Below are positions 1-64,000 of a stretch of 64,000 nucleotides of DNA, one piece after another (the stretch's first letter is position 1; each line of letters begins with the position of its first letter). The notes under the pieces are model-generated. The model did not search any database. It was given only the letters and a program-made list of their open reading frames with translations, and had not been told where the DNA came from. The translations under genes were made by a program, and so were the position numbers. Origin of the DNA: Candidatus Schekmanbacteria bacterium. Its GTDB lineage: Bacteria > CSSED10-310 > JACPHN01. The DNA lies in NCBI GenBank assembly GCA_016188575.1, contig JACPHN010000044.1:31616-95615 (forward strand), given 5' to 3'.

Positions 1-1
1 T

Positions 2-268
2 GCCTTGATTCGCTTCGTACAGGACCGGCCCGGGCACGACCGGCGGTACGCGCTGGACACCTCGCGCGCGCGGCGGCTGGGGTTTCAACCGCAGACGAAC
101 TTCGAGCTTGGCCTGCGCCAGACGGTGCTCTGGTATCGCGACAACGTCGACTGGTGGAAGTCCGTGATTCATCAGGACAAGGACTTTCGCGCCTACTACG
201 AGCGCCAGTATGGAAATCGTCTGAGGAATGGGGTGGAGGCCTTGGCGGAATCTGGTCATGGGGAATGA
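2..268 (+). CDS. rfbB: dTDP-glucose 4,6-dehydratase, C-terminal end (partial)
   Basis: This is the last 88 codons of a gene that begins before the window. The reading frame is open from base 2, so the apparent internal start at base 5 is not the real one. The residues [15 protein letters not shown] followed by a LGFQP segment and a YRDNVDWW-like helix are the C-terminal substrate-binding part typical of RfbB, an extended SDR that converts dTDP-glucose to dTDP-4-keto-6-deoxyglucose in the cytoplasm. The catalytic core is outside the window. Its stop codon overlaps the start of the next gene, rfbD, so the two are almost certainly co-transcribed in a dTDP-L-rhamnose pathway. Confidence 0.9.
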
Positions 269-1109
269 GCGCGTCGTGGTCACCGGCGGGGCAGGAATGC
301 TGGCCCGCGACCTCGTGAAGGTGTTTACAAACCAGTACGAGGTTACCTGCCTGCCCCGCGCGGCGCTCGACGTAGCTGACGAAAACGCGGTGCTCTCATG
401 CTTTCGCGAGCTTCAGCCGAACGTCGTGCTACATGCGGCGGCATACACGCAGGTCGACAGGGCGGAAATGGAATCCGCTGAGGCGTTCCGCGTCAATGCT
501 TCCGGGGCGCGCGCGGTCGCCCGGGCGAGTGCCGCCGTGGGCGCCTTTCTGGTTGCATATTCCACGGATTTTGTGTTCTCGGGTCTGGCGTCCGCGCCCT
601 ACGGTGAGGAGGCCCAGACCGGTCCACTGTGCGCGTACGGGCGCTCGAAGCTCGCCGGTGAGCTGGCGGTCCAGGAAGAAACTGACCGCTACGCCGTGCT
701 GCGCACGGCCTGGCTCTATGGCGCCGGCGGTGGCTGCTTTCCAAAGACCATGCTCCGCCTCGCGGCAGCCGCGGACAAGCCGCTGGCGGTCGTCTGCGAC
801 CAGTTCGGCTCGCCGACATTTTCTGGAGACCTCGCGGCATTGACGGTCGCGGTTGTGCGCCTGCGCTGTCAGGGCCTCTATCACGCCGTCAACGAAGGGG
901 TCGTGTCGTGGTTCGAGTTTGCTCGGGAAGTCTTGCGGTGCGCCGGCGTGGCCCGCGGCGTGACGGCGATCGGTAGCGACGAGCTCGACCGCCCGGCGAA
1001 GCGCCCCGCCTATTCGGCGCTGTGCACGCGGCGGCTCCGGTCCGCCATACGGCTGGCACCGCGATCCTGGCGAGAGGCGCTGGCCGACTTCCTGGAGGAG
1101 ATCAGGTGA
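258..1109 (+). CDS. rfbD: dTDP-4-dehydrorhamnose reductase
   Basis: The 283-aa protein opens with [14 protein letters not shown], a Rossmann GxxGxxG nucleotide-binding loop in the form usual for RfbD. It continues with [12 protein letters not shown] and YSTDFVF segments and a YGRSK active-site motif, which are landmarks of this extended SDR. It catalyses the last step of dTDP-L-rhamnose synthesis, reducing dTDP-4-keto-rhamnose with NAD(P)H. The ATG at 258 is preferred to an in-frame start at 228 because the fold starts immediately after it and a GGAGG lies upstream at 235. The start overlaps the end of rfbB by 11 bases and the stop overlaps the GTG of the next gene, a tightly coupled operon. 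rfbA and rfbC are not in the window. Confidence 0.92.
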
Positions 1110-2110
1110 GCAGCAGCCAGCAGCAGCAGCGGCGCGCCCTGGTCACCGGCGCGGCCGGCTTTGTGGGCCGCCACTTGTGTCGTGAGCTCGCCGCTCGCGG
1201 CGTGATCGTGCATGGCACGCGCCGGCCGCATCCCGGTCAGAGCGTCGCGATGGTCGAAGCTGCCATGCTGCACGAGGCCGAAATCTCCGACCGGGAGCGC
1301 CTGACCGCGATTCTGCGGGAGGTTGAGCCTACCGAGATCTACCACCTTGCCGGCCTCGCCGACGTCGGCGCCGCCTGGCGCCAGCGCGAGCAAACCTACC
1401 GCGTGAATGTCTGGGGCTGTCTCGAGCTCCTCGAGGCGATCGTCACCATTGGCATGACGAACGCTTCGCTGCTCGTCGTGGGCTCCTCGGAGGAATACGG
1501 GACCGTGCCCGCGGAGGAGCAGCCGATACACGAAGACCGACCCCTGGCACCGCGCAGCCCTTACGGCGCCAGCAAGGCTTGCCAGGAGATCCTGGCGTGC
1601 CAGTACGCGCGCGCGTTCGGGCTCGGCGTGCTCGTCGCGCGCCCATTCAACCACGCCGGCCCCGGGCAGCAGACGGGTTTCGTCTGCTCGGACTTCGCCC
1701 GTCAGATCGCGGCCATCGAGCTCGGCCTGGAAGAAGCGCCGCTCCGTGTCGGCAATTTGTCCGCACAGCGCGATTTTACCGACGTGCGCGACGTGGTGCG
1801 AGCATACGCGGATCTGATCGAGAAGGGGCGCCCAGGGGTTGCCTACAACGTCTGCTCGGGGCGGCCGGTGCCCATCGAGGACATTCTCGGGATTCTGCGC
1901 GAAAGCGCGCACCAGCGCATCGCCGTCGCGCGCGACAGCGAGCGGATGCGGCCGAGCGATACGCCGATATTTGTCGGCAGCAGCGAGCGCCTGCAGCGCG
2001 ACACGGGGTGGTCGCCGCAGATTGCTCTCGAGCAGACGCTGCGCGACGTCCTCGCGTACTGGCGCGCGACACTCGGCGCGGAAGGCGCTTCTGCGCGCCG
2101 CGGTCCCTAG
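1106..2110 (+). CDS. NAD-dependent epimerase/dehydratase, GDP-6-deoxymannose reductase-like
   Basis: This 334-aa extended SDR starts at the GTG at 1106, which overlaps the rfbD stop and follows a GGAGG at 1093. Visible landmarks are ALVTGAAGFVGRHL (Rossmann loop), HLAGLADVGAAW, SSEEYG, the catalytic YGASK, ARPFNHAGPGQ, and the late NLSAQRDFTDVRDVVRAY segment. The last two resemble Rmd/GMD-type enzymes acting on GDP-4-keto-6-deoxymannose more than dTDP-glucose dehydratases. The likely product would be a GDP-6-deoxyhexose such as GDP-rhamnose for surface polysaccharide. Substrate cannot be fixed from sequence alone. A strong glutamine run after the start (SSSQQQQ) is a non-conserved leader. Confidence 0.8.
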   Translation: MSSSQQQQRRALVTGAAGFVGRHLCRELAARGVIVHGTRRPHPGQSVAMVEAAMLHEAEISDRERLTAILREVEPTEIYHLAGLADVGAAWRQREQTYRVNVWGCLELLEAIVTIGMTNASLLVVGSSEEYGTVPAEEQPIHEDRPLAPRSPYGASKACQEILACQYARAFGLGVLVARPFNHAGPGQQTGFVCSDFARQIAAIELGLEEAPLRVGNLSAQRDFTDVRDVVRAYADLIEKGRPGVAYNVCSGRPVPIEDILGILRESAHQRIAVARDSERMRPSDTPIFVGSSERLQRDTGWSPQIALEQTLRDVLAYWRATLGAEGASARRGP

Positions 2111-2127
2111 GCGCGGGGCGTCGCGAG

Positions 2128-4608
2128 CTACGGCATCCCGTGCTCCGCGCGCGAAATGATCTCGTTCTGGGTACTTGGCGTGAGCTCCACGAAGCGCGCA
2201 CTGTAGCCGGAAATGCGCACGAGCAGATCCCCGTACAGGTGGGGCTGGCGCTGCGCGTCGCGCAGGACCTCCGAGCTGACCACGTTCACCTGCAGATGCT
2301 GCCCGCGCAGGCGGAAGAAGTGCGCCTTCACGAGGCTCTTGAACCACCCGGCATCGCCTTTCGACGCGAACAGGCGGGGGTGGAATCGCAAGTTGGCGGA
2401 GGTTCCACCGATCGTGCGCGTGGCGTCGAGGCTCGCGATCGACTTCAGCGTCGCCGTATAGCCCTTGCGCTCGCGCCCCGAGGCCGGGCCGACGCCCACG
2501 GAAAGCGGCTCCGTCGCCTTTCTGCCGTCGGGGGTCGCGCCCACGGCTGCGCCGTAGACGACGTGGCCGGACTCGGAGTGAAAACCCAGCCCGTGCAGTC
2601 CGCCGCGAAAGGTCTTGCGCGACATCAGGGCGTCATGGAAGCGCCCGACCAAATCAGCCGCAACCTCGTCTGCCCGCGGATCGCCGTTGCCGAATTTCGG
2701 GATCTTGTTAAGGAGATAGAGCCGATCGGCCTCGCGGGAGACGAAGTTGGCGCGAAGCAGGCCGCGGAGCTCCGGCAGCGAGTACCGCTGCTCCTCGAAC
2801 ACCGCCGACCGGATGGCGGTCAGCGAATCGGCTAGCGTGGCCAGGCCCACCAGGCTGATCCCGGTGAGGTTGCCGCGGGCTCCACCGGATTTCACGTCCC
2901 GGCCCGATGCCAGCGTGCCCTCGTGGAAAATCGACACGAAGGAGTCCGGAATCAGCTCGCTCTGCGCCGCATCGACTTTCGCCAGGGCGCCCATCGTCAC
3001 GTCCAGAACGTCCTCGGCGAACGCCGCGTAGGCGTCCTCAAAGGAGGCGAAATCCGCGTGCCCGTCTGCGGCCGCGCCGTGCACGAAAAGCTCGAGCGTC
3101 CGCGGCAGGTTCACGAACGCCGCGCAAACCGAACCGTAGGCGCCGCGCGGCGCCGGCTGGACGCACCCGGCGATAATGTAGTCGCGAGCGTCCGCCAGGG
3201 AAAAACCATGGTGCAGGAAGCCGTCGACAATGACCGCATCGTTGAACACGTGCAGGGCGTTCGCGCCGCTCGTGAGGACTTCCATGACGCGGTCGGTGAA
3301 CGCCTCCGGCGATTCTTCGTGCAGGCGGGCGGCGACGTTCGGCTGCAGGAAAGGTGCCGATTCGAGCGCGTCCAACACCATGAACGACAGGTCCGACGTC
3401 ACGTCGCGGCCATCCGCGTTGATCCCCCCGATCGTCAGGGTCAACCGGCCCGTGTTGCCGTCCTCCCAGAGATTGGCGCCGTTCTCGAGGAAGAACACCA
3501 GCTCGTTCGCTTTCACGAAAAACGCCTCGACCAGCTCGCGCGCCGCCTCCCGCGTCAGCCGCCCGGCCGCCAGATCCCGCTCGTAGTAGGGGCGCAGGAT
3601 CACATCAAAGCGCCCGAACGGCACCTCGGACCCGCCGTCGTGCAGCACCATGCCCAGATAGAGGAACCAGTACGCCTGAATGGCCTCGCGAAAGGTCTGC
3701 GGCGGCTGCTCCGGGACCGCGCGCAGCGTGCGCGCCATGTCCAGGAGCTCGGCGCGCCGCTGAGCGTCCTGCGTCTCCACCGCGGCCAGGCGCTCGGCTT
3801 CGCCGGCATACCGCCTGGCCAGCGTGATCAGCGCTGCCGCCGAGACGGCGATCGCCTCATGGAATGCCCGCTGCGGCGCGCCCGCCCCCGCCGCTTCCGC
3901 CCGCTCGCGCGCCTCGCGTGCCACGTCCAGAAGCCCCCGGCTCATCACGCCCGCGATGTCCGGATTGTACAGGTTCACCGCGAACTGGTTGTCGGCCGTG
4001 TACGCGAGCTTGCGCTGCAACGCCTTTTCGCGGCGGGTCAGCGACGACCAGTAGCGGCGATAGGAGGTCCGGGTGCGCCAGTAGGGAAGCACTTGCCGGC
4101 GCAGCCGCGCGCGGTCCTGAGCCGCGATGTGAAACGCCTGAGAGCTCCGCGTCTCGAAACCGTCGAGGGCGCGGTCGAGCAGCAGGGCCACGGCGGGCCG
4201 CATGGCACGCAGCCAGGGACTGAACGGCGCGGCAGCCCGCGTTGCCACCAAAACCGCCGCCGAGGCGGCGTGCTTCGCCACGCGACGCCAGGGGCCGTCG
4301 ACGCGGATGCCGCCGGCCTTGATCTCCGGGAAGATCACCGCGCCACGGCGCTTTTCGGTCATGCTGCCGGCGATCAGCTCACCCGGATAAATGCGGACCG
4401 GGATCTCCTCCATCACCGCCTGGTTTGCGAGCGCGCGCCGCAGGACGAGCGGCTGGCCGTCGTGGCGCGCAAACTCCCGCGTGAAGATCTCGGCGCGGAG
4501 CGTCGAGACCTCGAGGCCCGCTTTCCAGCTTTTCTCGTGCAGCGCGCGCGTGCGTGGTGTTGACAGACCCTGGCGCACGACCGGCGCCGCCATGGTAGCG
4601 ATATCCAT
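2128..4608 (-). CDS. Glycyl radical enzyme, PFL2/dehydratase-like family
   Basis: The protein is 826 aa, the usual size for the family. The ATG at 4608 has an AGGAGA at 4615-4620. The glycyl radical site VRISGYSARF places the radical on Gly801, and the active-site thiyl cysteine lies in IIAGCVQPAPRG at Cys482. Glycerol dehydratase, choline TMA-lyase and hydroxyphenylacetate decarboxylase carry C-V-E here, with Glu as acid/base. This protein has Gln484 instead, so a standard eliminase mechanism is doubtful. These enzymes are anaerobic and need a radical-SAM activase, but none is encoded in the window, so activation would be in trans. An ArsR-type gene lies just upstream on the same strand, 86 bases away. 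The substrate is unknown. Confidence 0.9.
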   Translation of the reverse strand: MDIATMAAPVVRQGLSTPRTRALHEKSWKAGLEVSTLRAEIFTREFARHDGQPLVLRRALANQAVMEEIPVRIYPGELIAGSMTEKRRGAVIFPEIKAGGIRVDGPWRRVAKHAASAAVLVATRAAAPFSPWLRAMRPAVALLLDRALDGFETRSSQAFHIAAQDRARLRRQVLPYWRTRTSYRRYWSSLTRREKALQRKLAYTADNQFAVNLYNPDIAGVMSRGLLDVAREARERAEAAGAGAPQRAFHEAIAVSAAALITLARRYAGEAERLAAVETQDAQRRAELLDMARTLRAVPEQPPQTFREAIQAYWFLYLGMVLHDGGSEVPFGRFDVILRPYYERDLAAGRLTREAARELVEAFFVKANELVFFLENGANLWEDGNTGRLTLTIGGINADGRDVTSDLSFMVLDALESAPFLQPNVAARLHEESPEAFTDRVMEVLTSGANALHVFNDAVIVDGFLHHGFSLADARDYIIAGCVQPAPRGAYGSVCAAFVNLPRTLELFVHGAAADGHADFASFEDAYAAFAEDVLDVTMGALAKVDAAQSELIPDSFVSIFHEGTLASGRDVKSGGARGNLTGISLVGLATLADSLTAIRSAVFEEQRYSLPELRGLLRANFVSREADRLYLLNKIPKFGNGDPRADEVAADLVGRFHDALMSRKTFRGGLHGLGFHSESGHVVYGAAVGATPDGRKATEPLSVGVGPASGRERKGYTATLKSIASLDATRTIGGTSANLRFHPRLFASKGDAGWFKSLVKAHFFRLRGQHLQVNVVSSEVLRDAQRQPHLYGDLLVRISGYSARFVELTPSTQNEIISRAEHGMP

Positions 4609-4694
4609 TTCTTTTCTCCTGGTACGAGGTGAGAGTAGGCTCGTCGAATTCGCGCGGCCGCGTGCGCCCGAGACCGCGACGGCCGTGGCGGCGG

Positions 4695-5021
4695 CTAGGC
4701 GCAACATCCGAGCGCCAGACACTGGCGCACCAGCGATGCGAGCGCCTCCAGCCGCGCCAGCATGGTCTCGCCGTCGATGGCATAGAGCACATGCCGCCCT
4801 TCCTTTCGGCGTCTGAGCAGGCCCGCCTCCGCCATCTGCGCGAGGTGACGCGAGACTACCGAGGTGTCCTGGGGCATCTCCGCCGCGATCGCCGCCACGT
4901 CCGCCCACGGCCGGTGGGCGAGGCGCTCGAGCAGGCGAATGCGCACAGGGTCGGCCATGGCGCGGAAAAATGCCGTGTCGAGATTGTCGAAGAGCTGCTG
5001 AACGGAACAGGTCTGGTCCAT
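4695..5021 (-). CDS. ArsR/SmtB-family winged-helix regulator
   Basis: The 108-aa protein starts at the ATG at 5021 behind a GAGGT. It has the ArsR layout: a MADPVRIRLLERL helix, a TSVVSRHLAQMAEAGLL recognition helix (approx. residues 54-70), and a RRRKEGRHVLYAI wing. The classical ELCVCDL metal motif is absent. Cysteines sit at position 5 and in a C-terminal cluster (Cys101, Cys106, Cys107), which could sense a metal, metalloid or thiol oxidation; this is inference. It precedes the glycyl radical enzyme on the same strand and probably controls both genes by autoregulation. An imperfect palindrome lies directly upstream. Confidence 0.87.
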   Translation of the reverse strand: MDQTCSVQQLFDNLDTAFFRAMADPVRIRLLERLAHRPWADVAAIAAEMPQDTSVVSRHLAQMAEAGLLRRRKEGRHVLYAIDGETMLARLEALASLVRQCLALGCCA

Positions 5022-5041
5022 GGTGTACCTCGCGCCTTGAT

Positions 5042-5070
5042 ATATGCATTCATGCGCAACTGTGCAAGTA
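5042..5070. promoter_or_regulatory. Possible ArsR-type operator
   Basis: Just upstream of the regulator start lie two overlapping imperfect dyads in an unusually AT-rich patch: GCATTCATGC at 5046-5055 and TGCGCAACTGTGCA at 5053-5066. ArsR-family operators are short interrupted dyads near the promoter, so the position fits. No experimental or comparative support is available from one sequence. Confidence 0.3.
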
Positions 5071-5080
5071 TGGCGCGAAC

Positions 5081-5940
5081 CCGGGGACCGCATGGGGCGG
5101 CGGACCGCGTTGCCAGGCCAATCGCTGCTGTGGGCGAAAGCCGGAATCCCGTTCTGGTGTTGGTGTCGAGGAAAGAATCGACCAACGCCGGCACCGCGCG
5201 CTCGTCCGCCATGCCTCCAAGCTCAGTCGTGGCATAGTCGAAGACCGCCGCGCGGCGGACGCTCGGACGGTAGTCGCTAGACTCGAGGCGAGTCAGCCCC
5301 AGGCTGCACCTCCGCGAGGGGCCGAGTTTCTCCGGGCGCCATTGTCGGATTGGATCGAGGCCTACCAGAACAACACGGCCCGATGATCCCCGGCCCGGCA
5401 TTGGGGCCTGATGAGGCGCGCCCTGCTCAGCCAAGCCCGCGGTGGGAAGAAGTCTATAGGACGAAACCGGACATTCGGCCGGCGCCCGGTTCTGTCTGGC
5501 GAAGCGAGGCGAAACAAGCAGTCATGTCCGACGCCCACGGACCGTTAGCCATGCACGCCGCTAGAACGATCCATCGACCCCATCCGTGACGGAGCCCGCA
5601 ACTCCCAGCGTCTTACCGAGCGAAAGTTGCGCGAGGCGCGGCGCCTTCCACGGCAGACGCCGCTCACTGCCGTGATGCGACCTCTCTTTTTCGCGGTCCG
5701 AGTGGTCCGATGATGACCCGGAATCTCCTGCAACGGGAGCACGGTGGTCCATGTCTATTGCCATCTCCGCTGAAAGGGTATGGGGAGCAGTGCTGACGGC
5801 GCCAATACCATCGCACTGCCTCGCTGTCAAGCAGGCCCCCCGTCACCGTGGTCAAGCAGCCGCCAGGCAGCCGACAACTCCTGGCCTCGGGCGCGTGCCT
5901 TACATTGTTGTGGATCGCCAGGTCAGACATTCGTTCCGAG
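5081..5940. other. Gene-poor stretch with repeat and possible degraded ORF
   Basis: No convincing complete gene is visible in these 860 bases. On the minus strand at about 5140-5290 one frame reads VRRAAVFDYATTE then DERAVPALVDSF, which resembles one decayed HEAT/PBS-type repeat. It lacks the rest of a protein. The segment also contains one copy of a dispersed 31-bp repeat (5376-5406) with weaker similarity extending to about 5505. The remainder holds nothing recognisable. Confidence 0.4.
5376..5406 (-). repeat. Dispersed 31-bp repeat, copy A
   Basis: On the minus strand this reads CCCCAATGCCGGGCCGGGGA followed by TCATCGGGCCG. An identical 31-base copy occurs on the plus strand at 63620-63650. 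Similarity continues less perfectly on one side: both copies carry CAGGGCGCG ten bases before the core, then a CTTCCC-C-CCGC block and a GGCCGAAT block further out. It is therefore a repeat of about 120 bp with a conserved end. Confidence 0.75.
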
Positions 5941-7587
5941 TCAGGGCGAAATGCGGTCCGCCGCGAGCTTCTGGACAACGGCCTCGAGCTGCGCGATCCG
6001 CGCCGACATCTCATCGATCCGAGCGTTCTTGGCTTCGAGCTCTGCCTGAAGCTCTTTTACGGCCACCAGCGCGACGCCGGCGACATCCGAAACCGCGATT
6101 CCAGTACTGGATTCGCCGAGCCCAAACGCGGCGTGAAAATCCTCGGCAAACGGCCCCAGGTGCTTCACGGTCGGAGCATCGTGCTTGTAGCTCCACAGTG
6201 CAACCTCCAAGTTCTTCAGATGCCCGAGCACGTTCAATGACTCTGCCGATACCACATGCCCCTTGACCGCGCGACTCGAGCTCTGTGTCAAGGTGCCGGC
6301 GATCCACAAGTTCCCCGCCGCAGTGACCGCGAGGCGCAGGTCGGCGCCGTTATAGAAGGCGGCATTGCCGGCGGGGTAAAGACGCAGGCTGGCGCCGGTG
6401 CCGTCCGACCGGCCGATCTCGAATCCGTCCGTGTACGTCGAGAAGTCAGTCATCCTGAGTCTCCACTGGACGCCCGAAGTCACATGGTCCAGCAAGATGG
6501 TGGGTTGCGCGGGTCTGGCGAGATGGAGGCTGGCAGTCGGTCCGTACGTTCCGAGCCCGATGTTACCCGAGGCGGCGATGGCGAGACTGTTCTGGGGGGA
6601 ACCGGGAAAAATCCGGAACGGGAGCCTCGATCCCGCAGTTACGTCGCGCACGAAGAAGTTCGCCTCGTTGCCAGCGACATCCCACGTCTGTGCCGTGTAG
6701 CCAGAGGTGCCGTCCTGGTTGAATCGGACGGCAGGCGTGTCACCGCTGACCACATCCACATCCTTGACCGGGGAGGAGGTGCCAAGCCCAAGGCGCCCGC
6801 TACTATCAATATAGAGTGACGAGGTCGGTGCGCCCGCAGTTACCAAGAAGGGCGTCCTGGCATTGGTAACGTCATCGATTGCAAACATGCTCCGGCCGCC
6901 GCTAGAAGAATCATTTGCGGTCAGTTGCCAATCGTTGGAAGGAAATGATCCGGTCGAGCTCGTGTCGTCGAACTTGATTCTGAGGTTATTTTCCTTGAGG
7001 CGAATGGTATCGAAGTCAAAATTCTCGTTGTTTACACAATCGAGCCCCACGCACAGGCTGCCAATGGTGATTTGATCGTCGCTGGTCACGACATCGAAGG
7101 GTTGCGCCGTGCCACCGCGGGCTGCGCGATCTCCTGAGGCCGGACCTCGGCCGCCTGGCCCGGGTTCTTCGTCCAAGGGGATTTCGCCGTCGCGGACGGT
7201 GAACGCTCCGGTCATCGTCGCCACCACCGTAGGAAGACGTCTCGAGAGGACCGACGGGCGGCCGTCGGCAGCCAGATCGCTGGCGCTCGGGAAGCGGAAC
7301 AAGGTCAGCTCGTAGCGGTAGCTTCCATCCTTGATTGACTTGCCATTCTTGTCATAAGTGCGGAAGACGATCTGCTTGTCAGAGCCGACCGATACATCAC
7401 TAATTGCCGCATTGCCAACCGATATCTTCAGGTTTGCCCTGTGATAAGATACGTTTGGTATGAATAAGAGCTCCGACGGATAGACCTGTAGCGAGACATC
7501 GTTAGAAGCAGAGAGCATGGAGCTCGACATAGATAAGGCGACAACAAACAGAATTGTCAGAACAGGCAGAAGCGGCGATCGTATCAC
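5941..7587 (-). CDS. Secreted protein with C-terminal S74 intramolecular chaperone domain
   Basis: The 548-aa protein starts at the GTG at 7587, chosen because an AGGAG lies eight bases upstream and a signal peptide (LLPVLTILFVVALSMSSSM) begins at once. The middle contains repeated SSGRLGLGTSSP / ASGNIGLGTYGP motifs typical of beta-rich repeat stalks. The C-terminal 113 residues match the chaperone-of-endosialidase (peptidase S74) domain: QSSSRAVKGHV with Ser437 and Lys442 at the spacing of the self-cleaving Ser-Lys dyad, SYKHDA, HLGPFAEDF, then a coiled coil ending the protein. The domain trimerises a stalk and then cuts itself off. In phages it sits on tail spikes; here a signal peptide implies export to the surface. 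Confidence 0.85.
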   Translation of the reverse strand: MIRSPLLPVLTILFVVALSMSSSMLSASNDVSLQVYPSELLFIPNVSYHRANLKISVGNAAISDVSVGSDKQIVFRTYDKNGKSIKDGSYRYELTLFRFPSASDLAADGRPSVLSRRLPTVVATMTGAFTVRDGEIPLDEEPGPGGRGPASGDRAARGGTAQPFDVVTSDDQITIGSLCVGLDCVNNENFDFDTIRLKENNLRIKFDDTSSTGSFPSNDWQLTANDSSSGGRSMFAIDDVTNARTPFLVTAGAPTSSLYIDSSGRLGLGTSSPVKDVDVVSGDTPAVRFNQDGTSGYTAQTWDVAGNEANFFVRDVTAGSRLPFRIFPGSPQNSLAIAASGNIGLGTYGPTASLHLARPAQPTILLDHVTSGVQWRLRMTDFSTYTDGFEIGRSDGTGASLRLYPAGNAAFYNGADLRLAVTAAGNLWIAGTLTQSSSRAVKGHVVSAESLNVLGHLKNLEVALWSYKHDAPTVKHLGPFAEDFHAAFGLGESSTGIAVSDVAGVALVAVKELQAELEAKNARIDEMSARIAQLEAVVQKLAADRISP

Positions 7588-7893
7588 GGTACTAGCTCCT
7601 GAGGGGAGGATGAGGAAATTCGCATGGGCACTTGGAGAAAGGGCCGGCAACCGGTCACCGCCGCCGCCAGGGGGGAACTCGTGAAAGAGTCTGCAGCAGA
7701 GGTCGCCGAGCATTTGCGAGGCTGCGCCAACGACATTCCGAATGCTCCGAGATTTATCTTCTTGCCTTGTCACTCGCGCCAATAGCCCATCGCCTGCACC
7801 CCCGGGGGCGGCCGGCTGCCGGACACACCCATTCATCGACAGGCCTGTTGCTTGCCCGCGCGACTCGATGACAGACGAAGTAAGGGCTTCATA
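7588..7893. other. Intergenic stretch, no gene seen
   Basis: This 306-base gap separates the cyclase gene from the downstream S74 protein on the minus strand. The S74 reading frame happens to stay open through it, giving a possible 83-residue N-terminal extension, but that part has no start site as good as 7587 and no recognisable content. No precursor-peptide gene is convincing here. Confidence 0.4.
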
Positions 7894-9837
7894 CTATCGC
7901 CTTCGTTCCCCGTCAAGGCAAGGCAGTGCACCGAAGCCCTCGGGCTCCAGACTGCGAGCGATGAATCGGCTGGCGGAAAGCCCCCTCGTCAGAATGCACA
8001 CCGCGTCGCGGTAACTGCGAGGAGAATCCACGCTTTGGACGAGACGCCACGCCTGCTGTATGGCGCTCAGGTCGAGGTAGTGCCTGAGGGCGGGCGAGAG
8101 GTGGATCGCGCGCAAATGTGCCTCGACCGCCGTCGCCTCTCTGCGCAAGCGAGCGCACAGGTCCGCGGCCTGGCGGCCGCGGAGGCGGTTCATCCTCACC
8201 GCGTCCGGGAGGCGTCCGAGCATCGCGGTGCGGATCAATAGCCGGTCCAGGCCGGTTTCCCGGTCAAAAAACAAATGGTCCGGTACGCCGAGGCAGAAGC
8301 GCACCACGCGGATGTCCGCCGTCGGATCGCGGATCGAGAGGCCATGAGCCGCGCCATCCTCGGCGAACAGGTCACCCAGGATCGAGCGCCCCAGGCGCAG
8401 CATGCCGAGCCGCGCCTCCAGGGGATGGTGCCATGGCGCCCACATGGGGTGCAGCGCGTCGCCGACCGAGGCCCGTACGATGTCGAGTCGCGAGGCCAGG
8501 CGATCGTTCAGGGCCGTGTTCCCCCTCCACGGTTTGCCGAGCCGCAGGCGCAAGGCAAGCAACGGCCCCAGAACGGACTGCGGCATGATCCCATACCCCG
8601 CTCGCTTCAGCCAACCCTTCTTCGCGGTAATATATTCGCGAAACGTTTTTCCGGGCAGCGATCTCGGCATTCCCTTCCAGGAAATCGTCGCGTTGCCAAG
8701 CTGACCCGTGAGCACGACCGCGGCGCCCTCGGCGGCGGCAGCGGCATGGATGTCAGTCATCCAGTAGGCGTTGGCGCTCGCGTGCAGCGGCGACGCGTGA
8801 ATGCACACCGATCGATCGATGGCCTCAAGCACAGATATGGCTTCGGAGCGGAGCGGCAGGTGTTGGATCCCGGGAGCTGCTCGCGCCGCCAGCTCCGCGA
8901 GTGATTGCTCATCTCCAAATCGGTCCGAGGAAACCGATGAGGAGGTGTCGAAGATAGGGACAGAGGTATAGGCGAGCAGAGCGCGGCCCTGGGCTGCCAG
9001 GTGCCGAGCGGCGGTCACGGCAACAGACGAGGAGTCGAGCCCTCCGGACAGCGTTGCTGCCACGCGGCCGCTGCTGCGGAGTCGGCAGCGCACCGCTTCG
9101 TCGAAGACCGGTAAAAAGGCCTCGCTGCATTCCTCGATGGATTTGTAAGGGACTTCGTGGAAGTCCTCCTGGAGCGCGTACTGCCGGGCGCTGGCGAGGC
9201 CGCTTTGCACCGTCAGCAGGTGTGCGGGCGGCAGGCGGCGAATCGGCGCGAACGCTGTGCGGTCTCCGTGATAGACCGGCCAGGACAGCAGGAGCTGCGC
9301 GACGAAGAGCTCGTCAACGGTTGCGAGGCTGGCGTCCAGGGCCAGAAGCGCCTTCTTGTCGCTGGCAAAGGCAAACCATCGCGGACCCGCATGGTAGTGA
9401 ATGGGACACTGGCCAATTGGGTCGCGCGCCAGCAACAGGCGATGGGCGCCGGGCGAATAGACGGCAAACGCCCAGTCGCCGATGAGCCTCTCGGCACAGC
9501 CCTCGGCCCAGTGCTCGTAGCACCGGCCAAGCAGCGCGCCGTCGCTCAGCGATGCCCGCTCCGCGAGCGGAACCTTCAACGCGTCCATGAGCTCCTCGCG
9601 GTTGTCGAGCCGCGCCGCGGAGATCGAGATGTCGCCGTTGGCGAGCGCGACAGGCTGGCGCTCATGCAGTCCCTCAGGCGTATCCGCCCGCAACCGGCAG
9701 CCGAGCCCCGCGCGCTCGCTTTGCCACGCTCCGGACTCCTGTCGGCCCCAGCAGCTCGAACCGGCATCCAGGCGAGCCAGGTCCTGTCCCACGCATCGCC
9801 GATCATCCCAGCGGAGGATGCCGAAAATCGCGCTCAC
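7894..9837 (-). CDS. Asparagine synthetase-like cyclase (lasso cyclase-type)
   Basis: The 647-aa protein has the AsnB two-domain layout. The N-terminal Ntn-hydrolase-like domain starts MSAIFG, so the catalytic Cys2 of true glutamine-hydrolysing enzymes is replaced by Ser. The C-terminal ATP-pyrophosphatase domain carries SGGLDSSS at residues 264-271. Loss of Cys2 argues against free asparagine synthesis and fits enzymes that adenylate a carboxylate for ring closure by a peptide amine, such as lasso-peptide cyclases. It starts at a GTG 19 bases after the PqqD-like gene and ends an operon with an HprK-like kinase. That neighbourhood supports a role in peptide modification. The product and substrate are unknown. 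Confidence 0.82.
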   Translation of the reverse strand: MSAIFGILRWDDRRCVGQDLARLDAGSSCWGRQESGAWQSERAGLGCRLRADTPEGLHERQPVALANGDISISAARLDNREELMDALKVPLAERASLSDGALLGRCYEHWAEGCAERLIGDWAFAVYSPGAHRLLLARDPIGQCPIHYHAGPRWFAFASDKKALLALDASLATVDELFVAQLLLSWPVYHGDRTAFAPIRRLPPAHLLTVQSGLASARQYALQEDFHEVPYKSIEECSEAFLPVFDEAVRCRLRSSGRVAATLSGGLDSSSVAVTAARHLAAQGRALLAYTSVPIFDTSSSVSSDRFGDEQSLAELAARAAPGIQHLPLRSEAISVLEAIDRSVCIHASPLHASANAYWMTDIHAAAAAEGAAVVLTGQLGNATISWKGMPRSLPGKTFREYITAKKGWLKRAGYGIMPQSVLGPLLALRLRLGKPWRGNTALNDRLASRLDIVRASVGDALHPMWAPWHHPLEARLGMLRLGRSILGDLFAEDGAAHGLSIRDPTADIRVVRFCLGVPDHLFFDRETGLDRLLIRTAMLGRLPDAVRMNRLRGRQAADLCARLRREATAVEAHLRAIHLSPALRHYLDLSAIQQAWRLVQSVDSPRSYRDAVCILTRGLSASRFIARSLEPEGFGALPCLDGERRR

Positions 9838-9856
9838 CTGCGGCGCTCCCGGTCAA

Positions 9857-10165
9857 TCAATCGACCGCGTCAGCGCCGATCAGGCCAACGCGGTACAGCT
9901 CGTCGAGAAACTCCAGCACGTCGGATTCGCAGCGCGCCGCCGACACGTCGTAGCGCTGCTTCAAGAGCTCGCACAGATCGCGAACCCGGATCGGCGCGCG
10001 GAGCAGCTCCCAGATGTGCCGTCCAATTGGGTCGAGCCCATAATAGGCGTCAGCCCGTTGGCTGATCATGACGAGCTCGTCATCGATGGGCGCGGAGTCG
10101 ATGCCCGGTGAGTGACAAACGAGACTGTCTCGCGAAATGGCGGGAGGGGAATGGCGGCGGCTCAT
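9857..10165 (-). CDS. PqqD-family peptide recognition protein
   Basis: The 102-aa protein begins at the ATG at 10165, behind a GGAG eight bases upstream. It contains DDELVMISQRADAYYGLDPI then GRHIWELL and a C-terminal helix around DVLEFLDELYRVGLI, the PqqD fold (RiPP recognition element, three helices plus a short sheet). Such proteins bind leader peptides and present them to modifying enzymes. In lasso systems this is the B1 protein. It lies between the kinase and the cyclase; its start overlaps by four bases (ATGA) the end of a 60-codon ORF. A fused or adjacent B2 protease, normally present, is not seen. Confidence 0.85.
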   Translation of the reverse strand: MSRRHSPPAISRDSLVCHSPGIDSAPIDDELVMISQRADAYYGLDPIGRHIWELLRAPIRVRDLCELLKQRYDVSAARCESDVLEFLDELYRVGLIGADAVD

Positions 10166-10344
10166 GGCTCGTGCTCCGACAAGTGAGTAGAGGGCGTCGC
10201 GCCCGCGACGCATCTCGAGGACCAGCCGAGGTCGGGCACCGGCGCCTGCTCCGCGGGTGGTCCGCACGCGTGCCCACATACGCAGGGCTCGCGTCCTCGC
10301 GCTCGAGGACTCGGGACAGGGTATCCGCCGGTGGTCCGGTGCAT
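10162..10344 (-). CDS. Candidate small peptide (possible RiPP precursor)
   Basis: A 60-codon ORF fills the otherwise unexplained 180-base gap between the kinase and PqqD genes. Its ATG follows the kinase stop by one base and its TGA overlaps the PqqD ATG, as in translationally coupled genes. The peptide has a Y-P-V-P at residues 8-11, which fits the YxxP leader motif bound by lasso B1 proteins. It also has four cysteines, C-V-C-G-H-A-C at 21-27 and Cys45, and Gly24 followed by Glu32 at ring distance. Against it: no Thr at the penultimate leader position before Gly24, no clear ribosome site, and all three frames are open in this GC-rich stretch. Confidence 0.3.
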   Translation of the reverse strand: MHRTTGGYPVPSPRARGREPCVCGHACGPPAEQAPVPDLGWSSRCVAGATPSTHLSEHEP

Positions 10345-10345
10345 G

Positions 10346-11257
10346 CTACGTCTCGGCAAGAAGCAACGAAGTCAGCTCGGCGGCCGTCCACCGCTGCCGC
10401 GGGCGACAGACGCGGAACATCGGCAGCGCGGCAGCGCGCAACAGCGGACCGGTGAAAGCCAGAGCGCCTCCCGCAGTTCCCGGTGGGAGACACGCGCCTT
10501 CCAGCCACGCAAGCTTCTCGAGTCCGCGGATCTCTTCGACGGCGATCTCCTCCCCATCGTGCACGGACAGGAAGAACAGACGCCCCACGCGAGCAGCCGG
10601 CGAGAGCGCGTCGCGGCATTCGAGGTGGATCAGGCGTTTGGCGGCAAACACTCCCGGCGGCACCGCACTGGGGCCGGGCGCCCGGAGATGCATGCGCTCG
10701 GCTGCGTCCGCGCAGAGGCGGTACTGCGGATAGGCTGGGAGCACGACGAGCTCACCATTGTCGTCCGACCGAATCACGCTCACGTCATCGGCGATGAGCC
10801 GCGCGCCGCTCCGCACGGCGGTCGCAAGCCACGTCGACTTGCCGGCGCCGGATTCGCCCGCAACGACCACCGCGCCGGAGGCGGTGCGGGCGGCATTGGC
10901 GTGCAGCACCAGGCAACCCCTCTGTGCCATGATGGCGGGCATGCAGGAATAGAGGAGGAAGCGATGTAGGGTCCCCGGGTCGCTGCCGGCCTCGGCGTCA
11001 ATCACGATCTCGCAGCCATTCGCTGCCAGAAAACGACCGTATCCCGTCCTCCACAAGGTCGTGCCATCGCGTCCGACCTGCACCTGGACCCCGTCCTGCA
11101 GCCGATGGGCCTGTAAGGCCCGAGCCGCCAGCAACGGTTCCAGGGGGGCGAGCCGGACCCACACGTCCACGCTCTGCCCGCATGCGTCTTGCAGGACCGG
11201 GCTGCGGAATGGAAAGGCGAAGCACAGCCCGAACGCCGTGTAGAAATGCCTGCTCAC
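10346..11257 (-). CDS. HPr kinase-like protein (HprK-related)
   Basis: The 303-aa protein has a C-terminal P-loop kinase domain with GESGAGKST at residues 134-142, the exact form seen in HPr kinase/phosphorylase, followed by LIADDVSVI, the conserved acidic segment. The N-terminal half has no HprK N-domain signature. HprK-like proteins without HPr partners are known next to PqqD-type proteins and asparagine-synthetase-like cyclases in lasso and related peptide clusters, where some phosphorylate the precursor. The gene is first in the three-gene minus-strand operon. No HPr or PTS gene lies nearby, which argues against carbon regulation. Confidence 0.82.
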   Translation of the reverse strand: MSRHFYTAFGLCFAFPFRSPVLQDACGQSVDVWVRLAPLEPLLAARALQAHRLQDGVQVQVGRDGTTLWRTGYGRFLAANGCEIVIDAEAGSDPGTLHRFLLYSCMPAIMAQRGCLVLHANAARTASGAVVVAGESGAGKSTWLATAVRSGARLIADDVSVIRSDDNGELVVLPAYPQYRLCADAAERMHLRAPGPSAVPPGVFAAKRLIHLECRDALSPAARVGRLFFLSVHDGEEIAVEEIRGLEKLAWLEGACLPPGTAGGALAFTGPLLRAAALPMFRVCRPRQRWTAAELTSLLLAET

Positions 11258-11640
11258 CGCTTACCGGCGGCCGAAACGTATGTGTTCACCTCCCCCCCGC
11301 GTGCGGGGGGAACCGCGGGGGGGCGATCAGCAATGGCGCAACAATGCGGTCGCGCGCGCTGCGAGCAATCCGCATCGCTGACCTTCCGAGAGCGGTAGCG
11401 CACCACTTGCCATCCCCGGGTTGATCGCCGACATGCAAACGAGGGGCAGATTCAGATTTGACGAGCGCCTGTTTCCGCGCCAGGAGCCGCCGCCAGCATA
11501 CCAAACGGCGCGGCGAACGCGGGCCAACAGTGGAGTCCGCGATCTGGACTGCGAGCGTAGCGCGACAAGACCGATTTGTGAAGGCGTTCTTGCTCGCCCG
11601 TAGGATTGCTTGACCAGATCGACTGCGAAGCGTCGGCTCA
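11258..11640. other. Intergenic stretch upstream of the peptide operon
   Basis: No gene is convincing in this 380-base stretch. It must contain the promoter of the minus-strand kinase operon, though no clear consensus boxes are visible. It includes a GC-rich palindrome (11284-11325) of a family repeated elsewhere in the window. Confidence 0.4.
11284..11325. repeat. GC-rich palindromic repeat, copy 1
   Basis: The sequence GTTCACCTCCCCCC leads into a stem CCCCCCGC / GCGGGGGG (11293-11300 with 11303-11310) followed by a second G-run. It matches palindromes at 21129, 35131 and 51276 in its GTTCACC(T)CC start and G-run end. It lies 27 bases upstream of the HprK-like gene. Confidence 0.6.
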
Positions 11641-11670
11641 CGTCATCCCTTCGTCAGCCGGTCCGAAACC

Positions 11671-11783
11671 CCGCCCTTCAGGGCGGAATCGCCGCGGAAC
11701 CCCGGCCTGAAGGCCGGGGTTTCAGCGGTGGTTTGGGCGGGGTCCAAACCCCGCCCAAACATGTCGCCGGCCTAAAGGCCGGC
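11671..11783. repeat. Tandem array of four hairpins
   Basis: Four perfect hairpins follow each other within 113 bases: CCGCCC-TTCA-GGGCGG (11671-11686), CCCCGGCC-TGAA-GGCCGGGG (11700-11719), a 13-bp stem with CCAA loop (11731-11760), and GCCGGCC-TAAA-GGCCGGC (11766-11783). The four-base loops and stem style resemble the subterminal hairpins of IS200/IS605 elements, including those of the complete element at 51.4-53.6 kb. No transposase remains here, so these are probably relics or palindrome-associated non-autonomous copies. Confidence 0.65.
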
Positions 11784-11833
11784 TCCGGGACAGCGAGCGC
11801 GACGCTGACCGTCTGGGATGCCGTTCCCGTTCC

Positions 11834-12150
11834 CCAAAAAACTTTCTGCCCAGCCTGATCCTGGTGGGCGAGAACAGCCTACTGACGCTGACGATCGACA
11901 ACTCGTCGAGCCTGTCGCCGGAGGAAGGACTCGACTTTTCCGACTCGGTCCCCGCCGGACTGGTCATCGCCACGCTCGGAAACGCCGCGAGGTCTGCATC
12001 GCCGGCCTTGGAGATGCGCGAGGCGAGCGCCACCTCGTCGCTGGCGCGGCGCTCCCGGATGCCGCCGGCGCGCCGCGGGTGGACAAGCGAAACCTGGCGC
12101 GGAGCTTGCACAAGAGGTCGGCACGCGGCACGCAGAGGATGCCGCGAACA
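11834..12150 (+). pseudogene. Remnant of a DUF11-type repeat surface protein
   Basis: One frame reads LTLTIDNSSSLSPEEGLDFS then DSVPAGLVIATLGNA, which closely follows the repeat unit of large bacterial adhesins (LTFTIDN...GLAFTDTLPAG...). There is no start, the matching frame breaks after about 45 residues, and the following sequence is low-quality coding. It is a decayed internal fragment lying between the hairpin array and the VWFA gene, not the N-terminus of that gene. Confidence 0.55.
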
Positions 12151-12177
12151 GCCTGTGAACTTTCGGAGGACAGTCAC

Positions 12178-14433
12178 ATGTCGACCACGACGGCTCGAAA
12201 TGACACGCGATCTCACCGATCCCCCCGACTCCGGCCGCTTGGGAGCACTCCGGCGAGCATGATGCGTACGTTGCTGGCGCTGTTGATGCTGGCGTGCCTG
12301 CCCGCCTCCGCGCTCCCGGCAGCGCCTGCGGAATCCCCCGCGGATCGCTTGGATATCAGCGTTTCCACGGTGCACGTGCGCGTCCCGGTCACGGTCGTCG
12401 ACAGCCGCGGCCGACCCGTGCGCGGCCTCACGGCGAGCGACTTCGCGCTGACCGACGATCGCGTCGATCAGGAAATCACCTCCTTCGAGGCCGTCGATCT
12501 CCAGAGCTCCGAAGCCGCGGAGCTCGTTCGCAACCTGCCGGCGGCGCGGCGGAACATCTTGTTTCTCTTCGATTTGAGTAATTCTACAATGAAGGGGATA
12601 TTGGAGGCCAGAGCAGCAGCGCTAGGCGCAGTCGCGAGTCTGCTGCCAACCGACAGTGCCGCAGTGATGGTCGCGAGCAGCGGCGGTATCCGTTTCGAGC
12701 TTGCATTCACGCACGACCGCGACCAGCTCCGCCGCGCCCTGACCAACGTCGGAATCGAAACCGGCGGGGTGCGCCGCGATCCGCTGGCACTCTTCCTCGA
12801 CGTGATGGAAAACCAGAACGCCGCGACTTCATTGACCCCACTGCAGCACGACGACCCGATCTCAAAGGGCGGGACCGGCGGGGGCGGCGATGCCGGCGGG
12901 CAGCTCGGGGCCGTCGCGGCCAGCGGCAAACGCATGGGAGAGCGGGAGATTCAGGACCGCGCGGCGGACTGGGCGAGCGAGCTGGCGGCGGTCGGCCTGA
13001 CCCTGAACGCGATTGATGGGCGCAAGCACGTGCTGCTGTTTTCCGCGGGCGTTCCGGACGAGGCGCTGGTGGGTAGCCAGTCGTTGTCGGAAACCACCGC
13101 GGCCGTGGAAAGCAACATCTGGGGAGCCGGCTCGCTCGAATCCGGCAACGGTGATGCGATATTCGGCGCCGCAGGAGTGAAGACCGCGCTCGCGAAAGCC
13201 GTGGAGCAGCTCCAGCGCGCCGATGTGGTCGTTCATTGCGTGGATACGAGCCTGCTCGTCGCCGGCGGGGCAATGGGCCTTCCGGAGGGCAGCGGGCGCG
13301 GCCAGGCGTCACTGCACATGGTTGCCGAGGACACTGGCGGCAACCTCTGGAAAAACGCCAACGACCTCAGCGTGCCGCTGGCTGAAATCGTCGAGCGGTC
13401 CCGCTACACCTATGTCGTCGGCTTCGAGTCGAAGGAACAGCGCGGAGCCGGACAGTATCACAAGCTGGCCCTCGAGCTTCGCAAGGACACAAACGGATGG
13501 CGCGTCATTCACCGGCCGGGCTACTTCGAGCCACGGCCGTTCACGGCGCTCACCGCGATCGAGCGCCAACTGCTCGCGTCGGAGCAAATCGTCAGCGGCA
13601 TTGTGGCGAGCGACATTCCCTTGGACGTCGTCGCCGCACCACTGGTCCCCGGCAAGAATCGGACCGGGGTTTTCACCGTCGTCGAGCTCCCCGAAATCCT
13701 GCGCCGTGAGCCCGCGAAGCAGCTCGATCTCGAGCTCTATGGTTACGCGCGCAAGCTGTCCGGAGAGGTTCTCGCTTTCTTCTCCGACCGCGTGTCATTC
13801 GACGTCGAGCTGGCGCGATCTCAGAACAAGGCCGGCGGCGTCAAGCTCATCGCCCGCCTGGATGTCCCCGCGGGCGATGCCGAGCTCGTGTTCCTGGCGC
13901 GCAACGCCCGCACCGGTGCGACCGGCCTTGGCCGGCAGACGCTGCGCGTTCCCGACCTCGCAAGTGGCGCCCCGGGGATCCTCTCGCCGCTGTTCGTCGA
14001 CGCGTCGTCGTCCTGGATCGTGCGCCGCAGCAGCAGCATTCCGGAAGGCGACGCCTATCCCTTCACGGTGCTCGGCAGCTCCTTCCTGCCCGCGGCGGCG
14101 CCGGCGACGGCGGGTTCGGCCTACCGCGCGTGCCTCACGACTTTTGGTCTGTCAGCGGCGGCGGCCGCCGGCCAGGTCGACATCTCCGGTCGCCTTGTGG
14201 ATAGCTTCGGGCGACCCGTTCGGGGCGCGACGTTCCGCGTCGTGGGCAAGGCGACGGCAAGCGATAGCAGCGGGCGCGTCGATTTTCTGCTCGTAATCGA
14301 GGCGGGCGACGCCACCCACGGACCGCACTCCGTGGAGATCGCGGCGCAGGCGCCCGGAATGCCACCGCAGCGGCTGATCGCGCCGCTCGGCGTCGATCGC
14401 ACCGCTGCGGTGGCGGTCGCCGCTACGGAGTGA
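12178..14433 (+). CDS. VWFA-related domain secreted protein
   Basis: The 751-aa protein starts at the ATG at 12178, which has a GGAGG eight bases upstream; an inner ATG at 12259 directly precedes the hydrophobic signal LLALLMLACLPASALPA and is an alternative. After the signal comes VHVRVPVTVVDSRGRPVRGL and LTASDFALTDD, then NILFLFDLSNST, the DxSxS-type MIDAS of a von Willebrand A domain (approx. residues 125-140), and RRNILF framing. This combination is the VWFA-related family common in Acidobacteria. The C-terminal part contains a bacterial Ig/carboxypeptidase-regulatory-like segment (GRLVDSFGRPVRGATFRVVG). It is probably periplasmic or surface-exposed; ligand unknown. Confidence 0.82.
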   Translation: MSTTTARNDTRSHRSPRLRPLGSTPASMMRTLLALLMLACLPASALPAAPAESPADRLDISVSTVHVRVPVTVVDSRGRPVRGLTASDFALTDDRVDQEITSFEAVDLQSSEAAELVRNLPAARRNILFLFDLSNSTMKGILEARAAALGAVASLLPTDSAAVMVASSGGIRFELAFTHDRDQLRRALTNVGIETGGVRRDPLALFLDVMENQNAATSLTPLQHDDPISKGGTGGGGDAGGQLGAVAASGKRMGEREIQDRAADWASELAAVGLTLNAIDGRKHVLLFSAGVPDEALVGSQSLSETTAAVESNIWGAGSLESGNGDAIFGAAGVKTALAKAVEQLQRADVVVHCVDTSLLVAGGAMGLPEGSGRGQASLHMVAEDTGGNLWKNANDLSVPLAEIVERSRYTYVVGFESKEQRGAGQYHKLALELRKDTNGWRVIHRPGYFEPRPFTALTAIERQLLASEQIVSGIVASDIPLDVVAAPLVPGKNRTGVFTVVELPEILRREPAKQLDLELYGYARKLSGEVLAFFSDRVSFDVELARSQNKAGGVKLIARLDVPAGDAELVFLARNARTGATGLGRQTLRVPDLASGAPGILSPLFVDASSSWIVRRSSSIPEGDAYPFTVLGSSFLPAAAPATAGSAYRACLTTFGLSAAAAAGQVDISGRLVDSFGRPVRGATFRVVGKATASDSSGRVDFLLVIEAGDATHGPHSVEIAAQAPGMPPQRLIAPLGVDRTAAVAVAATE

Positions 14434-14462
14434 GCCGTCCCGCTGCGATGTAGCCGGCGACA

Positions 14463-15194
14463 CCATGCGGCCTTCTGTCGACCACCGACCCGGCCGGCAA
14501 CGCCACGCTCTACGCCTACGACGCTTCGGGAAACGTGCTCTCGACGACCGATGCCGCCGGCGCGGTGACGCGCTTCGCCTACGACGCGCGGGGAAACCAG
14601 ACCAGGGAGATCGATGCGCTCGGTAACGAGACGGCGATGACCTACGACACTTCGCGGCGGGTGCTCACGCGGGTGCGTAGCCGGTCGCTGGATGGGCTGA
14701 CCGAGCCGCTCGTGACCGCCAACGGCTGCGACGACCTCGGCCGCCTGGTCGCGGTGACCCACGCCGACGGTAGTGTCACCCGCACGGTCTACTACGCGGT
14801 GGGACAGCCGATCGAACAGATCGACGCGCTCGGCCGGGTGACCGCGGTGACCTATCCGGACGGCACCCGGCTCCAGAACGTCTACGACGCGGAGGGACAG
14901 ATGATCGCCCGGACGGATCGCGCCGGGCGGACGACGACGCGCGCCTACGATCCGATGGGGCGCCACATCGCCACCGCCTTCGCCGACGGGGCGACGGAGA
15001 CGCGAGCGTACGACGCGGCCGGCCGCTTGGTGGCGAGCACCGGCGCGCTCGGGGCAAAGACCACCTACACCTACGACGCCGCCGGGAGAATGCTCAGCGC
15101 GACAGATGCGGTAGGGCATGCGACGACGTACGAGCACGACGCGGTCGGGAACCTGGTTCGCACCGCAACACCGGCCGGCGCACAAAGACGGTGA
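14463..15194 (+). pseudogene. RHS/YD-repeat protein fragment
   Basis: About 240 codons in one frame consist of YD repeats: LLSTTDPAGNATLYAYDASG, NVLSTTDAAGAVTRFAYDAR, GRVTAVTYPDGTRLQNVYDA, GRTTTRAYDPMGRHI and others. There is no start codon with a signal or N-terminal domain, no RHS core motif and no toxin tip; the frame stops after TATPAGAQRR. RHS proteins are long toxin-delivery shells or surface proteins, so this is an internal fragment left by rearrangement. It begins 30 bases after the VWFA stop. Confidence 0.8.
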
Positions 15195-15331
15195 CCTCAG
15201 CGGTGGCCATGTCGATCTGGCGGGGAGCCACGCCTCATCCATGGGCTATCGGATTGGCTTGAAATCCTCTCATCTTGTCCATAACCTCAGGCCACACAGC
15301 TTTGGCCTGACCTGGTTTCTCGGAGGCGGTC

Positions 15332-16543
15332 GTGACCCGATTCATCGCGCCCTTGCTTGTGCTCACCCTGGCGTGCACCCCGGTAGCCAGCGCCGCGAGC
15401 TCCGTTCCGCCGTTTCCCTCGAGCCGGCTCGCGTTGGCGGCCGGCGTCATGGGTGACTTCCCGCTGCTGAGGAGTCACCTTGACAGCTTCGAAAGCAAGG
15501 CGGAGGCAACATATTACGTTTGCGTTGCAGATGAGCTCGATCGGGGAAACGGCGCAACCGATTACGTAGACAAGGTGTTCGACGCGTGGGAGGAGAGGCT
15601 AGATCCGGCCAGGCACGTTCTCATCGTGGCGTCAGTCAAGGGCGGCGAAGTGGCCATCCATGCCGGCTCCGACTTCACGGCGCTCGGATTTACCGAGGCT
15701 GCGATCAATAGTGTCATCGATAGTCTTTTCGAACGGCCAGCCAAGCGCGAGGGGACTCGTATGTTCCGTGGCCGCGGCAGGATCACGGGGATGAAAACCA
15801 GCTTGACATCACGGCGGTCTTTCCACCTCGACGAGTATGGGAGTGCCATCATTAGCCTCATCACCGCGGTGGACGAAAACCTCGCGGCGCGCGAGGCGTC
15901 GGCGCCGCGAAGGGAGCGCGAGACGGATACCGCCCACGAGCGCTTCTCGGCAAGGCTTGGGGAGGTGGCTGCGGCGGTGCGGGCCGCGCGGGGGACGCTT
16001 CTGGCTCATCAGCATGAGGCGATCAGCGTGCCGCCTGAGGCGCTCGCCTGGGCTGATCCGGCGCTCGCCGAAGCGGCGGTGCTCTCGAAATCGGACCCTA
16101 AATCGGCGGTGCGGTCGCTCGAGCTCGTTGCGGACGCGATGAAGGCGATCGAGCGGGATGCCGCGGAAGGGTTCCCGAACCGCCGGCTGGCGCTGGCCGG
16201 AGTCGAGGAGAGGCGTCTGGAGCACCGGTCCCTCGAGGTCAGAATTCGGGCGGAGAATTTCGATACCGCGTCTGTTGCCGAAAAGCTCTCGATGATCAAG
16301 GAGGAAATCGCGGGGGCGGAAGCATGGCTTGCAGAGGGAAGGACGGACCGTGCTTTGTATGCGGTGTCGGGTCTTCGCCGCGAGCTGGAAGATGCGGAGC
16401 GCACGCTCGCATGGTTGGGCTTCCTGCAAACTGTCGAGCTCCGGGTCCTCCCGGGGATCGGCGCCGGTGCGGTCGTAATCCTGCTCCTCGCTCTGTGGTG
16501 CCGCACGCGGAGTCGCCGGAAGAAGTGCGCGTTGGGAGCTTGA
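15332..16543 (+). CDS. TPM-domain membrane-anchored protein
   Basis: The 403-aa protein starts at a GTG with GGAGG five bases upstream. A signal peptide (FIAPLLVLTLACTPVASA) is followed by a TPM domain over about residues 45-150, recognisable by ATYYVCVADELDRGNG, VLIVASVKGGEVAIHAGSDF and the second acidic segment. The region from 190 to 345 is charged and helical, likely coiled. A membrane helix lies at the C-terminus (GAGAVVILLLALWC) followed by a basic tail. TPM proteins act at the envelope in repair or turnover roles and some are acid phosphatases. The role here is not determined. Confidence 0.78.
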   Translation: MTRFIAPLLVLTLACTPVASAASSVPPFPSSRLALAAGVMGDFPLLRSHLDSFESKAEATYYVCVADELDRGNGATDYVDKVFDAWEERLDPARHVLIVASVKGGEVAIHAGSDFTALGFTEAAINSVIDSLFERPAKREGTRMFRGRGRITGMKTSLTSRRSFHLDEYGSAIISLITAVDENLAAREASAPRRERETDTAHERFSARLGEVAAAVRAARGTLLAHQHEAISVPPEALAWADPALAEAAVLSKSDPKSAVRSLELVADAMKAIERDAAEGFPNRRLALAGVEERRLEHRSLEVRIRAENFDTASVAEKLSMIKEEIAGAEAWLAEGRTDRALYAVSGLRRELEDAERTLAWLGFLQTVELRVLPGIGAGAVVILLLALWCRTRSRRKKCALGA

Positions 16544-17043
16544 GATAGGCGGGCACGATTGGGCACAGGACTGGGTCATGCGAACCGACACCGTTGTCGA
16601 GGGCGCGTTCGAGCATGCGTTGGCATTCGCCGTGGAAATAGGCGGGGGCGTCCTGGGCTGGTGAAGCGGAGTGCGGCTGCGCTTTGGCCACGAGATGACA
16701 AGTGTCGTCTCAAGAAACGTAATGTGTCTTGACGACGGTCCGTTTCCCGCCCCATCACCCCACCAAGAACCTCTCGAATCGCGCCCAATCCGCTTCTCCC
16801 GCACGGGACAGCGCCCTGGCTTCGGCCGCCGCGATGGCACACGGCGTGCACCAAAGGGGGACAGAGCTGGCGTCGTGACCAGCTCGACTGCGGCGACGGC
16901 GCAAACATTGACAAAATGTCCAACTGGCAGCGCCGGGCGCGTGCCACAGCTCGTGAGCGCACCGCCGCGATCCTCCTGGAAGAATGTCGGAAAATCCTCA
17001 CAGCTTGGGAAGCCAGCGAGCGGTCCCACGCAGGAGAAAGCAA
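16544..17043. other. Intergenic stretch, no gene seen
   Basis: This 500-base segment separates the TPM gene and the beta-barrel gene. Several frames are open on both strands because of base composition, but none has a good start, recognisable motif or consistent coding pattern. It should contain the promoter of the beta-barrel gene. Confidence 0.4.
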
Positions 17044-17622
17044 ATGAAGTGCTGCTCATTCATCAGTCTGACCATCATCGTCGCTTTGGTATCCCTTGCC
17101 GCCACGCAGACCGTCGCCAAGACCGGATTCGCTGTCGGCGGTGGCTTCGGCTACGCCCGCGGCACCGGCGACCTCGACGACCTCGAGGGTTACCTCATCC
17201 CGCTGATCGGCGAGTACGAGCTAAGCTCGACTTTCGCCTTGAGAACCTACTTCGGGCGCTCGTCAATCGACTACGGGTGCGATAGCGGCTACTTCTGCAC
17301 GACCAGCATCGAGCATACGTATCTCACCATCAATGGCGTCGCCTATGCTCGCCCCTTTTACGCCACTGCCGGCCTCGGCTACTATGACACGAGGATCGAG
17401 CACGAGTGCAAGCTCTTCGGAGATTGCCTCGTGGACGACGACCTGCGGGATCCCGGCGTGAATATCGGCGCGGGACTCGACTTTCCAGTGGGTTCCTCGC
17501 GCACTGTCCACCTCTTTACCGAGGTCACCTTTCACCACATCCTGCTCTATGATCGCGACCTCGGAGAAGACTTGGAGGACGGGGAGCTTTTCGCCACAGG
17601 CGGCCTGAAGCTCCACTTCTAG
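17044..17622 (+). CDS. Predicted outer-membrane beta-barrel protein
   Basis: The 192-aa protein has a signal peptide (CCSFISLTIIVALVSLAATQTVAK) and starts at an ATG behind AGGAGA. The mature part alternates polar and aromatic/hydrophobic residues in short strands (GFAVGGGFGYARG, YATAGLGYYDT, VNIGAGLDFPVG) and ends GGLKLHF, a C-terminal phenylalanine as expected for an outer-membrane insertion signal. The length matches small eight-stranded OmpA/OmpX-like barrels. Six cysteines are unusual for a barrel and could form loop disulfides. Function unknown. Confidence 0.75.
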   Translation: MKCCSFISLTIIVALVSLAATQTVAKTGFAVGGGFGYARGTGDLDDLEGYLIPLIGEYELSSTFALRTYFGRSSIDYGCDSGYFCTTSIEHTYLTINGVAYARPFYATAGLGYYDTRIEHECKLFGDCLVDDDLRDPGVNIGAGLDFPVGSSRTVHLFTEVTFHHILLYDRDLGEDLEDGELFATGGLKLHF

Positions 17623-17655
17623 CGCCAGCCGGACCGGGCATCCCACCTTGGTGTG

Positions 17656-17684
17656 CCGTGGGCGGGGGGCTCTACCGCCCACGG
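17656..17684. terminator. Hairpin between convergent genes
   Basis: A perfect 10-bp stem, CCGTGGGCGG (17656-17665) with CCGCCCACGG (17675-17684), lies between the beta-barrel gene and the convergent ABC permease. No T-run follows on either side, so it may be a bidirectional terminator or a stabilising hairpin. A second GC-rich inverted repeat follows at about 17706-17730. Confidence 0.45.
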
Positions 17685-17759
17685 CCCGGGGTGTAAGCAC
17701 GCTGCGCCGGGCCCCGCTGCGGGGCGCCGGCACGCAGACGGGCGCCGGTAGGCTGGCGT

Positions 17760-20315
17760 TCATTCCGTGCGCATGGATTCGAGCGTCGGCTGGCGGGCGG
17801 CCCAGAGCGCCGGGTAGATGCCCGCGAGCACGCTGGCAGCGGTGACGGCGATGACGATGGTGGGGAGGACGCTCAGGGGAATGCGCCAGGGGAAGCTCCA
17901 GCCCACGGTGGCGACGATGACCGACTTCAGAAACAGCGCGCCGGTGAGGCTGCCGATGAAGGCGCCGAGCAGCGCCGAGAAGCCGCCGAGGAAGGCAGCT
18001 TCGGTCAGGACGATCCGGACGATCTGACGTGGAGTCGAGCCGACGGCGCGCATCACCCCGACCTCTTGCGTACGATCCAGCACGGCAGCAATCAGCGTGG
18101 TGGCCACCCCGAGCACGGCGATGAGCAGGGTGACCAGCTCGAGCAGCCGCATAAGCTGGAAGAAGTCGTCGAGGATGCGCAAGCCCTCAGCCTTGAATTC
18201 CGTGCTGGTGAGGACGAACAGGTCGTACATCTCCCCCCAGCGCTGGCGAATCGTCTGCTGCATACGGCTGGTGTCCCGTGGGTCCCTGAGGAAGATATCG
18301 AAGGTGTCGACGAGCGGGTCTCGGAACATGTCGATGAAGATGGTACGATCGACGAGCACCAGGCCCTGGTCACTGGTGAAATCCATGATCACGGCGAGGA
18401 CCTCCAGGTCCTTGGGTCCGGTCGGTGTTTTCAGGCGGATGGTCGAGCCGGGGCGCAAGTGATCGCGCCGGGCGATGTTCTCGCTGACCAAGGCGCGCGG
18501 GGCATGTGCGAGGCTTCCGGGCGCCGGCACCGATCCTGCGAGGATGACCGGCCTGGCGCGGCGCAGGTAATCGTCGACCTCTACCGACAACACCTTGATC
18601 GGTCTGCCGCCGTAGTCGACGTCTTGCATGCGCACGTGGAGCACGGCCTCGACCTCGGGTAGCGCGCTGAACAGCTCGCCGATCTTCGGGTCGAGGGGCG
18701 TATTCTGGGTCATGCCGATGGTGGCGCCGGAGGTGATGTAGAGGTTGGCCGGCAATGCGGCGTTCAGCCAGGCATGGTAGGTGACGGTCATCGAGTGGAC
18801 ATAGGTGGCGATCGTGACTACCGTGGCGACGCCGGCGACGAGGGAGGCGACGGTGAGCGCGGCGCGGCGGCGGTCCCGGATGACGTGGTCGATGGCGATC
18901 GTCGCTTCGGCTCCGAGGCGCGATCCGAACAACCGGTACAGCCAGCGAGCCAGCGACGAGACCGCAGCCGGCGCGAGAAAAACCGAGGCGAGCACGACGA
19001 AACCGAAGCTGATCTGCCCGACCCTCGGGTCCAGCGTTGCCTGCGGGCTGAGGAAGGCCACCAGCCCCGCGGCTACCAGCAGCGCGCCGACCACGAGGCC
19101 GCGGCGCACGCCCTGGCGATCCTCGCCCTCCTCAGGGGGGCGGGTCAGCCCCGCGACCGGAGGCTGGTTGGCGACCCAGCGAGCCGGCCGCACCGCGCCC
19201 GCCACCGGCACGAACAGGCCGACGAACAGTGCGGGCAAGAGGTTCCACAGCGTGAGACGGACCTCATCGACCTTGACCAGGACGTAAATTTCGCTGACGG
19301 TGCGAGCCGTCGAAGCCAGCCCGCCTCGCGCCAGGCCAAAGCCCACGCCGACACCCAGAGCGGTCGCGCCGGCACCGAGCACGAACGCCTCGAGCAGCAC
19401 CAGCGCCATGATCGCCCGGCGGCCGGCGCCCAGAGCCCGCAACACCGCCAGCTCGCGCTGCCGCTGGCGCACGCTGATCTCCACGGCGTTATACGCCAGG
19501 AGAACCCCGACCCAGATGGCCAGGACCGCCATCATCGACAGCGCCTGATTCAGGCCGGACATCATCTCTTCGAGCCTGGCCCCGCGCTGCAGCGGGTAGC
19601 CCACGTCGTACGCCTCGCCTAGCTCCTGCTGCAGCCGCTGTTTCAGCACGGCCGGCTCGAGATTGTCGTCGCCGGATAGATCGACTCTGGTGATCGCCTG
19701 ATCCAGCTCGAGGGCGACTTGCGCCGCATCCAGGTACATCATCACCACGTCGCCGCCAAAGGTCTTCGCCGGCCCCTTGTCCTTGAGCAAGCCCCGGATC
19801 ACGAAGCGCCGCCGGCCCACCTTGGTCATGAGCTCGAAGGCGTCGCCCTTCTTCAGTCCCCGGGCCGCAGCGAAGCTGCGGGGGACGACCACGGATTCGC
19901 GGGAGTTGAGGAAGGCGATCGGATCCTCTATGACCTCCGCGTCGCCCTCTTCGGCCTCGATGTCACGCAAGGCGTCATCCCCGAGGAAATCGATACCGAG
20001 CAGCACGATGGGACCCTTGCCGGGTTCGATCAGCACCTTCTCGAGGAGAGGCTCGACGTGAGCGACCCCCGGAACCTGACTGATCCGATCGGCGAGGTCC
20101 CGCTCCATGCCCGACTGTCCGGCCGACACGACGAGCTGTGCCTTGCCGGCGATGTGTTCGAGACTGCGCTCATGCGAGGACAGGATCTCCTCACCGATGA
20201 GGTTGACGGCCAGCGTCACCGAGACGCCGAGGGCGACGCCGAGCAGAGTCAGGCCGGTGCGGACGGGATGCTGCAACCAATGTCGCAGGCTCAGCCAGCG
20301 AAGCAGCGCGCCCAC
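17760..20315 (-). CDS. ABC transporter permease, duplicated FtsX/MacB type
   Basis: The 851-aa protein begins at a GTG behind AGAGGA, five bases before the ATPase stop is passed. An N-terminal membrane helix (TGLTLLGVALGVSVTLAVNL) is followed by a MacB periplasmic-core-like domain, then three helices with the FtsX motif around RQRQRELAVLRALGAGRRAI. A second copy of helix, periplasmic domain and FtsX module follows, with DRTQEVGVMRAVGSTPRQIV near the end. Such duplicated permeases pair with one LolD/MacB-type ATPase and move lipoproteins, lipids or peptides out of the inner membrane. The adjoining ATPase gene makes the complex. The cargo is unknown. Confidence 0.88.
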   Translation of the reverse strand: MGALLRWLSLRHWLQHPVRTGLTLLGVALGVSVTLAVNLIGEEILSSHERSLEHIAGKAQLVVSAGQSGMERDLADRISQVPGVAHVEPLLEKVLIEPGKGPIVLLGIDFLGDDALRDIEAEEGDAEVIEDPIAFLNSRESVVVPRSFAAARGLKKGDAFELMTKVGRRRFVIRGLLKDKGPAKTFGGDVVMMYLDAAQVALELDQAITRVDLSGDDNLEPAVLKQRLQQELGEAYDVGYPLQRGARLEEMMSGLNQALSMMAVLAIWVGVLLAYNAVEISVRQRQRELAVLRALGAGRRAIMALVLLEAFVLGAGATALGVGVGFGLARGGLASTARTVSEIYVLVKVDEVRLTLWNLLPALFVGLFVPVAGAVRPARWVANQPPVAGLTRPPEEGEDRQGVRRGLVVGALLVAAGLVAFLSPQATLDPRVGQISFGFVVLASVFLAPAAVSSLARWLYRLFGSRLGAEATIAIDHVIRDRRRAALTVASLVAGVATVVTIATYVHSMTVTYHAWLNAALPANLYITSGATIGMTQNTPLDPKIGELFSALPEVEAVLHVRMQDVDYGGRPIKVLSVEVDDYLRRARPVILAGSVPAPGSLAHAPRALVSENIARRDHLRPGSTIRLKTPTGPKDLEVLAVIMDFTSDQGLVLVDRTIFIDMFRDPLVDTFDIFLRDPRDTSRMQQTIRQRWGEMYDLFVLTSTEFKAEGLRILDDFFQLMRLLELVTLLIAVLGVATTLIAAVLDRTQEVGVMRAVGSTPRQIVRIVLTEAAFLGGFSALLGAFIGSLTGALFLKSVIVATVGWSFPWRIPLSVLPTIVIAVTAASVLAGIYPALWAARQPTLESMRTE

Positions 20316-20319
20316 GGGC

Positions 20320-21066
20320 TCAGTCCTCTGCCGCAGGCGAATGCGCCGCCGCTGGGGCGGCGGACCCAGCATGCGAGGCCCGTTCCGGAGTGGCGCCAGT
20401 ATCGATGCGGCCATCGCGCAAGGTCACAATGCGATCACAGGCGGCTGCGACCTCCATGTCATGAGTCACGATCATCACCGTGCGCCCCTGCTGATGTGCC
20501 AGGTCCAGAAGCAATGTCAGGACCGAGGCGCCCGTCTCGTGATCGAGGTTGCCCGTCGGCTCGTCGGCCAGGACGACCTGAGGCTCGAGAATCAGCGAGC
20601 GGGCGATTGCCACCCGTTGCCTCTCACCCCCGCTCAGCTTGGCCGGCGGGTGTCCGAGGCGTGCCTTCAGCCCCACGCGCTCGAGCAGGCCCTGCGCCCT
20701 GGAGCGGCACTCCGAGCTGCTCACCCGCGCCATGCGCGCCGGGATCATGACATTCTCCAGTGCGCTGAGCGTCGGCAGAAGATGGAAGAACTGGAAAATG
20801 AACCCGAGGTGGTCTCTGCGGAATCGGGTCAGGACCTCGTCGCCGGCTCGCGACAGATCGGTGCCCAGGACGCGTACCGTGCCCGAGGTCGGGGTGTCCA
20901 GAGCCCCACAGATGTGCAGCAGCGTGCTCTTGCCCGATCCGGACGGGCCCACGACGGCAGTGGCAGAGCCTGCCTCCAGCGTCAGCTCCACGCCTCTAAG
21001 GGCCCGAACCTCGCTTGCGCCGCGGTCGTAGACGCGGGTGACGTTTTGTAGCTCGATCGCCGCCAT
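20320..21066 (-). CDS. ABC transporter ATP-binding protein, LolD/MacB-like
   Basis: All ATPase motifs are present in 248 aa: Walker A GPSGSGKST, Q-loop FIFQFFHLLPTLSALENV, signature LSGGERQR, Walker B VVLADEP, then TGNLD and the H-loop VTHD. The Q-loop wording and the TGNLD segment are typical of LolD/MacB/FtsE-group ATPases that drive mechanotransmission permeases. The C-terminal 25 residues are Ala/Pro-rich and not conserved. It is upstream of and nearly contiguous with its permease on the minus strand. A strong palindrome lies 63 bases upstream of its start. Confidence 0.92.
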   Translation of the reverse strand: MAAIELQNVTRVYDRGASEVRALRGVELTLEAGSATAVVGPSGSGKSTLLHICGALDTPTSGTVRVLGTDLSRAGDEVLTRFRRDHLGFIFQFFHLLPTLSALENVMIPARMARVSSSECRSRAQGLLERVGLKARLGHPPAKLSGGERQRVAIARSLILEPQVVLADEPTGNLDHETGASVLTLLLDLAHQQGRTVMIVTHDMEVAAACDRIVTLRDGRIDTGATPERASHAGSAAPAAAHSPAAED

Positions 21067-21128
21067 GACTCAGATGCCCTCGCTTGCTGGTGAAGATCTG
21101 CCGGATTCTCTCGAAAACCTCATCTGCC

Positions 21129-21180
21129 GTATCTGTTCACCCCCTCCCCTCGCTTGCGGGGGGAGGGGGTGAACAGATAC
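21129..21180. repeat. GC-rich palindromic repeat, copy 2 (21-bp perfect stem)
   Basis: Arms at 21129-21149 and 21160-21180 are perfect reverse complements of 21 bases, with a 10-base loop. The left arm begins GTATCTGTTCACC and continues with a C/T run. It lies between two divergent genes, the ABC ATPase and the VOC protein, about 80 bases from the latter. A transcript crossing it would fold very stably in either direction. The inner part matches the palindromes at 11284, 35131 and 51276. Confidence 0.8.
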
Positions 21181-21259
21181 CATCTTGCCATCATCATCTG
21201 TGATCCGTCAAACATGTCGTGACTGTGCAGCATCATTCACGAATCCACTGTGAAGGTCA

Positions 21260-22333
21260 ATGATCAACGCTTTGCAGCATATCGCCATCGGCGTCACCAA
21301 CCTCGACCACAGCTATCGCTTCTACCGCGACGTGCTCGGTTTTCGCGTGAAACTGGCAGACGCGGCGGTGCGTCTGCCTGAAGTCGTACTGTCGCGGCCA
21401 CGGCCGCCTCACCCGGTTCACCTCGAGGCCCGCGTCGTGTTCGCCTTCCATCCGCAGGGTGGCGCCGGGCTGGAGCTCGTGCAGCTTCTCTCCACACCCC
21501 CGCGAATGCCGCCCGAGGCGATTTCCTGGCGGGACCTCGGCATCGTCGAGCTTGGCATCGAGGTGGCCGACTTGCCGCGATTCCATCGCTCCTTGACGGC
21601 ACACGAGTGTGCGGGCATGAGTGCGATCAGCCAGGAAACCGGGCCCGACGGTGTTTCTTACGCGGTGGCTTATCTGCGCGATCCGGACGGATTGCTCATC
21701 CAGTTGGTCGACCGCCGTCACGCTGGCAGCGCCGGTACTCGCGGAATCCACCATCTCGGCATCGCCGTGGCCGATTTGTCGCGCGCCCGGCGCTTTTACG
21801 CAGAATGCCTGGGCTTTGATCGCCCGTCCTGTTGCGGGCCCGTGACGCTCAGAGACCCCGAAGCAGCAAGCGGCGCTTTCCTGGAGGCCGAGGTATTGTG
21901 GCTCGAGAGGTCGCAGCCTTCTCGAAGCAATATTTCCAGCTTCGACCGGGGAATGATCAAGCTCGCATCTGTGGCCAACCATCGGGGCGTTCATGCCTTT
22001 CTTGGGCGGCGTTGGGGCGATATCGGTTTACACGAGGTGGCTCTGGATGTGGCTAACGTTCAGCAAACGCTCGAGGACCTGGCGATGCGAGGCGTGGCCA
22101 CCTACTGGCAAGCGAGCCCGCTGCGCCTCGGCCCTGGTTCTGCGGCGTCCTTTGGGCACGTACAAGATCCCGAAACCAATACCATCGAGCTCGTGGCGAT
22201 TCACCGGCTACTCGGCCTGGCCGCCCGGCTTCCTGGCTCGCTGTTCTTCGGGATCGTCCGGCGCCTGTCCCGGGTTTGGCCTCGTGAGATTGACGTGAGC
22301 CGTTTGCTGGCGTCCAGAATCGAGCTGGATTGA
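21260..22333 (+). CDS. VOC-superfamily protein with two domains
   Basis: The 357-aa protein has two VOC (glyoxalase/bleomycin-resistance/dioxygenase) modules. The first starts LQHIAIGVTNLDHSYRFYRD and ends at about residue 150 with YLRDPDGLLIQLVD. The second starts IHHLGIAVADLSRARRFYAE and ends HVQDPETNTIELV. The metal-ligand positions (His at each start, Glu/Gln at each end) are partly kept: His7 and His170-region, Gln and Glu at the ends. Enzymes of this shape include extradiol dioxygenases and lyases. The substrate cannot be inferred. It is transcribed away from the ABC exporter genes. Confidence 0.82.
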   Translation: MINALQHIAIGVTNLDHSYRFYRDVLGFRVKLADAAVRLPEVVLSRPRPPHPVHLEARVVFAFHPQGGAGLELVQLLSTPPRMPPEAISWRDLGIVELGIEVADLPRFHRSLTAHECAGMSAISQETGPDGVSYAVAYLRDPDGLLIQLVDRRHAGSAGTRGIHHLGIAVADLSRARRFYAECLGFDRPSCCGPVTLRDPEAASGAFLEAEVLWLERSQPSRSNISSFDRGMIKLASVANHRGVHAFLGRRWGDIGLHEVALDVANVQQTLEDLAMRGVATYWQASPLRLGPGSAASFGHVQDPETNTIELVAIHRLLGLAARLPGSLFFGIVRRLSRVWPREIDVSRLLASRIELD

Positions 22334-22527
22334 GGCGGCACTCGGCGCCCGCAGCGCCAACGGCGGCGCAGCGATCGAAAGTAACCGTCGCGTGGACGCC
22401 AACGCCGGCGCGTGGGAACCCCCATGAACCGCGAGCGCGAGATTCCCCCGGCCCGAGTACCGGCTATACTCGTCACTCGTCCAGGAACGCGGACGAAAAA
22501 CAAGCTTCGCATGAGAGCTCGGAGACC

Positions 22528-23292
22528 ATGGACGCAACCGTCGTCATGATTGTGCTGTGGGTATTGTTTGCGACGTCCCATGTGGGAATCGCCGCCTCTC
22601 GAATGCGCACCGCGCTGATTGGTCGATTTGGCAAGTTGCCCTACCTGTACGCATACATTGGGCTGGCTCAGGTCCTGTTCGCGATTCTGCCCATCTACTA
22701 CGCGACCCATCGTTTCGCGGGACCGCGCGGTCCTGCTCTCGGCGAGCTGGCCTGGGTGCATCCCATCCTGATCGCATCGATAGTCTGTGGGCTGCTGCTG
22801 ATCGTCGGATCTTTCTCACCCAAGCAGTACGTAAGCTCGATGCCCTTCGCGGCGCTCGTGAGACAACCTTATGGGCTCGAACGGATCACCCGGCACCCGT
22901 TCTTCGTCGGGACCGCGCTCTGGGCCGGCGCGCACGCGCTGCTCTCGACGCGATTGATCGGTACCGTGTTTTTCTCCGGCTTTGTGTGCCTCGGGCTGCT
23001 CGGAACGATCCATCAAGAGCGCAAGCTCATTCGGGAGAAGGGGCCCGAGTACGAGCGGTACCTTCGCAGCACGTCGCTGTTGCCGCTTGCCGCAGTGCTG
23101 GCCGGGAGGCAGTCGATGGAATGGCGAGAGCAACCCTGGATGTTTCTGATGCTCGGCGGTGTCTGTACCTGGCTGCTTCGCACGAGGCACGAGCACCTGC
23201 TCGGTTGGAACGGCGCCGGCTTTGCTCTGTTCTTCTTCGTGGCGACCTCATACTTGACGCTCGAAGTCCTGCGGCGCGAGCAGCAGGCGTGA
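22528..23292 (+). CDS. NnrU-family integral membrane protein
   Basis: The 254-aa protein starts at the ATG at 22528 (GGAG three bases before; the frame is open further upstream but that part is not membrane-like). It has about six hydrophobic helices. Landmarks are HVGIAASRMRTALIGRFG near the start, PYGLERITRHPFFVGTALW, and a cytoplasmic REKGPEYERYLR loop shared with isoprenylcysteine methyltransferase-like proteins. NnrU is linked to nitric oxide and nitrite metabolism in some bacteria, but no denitrification gene is in the window. The function here is open. Confidence 0.8.
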   Translation: MDATVVMIVLWVLFATSHVGIAASRMRTALIGRFGKLPYLYAYIGLAQVLFAILPIYYATHRFAGPRGPALGELAWVHPILIASIVCGLLLIVGSFSPKQYVSSMPFAALVRQPYGLERITRHPFFVGTALWAGAHALLSTRLIGTVFFSGFVCLGLLGTIHQERKLIREKGPEYERYLRSTSLLPLAAVLAGRQSMEWREQPWMFLMLGGVCTWLLRTRHEHLLGWNGAGFALFFFVATSYLTLEVLRREQQA

Positions 23293-23436
23293 TCCTCGCA
23301 CACCAGCACAGCGATGGGCGCGTCGAGGACGTCGCCGAGCTCTTGTGCGCCGACGTGATCAGGGAGAATCCGCCGATCGACAGCTTCGCCAGCGGCGCGG
23401 AAAACCGCAGCGGCGCCCCCGGGCGCGCCGGGGCCT

Positions 23437-24207
23437 CTACCGCAAGAGCTCCAGAACCTCGCCGTGGAGAATGCCGTTGGTGGCGAAACCGTTGCCACCG
23501 TGATGGGTTTCGCGACCGCTCCAGTCCGTGAATCGCCCCCCCGCTTCGGCCAGGATCGGGATCAGCGGCGCGCAATCCCACGGATAGAGCGCCGGGTCCA
23601 CCATCACGTCGGCCCTGCCCGTGGCCACGAGCGCGTAGCCGTAGGCGTCGCCCCAGCCGCGCATCAAGCGCGCGCGTGACGCCAGCGCCTGGCGCGCCCG
23701 CACGGCGGCGGGTCCGGACGCGTCGAAGGTGCGCAGCTCGGTGTAAATGACGGTCGCCTCCTCCAGCCGCGCGGTGGGTGACACGTGGCAGGAGGCACCG
23801 TTCCAGAAGCACCCGCCGCCCTGCGAAGCGGCCACCATTTCGTCGAGGCCCGGAAGAAAGCAGGCGCCGACGACCGGCGCGCCGGCAACCTCGAGAGCCA
23901 CCAGAACCGCAAACAACGGCACGCCGCAAATAAAGCACTTCGTGCCGTCGATGGGGTCCAGAACCCAGCGGCGTCCGGACGTCCCGAGGTGCTCGCCCCC
24001 CTCCTCGCCCAGCACCCCGTCCGCGGGAAAGCGCTCGCCGATGCGCTGGCGCAATAGCACTTCGGCTTCGCGGTCCGCCACGGTCACCGGCGAGGCGTCC
24101 GCCTTCCACTCCGTGCGCACACCGCGCCGAAAGTGCTCCAGCACGAGGCCGCCCGCTTCGCGGGCGATGCGCGCGGCAAAGTCCCTTTCCAGCTCCCAAC
24201 TGCTCAC
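23437..24207 (-). CDS. hisN: Histidinol-phosphatase, inositol monophosphatase family
   Basis: The 256-aa protein starts at a GTG behind GAGGT. It carries the FIG/IMPase metal-binding motifs: GEEGG, WVLDPIDGTKCFICGVPLF and YPWDCAPLIPILAEAGG. The DGTKxFxxGVP form is the HisN-type variant rather than the DGTTNFxHGFP of inositol monophosphatases, so dephosphorylation of histidinol phosphate in histidine synthesis is the best call. It needs Mg2+ and acts in the cytoplasm. No other his genes are nearby. It is divergent from the P1 peptidase gene, 105 bases away. Confidence 0.85.
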   Translation of the reverse strand: MSSWELERDFAARIAREAGGLVLEHFRRGVRTEWKADASPVTVADREAEVLLRQRIGERFPADGVLGEEGGEHLGTSGRRWVLDPIDGTKCFICGVPLFAVLVALEVAGAPVVGACFLPGLDEMVAASQGGGCFWNGASCHVSPTARLEEATVIYTELRTFDASGPAAVRARQALASRARLMRGWGDAYGYALVATGRADVMVDPALYPWDCAPLIPILAEAGGRFTDWSGRETHHGGNGFATNGILHGEVLELLR

Positions 24208-24312
24208 GGGTCACCTCGCAAGATCGCGGAACACCCCGGCCGGGTGCCGAGGCCGTGGCGGCGCGGCCGGGGGTGCCGTAGACCGCCAGCGCTCACTATA
24301 CTGGAAGCCGCG

Positions 24313-25332
24313 ATGGAAAACGATACGCTCACGGCGATTGCGGGCATCAAGGTCGGGCATTACACGGACACGGACGGCATCACGGGCTGCACGGCCATTC
24401 TCTGTCCCGGCGGTGCCGTGGCCGGCGTCGATATCCGCGGCACGGCCGCCGGCACGCGGCAGGTGGACGCGCTGAGCCCGTTGCACCTGGTCCCCGTGAT
24501 TCACGGGGTGTGCCTGTCTGGCGGCAGCGCCTACGGGCTCGAAGCCGGTGGCGGCGTCATGCGCTACCTGGAGGACCACGGCGTGGGGCTCCGCGTTGGT
24601 GTCGCGCTGGTGCCGATCGTGCCGACAGCAGTGCTGTTCGATCTCGGCGTGGGCAAGCCCGGCGTGCGGCCGGCGATGAGCGCCGGCTACAGCGCGGCGG
24701 CGGCGGCTACCGCGGCACCGGTCGTGCAAGGATCGGTCGGCGCCGGCACCGGAGCGACCGTGGGCAAGGTGCTCGGAATCGCGCACGCCACCAAGGGCGG
24801 TGTCGGCTCGGCCGCGGTCGCGCGGGGGGAGCTCGTCGTGGCCGCGCTTGCCGCCGTCAACGCTTATGGCGACGTGGTGCGCGAAAGTGGGCTACAGGCG
24901 CGCATCATTGCAGGTACGCGCGCGACGCCTGCGGGGAGCGAAATGGCCGGCTCGGAGCGCCTGCTGTCGTTGGGCGGTGTTCAGGCCGGCCCATCATCGC
25001 AGCTCGCTTTGCCCGGCCCGACGCCGCCGGTGACGCCGGAGCAGGCGTTTCAGCACACGACCCTGGTGGTTCTGGCGACCAATGCCTTGTTGACGAAGGC
25101 GGAGGCGACCAAGATTGCGCAGCTCGGGCAGGTCGGGGTCGCCCGATCCTTGTCGCCGGCGCACACCCTGTACGACGGCGACGTGGTGTTTGCGCTGTCG
25201 ACGGGGACGCTGGCGGCGCCGCTGAACCAGGTGGGAGTGCTCGCGATCGAGGCGGTGTTGGCCGCGGTGGCGCGCGGCGTGGAGCGCGCTGTGGGCCTCG
25301 GTGGGGTGCCGGCGATGGCGGAGCTGCGCTGA
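24313..25332 (+). CDS. P1-family (DmpA/NylC-like) aminopeptidase
   Basis: The 339-aa protein has the Ntn-hydrolase family P1 signature: AIAGIKVGHYTDTDGITGCT at the start, LSGGSAYGLEAGGGVMRYLE, VNAYGDV, and FQHTTLVVLATNALL, where the second Thr is the expected self-cleavage nucleophile as in NylC. Members self-process into two chains and cleave N-terminal D- or beta-amino acids, or 6-aminohexanoate oligomers. The N-terminal length and glycine-rich region (residues 125-165) match the family. It has no partner genes around it. The ATG at 24313 is chosen because the fold begins there. Confidence 0.88.
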   Translation: MENDTLTAIAGIKVGHYTDTDGITGCTAILCPGGAVAGVDIRGTAAGTRQVDALSPLHLVPVIHGVCLSGGSAYGLEAGGGVMRYLEDHGVGLRVGVALVPIVPTAVLFDLGVGKPGVRPAMSAGYSAAAAATAAPVVQGSVGAGTGATVGKVLGIAHATKGGVGSAAVARGELVVAALAAVNAYGDVVRESGLQARIIAGTRATPAGSEMAGSERLLSLGGVQAGPSSQLALPGPTPPVTPEQAFQHTTLVVLATNALLTKAEATKIAQLGQVGVARSLSPAHTLYDGDVVFALSTGTLAAPLNQVGVLAIEAVLAAVARGVERAVGLGGVPAMAELR

Positions 25333-25377
25333 GAGATCGGCCGGGCGCCGCCGGCCGGGCGCGCGTCCCCTCAGGTC

Positions 25378-25677
25378 TCAGTCGCGGGGCTCTTTTTGTC
25401 CGCTCGGGCCTGCCGCATCTTCCAGTGCTTGCAAGTCGCCTTCAGCGATTTTCTCGATGGTCTCCCGGTGCAGCCGCAGGACGATCTTCGTGATGAGCTC
25501 GGGGAGATCCGCGCGTCCGGCAAACTTGGTGTAGCCGATCTCGCGCTTGAAGCGCACGGCACCGTTGGCGAAGACGGTACACACGACCTTCGCGTAGGGA
25601 TCGCCAAAGTCCTGCGTCTGAACACTATACGTCACGCCCTCTCGGGTGACGAGGTCGTTGAGGCCGCGGATGTCCAT
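25378..25677 (-). CDS. Small conserved-looking protein of unknown function
   Basis: The 99-aa ORF starts at an ATG with no clear ribosome site. It reads as a compact mixed alpha/beta protein: GVTYSVQTQDFGDPYAKVVC and VFANGAVRFKREIGYTKF form a plausible sheet, followed by a helix ELITKIVLRLHRETIEKIAEG. There is no signal peptide or membrane segment. I do not recognise a family. It is convergent with the P1 peptidase and 58 bases downstream of tRNA-Val on the same strand. Confidence 0.65.
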   Translation of the reverse strand: MDIRGLNDLVTREGVTYSVQTQDFGDPYAKVVCTVFANGAVRFKREIGYTKFAGRADLPELITKIVLRLHRETIEKIAEGDLQALEDAAGPSGQKEPRD

Positions 25678-25735
25678 TGAGCTTACTGGTGGGTTGCCAT
25701 CGAGGCCCCGCAGCGGGCGCCTGGCGGGGCGGGAA

Positions 25736-25808
25736 TGGGCGATACTGGACTTGAACCAGTGACCCCTGCCGTGTGAAGACAGTGCTCTACCAACTGAGCT
25801 AATCGCCC
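25736..25808 (-). tRNA. tRNA-Val (CAC)
   Basis: The minus strand folds into a standard cloverleaf: acceptor GGGCGAT / ATCGCCC plus discriminator A, D-arm GCTCAGTTGGTAGAGC, anticodon stem CTGTC / GGCAG with loop TTCACAC (anticodon CAC, valine), and T-arm CTGGTTCAAGTCCAG. CCA is not encoded. Length is 73 bases. Confidence 0.95.
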
Positions 25809-25861
25809 GGCTCTTGCGCCCCTTGTCGGGCGCGCACTCGGGATGCTTACATAGCATCGTC

Positions 25862-26992
25862 TCACGGTTTCAGCAACTGTTCATAGCCCGCATGCACGCG
25901 TGCGGCCGTCGCGCGCCACGAGAAGTGCCGAAGGCGGCGACAACCCGCCCCGGAGAGCTCCTTGCGGAGCACGTCGCGCGCCAGCACCTCGGAAAGCACG
26001 GACGCCATGGCGGCCGCGGAGTCAGGCGGAAAAAAGGCGGCCGCGTCGCCCGCGACCTCCCGAAACGCCGGGATGGCGCTGGCGCAAACCGGCGCCCCCA
26101 TCGCAAAGGCTTCGAGTAGCGGCAGTCCGAAGCCTTCATAGACGCTGGGCAGGACGACGCAGGCACATCCCTGATAGAGTACTGCGAGAGCGATTCTGTC
26201 TACGTATCCAGGAAAGATCGCCGCGCCGTCCAGAGCGCGGGCGGCCGCGCGCACGTCCCGAGCGCCCACGCCATCCGCTCCCGCCAGTACCACCGCGCCG
26301 TCCCATCCGCGCGCGCGCAGCTCCTTGACGGCCTGCAGCAGCCGCACCAGGTTCTTGCGCCGCTCGATCGTGCCCACGTGCAACACGTAGCGCTCGGGAA
26401 GCCGCAACTGCGCCCGCGTTGCCGCCACCTCGGCAGCAGTCGGCACCGCGATCTCGGGAACGCCGCACGCGGCCACGGCGATGCGGGATGCGGGCACAGC
26501 GAGCCGGTCGCGCAACTCGCCGGCGACGGCCTCCGTGTCGGCGAAGACCAGGTCCGCGCGCGACACCGAGCGGCGAATGCAGTGCCGCAGGTAGGCGGCG
26601 AACCGCCGCGGGAAACAGTCCGGCACCTGGAAGACGGCCAGGTCGTGGATGGTCACGACGGTGCGCACACCCGCTGGAAGCGGGGGGAGAACGAACGCCG
26701 GGGAGTGGAACAGCGCGCACTCCCGGCGCCGCAGCTCGGGTCGCAGGTGCAGCAGCTCCCACAGCTCCGACCACGGGTGTGACTCCGGGGAGCACGGCGC
26801 CGTCAGGTGGCCGGCAGGCGCCTGCAAGCGCCGGTCGCGGCCCAGCAACTCGCGCGTGTGCGCGTTCCCCACGACCAGCACTGCGGTCCCGGCGATCTCC
26901 AGAAGCGCTGTCAGGAGCTCCGCCACGTACGCGGCCACGCCCGTGCCCTGCGGGATGCAGCGCCGCGCGTCAAAGGCGACCAGCGACGTCAT
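25862..26992 (-). CDS. Glycosyltransferase family 4-type
   Basis: The 376-aa protein has a GT-B fold with FDARRCIPQGTGVAAYV at the N-terminus, VVTIHDLAVFQVPDCFP in the middle and YVLHVGTIERRKNLVRLLQA plus VYEGFGLPLLEAFAMGAPV in the donor-binding domain (the E-x7-E motif). It resembles mannosyl/rhamnosyltransferases of surface polysaccharide assembly. It is cytoplasmic or peripheral to the inner membrane. Its ATG overlaps the end of the upstream glycosyltransferase by 23 bases, so both are one operon and probably add successive sugars. Confidence 0.87.
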   Translation of the reverse strand: MTSLVAFDARRCIPQGTGVAAYVAELLTALLEIAGTAVLVVGNAHTRELLGRDRRLQAPAGHLTAPCSPESHPWSELWELLHLRPELRRRECALFHSPAFVLPPLPAGVRTVVTIHDLAVFQVPDCFPRRFAAYLRHCIRRSVSRADLVFADTEAVAGELRDRLAVPASRIAVAACGVPEIAVPTAAEVAATRAQLRLPERYVLHVGTIERRKNLVRLLQAVKELRARGWDGAVVLAGADGVGARDVRAAARALDGAAIFPGYVDRIALAVLYQGCACVVLPSVYEGFGLPLLEAFAMGAPVCASAIPAFREVAGDAAAFFPPDSAAAMASVLSEVLARDVLRKELSGAGCRRLRHFSWRATAARVHAGYEQLLKP

Positions 26993-28178
26993 CGGTGTTG
27001 CCTGCGAGCGCGGTGCGCGCCGGCCCTGCCCCGGCAGCGATGCTGGCAGCGGCCAGATAGCACGCCCTGGTCCGCGCCGCGAGGTTGTCCCAAGTAAAAC
27101 GAGCGGCCACCGCCACGGCTCGCTGCGCCAGACGCTGCCGCTCCGCGCGATCACGCCCGAGCACCTCGAGCGCATCGGCGAGCATTGCGCCGTGCAACGC
27201 ATCGACCACGATGCCAGCCTCCGCGATCCGTGCCGCGATGGCGAGCCCCCGGCTGACAATCACCGGAGTGCCGCACGCCAGCGCCTCCAGGGGTGGCAGC
27301 CCAAAGCCCTCGCTCAGGGATGGGAAGACCAGCGCCACGGCGCCGCGGTACAGAGCGCGCAGGCGCGCATCCGCGACATGGCCGCAGTGCAACACTCGCC
27401 GGCGCAGAGTCGCGCTGGCGGCGATGCGGCCCATGATCGCAGCGTGCTCGGACCCCGCGCGGCCCGCGAGCACCAGCGCGGGGGCGTCCGGCCATCGCGC
27501 CGTCACCGCCTCATAGGCCAGCAGCAGCGTGGCCACGTTCTTGCGCGGCTCGGTGGTGCCCACCCACAGGTAGTAGCCGCCCGGCACCACGCCGGAGCTC
27601 GCGAGCTCGGCCGCGACGCGCTCCCTCTCATACGGCTCGGCAAAGAACGGATCAGCGGCCTCCTCGATGAGCTGCACGCGGTCCGGTGAATAGTCGAAGC
27701 GGTTCAGAAATTCCGCGCGGGTTTCCGCGCTCACCGCGATCACGTGGTGAACCTGCTCGAGATGGCGCGACAAGGATACTCGCCACATCCGCCCTCCGAA
27801 AAAGTCGGCGTGCTCGGGACGATTGAAGAAATGGAGATCGTGGACGGTTATCACCTGTGCGGCGTGTCGCGCCGGGAAGATGAAATAGTTCGGCGAATGC
27901 ACCACGTCGAATGGACCGAGCAGCGTCTGGAGCACCGGCTTGCGACCGTACAGCCAGCTCAGGTAGAGCACCTTTGCCGGGAGCGCGAGGTGGCGATGCG
28001 AAAAGTTGGCCGCCTGCGGCAAGAGCCCGGGCGGCATGCGATTGCGCGCGGACGCGGAGAAGAGCCTGTACTCGTTGGCGGTATCGACGGCGGCGAGGTT
28101 GGCAACCAGATTCAGAGTATATCGGGCGATACCGGTGCGCTCGCCCAGCAGCGAGGACACGTCAATAGCGATACGCAC
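26970..28178 (-). CDS. Glycosyltransferase family 4-type
   Basis: The 402-aa GT-B protein shares the layout of its downstream neighbour: IAIDVSSLLGERTGIARYTL, VITVHDLHFFNRPEHADFF, YYLWVGTTEPRKNVATLLLA, LSEGFGLPPLEALACGTPVI. A GTG at 28178 is chosen because a GGGGG run lies seven bases upstream; a TTG two codons earlier is also in frame. It likely transfers a sugar from a nucleotide donor to a lipid-linked glycan at the inner membrane. The two genes overlap, so translation is coupled. The acceptor and sugar are not predictable. Confidence 0.86.
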   Translation of the reverse strand: MRIAIDVSSLLGERTGIARYTLNLVANLAAVDTANEYRLFSASARNRMPPGLLPQAANFSHRHLALPAKVLYLSWLYGRKPVLQTLLGPFDVVHSPNYFIFPARHAAQVITVHDLHFFNRPEHADFFGGRMWRVSLSRHLEQVHHVIAVSAETRAEFLNRFDYSPDRVQLIEEAADPFFAEPYERERVAAELASSGVVPGGYYLWVGTTEPRKNVATLLLAYEAVTARWPDAPALVLAGRAGSEHAAIMGRIAASATLRRRVLHCGHVADARLRALYRGAVALVFPSLSEGFGLPPLEALACGTPVIVSRGLAIAARIAEAGIVVDALHGAMLADALEVLGRDRAERQRLAQRAVAVAARFTWDNLAARTRACYLAAASIAAGAGPARTALAGNTDDVAGRL

Positions 28179-28232
28179 AGACAAGCCCCCAAACGCTGCT
28201 ACCAGGCGCGAAACGCGAGCACGGTTCGTAGC

Positions 28233-28727
28233 CTAGCTGAAGAGGCTATCAATCTCCTCGTCCGAGATTTCCGAGAACGGCGTGACTTCCTTGTGCCGAG
28301 GCATCGAGTGGGCCAGGGACTTGGTTTCCAGTTCCTCGAAGATGCGATCGAGCTCCTCCGTCGCCTTTCGGACTCGTAGCCTCACCAGACCGAGGCTGCT
28401 GCGCTCATCAAAAATTACGACCAGGATCCCGCGCTTGCCCACGATCGAGATGTGCAGGTTGTCGCGCTCACCCTCATGAAAGAGATTCGCGAACTCCTTT
28501 TCTCCGAGCAGTTGCGCAAGGCCGCCTGTCGCCGCGATGTTGCCGGCCGCCAGCGAGGCCAGCGACGTCGTGTCGATGTCCTGGGTTTCGCCATGAGAAG
28601 CAATGAGCTGACCGCTCTTGTCGACCAGAAATACGATGCGAGCGTTGGCGTCGGCGTGAAGGCGAGCGATCGCAGACGTGATCGCCCTGTATTCCTCCTC
28701 GTAAACGACCATATCCGAACTTGCCAC
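28233..28727 (-). CDS. Roadblock/LC7-domain protein
   Basis: The 164-aa protein starts at a GTG with AGAGGA six bases upstream. Residues 10-125 fit the Roadblock/LC7 fold: ARIVFLVDKSGQLIASHG, AAGNIAATGGLAQLLGEKEF and ISIVGKRGILVVIFDERSSL. These proteins dimerise and regulate small Ras-like GTPases, as MglB does for MglA in cell polarity. No GTPase gene lies beside it. A C-terminal tail of about 35 residues ends in an acidic-hydrophobic stretch (FSEISDEEIDSLFS), which could be a docking peptide. Confidence 0.85.
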   Translation of the reverse strand: MASSDMVVYEEEYRAITSAIARLHADANARIVFLVDKSGQLIASHGETQDIDTTSLASLAAGNIAATGGLAQLLGEKEFANLFHEGERDNLHISIVGKRGILVVIFDERSSLGLVRLRVRKATEELDRIFEELETKSLAHSMPRHKEVTPFSEISDEEIDSLFS

Positions 28728-28918
28728 GGTGCTTCCTCTCCACGCTAGCAAACGTGTTGACTAACCGCCGAGCTTATACCGCCGCGCGGTGGGCTTTGCA
28801 AGAGAGCGCAACCGCCTCGCCCGGAGAAATCCCGCCCGGAGCAAACCCGGCCCGAGCAAACCCGCAAGCCAGGAGCGGAGAAGGTCGAGGGGCGGGAGCG
28901 CTGTCGTTGTCCGCGCGC

Positions 28919-29959
28919 CTATTTCGCTTCCGCCGGCTCCTTCATCTCGGAGAGCTCGTCTGGGTGTAGCAACTGCCGCATTATCGGCGTGGCGAGGATG
29001 CCGGGGTTGAGCTCGAGCGCGGCGACGTTCCAGCGCAGGTTGGCGAAGAAGGCGCCGATCAACTGGTCCGTCTGCGGATGAAAGCGGGCGCGAACGATAG
29101 AACGGGCGCTGGCGGCGATCGCGACCGGGATCGGCGTCGGTCCGGCCGTCACCGCGCCGCCGCCAAACCCATAGGCCACGAGCCCACCGCGAGCTGCGGT
29201 GTCAGGAGAGGACCACGAGCAAACCAGCGTCTGACCGTCGGGGCTGAAGGCGGGAAACAGCTCGTTCTCGGCCAGCGATGTCAATTGCCGCGGCTTGCCG
29301 CCCGCGGCCGGCATGATCCACAGGTCGATCGAGCTCGCCGCGTCGCTTGCATAGACGATCCACTCGCCGTCCGGCGAGTAGGCGGGGGAGTAGCTGTTTA
29401 CGCCTTCCGGGGTCAGTCTGGTCAGCCGATGGGTCGCGAGGTCGAGCTCGAAAACGTGGTGGTGCTCGTTGCGGGCAGAGCTGAACGCCAGTCGCCCGCC
29501 GTCTGGGGAGAAGGCGGGGTTTTCCCCGCCGAGAAAGGTGGCCTGAGTCGTGGGCACGCGCGGCAGCTCCGAACCGCGAGGCTGCGCCAGCAGGTCGAGG
29601 TCGGCAATGACCACCTGGGGTTCGCCATCAAAGCTCGAGGTGAAAGCGAGGCGTTTTCCGTCCGGAGAGAACACCGGTTCGCCGTCGTAGGTGGCGTTGT
29701 AGGTAACGCGAAGGTCCGGCTCGCGCCCGCTGGCCGCTCGCAACCAGATCTCGGATTTCCAGATCCGTCCGGGGTCATCCGAGCGAAAGGCGATCCACTT
29801 GCCGTCCGGCGACCACGCGGGATCGGCGGCACCGGGAATGAGCAGTAGTGGCGACTGCTGGCGCTTGGCGTTGCGGTCGCGCCCGCAGCCTTCCGCGCCG
29901 AGACCGAGCGGCAAGACGGCGAGCAGCAAGAGCGCCGTGTAGCGCGCGCCGCGGCTCAA
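28919..29959 (-). CDS. TolB-like PD40 beta-propeller protein, exported
   Basis: The 346-aa protein has a signal segment (TALLLLAVLPLGLGAEGC) that could end in a lipoprotein cysteine at residue 25, although AEGC is a weak lipobox. It contains repeated PAWSPDGKWIAF, PVFSPDGKRLAF, PAFSPDGGRLAF, PAYSPDGEWIVY and PAFSPDGQTLVC blades, the PD40 repeats of TolB-type propellers. Such propellers act as periplasmic binding scaffolds. The ATG overlaps the stop of the upstream SDR gene by four bases. No Tol-Pal genes are near. Confidence 0.8.
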   Translation of the reverse strand: MSRGARYTALLLLAVLPLGLGAEGCGRDRNAKRQQSPLLLIPGAADPAWSPDGKWIAFRSDDPGRIWKSEIWLRAASGREPDLRVTYNATYDGEPVFSPDGKRLAFTSSFDGEPQVVIADLDLLAQPRGSELPRVPTTQATFLGGENPAFSPDGGRLAFSSARNEHHHVFELDLATHRLTRLTPEGVNSYSPAYSPDGEWIVYASDAASSIDLWIMPAAGGKPRQLTSLAENELFPAFSPDGQTLVCSWSSPDTAARGGLVAYGFGGGAVTAGPTPIPVAIAASARSIVRARFHPQTDQLIGAFFANLRWNVAALELNPGILATPIMRQLLHPDELSEMKEPAEAK

Positions 29960-30690
29960 AACTGCTGCTCCGTCGGCCTGATCAGGATCTCACTTACCGA
30001 TACGCGCGGCGGGCGGGTTGCCGCCCAGACGACGGCATCGGCCACATCCTCCGGCTCCAGCGGCGGAAACATCTGATAGAGATTGCTCGCAGCGTCCGCG
30101 CCCTGTCCAACTTCGGCGAACTCGGTCCGCACCAGGCCCGGCTGTACGGAGGTCACCCGCACGCCGCGCTCGCGAAGCTCGAGGCGCAGCGCCTCCGTGA
30201 TGGGGTGGAGCGCGAACTTGGTGGCCGAGTAGACCGGCATGCTGCGGCTCGGCTTGCGGCCGACGACCGACGACACTACCACTACTGTGCCTCCGGTGCT
30301 CATGAGGGGCAGCGCTTCCTGGATCGTGACCAGAGCCCCCAGAAGATTCGTCTCGATTTCTTCTCGCCACCGTTCCACGGCGCCGTCCGCAATCGTGCTC
30401 GGATAGCCCAGCCCGGCGTTGACGACGAGCACGTCGAGGTGCTCATACCGATCGCGGATGCTGCCAAAGACGCGCCGCATGCGGGTAACGTCGCGCACGT
30501 CGCAGACGCGCGTGCCGTGCGATGCTCCCCGTGCGTCCAGCTCGGCCGACAAGGCCTCGAGCCGATCGGCGCGGCGCGCCAGCGCGATCACACAGGCCCC
30601 CTCGCGCGCCACGGCAAGAATCACGGCGCGGCCGATCCCGCTCGACGCCCCGGTTACCAGGACATTCTTGTTGTGCAGTGCTCCCATCAT
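29956..30690 (-). CDS. Short-chain dehydrogenase/reductase
   Basis: The 244-aa classical SDR has the cofactor loop TGASSGIG, the NAG motif (VVNAGLG), the catalytic Ser (VVSSVVGR), and YSATK with Tyr and Lys, followed by PGLVRTEF. ALARRADR after the second strand with an Arg suggests NADPH preference. It is cytoplasmic; substrate unknown. It sits upstream of and overlapping the PD40 gene, and is divergent from the DUF1571 gene 146 bases away. Confidence 0.9.
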   Translation of the reverse strand: MMGALHNKNVLVTGASSGIGRAVILAVAREGACVIALARRADRLEALSAELDARGASHGTRVCDVRDVTRMRRVFGSIRDRYEHLDVLVVNAGLGYPSTIADGAVERWREEIETNLLGALVTIQEALPLMSTGGTVVVVSSVVGRKPSRSMPVYSATKFALHPITEALRLELRERGVRVTSVQPGLVRTEFAEVGQGADAASNLYQMFPPLEPEDVADAVVWAATRPPRVSVSEILIRPTEQQF

Positions 30691-30836
30691 CCGAATGAGC
30701 TCCTCCGTTGCTGCGGCAAGCGCGAGCGGACCGCGCTAAAATATGTGCCGGTCGAGACCAGGCACTCGACCGGCGACCCCACACGCGGTTCCCAAGTTTC
30801 CCGCGCTTCCAAACACTCCATAGGAGACCTCGTCTC

Positions 30837-31736
30837 ATGAGCTCGCCTCGCCCACGCATAGTTGCTGCTCTGCTCGCAGCCACGGCTTTCCTGTTCCTTT
30901 CCGCCGCCGCCAGCTCTCGCGATGCCGCGGCTCCTGGCAGTCCCGATGCGATGGAGCTGCTTACCAAGATGACCCCGGCCTGGGAGAAAGTTTACGACTG
31001 TACCTATACGCTCGACAAGAAGGAGCTCATGGTTGACGGTAGCACCGTTGAGGAGCAGCTTCTCTTCAAGTTCCGGCGGCAACCGCTCGAGGTGTACAGC
31101 CGGCTCGTCAAGCCGGAACGCTCCCAGGAGACCCTCTTCCGCGAAGGGTGGAACGACGGAAAAATGCGCGCCCACCCCGGCAAGTTCCCGGACGTCACCG
31201 TGAACATCGATCCGCAGGGCTCCCTGGCCATGAAGAATCAGCACCACTCGGTGAAGAATGCGGGGTTCGGCACGTTCTTGCGCCTCGTCTCGCACGCCAT
31301 CGAAAAGGGCAAGCAGCATACAGACGCGGGAGCCGCGGTGACATATCAGGGGGAGGGCACATACGATGGCCGCGCCACCCACAAGGTCGAGCTCGTGCCG
31401 CCGAAGGTGCCGCTTGCGTCCTACACGGTGAAGGATGGCGAGGACTTCTGGGGGATCGGGGATGCGAAGGGGCTCTCGATGTATCTCCTGCTCTACTGGA
31501 ACCGCGATTACAACGACCCGGATGACGCTGACGCCGGGGACGTCATCAAGCTTCCGGAATATTATGCGGGCAAGGTCGTCGTCGACATCGACAAGGAGAC
31601 GAACTTGCCGATTTTCCAACAGATCTATGGACACGACGACAAGCTGTACGAACAATACGGCTTCCTGAATCTCAAGCTGAACGTCGGCTTGAAGGAAACA
31701 GACTTCGATCCAGAGAACAAGGAATACAACTTTTAG
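30837..31736 (+). CDS. DUF1571-family exported protein
   Basis: The 299-aa protein starts at an ATG with AGGAG ten bases upstream and has a signal peptide (IVAALLAATAFLFLSAAASS). The mature part follows the DUF1571 pattern: DCTYTLDKKELMVDG, a FKFRRQPLEVYSRL strand, REGWNDGKMRAHPG, and a late YYAGKVVVDIDKETNLPIFQ strand. The family looks like the LolA/LppX half-barrel that carries lipids or lipoproteins in the periplasm. The role is inferred from fold resemblance only. The next ORF starts in its stop codon. Confidence 0.78.
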   Translation: MSSPRPRIVAALLAATAFLFLSAAASSRDAAAPGSPDAMELLTKMTPAWEKVYDCTYTLDKKELMVDGSTVEEQLLFKFRRQPLEVYSRLVKPERSQETLFREGWNDGKMRAHPGKFPDVTVNIDPQGSLAMKNQHHSVKNAGFGTFLRLVSHAIEKGKQHTDAGAAVTYQGEGTYDGRATHKVELVPPKVPLASYTVKDGEDFWGIGDAKGLSMYLLLYWNRDYNDPDDADAGDVIKLPEYYAGKVVVDIDKETNLPIFQQIYGHDDKLYEQYGFLNLKLNVGLKETDFDPENKEYNF

Positions 31737-32137
31737 TGCATGGCGTGAGGCTCGTCCGCGCGTTTCTCGTGTCGACGATGTGCTCGCCGCCACAGCGTTC
31801 GGTGCGGTATGTTCCAGCGGACGAATACGAGCTGTGGATGGAGCTCATCGCATCGCGCGGAGCGTATCACATCGAGAGCCAGCGGTCGTGCCTGTGGTTG
31901 GAGCGTGAGGCGCTGTCGGCTTCCGAACGCGCCTCCGCCTCTTTCGTGCGCGAACCGGTGTGGCGCATTGCGGTTGCGGTGCGCGGCGCGGAGGATGCGC
32001 GACACGAGCCGATCGTGCGCTACCTGCCGGACAGCGACTACGAGAATGAAAAGGCGGCTCTCCTGCGGCATTTCGGTCGCGAAGAGATCTTTGAGAGCGT
32101 GACGGAGACGCGCGGGTGGTGCCTCTTGAAGCCGTGA
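31736..32137 (+). CDS. Hypothetical protein
   Basis: This 133-aa ORF begins at a GTG that shares a base with the preceding stop. It contains VPADEYELWMELIASRGAYH, VWRIAVAVRGAED and REEIFESVTETRGWCLLKP. It is soluble and has two or three cysteines, without recognised motifs. Tight coupling to the DUF1571 gene supports that it is translated. No family is recognised. Confidence 0.6.
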   Translation: MHGVRLVRAFLVSTMCSPPQRSVRYVPADEYELWMELIASRGAYHIESQRSCLWLEREALSASERASASFVREPVWRIAVAVRGAEDARHEPIVRYLPDSDYENEKAALLRHFGREEIFESVTETRGWCLLKP

Positions 32138-32219
32138 GCTGCGCTGCTTCGCCCGTGCGTGCGCGTACTGTGGCTGCTAGAATGATGACAACTGCGTCGA
32201 GCGAGGGCCGGAGGTGCCT

Positions 32220-34529
32220 GTGCCGCGAATCGGAGGCGTGTCGCATTCTTCCCTGGTAGGGCTTCTTGCCGCGGGGCTCGCCGCGCTTTCGGTACCCGCC
32301 TGTCCCACCGTTGCGGGTGCTCAAACCGTCTTCGCCGAGGATTTCGCCAACGATCTGAACCCGCTGCAGGAGGAAATCGACCCCACGGTTTGGAGCATAC
32401 AACCCAACGGTGGCGCGGTAAGCGCGTACTACTGGACCTTGTTGCTGCGCACCGTGGCCATGTTCGAGGGGAGCGGCGGCGATAATGCCCCCAAAGAAAC
32501 GCCGACCCTGACGAAAATCGACCCTATCGACCTTAGCTCTCTGGACGACTGCGGAGGGAGCCTGTCTTACGACTACGAGACCGCCGGTCTCGAAGCCACC
32601 GAATATCTGGTTGCCGAGTGGCGTCCCGACGGAACGTCCTCTTGGGCCGCGCTCGGGCCGCAGCAGAGTGGAGGTGTTGCCAACGCTTTTGTCACGGAGA
32701 CGGTGCCGTTGACCGCCGCCCATCGCACCGCGACCTTCTACCTCCGCTTCACGAGCGTGATTGGCAGAGATCGCGGCCATAGCGATGCCGCCTACCTCGA
32801 CACGATTGCAGTCACAATCGAGAAGTGCACCCCCACCGCGACGCCGACGACTGCTCCCAGCGACACGCCCACCGCCACCGCAACGGCGACGGGCACATCG
32901 ACAGCGACGGCGACGGGCACGGCCACTTCCACAGAGACCCCGTCGCCCACGGCCACCGCCACCCCGACCTCGACCGCGACGGAGACCGCCACCCAGACCT
33001 CGACCGCAACGTCCACGGCCACCGGTACGGCGACCCCTACCCGCACCACCACCCCGACCGCCACCACAACCGCCACGCCTACCGTAACCGGGACGCCGCC
33101 AACCGCGACGCAGACGCCAACCGGGCCGACCCCGACGCGCACGTCGACGTCAACCCCCACAGCGACTTCGACGCGCACGGCCACCACCACTCCCACAGCA
33201 TCCGTTACCCGTACCCCGACGGCCACGGTGACCCGGACCGCCACGCGGACTCCTACGGCCACAGCAACGCGCACCGCTACCCGCACCCCGACGGCTACGG
33301 CGACGGGCACGGGAACGCCACCCCCGACGGCGACCGCCACCCGCACGGCTACCTCACCGCCGACTGCGACCGCGACCCGCACCCCCACCCGCACCGCCAC
33401 GCCTACCGCCACCGCGACCCGCACGGTGGCCCCATCGCCGACGCGCACCGTCACCCCTATTCCTTCGCCCACGCCGACCTTCACCCGCACAATCACCCCG
33501 ACCGCGACGATCACGCTCACGCCCGCCGGGCCGACGTTCACCCCGACGTCCACGTCGACGCCCACTTTCTCGCCGACCCCGCTGCCGACCCTGACCCCGA
33601 CGCCGACCGCCACGCCCATCCCGGGGCCGCCCTACCGCTACCACGTCGATCGGCGGCGCGGCAGTGACACGACGGGTGATGGCTCCTACGAATACCCATT
33701 CGCCACGATCGCCGCCGGGATCGCCTCCGCGGTGGACTCGCCGCTCTTGGGCGATACCACCATTGCCGTGGAGATCTGGCCCGGCACATACGAGGAATCG
33801 GTCACGGTACCCTCCGGGATCGAGCTGCTCGGCACCGGACCGGATATCGCCGCGATCGATGGCGGCAGGACCGCTTCTGCCGTGGTGCGCATGCAGTCTG
33901 ATTCCGCGCTCGTGGGCCTGGCGGTAGGGCGCTCGGGGGTCGGCTCGCTAGACGCCTGCGTGGAGCTGTACAACGCGACCAACGTGGTCATCGCCTCGGT
34001 CCTCATCCACGATTGCCGGCACGGCATCGTGCTCAACGAGTCCGCCGCCACGCTGCGCAACCTCACCTTCGCCAATTTGGCCGGCAACGGTATTTACGCG
34101 CGCCATAGCGCCGTCACCGTGATCAACTCCATTGCCGCCTACACGGCCGGCGCCGGGGTCTATGCGTGGGTTCGTTCCGCAGGGCTCCCAGTGGAGGCGC
34201 GCTTCTCCGCTTTCTTCACGAATCTGGGGGAGCCCGCTGACGGCACCGTCGACAGCGCCACGGATATTCTTCTCGACGACCCCGTTTTCGCCGATTTCGA
34301 CACGTGGCGCCTTGATCAGCTCACCTCGCCGTGCGTCGACGCCGGAGAAGGCCTCGATCCGGATGGCAGCCGGGCCGACATGGGAGCCTATGGCGGTGAG
34401 CGCCTTCCGGCGGGCATCTTCGCGGTTCCGGCGACGTCCCCCTGGGCGCTGATGGCGCTGGCGCTCCTGCCAGGGGGCGCCGGAGGACTGCTCTGGCGCC
34501 ATTTCCGAGGGCGCCGGGGGGCGGCGTGA
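32220..34529 (+). CDS. Secreted protein with Thr/Pro-rich linker, beta-helix and IPTL-like C-terminal sorting signal
   Basis: The 769-aa protein starts at a GTG with GGAGG five bases upstream, followed by a signal peptide ([16 protein letters not shown]). Residues 40-200 form an all-beta domain. Residues about 205-475 are a low-complexity linker of repeated PTATATRT-type units, likely O-glycosylated or extended. The next part has [19 protein letters not shown] and short NxxxVxxxxIxxC turns, a right-handed beta-helix like pectate lyases. It ends [20 protein letters not shown] then LLW and a basic tail, a hydrophobic helix resembling IPTL/PEP-CTERM sorting signals. It should be anchored or processed at the outer surface. 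Confidence 0.8.
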
Positions 34530-34547
34530 GCGGCCGGCGGTAACGGC

Positions 34548-37445
34548 ATGAAGCGACTGCAGTTCCTCGATTGGGGCGCGACCCTGCCAGCGCAAGCGGC
34601 GGCGCGGCTGCTGTCGTCGTACAGCGCCCCGGGTAGTTTTGATCTTTCTCACGTGTTGGCCGTTGTGCCCACCGAGGAGGCCGGACGCCGGCTCCGCCAG
34701 GCGCTCGCCCAAAGCGCGGATCGGCACGGCCGCGCCGCCGTTCCTCCGGAGGTGCTGACCCCGGAAGGCCTGGTAGCGCGCTGCTCCAAGGACCTTGCCG
34801 TTGCTGGCCGCGGAGAATCTCTGGCCTTGTGGATGGTGCTGCTCCGCGCGGAAAACTGGGACGCGGCGGACCGCCTGTTTGGCGCCCAGCGGCGCAACCG
34901 CGAGCGCGCCTGGCTGCTCGCGACCGCCGAGAAGCTCGAGGAGATGCGCGACCTTCTTGGGGAGAATGGGCTGTTGGTTGCGGACGCCGCCCGGCTGCTC
35001 GAAGATTGTGACGATCCCGAGCGATGGCGAGATCTCGCCGAGCTCGACGCGCGTCATGCCGAGGCGTTGGCCGCGCACGGCAAGGTAGACCGCAACCGGG
35101 CGCTGCGCAAGTCGGAAAGCGCATCACGAAGGCCCCCCACCTCACCTCCCACCGCGAGGGGGGGGAGGGACGCCGGGGGGCACGGTCACGTCGACGTCGA
35201 ACAGGCGCTGCCGGCGCGCGTGCGGCAGATCGCGCTGGTCGCGGTCCCTGACCCGATGCCGCAGGCCCTGGCCGTCCTGGAGGCGCTCTCGGAACACGTT
35301 GCCGTGGACATCTACGTGCACGCGCCCGAATCCCTGGCGCAGGCTTTCGATGCCTGGGGCCGACCGCTCACGGAGGTTTGGCGTTCGCGACCGATCGATC
35401 TGCAGGAGAGCGCCATCGTGCTTGCGCGCGACCCTCTTCATCAAGCGGAGTGCGTGGCGCGGATCATGCACGATGCGGCGCTGGCGCCGGCGGCGACCGT
35501 GATCGGCGCGCCTGACGCCGAGGTGCGGCCATACCTTGCTGCTCAGCTTGCCAGCGCCGGGGTGGCGACACATGACCCGGCGGGCCTTCCCCTGCTGCGC
35601 GAGCCGAGCGTCTCGCTGGTCGCTCACTTCGCCAACTGGCTCGAGACGGACCGGTTCGAGGCCTTGCAGCAGCTCTTGCGCCATCCCGAGCTGCTTGCGC
35701 GTCTGGCCGCGGAGGGACTCGGCGTTTCCCTCGAGGCGCTGCTCGCCGCCGCGGACGAGGTGCAGCAAAAGCACCTGCCAGAGACAGTGGCCGAGCTCCG
35801 GGCCTGCTGGACACCGCGGACCGCGGCCGAGCGCGCCCTGGTGAGCGTGCTGGATCGGCTGGCGGCGTGGGAGGCGCCGGCAGCGCCGGTTGCTCCTTCC
35901 GCCGCCGGTTCGCTGCGCGCCTTTCTCGCGTGGACCTTTGAGACCCGCCTGCTCCAGGGAGGGACACCGGAGAGCCGCCGGTTCATCGCCGCTGCGGACG
36001 CCCTGACGGAGCTCTTCGAGCGCCTCGACAGCGGGGTTACCGCGGCGCTGTCCCTGTCGCGCGCGGATTGGTTCGCGCTGCTGCGCCATCTCCTCGAACG
36101 CGCGCACCTCTATGAAGAGCGTCCCGCCGGCGCCGTCGATCTCGCCGGGTGGCTCGAGCTGTCGTGGGCGGACGCGTCCCACGTGCTGCTCACCGGCGCC
36201 AACGACGGTCGTTTGCCGGAGACCCTCGTCGGGGACCCGTTCTTGCCCGACAGTGCGCGAAAGCGGCTCGGGCTGCGTCACAATGAGCAGCGCCGCGCTC
36301 GCGACGCCTACCTGCTGAGTTCGCTACTATCGTGCCGGAGCGGCTCCGGGAGCATCACGATCATTCTCGGCAAGTCCACGCGCGAGGGCGAGCCACTACG
36401 GCCGTCGCGCCTGCTGTTTCACTGCGCCGACGAGTCACTTGCCGAGCGGGCGCGGTACCTCTTTTCCGCCCCGGACAAGCCGGAGCCGGAACCTCCGCGC
36501 ACGGTGTGCTGGCGGCTGCAGCCCCGCCGAGCATCAGCCGCTTCTACAGCCGCCACGATTTCGGTGACCGCCCTGCAGGAATACCTGAGCTGTCCATTCC
36601 GCTACTATCTGCGCCGGGTTCTGCGCATGCGGCCGGTTGACCCGGCGAAGTGCGAGCTGGACGCCCTCGAGTTTGGGACGCTCTGCCATCATGCGCTCGA
36701 GGAGCTTGGGCGCAACGCATCGCTGTCAAGCTGCGACGACGGTGCGACGCTTGCTGCGGCGCTCACGCGCGCGGCGCGCACGCAGTTCCACGGCCGCTAC
36801 GGGACGTCGCTCTCACCGCCGCTGGCCCTGCAACTGGATGCCGCCGAGCAGCGCCTGCGCGCCGCCGCCGCGGAGCAGGCGCGGCAAGCGCGGGAGGGGT
36901 GGCGAATCGAAGGCGTGGAGGTCGAGCTGGCGGTGGAGCTCTGCGGATTCCGCATCACGGGGACAATTGACCGCGTGGATCGCCACTCTGATGGCCGCCT
37001 TCGGCTCATCGACTACAAGACAAGCGCCCATCCGCGGCGGCCAGAGGAAGCTCATCTCCGCCCGCGGCGAAGCTCGGACCCGCCATGGCGTCTCTTCTCG
37101 GGCGGTGGGCGCGAGCAGGCGTGGTCGGCCCTGCAATTGCCCATCTACGGCCTGTTTGCGCGCGAGTGCTACGGTGTCGAGCCCCTCCTCGGCTATTTCA
37201 ACTTGCCGGCCGCCGTCACGGAGACCGGCATCGCCACCTGGACCGAAGCATCCGCAGAGCTGTTGGAGGCGGCGGTGGGGTGCGCTTCGGGGGCTCTGGC
37301 GGCGATTCGGGATGGCGTGTTCTGGCCGCCAGCAGCGGACGTCGCCGCTTTTGAGCTCGATGAGATCTACCTCGGAGACGCCGTTGGCGCGGTGGACGGC
37401 GCCTGGATGGCGGCGCTGCAAGGCGCGTCAGCGGCCCTGCCATGA
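34548..37445 (+). CDS. addB: AddB-like helicase-nuclease subunit
   Basis: The 965-aa protein has a degenerate helicase-like N-terminal part and a C-terminal PD-(D/E)XK nuclease domain (residues about 665-930) with LSCPFRYYLRRVLRM, FGTLCHHALEEL, and ITGTIDRVDRHSDGRLRLID then YKTS (the D and D-x-K catalytic residues). It starts 18 bases after the previous gene and its stop overlaps the ATG of addA, so the two form the DNA double-strand-break resection complex. A GC-rich palindrome embedded near residues 195-215 has added non-conserved residues (SRRPPTSPPTARGGR) to a domain boundary. Confidence 0.88.
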   Translation: MKRLQFLDWGATLPAQAAARLLSSYSAPGSFDLSHVLAVVPTEEAGRRLRQALAQSADRHGRAAVPPEVLTPEGLVARCSKDLAVAGRGESLALWMVLLRAENWDAADRLFGAQRRNRERAWLLATAEKLEEMRDLLGENGLLVADAARLLEDCDDPERWRDLAELDARHAEALAAHGKVDRNRALRKSESASRRPPTSPPTARGGRDAGGHGHVDVEQALPARVRQIALVAVPDPMPQALAVLEALSEHVAVDIYVHAPESLAQAFDAWGRPLTEVWRSRPIDLQESAIVLARDPLHQAECVARIMHDAALAPAATVIGAPDAEVRPYLAAQLASAGVATHDPAGLPLLREPSVSLVAHFANWLETDRFEALQQLLRHPELLARLAAEGLGVSLEALLAAADEVQQKHLPETVAELRACWTPRTAAERALVSVLDRLAAWEAPAAPVAPSAAGSLRAFLAWTFETRLLQGGTPESRRFIAAADALTELFERLDSGVTAALSLSRADWFALLRHLLERAHLYEERPAGAVDLAGWLELSWADASHVLLTGANDGRLPETLVGDPFLPDSARKRLGLRHNEQRRARDAYLLSSLLSCRSGSGSITIILGKSTREGEPLRPSRLLFHCADESLAERARYLFSAPDKPEPEPPRTVCWRLQPRRASAASTAATISVTALQEYLSCPFRYYLRRVLRMRPVDPAKCELDALEFGTLCHHALEELGRNASLSSCDDGATLAAALTRAARTQFHGRYGTSLSPPLALQLDAAEQRLRAAAAEQARQAREGWRIEGVEVELAVELCGFRITGTIDRVDRHSDGRLRLIDYKTSAHPRRPEEAHLRPRRSSDPPWRLFSGGGREQAWSALQLPIYGLFARECYGVEPLLGYFNLPAAVTETGIATWTEASAELLEAAVGCASGALAAIRDGVFWPPAADVAAFELDEIYLGDAVGAVDGAWMAALQGASAALP
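35131..35180. repeat. Palindromic repeat inside addB, copy 3
   Basis: The segment starts GGCCCCCCACCTCACCTCCC and ends in a G-rich run, GGGAGGGACGCCGGGGGG. Outer arms CCCCCC (35133-35138) and GGGGGG (35175-35180) and inner arms CCTCCC / GGGAGG can pair. The CACCTCACCTCCC start is the same as in the palindrome at 51271, outside any gene. It keeps the reading frame open. Confidence 0.65.
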
Positions 37446-40400
37446 CCGCTGCTGCCGCCGGGCTCCGCATCCGCCACCAGGTCATTTCGGCCGCCGCCGG
37501 CGCCGGCAAGACTTTTCAGCTCAGCAACCGCTACCTCGCGCTGCTCGCCGCCGGAGTTGCTCCGGACCGCATCGTCGCGTTGACGTTCACGCGCAAGGCG
37601 GCGGGCGAGATCTTCGACCGCATTCTGGAGCGGCTCGCGCGGGCCGCCGGCTCGGAAGGCGGTGCGGCTCGCCTGCGCGCGGAAGTTGAGGAAAGCGGCA
37701 TTCCCGTGGCCCAGCTCACCCAGCAGCGGGCCATCGCTCTGCTGCGCGCGCTGCTCGACGCCTTGCACCTGTGCCGCGTCGGCACGCTGGACAGTTTTTT
37801 CGTCGCGCTGGTGCGGGCGTTTCCGTTCGAGCTCGGGGTGGGCGCGAGCTTTGAGCTCGTCGACGGCTACGCCGCCGAGGCGGCGACCGACAGGGCGCTG
37901 CGGCGGATGCTCGCAGGCGGCGGTGCCCGCGCGCTCGACGCTCGCCATCGCCTGCTCGCGGCAATCAAACAGCGCAGCTTTGGCCGCGAAGCGCGCACGG
38001 TGACCAGCTTGCTCCGGGAAACCATTGACGCCGAGCAGGAGACGTTTCTCGACGCGCCGAGGGAGGAGGTCTGGGGCGAGCCGGGGCGGATCTGGGAGAG
38101 CCCACCGGGTTGGCGCGCGGGCGCCCAGGTGAATCCCGAGGCCGCGCTCGCGGCCGCGCTGGCGGGGCTCGCCAACAATCGCGCCTTGACGGCAAGCCGG
38201 CGGACAAAGCTGGTGGCGTTCGCCGTGGAGGCGGGGCGCCTGACCCCGGGGGCGCCTCTGGATACGCTGATCGACATGCTTGGTAAGCTGGCGCCGCTCG
38301 TCGACGAGCTCGAGTCCGGCCGGGCCGCGGTCAACATCCACGGCCAGTTTCAGCTTGAGGGCGCTGCCTGTGCCCCGCTTGCCGCCTTGACGCGCTACGC
38401 GCTGTGGTGCGAATGGGCCCGCTGTCTCGAGCAAACCAAGGGCCTGTACCGCATTCTGGCGTCGTACCAGAGCAGCTATGAGCGGTTCGTCCGCGCGCAA
38501 GGGAAACTGAAGTTCGCTGACGTGACCTTTCTGCTCGGGAAATCAGATGGTCAGGCAATCGGCGGCAACCGCTCGTATGTCGACTATCGGCTAGACGGTC
38601 GCTTCGACCACTGGCTGCTCGACGAGTTTCAGGACACCAGCGCGCTGCAGTGGCACGCCGTTCGCAACTTGCTGGACGAGGTCATCCAGGACGATTCGGG
38701 CCAGCGCAGCCTGTTCTACGTCGGCGACGTGAAGCAGGCGATCTACGGCTGGCGCGGCGGGCACTATCGCCTGTTCGACTACGTCGCCGAAGCCTACGAT
38801 GCGGGTGGCGAGGTCTTCGAAACGCGCCGACTTTCCCGGTCGTGGCGGTCCAGCCCCGTGGTGATAGACGCCGTGAACCGCGTATTCGACTCGCTTTCGC
38901 CCGCCAGCGGAGCGGACGCCGAAGCGGTCGCCGCGTTCCAGCGCGGCTGGCGGCGGCACGAGACCGCACTCGCGGACCTCGCAGGTCACGTGGTGCTCTA
39001 TGGGGTATCGGCGGCGGGCAACGAGGCCGAAAAGCGCGCGCAGCGCCACGAAGTTGCCGTCGCTCTCGCGCGCCGCCTGCGGCATGAAATCGGTGAGGAC
39101 CGCACCCTGGCGATCCTGGTGCGCGCCAACGACCAGGGGCTGGCACTGGTGCAGCGCCTTCGCACCGCGGGTGTCCCCGCCGTCTGGGAAGGCAATAGCG
39201 CGCTGACCGATAATCCGTTCGTCGTCGCGTTGCTCTCCCTGATCCAGTATTCCCACCACCCCGCCGATTCCGTCGCCTCCGAGCACCTCCTCTCCACCCC
39301 TCTGGCGCGCTGGATCGCGGACGGAGCGTGCATTGCCCCGGGAGTGGCCGTCGACGTGCTGCGGCGGATCCGGTTGGAGGGCTTTGCCGGGGTGGTCAGG
39401 AGATGGGCTCAGTTGTGCGGCGACGCGAGGTTGCTGGACGCCTTCGCGTTGCGGCGAGCGCGCGACCTGGAAAGCGCCGCGCTGATCTTCGACGCGACCG
39501 GAGAAACCTCCGGGGACAGTTTTTGCGCGTTCGTTCGGGGCCACCGCCTACAGGATGCGGCCGGGCCGTCTGACGTGCGCGTGCTGACCATCCACAAGGC
39601 CAAGGGCCTGGAGTTCGACGCGGTCATCTTGCCCGAGCTCGAAACGGGACTGTGCCGCGGGCTCGTCAAGGACACCGTCGTGGCGAACCGTGAGGATCCC
39701 CTGAGCCCGGAACCGGACTGGGTTCTGAGCGTGCCGTCGGTCCACCTCTTGCGCCTTGACGACCGTTTTCGCAGCGTCCTGGCGCGGCATGCGACCGAGC
39801 AGACCTACGAGTCGTTGTGTCTGCTGTACGTCGCCATAACCCGCGCCCGCCAGGCGCTCCACCTCGTCGTGGACGACGGTGATCGAGGCGCGGGCGTGCG
39901 CCGGGCGAGCGGGCTGGTGCGTGCGGGTCTGACGGACGGCGAGACTGTCGCCGCCGCGGAGGTCATGATCGAAAACGTCGCGGCGCGCATTCTCTACGAG
40001 GGTGGCACGCCCGGCTGGGCCGCGCGTGGCGGCGCTCGCGCGATGGCCGCGACGGCGTGGAGCGACCGCGTGCCGCTGGCGATTGAGCGGGCGATGCAGG
40101 GGCGCGCGGCAGAGACCTCCGGCGCGGCTACGGCGGCGGTTTCCCGCCAGCTCCCGGCGGCTTCCGAGACGTGGGTGGCGGCGGCGGCGTCTCTGTTCTC
40201 GTCCGACCGGCGGCTGTCACTGCAGGTCGGCGCGGCGTTGCACCGGCTTTTCGAGCGCATCGAGTGGGCGGAGGATGGCAGCTCCGAGGTGGCGGTGGAA
40301 AGCCTGAGAGCGCACGGAGCGACGCCGCCAGGGGTGCGCGACGAGGCCATCAGGCGGTTTCGTGCGGCCCTTGCCCGCGCCGGCGTTGCGGAGGTGCTCC

Positions 40401-40717
40401 GCCGGCCGCACGGCGCCGCGCGCCTGTGGCGCGAGCGGCCATTCGAGGCCATGGTGGAGGGCCGGTGGGTCTCTGGCCGATTTGACCGCGTGGTGCTGTG
40501 CGAGGATGGGGACGGAAAACTAGCCCGAGCGACGGTAATCGAATTCAAGACCGACCGCCTGGCTACCGCGCCGGCTGTCCGCGAGCGCGCCGCCGCCTAC
40601 CGCGCGCAGGTGGTGCTTTATCGGAAGGCGCTGGCGAAGCTGACCGGGCTCCCCGAAAGCGCCGTCGAAGGAATGCTCGTGTTCGTCGAGTCGGGCGAGC
40701 TCGTAGCCGTCTGGTGA
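37442..40717 (+). CDS. addA: AddA-like UvrD-family helicase-nuclease
   Basis: The 1091-aa protein has all SF1A helicase motifs: AAAGAGKTFQLSNRY (I), TFTRKAAGEI (Ia), LLDEFQDTSALQW (II), GDVKQAIYGWRGG (III), VLTIHKAKGLEFDAVIL (V) and LYVAITRARQAL (VI). A C-terminal nuclease domain follows, with GRFDRVV and VIEFKTDR (D...E-x-K). It unwinds and degrades DNA ends with AddB before RecA loading. The first ATG overlaps the addB stop. The domain order and length fit AddA rather than RecB. Confidence 0.92.
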   Translation: MTAAAAGLRIRHQVISAAAGAGKTFQLSNRYLALLAAGVAPDRIVALTFTRKAAGEIFDRILERLARAAGSEGGAARLRAEVEESGIPVAQLTQQRAIALLRALLDALHLCRVGTLDSFFVALVRAFPFELGVGASFELVDGYAAEAATDRALRRMLAGGGARALDARHRLLAAIKQRSFGREARTVTSLLRETIDAEQETFLDAPREEVWGEPGRIWESPPGWRAGAQVNPEAALAAALAGLANNRALTASRRTKLVAFAVEAGRLTPGAPLDTLIDMLGKLAPLVDELESGRAAVNIHGQFQLEGAACAPLAALTRYALWCEWARCLEQTKGLYRILASYQSSYERFVRAQGKLKFADVTFLLGKSDGQAIGGNRSYVDYRLDGRFDHWLLDEFQDTSALQWHAVRNLLDEVIQDDSGQRSLFYVGDVKQAIYGWRGGHYRLFDYVAEAYDAGGEVFETRRLSRSWRSSPVVIDAVNRVFDSLSPASGADAEAVAAFQRGWRRHETALADLAGHVVLYGVSAAGNEAEKRAQRHEVAVALARRLRHEIGEDRTLAILVRANDQGLALVQRLRTAGVPAVWEGNSALTDNPFVVALLSLIQYSHHPADSVASEHLLSTPLARWIADGACIAPGVAVDVLRRIRLEGFAGVVRRWAQLCGDARLLDAFALRRARDLESAALIFDATGETSGDSFCAFVRGHRLQDAAGPSDVRVLTIHKAKGLEFDAVILPELETGLCRGLVKDTVVANREDPLSPEPDWVLSVPSVHLLRLDDRFRSVLARHATEQTYESLCLLYVAITRARQALHLVVDDGDRGAGVRRASGLVRAGLTDGETVAAAEVMIENVAARILYEGGTPGWAARGGARAMAATAWSDRVPLAIERAMQGRAAETSGAATAAVSRQLPAASETWVAAAASLFSSDRRLSLQVGAALHRLFERIEWAEDGSSEVAVESLRAHGATPPGVRDEAIRRFRAALARAGVAEVLRRPHGAARLWRERPFEAMVEGRWVSGRFDRVVLCEDGDGKLARATVIEFKTDRLATAPAVRERAAAYRAQVVLYRKALAKLTGLPESAVEGMLVFVESGELVAVW

Positions 40718-40855
40718 GTCGCCGCGACGCTCAACGGCGCCGTATATCGCGCCGGGCTTCCGCCGCTCCAGGAACGGCGCGATGCCTGGACGCTGTGCGG
40801 CATCTCCATCACCAAGGCGGGCCAGGAAAAGCAGCTCGTCGCCATCGCGAAGTAG
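40718..40855 (+). other. Coding-like remnant after addA
   Basis: Immediately after the addA stop the same frame stays open for 45 codons (GAVYRAGLPPLQERRDAWTL, then CGISITKAGQEKQLVAIAK) and ends in TAG. The wording is protein-like and differs from random translation, but there is no start codon and no family recognised. It may be the tail of a gene removed when the neighbouring island was inserted. Confidence 0.3.
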
Positions 40856-40892
40856 AAGGAGGGCGCGTGATCCTGAGACGCCGACGCAGGTG

Positions 40893-42080
40893 ATGACCGA
40901 ACGCCTGAACAAATGCGGGTACGGCGGCTTGCTGGTCGACGCGACCCTGCCCGTGCCGGCAGATCCGGAGGAGTACTTTGCCGAAGGAAGCCCGGCGACG
41001 GGCTGCAATCGGCTCAGGTGCCATTCGTGTGGGACCTCGGTGCGGCAGGGCGCGGGCTTCTACCCCCGCCAAGACGCGGCCAATCATCTGTCAGACCTCG
41101 TCGCCTCCCCGCACTGGAGGTCCCTCCCCTACCTCGAGTACAGCGCCGGCAGCGAGTTTCGGCTGTATGTTTGCCGGTGCGAGCTCTGGGTAACCAGGAA
41201 AGCATGGTATCGGCTCGAGGATCGTGATCCCGATCCGATCACCGACCCGAAGCTGCCTTGGCGCTGCGAGGGGCACCCTCCGTCGCAGCTCCCCCTCACC
41301 TTGAACGGTGTGACCGTCCGCTCGCAGGAGGATCTCCTCGGGGTCATTCGCCGACGATTGCTCGCAGGACCCACCTTGGGCCCGGAAGCCAGCGCCAACG
41401 GCGCCGGTGTGTGGTTGGCGAGCTTGTATGCGCGACTCGCGGGCGGCCCGGCCGAGGGAGACGTGTCGCGAGCCGTTGCCGCGTGCCTCTCGGACCCGGA
41501 GCCCCGCGTCCGGGCGTGGGCCGTGAGCTTCTTCCGATCGTTTCCACGCGCCGAAGGCGGCGAGCGTATTCAGGACCTCCTGAAGGGCGATCGGTCCCTC
41601 TTCCGGGGGGTGGCGGATCCCACGACGCTGAACAGCACCTTGGAGGCCAGCCTGCTCTTTGCCCTCGCGAAGCGGCTGGGAACGCGGGACGCGCAGGGCC
41701 GGCCGCGCGCGCTCGAGCTGGCGCGCCGGGAGGCGCTGGTGGGCAGCGGCGTCGGTGACAAGCCGTTGTTCTACCCGCTGGCGCTGCATGACACTGAGTG
41801 GCTGGCCGCGAACGCGGCGCAGATTATTGAGGTGCGTCCCCAGAGCGCCGAGGAGCTGCTGTTCAAGTTCGCTGTTGCCCTGGGGGACATCGAGGCCCGC
41901 CGGGTCGCCAGGGCGAACGAGCTCTTCGTCGATCTGGCGATCCGATTGGCACGCGAGCGACGGATCACGGTCGAGGATCTGCACCGATCGCTCGGGCAAT
42001 GCATGGTAGACCTCCGGTCGAAGGTCCTCGAAGCGCTGGACGAATCATGGCGGACGCGGCCTCGCAAGCCGCGGCGCTGA
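40893..42080 (+). CDS. Cys-rich/HEAT-like protein A
   Basis: The 395-aa protein has an N-terminal cysteine domain: LNKCGYGG, then TGCNRLRCHSCGTSV and a later VCRCELW, in all a CxxC-based likely zinc site. This is followed by a PWRCEGHPPSQLPLTLNGV linker and helical repeats, AVAACLSDPEPRVRAWAVSF, then FFRSFPRAEGGERI, GDRSLFRGVADP, that look like HEAT units. The same order and several of the same phrases recur in protein C, and the helical part recurs in protein B, both on the other strand. There is no signal peptide. I do not recognise a named family. Location beside a recombinase remnant suggests an accessory island. Confidence 0.75.
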   Translation: MTERLNKCGYGGLLVDATLPVPADPEEYFAEGSPATGCNRLRCHSCGTSVRQGAGFYPRQDAANHLSDLVASPHWRSLPYLEYSAGSEFRLYVCRCELWVTRKAWYRLEDRDPDPITDPKLPWRCEGHPPSQLPLTLNGVTVRSQEDLLGVIRRRLLAGPTLGPEASANGAGVWLASLYARLAGGPAEGDVSRAVAACLSDPEPRVRAWAVSFFRSFPRAEGGERIQDLLKGDRSLFRGVADPTTLNSTLEASLLFALAKRLGTRDAQGRPRALELARREALVGSGVGDKPLFYPLALHDTEWLAANAAQIIEVRPQSAEELLFKFAVALGDIEARRVARANELFVDLAIRLARERRITVEDLHRSLGQCMVDLRSKVLEALDESWRTRPRKPRR

Positions 42081-42215
42081 GCACAGATGCTTCGGCCGCG
42101 CATGGAGATAGCACCTGGTGGTTTCCGGCGAGGCATGGCCCAGGGTCGCCTGGACCAAGTGCCGCGGCGCTCCCCGATCAAGCGCATGCGAGGCGTGGGG
42201 TGCCGAAACCACTCA
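42068..42215 (-). pseudogene. Tyrosine recombinase (integrase) C-terminal remnant
   Basis: A minus-strand frame reads APHASHALDRGAPRHLVQAT and LGHASPETTRCYLHARP. This is the C-terminal catalytic box of phage-type integrases: His region, LGH, and the nucleophilic Tyr in TTxxYxHARP. The usual HxLRH arginine is not present (PHASHAL), and the rest of the gene is absent or shifted; a longer neighbouring frame (up to 42496) carries an unrelated translation. It is a broken leftover. Confidence 0.7.
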
Positions 42216-42511
42216 TTGTCGATCCCGTCGCAGATCTCGTCGGTGTCCGGATCGATGGTGTCGTCGTCGCCGAGCCGATCCGCCACCACCGAGCGCAGGT
42301 AGGTCGCGCGGGCCCGCACGTCGGGGCGGTGGCGCCCGTCGGCGATCACCTCGTCGAGCGTTGCCACGGGGACGTGGGCGGGCCGCCGGAGCTTCGACAC
42401 GACCGGCGTCGGGGACGGAACGCACGCTCTCGCCGCCACACGGGTCGACGGCGTGGGCAACCGCACCGTCCTGCGCCGCACCTTCGTCTTCGCCAACGCG
42501 GCGCCGACGAG

Positions 42512-43222
42512 CTATGGCCGCGCCGGGAGGGCGCGCAGGATCCGCGCCTTCGCCGCTGGGTCGTCGATGAACAGCTCGATGAAGCCCCGGAACTTCGGAT
42601 CGCGTGCCCCTACCGGCGCGAGGCGCTCCCCGAGCGCCCCCACGTCATGGCGGCTGCCCTGGAGGTTGTTGAGGATCACCGCCGCCGTGCTCGGCGTGGC
42701 GCGGGCGATCTCCTCGGCGTGGGCCGCGACCCAGTCGGGATCCGCCCGGGTCAGCGCGGCAATGAGCGGCGTCGGCTGGCCGGGGTGAATGGCCTCCTCG
42801 CGCGCCAGCGCCAGCGCGCGCACGTCGCCGCCACCGGCGCGCCGCCCGACGGCGCTCAGGAGCTTCCATTCGAGGTCGCCGCCACGCGGGTCCGGGACGC
42901 CGCGGAATCCGGATCGATCGCCGGACGCGGCCTCGACGATGCGCTCGCCGCCGGCGGCCATCGGGTTCTTCTCGAAGAAGATGAGCACCTGCCAGCGTAT
43001 CGCGGGGTCGGGGTCGTTCAGGCAGGCGGCGATCCCCTCGGCGAGGCGCGCCACCAGCGGCGTCCCGCCGAGGCGCTCGTACGCGTCGAGCAGCCGTTCG
43101 ATCGGAGCCTCGTCGCGCGGCAGCGTTCCGAGCGGGCCGACGCCGCGGAGGTGCTGCCGCGAAAACTCCCGGAAGTCCGGGATGGCAGCGAAGTCGAAGC
43201 CGTCGATGACAGTCTGACGCAT
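42512..43222 (-). CDS. HEAT-like protein B
   Basis: The 236-aa protein lacks the cysteine domain. It carries GIAACLNDPDPAIRWQVLIF, GGERIVEAASGDRSGFRGVP and DPDWVAAHAEEIARATPST, which align segment by segment with proteins A and C. Its frame conflicts with the 3' part of gene C, whose ORF runs over the same bases in another frame. Because B's translation resembles the family and C's does not in this stretch, B is the coding frame here. The start at 43222 has no clear ribosome site. Confidence 0.6.
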   Translation of the reverse strand: MRQTVIDGFDFAAIPDFREFSRQHLRGVGPLGTLPRDEAPIERLLDAYERLGGTPLVARLAEGIAACLNDPDPAIRWQVLIFFEKNPMAAGGERIVEAASGDRSGFRGVPDPRGGDLEWKLLSAVGRRAGGGDVRALALAREEAIHPGQPTPLIAALTRADPDWVAAHAEEIARATPSTAAVILNNLQGSRHDVGALGERLAPVGARDPKFRGFIELFIDDPAAKARILRALPARP

Positions 43223-44681
43223 GGCGTGACGATAGCCCGGTTGGCGGAGCAGAATCAACAGAGGACGCAGAAAGGCCAGAAACGGTCCAAGTTTGGCGGC
43301 GCGGCGCGTTCTTCAACGCGGCCAGGGCATCGCCCTGCTTCTTGGCCGGCATGTTCTTGACAATCGCTTCGTCGAGGTCGTTCCAAACCCCGAGCAGCCA
43401 GTCCGCCGGTCGCCCCTCTCCGAACCGTTTCGTCAGGCGCCTGCGAATCGCCGCAGCGTGGTCGCTCTCGGGGAGGCTCCGGAGGTCACCCTGCAGGTCG
43501 TTCGGCGAGCGACCCTCGCCAGACGGCTCTCCTGGCACCGCTGCAAGCACGCGGGCCCGGGCCAGCGGCGCCAGACGCGCGGCCGCGACTTCCCTGAGCT
43601 TGTTTCGGTCTCCCGCGGGCAGCATCTGGGCCAGCTTTACGAGCAGGCGCGCCATGTGCTCGCCGTCCACGAGGGTCTCGGTCACGGCTTGCATCAGCTC
43701 GCGCCATCGGTCCGGCCGCGCTGCCACGATGCCTTCGAGGTGCCCATCGAACCACCGCGCGTCTCGCTCGGCCAGCGTCAGATAGAGAGTCAACATCTCG
43801 CCTCGTCCCTGCCGCAGCGCTTCCTCGCGCGCGGGCTCGAGAAGCTGTTGCGCCTCACGCGGGCGCTGCGTCAGCAGGGCGGCCAGCAAGCGCCGCAGCT
43901 CCTCATCCATGCTCCCGGTCGACCCACCGAGGGGATGCGGTGCGCCGGTGAACAGGCCGCGCGACCCGGTGATCACTCCGCGCAGGCGTTCGACGTCGAC
44001 GGCCGCGGGGACGCGGCGAAGAAAGACCAAGGCGCCCAGGCGAACGTGCTGGTCCGGGTCGGTCAGGCAATCGGCCACCGCCCGTGCGACCGCCTGACCG
44101 AGCGCGTTCCCGGTCAATCGAACAAACAGCTTGACGACCCATCCCCCCGGAACCACCCGTTCAAGCTCCCGGGCTCCATGGGGCACCTGGCCCTGCAACG
44201 CCGTGCGGTCGAGGGTCCGGAGGTCCGTGTCCGCCGAGACTGGAATGTCGTCGATTTCAGTCGGAAGCTGGACGAACGGGTGCCCGACACAGCGCCAGGT
44301 GACGTGTGGATCGAGCACGGGGTCGGGATCCGGGTCGTCGAGAGCGCGGTAGTGCTTTTCCAACCAGCGGGAGCAGCGGCACGTGTAGTATCGCAGTGTC
44401 CCGGGTCCGGGGGGGACCGGGTGGCTGAGGAACCAGTCGTGGAGGGCTGCCCCCGGGACGCGCTCATCGTCCCTCGGAAACCGGACAACTATTTGGCCGA
44501 CCTCGGCGCCGCACGAGCGGCAAAACAGGTGGCTGCAGCCAATGACCTCCACCGACGCGTAGGAGCAAGACTCGGTCGGTTCGTCCGGGACCGCGTGCTC
44601 CCCATTGACGAGGTAGCCGCCCCCGGCACAGACGTTGGCCACGAGATCCGGACCCTGGCCCGCTTCGGGTGCGGAAGCCAT
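42645..44681 (-). CDS. Cys-rich/HEAT-like protein C (3' end uncertain)
   Basis: The open frame encodes 678 aa, but only the first 460 or so look genuine. The N-terminus has VCAGGGYLVNGE, GCSHLFCRSCGAEVGQ and a TCRCSRWLEKHY segment, then VTWRCVGHPFVQLP and AVADCLTDPDQHVRLGALVF with DARWFDGHLEGIVAARPD. This matches protein A in order and spacing. After NAPRRQ at about 43290 the frame meets gene B in a different frame and its translation becomes Arg/Pro-rich and unlike the family. The normal stop has probably been lost by a small insertion or deletion. GGAG lies upstream of the ATG. Confidence 0.6.
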   Translation of the reverse strand: MASAPEAGQGPDLVANVCAGGGYLVNGEHAVPDEPTESCSYASVEVIGCSHLFCRSCGAEVGQIVVRFPRDDERVPGAALHDWFLSHPVPPGPGTLRYYTCRCSRWLEKHYRALDDPDPDPVLDPHVTWRCVGHPFVQLPTEIDDIPVSADTDLRTLDRTALQGQVPHGARELERVVPGGWVVKLFVRLTGNALGQAVARAVADCLTDPDQHVRLGALVFLRRVPAAVDVERLRGVITGSRGLFTGAPHPLGGSTGSMDEELRRLLAALLTQRPREAQQLLEPAREEALRQGRGEMLTLYLTLAERDARWFDGHLEGIVAARPDRWRELMQAVTETLVDGEHMARLLVKLAQMLPAGDRNKLREVAAARLAPLARARVLAAVPGEPSGEGRSPNDLQGDLRSLPESDHAAAIRRRLTKRFGEGRPADWLLGVWNDLDEAIVKNMPAKKQGDALAALKNAPRRQTWTVSGLSASSVDSAPPTGLSSRHASDCHRRLRLRCHPGLPGVFAAAPPRRRPARNAAARRGSDRTAARRVRAPRRDAAGGAPRRGDRRLPERPRPRDTLAGAHLLREEPDGRRRRAHRRGRVRRSIRIPRRPGPAWRRPRMEAPERRRAARRWRRRARAGAGARGGHSPRPADAAHCRADPGGSRLGRGPRRGDRPRHAEHGGGDPQQPPGQPP

Positions 44682-44686
44682 TTCCG

Positions 44687-44812
44687 TCAGCTCCCGCTCG
44701 GCTCGGAGCTCCGGTCGAGTAGCTCCTTCTCCCACGAATCGGAGATCGGCCGGATCTCGCGGTAGTCACCCTGGGTGTAGAGGCAACTGGCGAAGCCCTG
44801 CGGCGCTTGCAT
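44687..44812 (-). CDS. Small ORF upstream of protein C
   Basis: This 41-aa ORF reads MQAPQGFASCLYTQGDYREI then RPISDSWEKELLD. It stops five bases before the start of protein C. The same frame is open for a further 14 codons upstream (LIPANRHRYHE), so it may instead be the tail of a truncated gene. No family is recognised. Confidence 0.35.
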   Translation of the reverse strand: MQAPQGFASCLYTQGDYREIRPISDSWEKELLDRSSEPSGS

Positions 44813-45182
44813 GATCTCGTGGTATCTGTGGCGGTTCGCGGGGATCAGGTAGGTCTATGGGAGGTTGGATTTTTTCCGTTCATCTTCCCTTCCCGGTCTT
44901 CCCGCCAATCCAAGACGGTCGCTACGGCCTGTCAAGCGTCCCCCGCCCCCTCCACCAAAGAAATCGCAAGAAATTCACGTTTCTGGACGGTTGCTGATTA
45001 GTTTTCCACCGGCTCCGCCGACCCGTGCCGGATGAAACGCACGACCTCGCAACTCGAGTTTCCCACCAGGCGTTTTTCCGGGCGCCGCGGTATGCTGACA
45101 GCCGTCCAAGCTCCAAATTATCATGTTTACCATCGTCACCGGCAACGGCCGCGGGCCGCGGGCAGCAGGAAAGGATGGCATT
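44813..45182. other. Intergenic stretch, relatively AT-rich
   Basis: About 370 bases between protein C and the DUF3047 gene. The region from 44860 to 45020 contains runs such as TTTTTTCC and AAGAAATCGCAAGAAATTC and is richer in A/T than the surroundings, which suits divergent promoters. No gene is visible. Confidence 0.4.
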
Positions 45183-45902
45183 GTGATTCATGGGGCTTTT
45201 CGTGGCATCTCCTTCGCCGCGCTCCTCGCGTCCCCGGTCATGGCGCTGGCGCAAGTCGTGGTAGAGCTCCCCGCTCCCGGCTCGCCGCCCTGGCACGAGC
45301 AGCCCATCCCGAGGGTGAGCAGGCCATCGGTGTATGCGCGGCAAGTGTTCGATCGCAGCGCAGGTGTGCTCGCCACCGCCGAATGCGGAGCATCCGCGCT
45401 CGGGCTCCGGCTTGGGGACGTGGGCCTGCGCCAGCAGCTCATCCTCGAATGGGAATGGCGCGTGGACGTCGCGCCGAACGCGGAACAGGAGCGCGCCAAG
45501 TCCGGCGATGATTTCGCGGCGCGCGTCTTTGTCGTATTCGACTCGGATCGATACGTGGACCCTGCCGACCGCATGAGGCGCTGGTTTATTCACCAGGTCA
45601 CGGGAGAGTCACCTCCCTCGCATGCCATCAGCTACGTCTGGTCATCCCGGTCGGAAGCAGGCGCGACATGGCCCAATCCGTTTGTCGCCAGCACGCGCAT
45701 GGTCTCGCTTGGAAGCAGTGCGCTCGGAGCGTGGGTGACGCGCCAGGTAGACGTGTATGCAGACCACGCGCGGCTGTTCGGTGCGGCTCCCGACGCACCG
45801 CCGGTGGGCCTGGCGATCATGACGGATGCGGATAATACCTGTAGCCGAGCAGTGGCTGCCTATCGCTTATTCCGCTTTCGCGACCGCCTCACTTCTTCAT
45901 AG
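45183..45902 (+). CDS. DUF3047-family exported protein
   Basis: The 239-aa protein starts at a GTG with AAGGA seven bases upstream (an ATG 60 bases earlier is in frame but would bury the signal). A signal peptide (GISFAALLASPVMALAQ) precedes a domain with LILEWEWRVD, AARVFVVFDSDR, ISYVWSSRSEAG, NPFVASTRMVSLG and GLAIMTDADNT, the order seen in DUF3047 proteins. They look like beta-sandwich carbohydrate-binding folds. Role unknown. It converges with the next minus-strand gene, overlapping by 14 bases. Confidence 0.82.
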   Translation: MIHGAFRGISFAALLASPVMALAQVVVELPAPGSPPWHEQPIPRVSRPSVYARQVFDRSAGVLATAECGASALGLRLGDVGLRQQLILEWEWRVDVAPNAEQERAKSGDDFAARVFVVFDSDRYVDPADRMRRWFIHQVTGESPPSHAISYVWSSRSEAGATWPNPFVASTRMVSLGSSALGAWVTRQVDVYADHARLFGAAPDAPPVGLAIMTDADNTCSRAVAAYRLFRFRDRLTSS

Positions 45903-46191
45903 CCGCCTTGCGCGCCCAGGCCTTGCGGATGTAGGGGATCGCCTCGGGCGTCTTGCAGCCGGTGGCGCCGTGGTCCACCACCACAGTGCCGATGCGCGCC
46001 GCGGTTTCGAGCGCCGCGGCAGCGAGCGTTTCGTTGCGGATGCCAATCGCGATCAGGGCGCCGTTCATGGCGTGGCGAGCGCGGTTCCTCGCGACGTTGA
46101 TGTCGCGTTCGATGCGGCGCAGCCTGTCCAGGAAGAAATCATCGGGCAGGCCCGCGTCGCGCAGCGTTTCCATGATTTGCTCAAAGGTCAT
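45889..46191 (-). CDS. DNA alkylation repair-like protein, C-terminal half only
   Basis: The 100-aa protein has NRARHAMNGALIAIGIR and IGTVVVDHGATGCKTPEAIP then YIRKAWARK, the end signature of DNA alkylation repair-family proteins whose full length is about twice this. The N-terminal HEAT half, which carries most of the DNA-binding surface, is absent. The ATG has GGAGA six bases upstream and overlaps the end of the upstream gene by 11 bases, so it is translated as a short protein rather than being a random remnant. Confidence 0.6.
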   Translation of the reverse strand: MTFEQIMETLRDAGLPDDFFLDRLRRIERDINVARNRARHAMNGALIAIGIRNETLAAAALETAARIGTVVVDHGATGCKTPEAIPYIRKAWARKAAMKK

Positions 46192-47305
46192 GACGCTCTC
46201 CCATAGAATCGATGCCGGGTCGGCCCTGCTCAGGGACGAATTCTCCGCCGGCGATGAGCACGCGCCCATTGACGAGCACCGTGGCGCCCGCCACCGCGTA
46301 GTCTACGTTCAGAGACGATTCATTCTGGCCACCCATGTAGCGGTTTTCTCCCAGCGCGAGAAACACGCCACCGAGGATATGCTCATCCACCAAGGGCCAG
46401 CCAATAGGTGGCCCGTGAAGCAGTGGATTCAGCCCTAGCCCCAGGTGGCTGACGCGACGCGCGCCTCCGGAATGGCGGTCGAGCATCGCGAGAAAACGTC
46501 CCGCTTGCTCAATCGGCTCGGCGGCTACGATAGCGCCTCGCGCGAAGCGCAGCTCCAGCTCGGAGCCGCCCGGCCCGGCGGGAACGCGGATCGAGCCGTC
46601 CACGGAGTCTTCGAGAACTGTCGTGTACATGGAGCCGGCGGGCAGATTCGAGGCGATTGCTCCACTTCGCCGGTCTTCAGCATCGATAAGACCGTCGTCG
46701 CATAACCACAGCCGGGCGCCCTGCCGAAGCCGCAGCTCGCACTGCTCGCCGGTCCGTACCGTGATCATGGCGCCGCTGGACCCGGCGCGCTCGCGGGCGC
46801 GCGAGATATGAGCGCGGAGCTCCTCTTCCGGTGTGACCAAGGCCGGAAGCACCCGCCGATCCAGCTCCTCCGGGGCCAGCCCTAGCTGCGCAGCACGGCG
46901 CGCAGACGGTATCGCCGCCAGCAGAAAAGGCACCTTTCGAGCCTCTTCCGCCGCGGTCAGGCGAGCGGTTGCTTGCCACCACGCGCGGCTGGCCGCCGGT
47001 GGTACGTCGCCCTCGAAGCTCTCATCGGCCAGCACCAGGATCCGGTCGATGCGCTGCATCCACGCGAGCCGATGGCGGTCCCAGTGCTCTAAAAGCAGCG
47101 GGTCGACCTCATGCAACAGGCGAAGCAGGTAGTCGTCCGGCAGATACTCGATGAGTGGGACGGCGCCAACGCGCTCGAGCGCAAGCAGCGTCGCGTGGAA
47201 TGCCTCGGCACGATCCACGCGCACCCGGAGCAAGACCAGCTCGCCCGCCTGAGCGCCCAGTCCGCGCACCGCGCGCGCCGCGATTTGATCCCAGTCTACT
47301 TGCAC
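46181..47305 (-). CDS. M29 aminopeptidase-like protein without metal ligands
   Basis: The 374-aa protein follows M29 metallopeptidases in fold: NLPAGSMYTTVLEDSVDGSI, RRVSHLGLGLNP, DEHILGGVFLALGENRYMGG and NESSLNVDYAV. Family members have Glu in PAGEVYTAP, Glu in AELGIGTN, His in GTxHIALG, and His and Asp in HWD. Here those are Ser, His, Phe and Asn; only the last Asp remains. Peptidase activity is unlikely; NicX-type dioxygenases, which are relatives, also need the His-Asp pair. The gene starts at a GTG behind GGAGG and precedes the alkylation-repair-like gene. Confidence 0.75.
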   Translation of the reverse strand: MQVDWDQIAARAVRGLGAQAGELVLLRVRVDRAEAFHATLLALERVGAVPLIEYLPDDYLLRLLHEVDPLLLEHWDRHRLAWMQRIDRILVLADESFEGDVPPAASRAWWQATARLTAAEEARKVPFLLAAIPSARRAAQLGLAPEELDRRVLPALVTPEEELRAHISRARERAGSSGAMITVRTGEQCELRLRQGARLWLCDDGLIDAEDRRSGAIASNLPAGSMYTTVLEDSVDGSIRVPAGPGGSELELRFARGAIVAAEPIEQAGRFLAMLDRHSGGARRVSHLGLGLNPLLHGPPIGWPLVDEHILGGVFLALGENRYMGGQNESSLNVDYAVAGATVLVNGRVLIAGGEFVPEQGRPGIDSMGERHDL

Positions 47306-47433
47306 GGCCGATCCCTCCGCGGGTTCTTGCCGCGGGTCCAGCGGCAGCGCGCCGAGCTTGATCCCGCGGGCGACGTCCTCTGTTATAATCGAGCAAGGAA
47401 CTGACAGTCCAGACCCAAGGCGAGGGACGAACG

Positions 47434-48156
47434 ATGGAACGAAAAAGACGATCCCGCGGCGCTTGTATTTTTTGCGACCTCACGTACACGCGCGTGGGCA
47501 TGCAGCGCCACCTTGCAGCTTGCCCGCAACGCCAGACTCGCCTTGCGCAGGTCGACCAGCAGACAGGCAGCGTGTGCCTCCTGTTCCACCTCGCGGTTCA
47601 TGCCGTTTCATGGCCGGATTACTGGCTACAGCTCGAGGCGCGCGGCGACGCGGAGCTCGCTGATCTCGACTTCTACCTGCGCGCGATCTGGCTCGAGTGC
47701 TGCGAGCATCTCAGCGAGTTTTCCATAGGCGGCATGTGCTTCACCTCCACGTCCGACTATGCCAGCGGGTGGAAGCGCGACGCGGAAAAGGGAATGAACG
47801 TTCAACTGCAATCCGTGCTGTCACCGGGTGACACAATCCGCTACCGGTACGACTTCGGCAGCACCACGGAGCTGGCGATTGCGGTCGTGGACGGACGGCG
47901 AGGCAAGCCGCTGAGCAAGAACCCCATCGTGCTGATGGCCCGCAATGCGCCTCTTCCCGCGGAGTGCATGGCGTGCGGCGCACCAGCGACGTTTTTCTGT
48001 AGCGAGTGCCGGATTGAAGAGAACTTGTCCGGCCTTGTCTGTGATATCCACGCCCGCGAGCACTACCACAATGACTACGGATCGCCGGATCCCCTCGTGA
48101 GCTCACCGCGCGTCGGGATTTGCGGCTACACGGGGCCCGCTGAACCGCCCTACTGA
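47434..48156 (+). CDS. pRiA4b Orf3-like protein with zinc-finger ends
   Basis: The 240-aa protein has an N-terminal C2H2-like finger (CIFCDLTYTRVGMQRHLAAC), a central domain with LRAIWLECCEHLSEFSIG and IRYRYDFGSTTELAIAVV like IS1096/pRiA4b Orf3 proteins, and a C-terminal cysteine module (ECMACGAPATFFCSEC then CDIHAREHYH). These suggest a zinc-binding, perhaps nucleic-acid-linked protein. The start has a GGGA nearby. The function of the family is not established. Confidence 0.72.
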   Translation: MERKRRSRGACIFCDLTYTRVGMQRHLAACPQRQTRLAQVDQQTGSVCLLFHLAVHAVSWPDYWLQLEARGDAELADLDFYLRAIWLECCEHLSEFSIGGMCFTSTSDYASGWKRDAEKGMNVQLQSVLSPGDTIRYRYDFGSTTELAIAVVDGRRGKPLSKNPIVLMARNAPLPAECMACGAPATFFCSECRIEENLSGLVCDIHAREHYHNDYGSPDPLVSSPRVGICGYTGPAEPPY

Positions 48157-48215
48157 GCGCCCTGGAAGGGCTGGCCGGTGCGAGCTTGCTTGCCACGGCG
48201 TGCCCTCCGAAAACC

Positions 48216-48989
48216 CTATGGGGCCGCCGCTGGAGGTGCCAGCACGACAACCTCGCCGTCCAGCGCTCGCACCTCGGCGGCTGCCAGCGTGACGCTGCTT
48301 CCGTCGACTCTGCGCACGTGGCGCTGCCCGCGCAGAAAGTCTTCCACCGGGCGAAGCCCCACGATGTCTCGGAGCTGCGCGGTATGGAAGAACATCGGAA
48401 TGACCACGCGCGGTGCGAGCTGCTTGACGGTGTCCCGGGCCGTGTCCAGGTCGATCGCTTCCTTGCCTCCGACCGGGAGAAAGAGCACATCGACGGGGCC
48501 GATCTCCCGCGCGGTCGCGGCGCCGAGGCGATGGCCGAGCAGACCGAGGTGGCAGAAGCGCACGTTGGCCAACGTGAAGCAAAAGACGACGTTTTCGCCG
48601 CGGACTTTTCCATCCTTGTTGTCCCGAAACGTGCGGGTGCCGCTGACAACACCGATCGCGGTTTCGAAGCGGCCTGGCGCGCGCAAGATCAAAGGGTCGT
48701 TTCGACAGAAGAACTCGTTATTGTTGGCCGTGTTGTCGGCGCTACTGATGGTAAGCACGTCCGCCGTGAGCTCGGGAAGCGGGTAGCCGATGCGCTCGTA
48801 GAATGGATCCGTGACGATGCTCGCACCAGCGCTCGCGGATACGAAAAAGGAGCAGTGCCCGAGATAGCGAATGGTGACCCCTGCGGCCGCGGCGGCATCC
48901 CCACCGCCGGCGCGCACCGCCCGAACCGGCGCAAGCGCCGCGAACGCCGCGAGGAAGCCGATGAGCAACCATCGCCGTCCGCCGATCAT
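48216..48989 (-). CDS. Metallo-beta-lactamase-fold protein without metal ligands
   Basis: The 257-aa protein has a signal peptide (WLLIGFLAAFAALAPVRA) and then the UlaG/Lactamase_B_3-like order: IRYLGHCSFFVSASAG, ASIVTDPFYE, LTADVLTISSADNTANNNEF, FCFTLANVRFCHLGLLGH, VDVLFLPVGGKEAIDLDTAR and RVVIPMFFH. The HxHxDH metal motif expected after ADVLTIS is replaced by Ser/Ala/Asp/Thr/Asn. The later HD, GDLGH and MHY ligands are Arg, Leu and Phe. It is therefore a catalytically altered, exported relative. The ATG overlaps the stop of the solute-binding gene upstream (ATGA), so they are one operon. Confidence 0.75.
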   Translation of the reverse strand: MIGGRRWLLIGFLAAFAALAPVRAVRAGGGDAAAAAGVTIRYLGHCSFFVSASAGASIVTDPFYERIGYPLPELTADVLTISSADNTANNNEFFCRNDPLILRAPGRFETAIGVVSGTRTFRDNKDGKVRGENVVFCFTLANVRFCHLGLLGHRLGAATAREIGPVDVLFLPVGGKEAIDLDTARDTVKQLAPRVVIPMFFHTAQLRDIVGLRPVEDFLRGQRHVRRVDGSSVTLAAAEVRALDGEVVVLAPPAAAP

Positions 48990-50224
48990 GGGCGCTCGTG
49001 CTCGGCGATGGCGGCTTCGACTTGCGCCTGGGCCTCCCGCATCGCATCGACAGGTGTCTTGCTACCGACCAGAACCCACCCGAGCGCGGCCGTCGCGGGA
49101 CCCCACACCTCCGCCATCTCTGCCAGATTCGGCATCGGCGTGGACAGCAACGCTTGCTGCCTGAAGGTCATGATATCGGGGTCCTGGTAGACCCCCATGT
49201 CGCCATAGGCACCGATGTTTGCCGGCACCTGACCCCCGTGGCTCGCCATGACGATCTGCGATGCGGCGCTGGTCAGCCCCTCCATGACCTGCGCCGCCGC
49301 CTCCGGATGAGGGCACGACGCGAGCATCAACACCAGCTCCGAGGTCAGAAACGGTTCAGCTCGTTGAAAGGCCATGCGGTCTTCCGCGCCGATACTCGGC
49401 AGCAGGGAAATGCCGTAGTCGAGGTCCTTGCGCAGATCCCCTTTCAGCCACGGACCGTCGATCACCATCGCAGCTTTGCCCTTGTTGAACAGCTCCACAA
49501 TGTACGCTTTCGACACTTCCTTTGGCAGGATCTTGTCGCGCAGCTCAAGCAGGAGCTCAAAGCCGCGGACATGCGCAGCGGTGGTCAGCGAGAGCTTGCC
49601 GGAGGCATCAAACACGCCGCCGCCAAAGGCCTGAAACCACATGGCGTGGTAATAGAAGTTGTTATACTCGTAGGCCAGACCGTAGCGTTCCTCAGATGGA
49701 TTCGTCAGACGCCGGGCAGCCGTGACCAGCTCGTCGAGCGTGTCCGGCGGGGTTCTGATGAGATTCCGGTTGTAGTAGAGAGCAACGGTTTTCACGGACA
49801 TGGGCAAGCCGTACAGCTTGCCGCCGACCGTGGCGGCAGCGAGCGCGGAGGCGAAGAAACGCCCGCGCGTAGCGGCGGCGATCAGGGAATCCACGGGCCG
49901 GATGACCCCATCCCTGGCCCACCCGCCGATGCGATCGTGAGCAAAAATGAACAGATCGGGACCTTTTCCGCGTTTGTCGGCAGCGGGCACGCGGTCGGGA
50001 AGCGCGGAGAATGGGTAGTAGGTCGCGGCGATGGTGACGTCCGCCAGCGCCCGGTCGACCTCACCCACGACGCGCTCGAGAGCTTCGGCCTCCAGACCGG
50101 AGTACGCGTGCCACAGGGTCACCCGGGTGCCTTGCTGGGCGGAGACGAGCCCGGCCGCCGTAAGCAGCAGCGCCACGGCTGCCCCCGCCCGCCAAGCCCG
50201 CAATGTCCGCCGCATCGTCGTCAT
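48986..50224 (-). CDS. Extracellular solute-binding protein, sugar type
   Basis: The 412-aa protein has a signal peptide (GAAVALLLTAAGLVSA) and follows family-1 binding proteins: VTLWHAYSGLEAEALERVV, GPDLFIFAHDRIGGWARDG, GLPMSVKTVALYYNRNLI, LFNKGKAAMVIDGPW, and MASHGGQVPANIGAY. These are lobes of maltose/trehalose-type binders. No permease or ATPase genes for an importer are adjacent, so it may serve a distant transporter or a sensing role. It overlaps the altered lactamase-fold gene downstream. Confidence 0.85.
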   Translation of the reverse strand: MTTMRRTLRAWRAGAAVALLLTAAGLVSAQQGTRVTLWHAYSGLEAEALERVVGEVDRALADVTIAATYYPFSALPDRVPAADKRGKGPDLFIFAHDRIGGWARDGVIRPVDSLIAAATRGRFFASALAAATVGGKLYGLPMSVKTVALYYNRNLIRTPPDTLDELVTAARRLTNPSEERYGLAYEYNNFYYHAMWFQAFGGGVFDASGKLSLTTAAHVRGFELLLELRDKILPKEVSKAYIVELFNKGKAAMVIDGPWLKGDLRKDLDYGISLLPSIGAEDRMAFQRAEPFLTSELVLMLASCPHPEAAAQVMEGLTSAASQIVMASHGGQVPANIGAYGDMGVYQDPDIMTFRQQALLSTPMPNLAEMAEVWGPATAALGWVLVGSKTPVDAMREAQAQVEAAIAEHERP

Positions 50225-50242
50225 GCTTCCAGTCCTGTCGCC

Positions 50243-51145
50243 TCAGGGTCGGAGGACTGACCAGAGAAACGCCAGCTCCTCCTGCCGGTACGGCTCCCAC
50301 CCCTCGAACTTCAATGCAAGCAGCGCCCGGCGGCCGTCGTCGCCTTTCTCCATCGCGAGCAGCAGGTCGCGCACGCGGTTGCGGAGCGCTGCGCTCGTCC
50401 ACTGCTCGAAGGCCGCGAAAGTCGCCATTGGGAAGGCACGCGACACGTAGATGACGCGGAGCTGGCGGTCGACATCAGTGCGTTTGGCGAGGAGAGCGTC
50501 GAATTGGGAGAAGGTAACCTCGGCGGCATCAGCCGCTCCGAGGATGACGCCGAGCAGCGCCGACGTCGCGGATGGCGCCTCCTGCACGCTGAAATCCCGG
50601 TTGGCGACGATCTTTCCTCCGAACAGGATCTGAGACAGAAAGGCGAGGTTGGCGGGATCGGCCAGGGTCGTGATCAGCCGCTTGCCCTTGAGGTCGAGCA
50701 CATTGGTCAAGTCGGAGTCCTTGCGCACCGCGACGATCTTGCGGAAGATGGGCCGCCCGTAGCGGCGCGGTATGGCCATGGGGGCGAGCGAAAAGCGCCT
50801 GGCCGTGCTGACAAAGTAGGTGGAGCTGACGAAGGCGAAGTGCGGTTTACCGCTTTCCGCGGCGCGCTCGAAGTCGGCAGGGCGCAGAAACAAATCGAGC
50901 TTCACGGTCTGCCCCAGGTGCGCCTGGAGGTAGTCCACAAACGGGGAGAGACTGGCGTAGATGTCGTCCGCCGATTCCCCGAGGAGATTGGCATTGTAGA
51001 CGTGGATGCGGATGGGATCAGTGGCCGCGGACAGGCGTACAGCGTGCATCCCGATGACCAGAATCGCCGGGACAAGCAGCAGACGGAGCGCACCGTGCGG
51101 TCGCGACCGGGCGATACTGCGACGGCGCGCCGGGGCTCCCTGCAT
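50243..51145 (-). CDS. Phosphate/phosphonate-type solute-binding protein (PhnD-like)
   Basis: The 300-aa protein has an N-terminal hydrophobic segment (LRLLLVPAILVIGMHAVRLS) and PhnD-like features: DPIRIHVYNANLLG, FVDYLQAHLGQTVKLDLFLR, HFAFVSSTYFV, KIVAVRKDSDLTNVLDLKGK and VTFSQFDALL. Single PhnD-like proteins without transporters often act as periplasmic inputs to sensor kinases, but none is seen here. It lies 18 bases upstream of the sugar-binding gene, so the two probably share a transcript. The ATG at 51145 lacks a clear ribosome site. Confidence 0.8.
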   Translation of the reverse strand: MQGAPARRRSIARSRPHGALRLLLVPAILVIGMHAVRLSAATDPIRIHVYNANLLGESADDIYASLSPFVDYLQAHLGQTVKLDLFLRPADFERAAESGKPHFAFVSSTYFVSTARRFSLAPMAIPRRYGRPIFRKIVAVRKDSDLTNVLDLKGKRLITTLADPANLAFLSQILFGGKIVANRDFSVQEAPSATSALLGVILGAADAAEVTFSQFDALLAKRTDVDRQLRVIYVSRAFPMATFAAFEQWTSAALRNRVRDLLLAMEKGDDGRRALLALKFEGWEPYRQEELAFLWSVLRP

Positions 51146-51275
51146 TGGCGTGAGCGCACAGAACAACGGAACCCCCAGCTCGATATTCTTCGACTCGATA
51201 CGGTACCAGCGCAAGATGAGCGCGTTGTAGCAACAGGAAGGCGTGGAAGTCAAGCGCCCCTGGCTGACACCCACC

Positions 51276-51306
51276 TCACCTCCCCCCGGAAGCCGGGGGG
51301 AGGTGA
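51276..51306. repeat. GC-rich palindromic repeat, copy 4
   Basis: Perfect 14-bp arms TCACCTCCCCCCGG (51276-51289) and CCGGGGGGAGGTGA (51293-51306) flank a 3-base loop. It lies upstream of the PhnD-like gene and belongs to the family also at 11284, 21129 and 35131. Confidence 0.7.
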
Positions 51307-51439
51307 ACCGTCGGGGCCGCCGTGGCGCGGCCATCCGGCCGCTACGCGCGGGCGGGTTGACTTGTGCTACCTCCAGATCATATCGTCGCCGATCGGGAAG
51401 CGGCTGAGCATTCAGCGCGCAGCGCCATTCTTTCTTGGG

Positions 51440-51720
51440 AGGCACTGAGCCTCCCCACGGCTAAAGCCGGGGGGTTCTGAACGGAAGAACCTTCTGCACA
51501 TACCTCCACCACGGAGTAGGGCCATCGGCATGCGCAAAAGACTTGGCCTTTTCGGGGCTCTCGCAACCAGCACTTGGGCCTGGCGCTACAACATCCGACT
51601 TGCCGGCTGGACCTTGCAAGCAATGTCCAGCCACCAAGTCCCGGTCCTTGCAAACCTTGCGATTTGTGCTCCGGCCGATCTTGACCGCCATCCGTTCAGC
51701 TTTCGCGGGCAAACCACTCT
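51440..51720 (-). ncRNA. Possible omega RNA region at the tnpB 3' end
   Basis: In IS200/IS605 elements the guide RNA comes from the 3' end of tnpB through the right-end hairpin, with the guide just beyond the element. Here that end holds the CCCCACGGC / GCCGGGGGG hairpin and the long non-conserved C-terminal coding extension. The limits are a guess; no transcript evidence exists. Confidence 0.3.
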
Positions 51721-53128
51721 GTCCCGTCCGGCCGACGCCAGACGGGCGAGAACACGAGGCCGTGCTCTGCTTCGCAGCTTGGTACGTGCTCAACGCCGCC
51801 CGCAAGAGCGACTCCACACTCGACCAACCGTCATGGGCTTGGTCCGCGTTGAGCAGATTATGGTCGACATGGCGCGCAAGATACGCGCTCATGAGGTCGC
51901 GTTGAGCTTCAACACCGCATTCACAGCGGTGGGTCCGTTCGCCAAGGGTTTTCTTCTTGATGCGTCCACAAATGCAGGTTTGACTCAGACGAGTTTTGCG
52001 GGTCGCAATATCCTCGAGCCTGCCACCAACCGCCGCGGCCTTGCGTGCGAGCATCGCCACGAACAGAGATGGCGCGCGGCGGCCGATGCTCTTGCCCCAA
52101 CGTTTCTGCCACGCCTTGTAGGGCACTTTTTCGCTACGCAGCACCTTCCCGCGCCGGATCAGGCAATTGGCGAGTCGACCGTGGAGGCTCTTGCGGTGCG
52201 CCGCGGCCCGTCGTTCGAGATCGGCCTTGCGGGCCTGGGCGCGTGCGTAGCGGCGCGAGCGAATCCATTTCCGTGAGCCTTTTTTCGCCGTGCCATCTGC
52301 CTTGTAGTTGGCAGGGTTAGTAGCTCGGCGGGACCGATCCATCGCCCGTTGGATTCGCCGAATCTCGGCCTGCTTGGATTTTAGCTCGACGCAGAAGGTC
52401 TCGAGGGTCGCGTGACTATCGTCCACCGCGGCGATCGTAGAAGGGCCCAGATCAAGACCGACAACGTCTTTGCCGGCCGCGTTTGCAGGCTTCTGATACG
52501 GCCGGCCTTCGAGGACGAGCTGCACATACCAGCGCCGGCGCCCGCGAATGGTGCGGTGCAGGACACGGCAAAATTTCAGGCGCTGCTCGAGGCCGTAGGC
52601 CACGACGGGATCGTCAGGATCGAAGCGACAGGGGATGGACAGACCGAGCCATTCGATGCGGCCGTGGCGATAGCGAATGCCCTGCTTGTTGCTCTTGCCC
52701 TCGACGCTGAGCATCTCGCCGGCGCGCTTGAACCGGGGCCGACCCCGTTGTCCGAAGGCGAGCTGCTCGACCGCATCATAAGCTCGCGTCGCGATCTTCT
52801 GAACCGTATTGATGTCCAGATGGTCGCCGATCCAGCACGATGACTTGATGGAACCCGCGAAGGCGTGCAGATCGTACTCGGTGAAGCAAAACTTGGCGTT
52901 GAGCTTCTTGAAGGCTGCCGTGCGCTCAGGTCCCTTTGGTAACCGTCGGATGCGCTGGAAGTCACGCGATTGATTGCGCAACTGAAGACGTCTCAGTGCT
53001 TCGCCGAGACAGGCGTTGTAGAGGTTGCGTCCCGCTTGCTCGACGCGTTTGTACAGCTTTTCATCGTCTTTTGCGGTTGTCGCGAGATCGAGCTCGAGGA
53101 TGAAACTGGGGCCGCGGCTCTTTGCCAT
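51461..53128 (-). CDS. tnpB: TnpB, RNA-guided nuclease-type protein of IS605
   Basis: The 555-aa protein keeps the RuvC catalytic triad: Asp226 in VGLDLGPSTIA, Glu333 in RSEKVPYKAW, and Asp411 in QRDLMSAYLARH, with a zinc ribbon between the last two (Cys385, Cys387, Cys402, Cys404). N-terminal residues 10-210 fit the TnpB REC/wedge region. The tail after residue 425 (about 130 residues) is longer than usual and low in structure; it overlaps the end where guide RNAs of this family normally arise. The start follows tnpA by three bases. TnpB proteins cut DNA with a guide RNA and favour retention of the element. It seems intact. Confidence 0.88.
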   Translation of the reverse strand: MAKSRGPSFILELDLATTAKDDEKLYKRVEQAGRNLYNACLGEALRRLQLRNQSRDFQRIRRLPKGPERTAAFKKLNAKFCFTEYDLHAFAGSIKSSCWIGDHLDINTVQKIATRAYDAVEQLAFGQRGRPRFKRAGEMLSVEGKSNKQGIRYRHGRIEWLGLSIPCRFDPDDPVVAYGLEQRLKFCRVLHRTIRGRRRWYVQLVLEGRPYQKPANAAGKDVVGLDLGPSTIAAVDDSHATLETFCVELKSKQAEIRRIQRAMDRSRRATNPANYKADGTAKKGSRKWIRSRRYARAQARKADLERRAAAHRKSLHGRLANCLIRRGKVLRSEKVPYKAWQKRWGKSIGRRAPSLFVAMLARKAAAVGGRLEDIATRKTRLSQTCICGRIKKKTLGERTHRCECGVEAQRDLMSAYLARHVDHNLLNADQAHDGWSSVESLLRAALSTYQAAKQSTASCSRPSGVGRTGQSGLPAKAERMAVKIGRSTNRKVCKDRDLVAGHCLQGPAGKSDVVAPGPSAGCESPEKAKSFAHADGPTPWWRYVQKVLPFRTPRL

Positions 53129-53131
53129 GGT

Positions 53132-53536
53132 TCAGACGTTTTTCTGGTTTTCGATGTACTGCTTGATCACGGCGAGCGGAGCGCCGCCGACGGTCGAGAC
53201 GAAATAGCTATTGGTCCAGAGGCTGGGCAGGCGGCAGCGCAGCCAGGGGAATTCTTGACGAAGCAACCGCGAGGATCGTCCTTTGATGCGCTTGACGAGG
53301 GTATGGATGCCGAGCTGAGGATCGACCTCGACAAGAAGATGGACATGATCGGCCATGATTTCAAGCTCGAAAAGCTCGGCTCGGCGCTCCAGGATAACCT
53401 CAGCGATAATTTCTTTCAACCGGCTATCTACTCCGCTGACGAGAACGCTTCGGCGATACTTGGGACACCACACGACATGGTACTTGCTGGAGAAAACGAC
53501 ATTCAGGTTGGACTTGTACTCAGGATCGAAGCGCAT
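53132..53536 (-). CDS. tnpA: TnpA, IS200/IS605 Y1 transposase
   Basis: The 134-aa protein has the HUH motif in IMADHVHLLVEVDP and the catalytic Tyr in IKQYIENQK near the C-terminus, together with YHVVWCPKYRRSVL at the N-terminus, all family hallmarks. It cuts and rejoins single-stranded DNA at the hairpin ends of the element. Length matches IS200-type TnpA. It appears intact, so the element may be active. Confidence 0.93.
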   Translation of the reverse strand: MRFDPEYKSNLNVVFSSKYHVVWCPKYRRSVLVSGVDSRLKEIIAEVILERRAELFELEIMADHVHLLVEVDPQLGIHTLVKRIKGRSSRLLRQEFPWLRCRLPSLWTNSYFVSTVGGAPLAVIKQYIENQKNV

Positions 53537-53613
53537 GAGCTAGAATATACCATGATCGCCAATCTAATGCAAGAGAGAAGAGCCGCTTCCTCCCCAGGGC
53601 TAAAGCCCGGGGC

Positions 53614-54179
53614 AACCGCGGCGAGACTTTGGTGTCCTCGACGCTCTTCGACAACACGGTCTCCGAGAGCGCTGAGGGAGTGGCGGCGACGGGTCTCTCC
53701 TCGGCGCGGGTGCGTCTGACGTGGCAGGCACCGAGTTGCGGGGCGGACAAGGTCGAGGGCTACAAGGTCCACCACGGCATGAGCAGCGGGATCTACGGGA
53801 CGATCGTCGATGCGGGGAACGTGACGACGACGCTCGTGACGGGGCTCACGGCGGGGACGCGCTACTACTTCCGGGTGGCGAGCTACGACGCGCAGGGGCA
53901 GAGTGGACCGCTCTCCGCGGAGACGAGCGCGGTGCCGCTCGCCGATCCGACGGCGCCCCCCACGCCGACGCCGACGATCACTCCGACCGGCCCGACACTC
54001 ACCTCCACGACAACTCCGACCGGCCCGACGCTCACCCCCACGCCGACCACCCCGCCCGCGGGGCGGTGCCGATCGGCGGTCACGTGGCCGGGACAGTCTT
54101 GCTGGCGGTCGTGGGCGCGCTGCTCCTCTGTTTCCGGCGCGCCCGGCGGGGGATGTCGATGGCCAGGGCATCGCCGTGA
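53614..54179 (+). pseudogene. Truncated, frameshifted fibronectin-III surface protein
   Basis: From the IS end the frame reads GNRGETLVSSTLFDNTVSES and then a fibronectin type III domain (ARVRLTWQAPSCG, GTRYYFRVASYDAQGQSGPL). A TPTP-rich linker follows to about 54055. The matching C-terminal sorting signal, VPIGGHVAGTVLLAVVGALL then LCFRRARRG, is in another frame that ends at 54179. The 5' part is missing where the IS lies, and a one-base shift in a GC-rich run separates linker and anchor. Thr/Pro linker plus a hydrophobic basic tail parallels the intact protein at 32220. Confidence 0.72.
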
Positions 54180-54189
54180 CCGCTGCCGG

Positions 54190-55035
54190 TCAGAAGTCGT
54201 AGGAGTGATAGACCGCGACGCCCTTCTGACGTGCGTGGCCGGCGACGCCCGGCTCGGTGGTCATGTGGGTGACGAGCACCGGGAACATCGCCGGTACGGT
54301 CCCTTCGAGGCGCTTGATCTTCTTTCGGAGGAGCTCGTCGACGGCCTTGGCCGAGAGCTGGCTCTTCGACTCGCCGATGATTGTCACGGTCTCCCCGTCC
54401 CGCGTGGCCTCGCCGACGATATTCACTTCGATCGCGTTACCTTCGCGGTCGGTCATCCAGTCACGGCGCAGCCGCCCGCGGACGGCGAGGCCATGGTCGG
54501 CGGCGAGGAGCGCGGGCAGGGCCTTGAATGCCTCGTTCTCGAGGGTGTACCCGACGGTGCCGGTGAGTCCTCCGACCTCCTTCCGCAGCGAGCTCAGGCC
54601 ACGCGCGAGCTTCGCGACCTCTTCCTCGGTGCGCTTCTGTGCCTGGGCCAGCCTATCTACCGTCTGGGCCAGCCTATCTACCGTCTGGGCCAGCCCATCT
54701 ACCCGCTGCACGAGCGCTTCGAGACGCTGCTCAGTGCGGGTCTGCGCCTGGGCCAGCCCGTCTACCCTCTGCACGAGCGCTTCGAGGCGCTGCTCAGTGC
54801 GGGTCTGCGCCTGGGCCAGCCCGTCTACCCTCTGCACGAGCGCTTCGAGGCGCTGCTCAGTGCGCTTCTGCGCCTGGGCCAGGTCCCCGACGATGGCCTT
54901 GAGCTCGCTGAAGTCGCTGGCCTTGACGAGGGTGTCGTAGGCCTCGACGACGACATCGGCGAGGAGCTCGGCCTGGCGGGCCGGAAACGCCCCGGAAAGC
55001 CGTTCGCGGAGCCGGTCTCGAGTGTTCGTTGCCAT
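54190..55035 (-). CDS. Coiled-coil protein with C-terminal nuclease-like domain
   Basis: The 281-aa protein has a long coiled coil built from 21-residue units such as LAQAQTRTEQRLEALVQRVD (residues about 50-135), then GYTLENEAFKALPALLAADH and RGRLRRDWMTDREGNAIEVN, IVGEATRDGETVTIIGESKS. The acidic ID/EVN, then GESKS pattern resembles the PD-(D/E)XK-like fold of DUF3782-type proteins. A nuclease role is suggested but not certain. The start has a weak ribosome site. Confidence 0.7.
   Translation of the reverse strand: MATNTRDRLRERLSGAFPARQAELLADVVVEAYDTLVKASDFSELKAIVGDLAQAQKRTEQRLEALVQRVDGLAQAQTRTEQRLEALVQRVDGLAQAQTRTEQRLEALVQRVDGLAQTVDRLAQTVDRLAQAQKRTEEEVAKLARGLSSLRKEVGGLTGTVGYTLENEAFKALPALLAADHGLAVRGRLRRDWMTDREGNAIEVNIVGEATRDGETVTIIGESKSQLSAKAVDELLRKKIKRLEGTVPAMFPVLVTHMTTEPGVAGHARQKGVAVYHSYDF
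54641..54890. repeat. Tandem 63-bp coding repeats
   Basis: Three near-identical 63-base units (GCGCTTCGAGGCGCTGCTCA followed by GTGCGGGTCTGCGCC) plus two shorter units encode the 21-residue coiled-coil repeats on the minus strand. The high DNA identity shows recent expansion by slippage or unequal exchange. Confidence 0.8.
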
Positions 55036-55129
55036 GGTTTCACTGTATGGCGAACGCTCGGGGCGCGGCAAGGCGCGCCCGCGCGTTGCCGAAAGGTCGG
55101 CCTCGATTCACCGCCTCCTTCCCGAGATT

Positions 55130-55232
55130 GAACCACAGAGCACACGGAGGCCACAGAGAAGTCCAAAGCAGGCGCGCTTCGACGGCAGGTGGCGAGCTTT
55201 TCTCCGTGATCTCTGTGGTCTCCGTGGTTAGT
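55130..55232. repeat. Inverted-repeat element (MITE-like)
   Basis: The sequence begins with ACCACAGAGCACACGGAGG and CCACAGAGAAG and ends with TTCTCCGTGATCTCTGTGG and TCTCCGTGGTTAG. The two ends are imperfect inverted repeats of about 35 bases around a 35-base centre. Similar ACCACAGAG..CACGGAGAA elements are scattered in many bacterial genomes. It contains no gene. Confidence 0.65.
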
Positions 55233-55389
55233 TCCCTGCTGCCAGGGTGCCATGCCACCTCAAGCCGCCAGCCCTCGCACTCGTACTGCGTGCTCGGCTA
55301 CCTCTGCCATGGGGACGAGCAGCGAGTCGGGCAGGGCCTGCGCAAGCGCATTGATCCTCGTGGCGTCGGCACGGATTGGCCGGGGCTCC

Positions 55390-56085
55390 TCAGGGAGTCT
55401 CTTCCGGCTCGGGTGCCGGCACGACCGGCGCGGGCTCTTGCCCGGCATCGTCCGCGACCGCGGCGAAGAAGGTATCCGCCCAGGTCCTCCGTCGCTTGCT
55501 GGCAGCCGCCATCTTGAGGAGCTCGGCGTAGGTCGTCAGCCGGAGCTGGTTGACGCCCTCCTTCCACTCGTCGATATCGCTGCGCACGGTGGACCGCTCG
55601 CCCTGCACGCGGCCGCGCCCATCGAGTGCCCCGAGCGCCGCCTTCGCGAGATCGGCGAGCAGGGTCGCGAAGGGTCGCAGGCGGTTCTGCTCGTCGAGCT
55701 TCTCGATCTCGACGACGATGACGTTGAGCGTCCGGTCGCATTGCTTGCGCAGCGCCTGCCGGACGAGAACGGATGGCGCGACCGGGAAGAAGCGGCGGAA
55801 GAAGGGGCTCGACCGGTCCTGACCCGCTTCCACGAGCACCTCACCGCCGAAGCGGGTAGTCGCCTCATCGAGGTCGGCGTTGCGCACGGCGAGCACTGCG
55901 TTGCCACGGGTGACCGACCGGCGGGCCCCGCGCTCACGCCCGAACATGCCCGGCCAGGCGGCGATCTCCTCCGCAAACAGTGCTGCGAGCGGGGCGGTAT
56001 CGGGATGGGCCGAGAGCGCGGCCTCGCTGTACTCGAGATGATCGAGGTAGCTCAGCAGAGAGTAGCTGCGGGGGATCGCTTCCAT
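55390..56085 (-). CDS. Hypothetical protein
   Basis: The 231-aa protein starts at an ATG with GAGGA seven bases upstream. It is mostly helical, with RSYSLLSYLDHLEYSEAALS at the start, CDRTLNVIVVEIEKLDEQN in the middle and RTWADTFFAAVADDAGQEP near an acidic Pro/Glu tail. It has no membrane segment or signal. The helical, charged content suggests a structural or binding protein. No family is recognised. Confidence 0.6.
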   Translation of the reverse strand: MEAIPRSYSLLSYLDHLEYSEAALSAHPDTAPLAALFAEEIAAWPGMFGRERGARRSVTRGNAVLAVRNADLDEATTRFGGEVLVEAGQDRSSPFFRRFFPVAPSVLVRQALRKQCDRTLNVIVVEIEKLDEQNRLRPFATLLADLAKAALGALDGRGRVQGERSTVRSDIDEWKEGVNQLRLTTYAELLKMAAASKRRRTWADTFFAAVADDAGQEPAPVVPAPEPEETP

Positions 56086-56758
56086 CGTCCGGTCCTCAAG
56101 AAGAAAGGATTGTCGAGACCCGCCGATCGCGCCGGGTGGGATGCCTTGAGCCGCATGATATGACCGGTTGGAGGAACCGATCAAGCCGGCACCCGCGGGC
56201 CCTCTGCCGGGCAGGCCAGGGGACCGGAGCGAGCCAGGCGAGCCGTCACCACGAGGCGTGCTGGGCGCGAGTGGCTGGTACCGTCCTCTCACCTGGCGGC
56301 CTACGGAGCCCGAGCGGTGGATGACGACGGTTTGCCGAAGGCTGTGCATGGGATGACTGGCGACTGGTGGTCCGTCATCGATTGCCACGCAGGCTCCGAA
56401 CGCTCCCTGGAGGTCCCCCGACAACGGTTTCGCAAGGCCCGAGCATCGCGTACCGGCGCGTCACCCGGCAGGAGATGGGAGCCACCCGGGCCGGCCGAAA
56501 GGATGAACGAGGCCGAGATCCCCATACAGAGCGAGACCAATGAGCTCGGCATGCTGCAGGAAATGGTCTCGGAGCTCGAGAAGGCATATTGGCACACGGC
56601 TTTATTCCCGGCCTTGTTCATGGATGCCGGCGCCGAGCAGGCGGTGAATTCGGGGGCGAACCAGCTATGGCATTCGCGACCCCTCCTCGCTATCCTCTCG
56701 GACCGAACAACGACTGCTCCGCGCCGTCGATTCTATCCTTCCTGCGGATTCCCACGCC
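56086..56758. other. Intergenic stretch before the arn operon
   Basis: About 670 bases without a convincing gene. One plus-strand frame runs through it (MNEAEIPIQSETNELGMLQE then MVSELEKAYWHTALFPALFM) and could be a decayed short protein, but it runs into arnB in another frame and has no supported start. The arnB promoter must lie here. Confidence 0.4.
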
Positions 56759-57928
56759 ATGAGAGAAGATATCTTGCCGTTTTCATCGCCCTCGATCACC
56801 GCCGACGACATCGAGGCGGTGGCCGCCGTCATGCGCTCGCGATGGATCACGACCGGGGCGAAGGTAGCCGCCTTCGAGCGCGGCCTCTGCGATGCCTGCG
56901 GCGCCGGTGGTGCCGTGGCACTGGCCTCGGGCACGGCGGGCATGCACATCGCGCTCACGGCGCTCGGTATCGGACCCGGCGACGAAGTTGTCACGCCATC
57001 GCTGACCTGGGTTTCTACCATCAACCTGATCGCGCTGGCGGGCGCTGCTCCCGTCTTTGCCGATGTCGATCGCGAAACGCTGATGGTAACTCCTGACACG
57101 GTCGCCGCGGTCATCACGGATCGCACCCGCCTCATCGTTCCGGTGCACTTCGCGGGTGCCGCCCTCGACCTTGCTCCACTGCGCGCCCTGGCAGCGGCGC
57201 GCGGCATCGCGCTGATTGAGGACGCGGCGCACGCGCTCGGCACCTGCTACCGGGGCGAACCCATTGGCCGCACCGGCACCGCGGTGCTGTCGTTTCACCC
57301 CATCAAGAACCTGACCACGGGTGAGGGCGGCGCCGTGCTTTCCGACGATCCGGCCCTGTTGGAGCGCCTGCGGCGGTTGCGCTTCCATGGGCTTGGCGCT
57401 GACGCCTACGACCGCCTGACTCAGGGGCGATCGCCGCAGGCGCAAGTCCAGGAGCCGGGTTACAAATACAACCTGACCGACATGGCGGCCGCTCTCGGCC
57501 TCAGCCAGCTCAAGAGACTGGCGGCCATGAACCACCGCCGTGCCGAGCTTGCGCGGCAGTATCGCGAGCTGCTCGCAGAAGTGGAGGAGATTCTCCCGCT
57601 CGGCGATCCCGACTACGAGATGACGCATTCGTGGCATCTATTCATCGTCCGCGTCGACGCCGACCGTGCCGGAATCGATCGCGACGGCTTCATGGCAGCG
57701 CTCAAGGAGCGCAATGTCGGCACCGGGTTGCACTTTCGCGCGGCGCATCTGCACCGCTATTATGCCGAGCAGATGGGCTCCGCGCGCGGCTCGCTTCCCC
57801 ATACCGAGTGGAATTCGGATCGCATTTGCTCCATTCCACTGTTTCCCGACATGACCGACGACGACGCGCGTTATGTGGTCGACGCGATCAAGAGCGTTCT
57901 CCCACGTCGCTCCTTTGTACTGAGATGA
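56759..57928 (+). CDS. arnB: UDP-4-amino-4-deoxy-L-arabinose aminotransferase
   Basis: The 389-aa protein is a DegT/DnrJ/EryC1-type PLP enzyme: [48 protein letters not shown], and [14 protein letters not shown] with the PLP lysine. [18 protein letters not shown] follows. It converts UDP-4-keto-arabinose to UDP-4-amino-4-deoxy-L-arabinose. It is first in an arnBCADT operon, which gives much of the support for this exact function. The start ATG has no clear ribosome site. Confidence 0.9.
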
Positions 57929-57932
57929 TACC

Positions 57933-58937
57933 ATGCTCCGTTCGTCTCCCTGGCTATCCGTCGTAATTCCCGTTTACAATGAGCGCGCGAGCCTGGATGA
58001 GCTGGCGCGGCGGTGTCTTCATGCGTGTGATGCGGTCGGCGCGCCGTATGAGCTCATCCTCGTGGACGATGGTAGCGGCGACGGGTCCCGCGAAGCGATC
58101 GAGCAACTCGCGGCAGAACACGCCGCGATCACTGGAATCCTGCTCAACCGGAACTACGGGCAACACGCCGCGGTGATGGCTGGCCTCGCTCACGCCGGCG
58201 GCGAGGCGGTCATTACCCTCGATGCCGACCTGCAGAACCCGCCCGAGGAAATCCCACGGCTCGCTGCGAAAATCCGGGAAGGCTTCGACGTCGTCGGCAC
58301 GGTGCGCGCGCATCGGGAGGACTCGCTGTTCCGTCGCCTGGCGTCCAACCTGACGAACCGGGCCGTGCGCCTCGCGACCGGCGTGTTGATGCACGACTAT
58401 GGGTGCATGCTCAGAGCGTACCGCAGGCCGGTCGTCGACGCCATTCTGAAATGCCGTGAGACGAGCACCTTCGTCCCCGTGCTGGCAAACAGCTTCGCGC
58501 GCCGCACGACCGAGATTGACGTCGAGCACTGCGAGCGCGCGAGCGGCACCTCGAAATACGGACTCTACAAGCTGGTCAAGCTGCAATTCGATCTGCTGAC
58601 GAGCATGACGACGTTTCCGCTGCGGCTCTTGAGCATCCTCGGTGGCATCTCCGCGCTCCTTGGATTCGCTTTCAGCGCGCTGCTCCTCGTCTTGCGCCTG
58701 GCTCTCGGCCCGCGCTGGGCGGCGGACGGCGTTTTCACGGTCTTCGCCGTGCTTTTCGGGTTCGTCGGCGCGCAGCTCCTGGCGATGGGACTGCTCGGGG
58801 AATACATCGGCCGAATCTATCTCGACGTCAGAGGACGGCCGCGCTACTATGTCGAGCGCGTCGTGGCGGGTGGATCGGAAACGGAGATGGCGAGCGATGA
58901 GGGCGGTAGCGCTGGCGTATCACAACGTCGGGTGTGA
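57933..58937 (+). CDS. arnC: Undecaprenyl-phosphate 4-deoxy-4-formamido-L-arabinose transferase
   Basis: The 334-aa family-2 glycosyltransferase has [48 protein letters not shown] and the RCC-like [13 protein letters not shown] segment, then two C-terminal membrane helices ([20 protein letters not shown] and [20 protein letters not shown]). It moves formyl-Ara4N from UDP to undecaprenyl phosphate at the inner membrane. It begins four bases after arnB. The C-terminal tail overlaps arnA. Confidence 0.92.
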
Positions 58938-60933
58938 AGGAATCAAGGCCCTGCTGCGCAACGGCTACGAGGTCGCCGCGGTCTTCACTCACCGCGAGGA
59001 TCCCGGAGAGAATGTGTGGTTCGGGTCGGTGGCAGAGGTGGCGGCCTCACGCGGCATCCCGGTTTTTGCACCCGATGATATCAATCACCCATTATGGGTG
59101 TCGCGGCTGAAGGCGCTGGCGCCGGATATCCTGTTTTCCTTCTACTACCGCAAGATGGTGCGGCCGGAAATCCTGGGCATCCCGCCGCGCGGCTGCCTGA
59201 ATCTCCACGGTTCGCTGCTGCCTGCCTACCGGGGTCGCTGTCCGATCAACTGGGTGCTGGTGAACGGCGAGCGCGAAACCGGGGCAACGCTTCACTACAT
59301 GACGCCGCTACCCGACGATGGCGACATCGTGTGTCAGGAGCGCATCGAAATCACCGCTGAGGATACAGCGCTGACTCTGCATCGCAAGCTCGCGGGGGTA
59401 GCCGCGGAGATGCTGGACCAGGTCTTGCCGCAGCTCGCTAGAGGAACGGCGCCGCGGCTCCCGCAGGATCACTCCCGCGCGAGCTACTTCGGCGGCCGCC
59501 GACCCGCCGATGGTGCCATCGACTGGCGCTGCTCGGCACGCGAGGTCCGCAATCTCGTGCGCGCGGTAACGCGGCCTTATCCCGGCGCTTTCAGCTTTCA
59601 CGGCGACCGCAAGTGCCTGTTCTGGTCCGTGTACGAGGATGGCCAACTACTACCATCGGGCTACGCTCCTGGCACCGTCGTCTCAGCCACGCCACTCATC
59701 ATCGCCTGCGGCAAGGGGGCCGTGCGCGTCGACTTCGGCCAGTCCGAGGACGGCGTGTATGTAACCGGCGAGCAGTTGGCGCGCGACCTCGGTCTCGTGC
59801 CCGGGGCTCGTTTTCGCAGCCACGTCACCGAGACGGTTCTCACCAAGCGGAAAGCCAGAGCGCTCATTCTCGGCGTGAACGGTTTTATTGGCAACGCGCT
59901 CGGCGAGCGTCTGCTCGCATCGGACAGCTTCGAAGTGCACGGCATGGACTTGCGCTCCGACCGCATCGACCGCCTGCTCGGGCATCCGCGCTTCCACTTC
60001 GACGAGGGCGACATCTCCATCCATCGCGAGTGGATCGAGTACCAGATCCGTAGCAGCGACGTTGTAGTTCCGCTCGTCGCCATCGCCACGCCAAAGGAAT
60101 ACGTCCGCAATCCAATCCGCGTTTTCGAGCTCGATTTCGAGGAGAACCTTCGCATCGTCCGCTACTGCGTCAAGTACGGCAAGCGCCTCGTCTTTCCGTC
60201 GACTTCGGAAGTGTACGGCCTGTGCGAAGAGGCGGTGTTCGACGAGGATCGATCCAACTTGGTGCTCGGGCCAATCCGCATGCAGCGCTGGATCTATGCC
60301 TGCTCAAAACAGCTCCTGGATCGCGTCATCTGGGCTTATGGGCAGCAGCACGGCCTGCGGTTCACGCTCTTTCGGCCGTTCAACTGGATCGGCCCGCGTC
60401 TCGATACACTCAACGCCGCCCGCATCGGCAGCTCGCGAGCGATCACTCAGCTCATCCTCAATCTGGTGGAAGGGACGCCCATTCAGCTCATTGACGGTGG
60501 CAACCAGCGCCGCTGTTTCACCGACGTCAGCGACGGAGTGGATTGCCTGACGCGCATCATCGAGAACCCGGGAGGCCGCTGCGACGGCCAAATCATCAAC
60601 GTTGGCAACCCGGACAACGAGGTCAGTATCCGGGAGCTCGCCGAGCTCCTCGTCGCCCGCTTTCAGGCTCACCCGCTGCGCGCCCTCTTTCCGCCGTTCG
60701 CCGGATATCGCGAAGTCGAAAGCGGCGAATACTACGGCGCGGGGTACCAGGATGTGCAGCACCGCAGGCCGAGCATTCGCAACGCCCGGCGCCTGCTCGG
60801 GTGGAGCCCCAAGGTTCCGCTGGTGTCGGCCGTGGAGAGCACGCTCGACTTTTTCATCGACGAGGTGGTGCAAGCGGGGAGCCTTCTTGCCGCGGACGTA
60901 TCTCCGGCCGCGCCGCCGGATGTGGGCTCGTGA
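58897..60933 (+). CDS. arnA: Bifunctional UDP-Ara4N formyltransferase / UDP-glucuronate decarboxylase
   Basis: The 678-aa protein has a formyltransferase half with [17 protein letters not shown] and [20 protein letters not shown] (N-H-D catalytic set). Then comes a dehydrogenase half from about residue 325: [54 protein letters not shown] and [13 protein letters not shown]. Both halves are complete. It oxidatively decarboxylates UDP-glucuronate and formylates the amine. The start is placed at 58897 in the last 41 bases of arnC, because the fold begins at ALAYHNVG. Ugd is not in the window. Confidence 0.92.
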
Positions 60934-61835
60934 CTGACCTGGGTTTGCGCGTCGATGTCGACACGCTGCGCGGCACGCGCGACGGGGTCCCGCGGCTGCT
61001 GGAGATCCTTGACCGGCATCGGGTGCGGGCGACCTTTTTCTTTTCGGTTGGACCCGACAACATGGGGCGGCACCTTTGGCGCCTATTGCGCCCGAGCTTT
61101 CTCATCAAGATGCTGCGGACCCACGCGACCAGCCTGTATGGTTGGGACATCGTGTTGCGCGGCACCCTGTGGCCGGGTCCGCAGATCGGCGCGCGGGCTG
61201 CGGCGCCCATCCGCGCCACCGCCGCAGCGGGTCACGAGATCGGATTTCACGCCTGGGACCACGAGGCGTGGCAGCGGCGCGTCGAGCGTCTGGCGCCGGC
61301 CGAGATCCGCGCCATCTTCGCGCGTGGCATCGACTCGCTGGCGGCAATCATCGGACGAATGCCGACCGCCGCGGCGGCGCCCGGGTGGCGATGCACGAAT
61401 ACCGTTTTGCTGGAGAAGGAGGCGTTTCCGTTTGCCTACGGGAGCGACTGCCGGGGCAGCGCCGTGTTTGTGCCGGTTGCCGGCGGCCAGCGGCTTTCCC
61501 AGCCCCAGATCCCGGTGACGCTGCCGACGTATGACGAGCTCGTTGGCCGCCAGGGTGTAACCGACGACTCCTACAACCAGCGCCTGCTCGCCATGGTGCG
61601 CCCGGGCGAGCTCAACGTGCTCACGGTGCACGCCGAGGTGGAGGGGGGCGCGAAGAGTGATCTTTTCGACCGCTTCTTGCAGGAGGCGGCGGCGCGAGAT
61701 GTGTGCCTTCGCCCGCTCGGTGAGCTGCTCCCGCGCGGGGCCGCCGCCCCGCTTGGGGCGATCGGGCCGGAGCTGATCGCGGGGCGGGACGGCTGGGTCG
61801 CAGTGCAGCGCCAGATCGCGGTGGCGGCGGAGTGA
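60930..61835 (+). CDS. arnD: 4-deoxy-4-formamido-L-arabinose-phosphoundecaprenol deformylase
   Basis: The 301-aa polysaccharide-deacetylase-fold protein begins at a GTG that overlaps the arnA stop. It has [57 protein letters not shown] (the HxxxH-type metal site) and [13 protein letters not shown]. The DVDT sequence near the start contains the expected aspartate. It removes the formyl group from undecaprenyl-linked sugar on the periplasmic side or membrane surface, making transfer irreversible. Confidence 0.9.
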
Positions 61836-61887
61836 CGCGCATGATCCCGAATCCGCGACCCGCCCGCAGGCGGAGGTGGGGGCTCAG

Positions 61888-63657
61888 GTGAACCGGAAGG
61901 CCTGGCTGCTCCTCCTCGCAGGATATCTGCTCGCCTACATCATACCGCTCGGCGCCCGCCCGCTTTTCAGTGCGGATGAGACCCGTTACGCGGAGATTCC
62001 ACGGGAGATGCTCGTCACCGGAGATTGGATCGTGCCGCGGCTGGACGACCTTCGCTACTTTGAGAAACCGCCCTTGGGCTACTGGCTGACGGCGCTGTCG
62101 GTGGCCGTGTTCGGGGAGAGCGCGTTTGCCGTGCGCCTGCCATCGGCGGTGGCGGCGGGCCTCGCGGCCTTCGCGCTGGCGGGGTTCGTGCGCGCGCAGC
62201 GTGTGCCGGCGGGCGTGCCGCTGGCCACCGCGAGCGTCTTTCTGTCGTCGGTGCTGGTATTCGGCGTCGCGGTTGTCAACGTTCTGGACAGCGGCCTGGC
62301 GCTCTTTCTCAGCCTGGCGCAGATGACCTTCTATCACGGCTACACGCGCGTCGACCGGCGCGCCCAGCTCAGATGGTTCGCGCTTTCCGGCGTGGCTGCC
62401 GGAGTCGCGTTTCTGGTCAAGGGGTTTCTCGTATTCGCGGTCATTGGCAGCGTGGTCGCTCCGTTTCTGCTCTGGCAACGCGACCTGCGCGCGCTGCTGC
62501 GCTTTTCCCTCACCGCCGGTGCCAGCGCGCTCGCGAGCGCGCTGCCCTGGTCTCTGGCGGTGCACGCGCGCGAGCCCGACTACTGGCGTTATTTTTTCTG
62601 GGTCGAGCACGTGCAGCGGTTTCTTACCCCCGACAAGGGGCAGCATCCCGAGCCACTTGGGTACTTTGTGCCCGTTCTGCTGGCCGGCGCCTTGCCCTGG
62701 ACGCTGGTGGCGCTCTTCGCCTTGCCGGAGCTGAGACGGGTGCGGCCCCACGGGCTGCTCGCGCGCTTCACATGCTGTTGGTTTGTGCTGCCCTTTGCCT
62801 TCTTCTCACTGTCATCGGGTAAGCTTGCGACCTACATCGCACCGTGCTTCGCACCGCTGGCGGTGCTTGTCACCGAGACCCTGGGTGCATTGCCTGCAGC
62901 CGCCGCGGATGTCGCGTTCCGGCGTGCCGGGCGCGCCGTTGCCAGCGTGGGCGCGGTCGTGGCGATCGCAGTGGTGGCGGTTCAGTGGCTTCCGGCCGCG
63001 AGTCGGGTGCGCTTCACCGAAGCGGAATGGTGGAAGTGCGCGCTCCTGGTCGCAGGGTTGGGGGCGTGGGGGCTCGGCTCGCTGATTGCGGGCCGGCAAC
63101 TGACCGGCATGAGTCGTCTGGCCGGCTTTGCCGCGGCACACATCCTCGTACTGCTTGCGGCGCAGCTCGCATTTCCCGCCACCGGGTATCGAGATCGCGT
63201 GGCGGGGCCACTGCTAGCGCGGATTGCGGCAGACGTCGCGAAGGACGACGTGCTCGTCTCGGACCCGTATCGGGTCAGCGCCATGTGCTGGTTCTTGCGG
63301 CGGGACCACGTGCTGCTGATGGACGAGCTGGGAGAGCTGGGCTACGGTGCGAGCTATGAGCCGGATCATCTGCTGTGGCCGGCGCGGGTTCGCGAGCAGC
63401 TCGCGGCGGAAGGCGGTTCGGGTGTCGTGTGGTATCTGACGGACCTGGAGCGCTTCCAGCGCTACGCGCCGCTCCTGCCCTCGCCCGAGTGGACGGCGAC
63501 CTCCGGAACACTGGTATTGGCACGCTATCGCGTTCGCCAGGACCGGGATTCGGGGATTGGCCGAATATCGGGTGATGCTCCTTTGCACATCTTCCCGCCG
63601 CAGGGCGCGATTCACGGCGCCCCAATGCCGGGCCGGGGATCATCGGGCCGAGAATGA
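61888..63657 (+). CDS. arnT: Lipid A 4-amino-4-deoxy-L-arabinose transferase
   Basis: The 589-aa GT-C membrane protein has a first helix (AWLLLLAGYLLAYIIPLG), then LFSADETRYAEIPREMLVTG then DWIVPRLDDLRYFEKPPLGY with the acidic catalytic loop, and about ten more helices. FFLSSGKLATYI-like residues (FSLSSGKLATYIAPCF) mark the lipid-binding part. It moves Ara4N from undecaprenyl phosphate to lipid A at the periplasmic face, lowering surface charge. The GTG at 61888 is preferred to an in-frame GTG four codons earlier inside the GGAGG. The last 30 codons run through a dispersed repeat, so the natural C-terminus may have been changed. Confidence 0.9.
   Translation: MNRKAWLLLLAGYLLAYIIPLGARPLFSADETRYAEIPREMLVTGDWIVPRLDDLRYFEKPPLGYWLTALSVAVFGESAFAVRLPSAVAAGLAAFALAGFVRAQRVPAGVPLATASVFLSSVLVFGVAVVNVLDSGLALFLSLAQMTFYHGYTRVDRRAQLRWFALSGVAAGVAFLVKGFLVFAVIGSVVAPFLLWQRDLRALLRFSLTAGASALASALPWSLAVHAREPDYWRYFFWVEHVQRFLTPDKGQHPEPLGYFVPVLLAGALPWTLVALFALPELRRVRPHGLLARFTCCWFVLPFAFFSLSSGKLATYIAPCFAPLAVLVTETLGALPAAAADVAFRRAGRAVASVGAVVAIAVVAVQWLPAASRVRFTEAEWWKCALLVAGLGAWGLGSLIAGRQLTGMSRLAGFAAAHILVLLAAQLAFPATGYRDRVAGPLLARIAADVAKDDVLVSDPYRVSAMCWFLRRDHVLLMDELGELGYGASYEPDHLLWPARVREQLAAEGGSGVVWYLTDLERFQRYAPLLPSPEWTATSGTLVLARYRVRQDRDSGIGRISGDAPLHIFPPQGAIHGAPMPGRGSSGRE
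63620..63650 (+). repeat. Dispersed 31-bp repeat, copy B
   Basis: Identical to the repeat at 5376-5406 but in the opposite orientation, located in the 3' end of arnT, where it encodes APMPGRGSSGR. Flanking similarity extends upstream to about 63535 (GGCCGAAT and CATCTTCCCGCCG blocks). Confidence 0.75.
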
Positions 63658-63763
63658 TCCGTCCCGACTACCGGCCGCGGGGATGGGTAGTCTGGAGGTT
63701 CTCGGCTCCCACCTCCTGGCGCGCCGCGGGCAGATGCGCTCGGAATCAAAACGCATCAGCGCC

Positions 63764-64000
63764 TCACAACACCCGCCGTCCCTCGCTACCGGCCTGCGGC
63801 GCCCGATGTGCGCTCGTGGCTGGACCCGCACCAGCAGCCGTGGCCAGCCGGAAGCGCACGCCAGCGAGCGGCCCACCGCCGCGAGTCGCCGCAAACAGCC
63901 GCTCCAGCTCCGCCTGCCGCTCTGCGCTCGACAACCTCGCGAAGCTCGCCGGCGCGGTCAACACCAGCCTTGGCCCGAATCCGTCATCTTCCACCGCGAC
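63764..64000 (-). CDS. Hypothetical protein, partial (5' end beyond window)
   Basis: A minus-strand frame is open to the window edge and ends at 63764. The visible 79 residues include EDDGFGPRLVLTAPASFARL and SSAERQAELERLFAATRGGG, with an Ala/Gly-rich tail. It converges with arnT. The start lies outside the window. No family is recognised. Confidence 0.4.
   Translation of the reverse strand, partial: VAVEDDGFGPRLVLTAPASFARLSSAERQAELERLFAATRGGGPLAGVRFRLATAAGAGPATSAHRAPQAGSEGRRVL

Follow-up and report, generated by a model that had tools for sequence, protein, structure and literature searches.

A probable phospho-lasso-type RiPP cluster with a leader peptidase likely to act in trans

The 64-kb stretch of DNA analysed here (the window) carries a cluster whose product is probably a small lasso-type peptide, phosphorylated and closed into a ring. 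The cluster comprises a precursor (A), a kinase (K), a PqqD-type recognition element (B1) and a cyclase (C), and is likely to be a phospho-lasso-type RiPP cluster whose leader peptidase (B2), encoded elsewhere, acts in trans and is common to three loci. Two sister loci, C150 and C95, each have their own precursor and the genome contains exactly one B2, therefore a phospho-lasso-type pathway with a trans-acting leader peptidase is the preferred reading. The first-pass annotation had described an HprK-like kinase, a PqqD protein and an AsnB-like cyclase with Ser2 on one strand, and this trio was confirmed as high-scoring tandem genes on the minus strand (Table 1).

Table 1. Features of the cluster, in positions of the window
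Feature	Position	Strand	Remarks
HprK/PEPCK-fold peptide kinase (K)	10346..11257	(-)	303 aa, GTG start
PqqD-type RiPP recognition element (B1)	9857..10165	(-)	~102 aa from ATG at 10165; longer ORF to 10279
Lasso-type macrolactam synthetase / cyclase (C)	7894..9837	(-)	647 aa, GTG start, Ser2
Tail-fibre-like protein	5941..7713	(-)	between C and A; weak Peptidase_S74 (endosialidase chaperone) match
Probable precursor peptide (A)	5561..5752	(-)	63 aa, MDHRAPVAGDSGSSSDHSDREKERSHHGSERRLPWKAPRLAQLSLGKTL / GVAGSVTDGVDGSF
Predicted core peptide GVAGSVTDGVDGSF	5564..5605	(-)	Gly1-Asp8 ring of 8 residues + 6-residue tail

Comparison with BsfK (PMC10368454) showed that the kinase retains the H-G-G-G-K-S-D-D motif (H119, G134, G137, G139, K140, S141, D157 and D158). 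Its match to Hpr_kinase_C was 22 bits, below the cutoff. The structural model has the PEPCK/HprK fold with a mean pLDDT of 85, and its best PDB match was PEPCK (Z 15-17), followed by HprK/P chains. The PqqD protein scored 63.8 bits against PF05402, above the cutoff, and its top NCBIfam match was NF033536 (lasso_PqqD_Bac) at 63.7 bits, under the 80-bit cutoff. The cyclase, PqqD and kinase scores all fall under the curated lasso or HprK cutoffs, and no transporter gene was recognised adjoining the window locus; both points were counted against the phospho-lasso reading.

The cyclase could be taken for an ordinary asparagine synthetase or glutamine amidotransferase next to unrelated genes, since the AsnB fold is common to both kinds of enzyme and Pfam gives PF00733 and GATase (PF13537) domains, both above cutoff. 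However, the gene starts with GTG AGC, giving M-Ser2 and no glutaminase Cys2. The SGGLDSS loop is present and GQLGNATISW replaces the AsnB GEGSDEVFGG in the alignment. The best NCBIfam model was the lasso cyclase NF033535, which, although under the model cutoff, scored 270.6 bits, above every asparagine-synthetase model and far above TIGR01536 at 129.8 bits. In the tree, the cyclase belongs to a 6-row set (SH-aLRT 97) with the annotated cyclase of a Priestia paeninodin cluster, and a 100% branch separates it from E. coli AsnB and the MCGI paralogues. Ser2 is no peculiarity of B2-less systems; the annotated Priestia lasso cyclase, from a B2-bearing cluster, starts M-S-A-I. The first-pass annotation had named two results that would speak against its proposal, a cyclase among free asparagine synthetases and a trio whose genes are not neighbours in relatives. 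Neither was obtained: the tree groups the cyclase with a paeninodin-type lasso cyclase and not with AsnB, and relatives also have PqqD and kinase genes beside the cyclase, the same trio being present in L015, L016, L126, L149 and L152. An ordinary asparagine synthetase or amidotransferase is scarcely credible.

A probable precursor is encoded 2 kb downstream of the trio on the same strand, outside the coordinates of the first-pass annotation, where it was missed. Its leader ends ...RLPWKAPRLAQLSLGKTL and has T at -2 and, like paeninodin-type leaders, W at -15; the putative cleavage site was placed by the -2 Thr rule (PMC10368454). The peptide fits a pattern of [Y/W]xxPx[L/I] in the leader, T(-2), Gly/Ala/Ser at position 1 and Asp/Glu at positions 7-9. 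A broad regular expression for precursors is expected to give 1.2 chance matches per 64 kb, and a stricter one 0.09. The codon score was slightly negative, yet the highest of the six frames. The window precursor was not picked up by an HMM of canonical precursors; the C150 precursor scored above the curated lasso-leader cutoff (NF033521, 21.4 vs 19). Compared with the C150 precursor over its whole length, the window precursor ranked only 21 of 1165 ORFs, which was not discriminating, but by leader-plus-core similarity it ranked first. Furthermore, the cores of the window, C150 and C95 precursors align at S5, T7, D8 and S13. A threaded lasso is uncertain in view of the short predicted tails (5-6 residues).

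As the first-pass annotation had stated, no B2 gene is present in the flanking sequence within the window. PF13471 and NF033537, searched across the whole genome, gave a single B2, on contig C250; a second could be missing, as the draft genome is 94% complete. The lone B2 scored 90 bits against NF033537 (cutoff 33), has kept Cys104 and AHAW, and stands by itself between housekeeping genes. The DNA around it matches in composition (tetranucleotide r = 0.956), and neither the trio nor B2 is within 30 kb of a contig end. Four kinase-plus-cyclase loci were found in the 9.2-Mb genome (window, C150, C95 and C154), and the first three have precursors. The K, B1 and C frames are open and the catalytic motifs are intact at three loci. 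The C154 locus looks partly degenerate: it is a kinase-cyclase pair without PqqD, no precursor was located there, and the kinase motif is altered (H to E, DD to DG). No precursor was detected beside a lone PqqD on C230. Of the two explanations first offered for the missing B2, a leader peptidase encoded elsewhere agrees with the intact-looking B2 on C250 and with the recurrence of the split in other genomes. The other, a different amide or ester ligation, is not needed, since the precursor, which has Gly1 and Asp8, is of the lasso type and the cyclase falls together with that of a paeninodin-type lasso cluster.

Lasso-type cyclases without B2 nearby were found in 18 of 250 Acidobacteriota-class genomes. 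In 17 of these 18, B2 is encoded at another place in the genome, in several cases in a stand-alone pair with PqqD; such pairs were seen directly. B2 was encoded elsewhere in 11 of 12 Acidobacteriota-class genomes whose detected lasso-type cyclases are solely unlinked, whereas of 198 genomes that lack such cyclases 39 have a B2 (p = 5e-7, uncorrected for relatedness). Outside the 18 are G128 and G051, which were rejected as asparagine-synthetase-like in the tree, G204, in which B2 is cut by the contig end, and G023:C7 and G222:C2, which were excluded from the survey as low-scoring and absent from the tree. Azospirillum was also rejected as a B2-less case, its B2 being found 5 kb from the cyclase. 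The conserved PqqD-B2 pair of Acidobacteriota adjoins queuosine genes. No cyclase match at E 1e-45 was found in 7 other genomes of the phylum to which the window genome belongs, and a direct scan of genome contigs gave only two relatives. In partial coverage of the literature, no published description of the split B2 layout was found.

In the proposed pathway, the PqqD protein would first bind the W(-15)xxPxL motif of the leader, and the HprK-like kinase would then phosphorylate the precursor on Ser or Thr, the candidates being Ser5, Thr7 and Ser13. The lone B2 would next cleave after ...GKTL and, being the sole copy found in the genome, would also serve the sister loci C150 and C95. Last, the cyclase would adenylate Asp8 and join it to the amine of Gly1, giving an 8-residue ring. 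On a wider scale, there is about an even chance of a hub-and-spoke RiPP architecture, in which one B2 (in the window genome) or the conserved PqqD-B2 pair of the chromosomal backbone (in Acidobacteriota) provides general leader peptidase activity to several lasso-type loci that are unlinked to it and carry only precursor, cyclase, kinase and, in some cases, PqqD.

An unlikely alternative is that the pathway is lasso-type and B2-independent, the core being freed by another cellular protease or without a dedicated peptidase and the C250 B2 being a relic or having another job. B2 is indeed unlinked to every locus, and the related linear polyphosphorylated peptides (LPP) rely on the signal-peptidase-like LppS (PMC13381572). 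Moreover, the title of a report cited in PMC9266682 and PMC13381572 states that pseudomycoidin, a kinase-bearing lasso peptide, formed in vivo with neither leader nor leader peptidase. However, the lone B2 retains its catalytic motif, in other genomes B2 tends to occur where cyclases are unlinked, and T(-2), a recognition feature of leader processing, is retained in the window and C150 leaders. Decay of the locus through loss of B2, with the product no longer made, would agree with the lack of B2 and of a recognised transporter at the locus, the weak codon score of the precursor and the condition of C154. Against this very unlikely course stand the intact frames and motifs described above, the single core pattern kept by three precursors in divergent contexts and the commonness of the split layout in other genomes. 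It is highly improbable that the kinase, PqqD and amide ligase modify the adjoining tail-fibre-like protein and not a small precursor. An S74-type protein does lie between C and A, and the Azospirillum cluster encloses three tail-collar proteins, but both clusters have lasso-type precursors, and that of Azospirillum adds an annotated lasso B2 and an ABC transporter. Furthermore, C150 and C95 have precursors, and no such protein was recognised among their nearby called genes.

Mining for lasso peptides usually looks for A, B and C at one locus. Should leader peptidases often work in trans, a large number of loci will have been skipped or labelled incomplete, and if the hub-and-spoke architecture is true, mining rules that require a local B2 overlook or truncate lasso-type loci. 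Heterologous expression from the local genes only would fail if B2 acts in trans, and one protease must then recognise several different leaders, a direct test of B1/B2 substrate choice.

Among known systems, SynChlorMet (ScmC/ScmD) was rejected, the kinase and PqqD being under the cutoffs (18.1 bits vs 125 and 23.1 vs 100). The LPP of Bacillota resemble the window in the HprK-like kinase, the discrete recognition element, the [Y/W]xxP leader and the dispensability of B2 (PMC13381572); however, they lack a macrolactam cyclase and use LppS, and the window locus, which has such a cyclase, does not belong to them. Unclustered lanthipeptide proteases offer a parallel in that the leader protease is also encoded away from the RiPP locus (PMC8960859), but the RiPP class and the protease differ. 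In the Bsf cluster of Bradymonas, BsfK phosphorylates core Ser3 (PMC10368454). It shares with the window a predicted Gly1-Asp8 ring and an HprK-like kinase of low identity with the same catalytic motif; unlike the window, the Bsf cluster is complete (A-B1-B2-C-D-K-N), its leader motif is at -17 to -12 with Ile at -2, and the window core has no Ser3 (PMC10368454). The paeninodin-type clusters of Bacillota (PadeA/K/C/B1/B2/D) have, like the window, an HprK-like kinase, a discrete PqqD B1, a Ser2 cyclase of the same clade, a leader W at -15 as in PbaA, a Ser close to the C-terminus and polysaccharide genes nearby (PMC9266682, PMC13381572). The window locus differs from them in having no B2 or recognised transporter, a core of only 14 residues, scores under the curated paeninodin-type cutoffs and a gene content that is acidobacterial-type, not that of Bacillota. 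The cyclase clade, the adjoining PqqD, the precursor, the kinase motif and a B2 in the genome all conform to a phosphorylated, paeninodin/Bsf-like lasso cluster; the B2 is not in the cluster, and the locus was therefore classed as a split variant.

The HprK-like kinase, PqqD and cyclase genes lie together where the first-pass annotation had placed them, all on the minus strand. The start of the cyclase reads GTG AGC, so residue 2 is indeed serine. The asparagine synthase model TIGR01536 scored 129.8 on the cyclase, behind the lasso cyclase model. The predicted structural model of the kinase (mean pLDDT 85, from a 19-row alignment) matched PEP carboxykinases (Z 15-17) and also HprK/P chains. 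The H-G-G-G-K-S-D-D motif, which was mutated in BsfK (PMC10368454), is kept.

Features of the window and of related loci (A, precursor; C, cyclase; K, kinase; slash, predicted leader/core boundary, with core residues counted from 1 and leader residues from -1)
Feature	Location	Strand	Remarks
HprK-like kinase	window 10346-11257	minus	weak Hpr_kinase_C match
PqqD (B1)	window 9857-10165	minus	best NCBIfam model lasso PqqD NF033536, 63.7 (cutoff 80)
Cyclase	window 7894-9837	minus	best NCBIfam model lasso cyclase NF033535, 270.6 bits (cutoff 525)
Candidate precursor	window 5561-5752	minus	MDHRAP...RLPWKAPRLAQLSLGKTL/GVAGSVTDGVDGSF; 2 kb downstream of cyclase
B2 (leader peptidase)	C250:32309-32689		flanked by serC and a peroxiredoxin gene
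C150 locus			A-PqqD-C-K + squalene-cyclase-like gene
699-aa protein, C150 locus	L016 4041-6140		weak squalene-cyclase similarity; after kinase
C95 locus			C-K-PqqD-A + glycosyltransferase-like gene
Genes adjoining C95 locus	L015 9773-11673		truncated radical-SAM-like protein; secreted LanC-like-looking protein
C154 locus	L018 7918-11566		sulfotransferase-like, K, C
S74-type tail-fibre-like protein	window 5941-7713		
Three tail-collar proteins, Azospirillum	L152 8119-9815		
dTDP-rhamnose/surface-polysaccharide locus	window 1-2110; L019 4484-8726		a few kb from lasso locus
Glycyl-radical enzyme	window 2128-4608		pyruvate formate-lyase-like, 477 bits; adjoins ArsR-type regulator

A grouping of the cyclase with free asparagine synthetases, named in that annotation as evidence against its reading, was not what a quick IQ-TREE analysis of 64 rows gave. 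The window cyclase falls in a set of six (SH-aLRT support 97) with those of contig C95 of the same genome, Priestia, one acidobacterial genome, Azospirillum and Tistrella, while the AsnB proteins of E. coli and Sinorhizobium and the MCGI paralogues of the window's genome lie outside a 100% branch. The six share a GNxxxSW/Y motif, of which C95 has a variant; AsnB reads GEGSDEVFGG at that point of the alignment. The Priestia member carries a lasso cyclase annotation, and its cluster also encodes a paeninodin-family precursor, PqqD, B2 and a transporter. The Azospirillum cluster encodes a precursor (...TVTQ/ANSNAVADQDPNQTASG) and an ABC transporter, with an annotated B2 5 kb from the cyclase. From the tree set and the motif, the nearest annotated relatives of the window cyclase are therefore lasso clusters.

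As had been claimed, B2 is absent beside the trio. The whole assembly contains one B2 gene, on contig C250, the single match of both the PF13471 and the NF033537 searches. It keeps Cys104 and the AHAW motif, and no RiPP genes were recognised across 18 kb around it. The trio (contig C160, 95.6 kb) and B2 (C250, 66 kb) are each more than 30 kb from the contig ends, so their separation is not a contig break. The tetranucleotide usage of C250 correlates with that of the window at r = 0.956; the values were 0.92-0.97 for five other contigs of the genome and 0.64-0.81 for four foreign loci.

Three more kinase-cyclase loci occur in the genome, on C150, C95 and C154, and C230 carries a lone PqqD. None of these four contigs' loci has a B2. 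At C154 neither a PqqD nor a detectable precursor was found, and the kinase motif is changed (H to E, second D to G). The C150 precursor, MNVKQ...RLPYEPPLLTSAGKVSELTM/SGTNSSTDGGGYS, immediately upstream of PqqD, scores above the NF033521 lasso-leader cutoff; that of C95, ...KKKWTPPRIEDVSMTAITEV/SFGGSGTDSSIYS, follows PqqD, starts with TTG and has an AGGAGG site. With their first residues aligned, the window, C150 and C95 cores have S5, T7, D8 and S13 in common.

A strict precursor pattern ([YW]xxPxL, T-x, G/A, D/E at 7-9), expected 0.09 times per 64 kb from shuffles, was observed once; for a broader pattern the expectation is 1.2. Of 1165 ORFs, the window candidate gave the best local match to the C150 leader-plus-core, with a shuffle p of 0.0026. 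Its leader has W at -15, as does the paeninodin-type PbaA, and a Trp is nearly invariant across paeninodin-like leaders (PMC13381572). The candidate is rated as probably, rather than certainly, the precursor, because these tests overlap in features and were partly picked after the match was known. A genome-wide search with a three-precursor profile returned the window, C150 and C95 precursors and no convincing others; since the profile was built from those three, it shows no more than the absence of a found fourth member.

Given the observed genes, order and motifs, single B2, cyclase clade and precursors, known families would have PqqD bind the leader, the kinase phosphorylate a Ser or Thr of the precursor, B2 cut after position -1 and the cyclase close a Gly1-Asp8 macrolactam. 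The conserved Ser5, Thr7 and Ser13 are candidate phosphorylation residues. Because the predicted tail has only six residues, a threaded lasso is not assured from the window core, and lasso-type macrolactam is the safer name.

The main rival explanation is that the lasso-type product forms without its leader peptidase, as in pseudomycoidin, whose formation in this way is reported in work cited in PMC13381572. The reading in which B2 is supplied from elsewhere in the genome has a parallel among 250 genomes of one Acidobacteriota class (that of locus L021), searched for B2 and the cyclase model with at most four candidate cyclases scored per genome. Of 62 cyclases scoring at least 260 bits, 39 had B2 within 8 kb and 23 did not. 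Two of the 23 were set aside as asparagine-synthetase-like in the tree and one because its B2 is truncated where the contig ends; two low-scoring ones absent from the tree (G222:C2 and G023:C7) were also left out. The remaining 18 represent 18 genomes, and 17 of these have B2 elsewhere. B2 was present in 11 of 12 genomes in which the lasso-type cyclases found were all unlinked to B2, versus 39 of 198 with no lasso-type cyclase (Fisher p = 5e-7, kinship ignored). The 12 include G154, with a possible linked pair at a contig end; G055 was read less closely.

Direct reading confirmed precursor-cyclase-kinase loci without B1 and B2 (e.g. L111, L112, L113) and stand-alone PqqD-B2 pairs (L128, L130, L131, L137, L143 and others). 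In L128, L130, L137 and L143 (genomes G145, G172, G189 and G071) the pair sits in a conserved queuosine-pathway neighbourhood, which suggests vertical inheritance. By names read from sequence, these four neighbourhoods hold queC/queD/queE-like genes, a carboxypeptidase-regulatory-domain protein and PDZ proteins. The window's genome is split differently from the Acidobacteriota genomes with a stand-alone PqqD-B2 pair: here three cyclases each keep a PqqD, and only B2 lies apart.

Tail-fibre-like proteins lie in or beside the window and Azospirillum clusters. Polysaccharide genes, reported near paeninodins, also flank the clusters of Azospirillum (wbaP), L021 and Priestia (galU). NCBIfam cutoffs placed the glycyl-radical enzyme of the window in no specific subfamily.

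Published accounts of lasso loci whose B2 lies outside the cluster were not found in openly licensed literature; as the search was limited to such papers, this absence is weak evidence. For lanthipeptides, unclustered proteases are known (PMC8960859). The features of the window locus agree with those of paeninodin/Bsf-like phospho-lasso clusters, save for the local B2 that defines them; because it is absent, the locus is a variant of these clusters, not a plain member.
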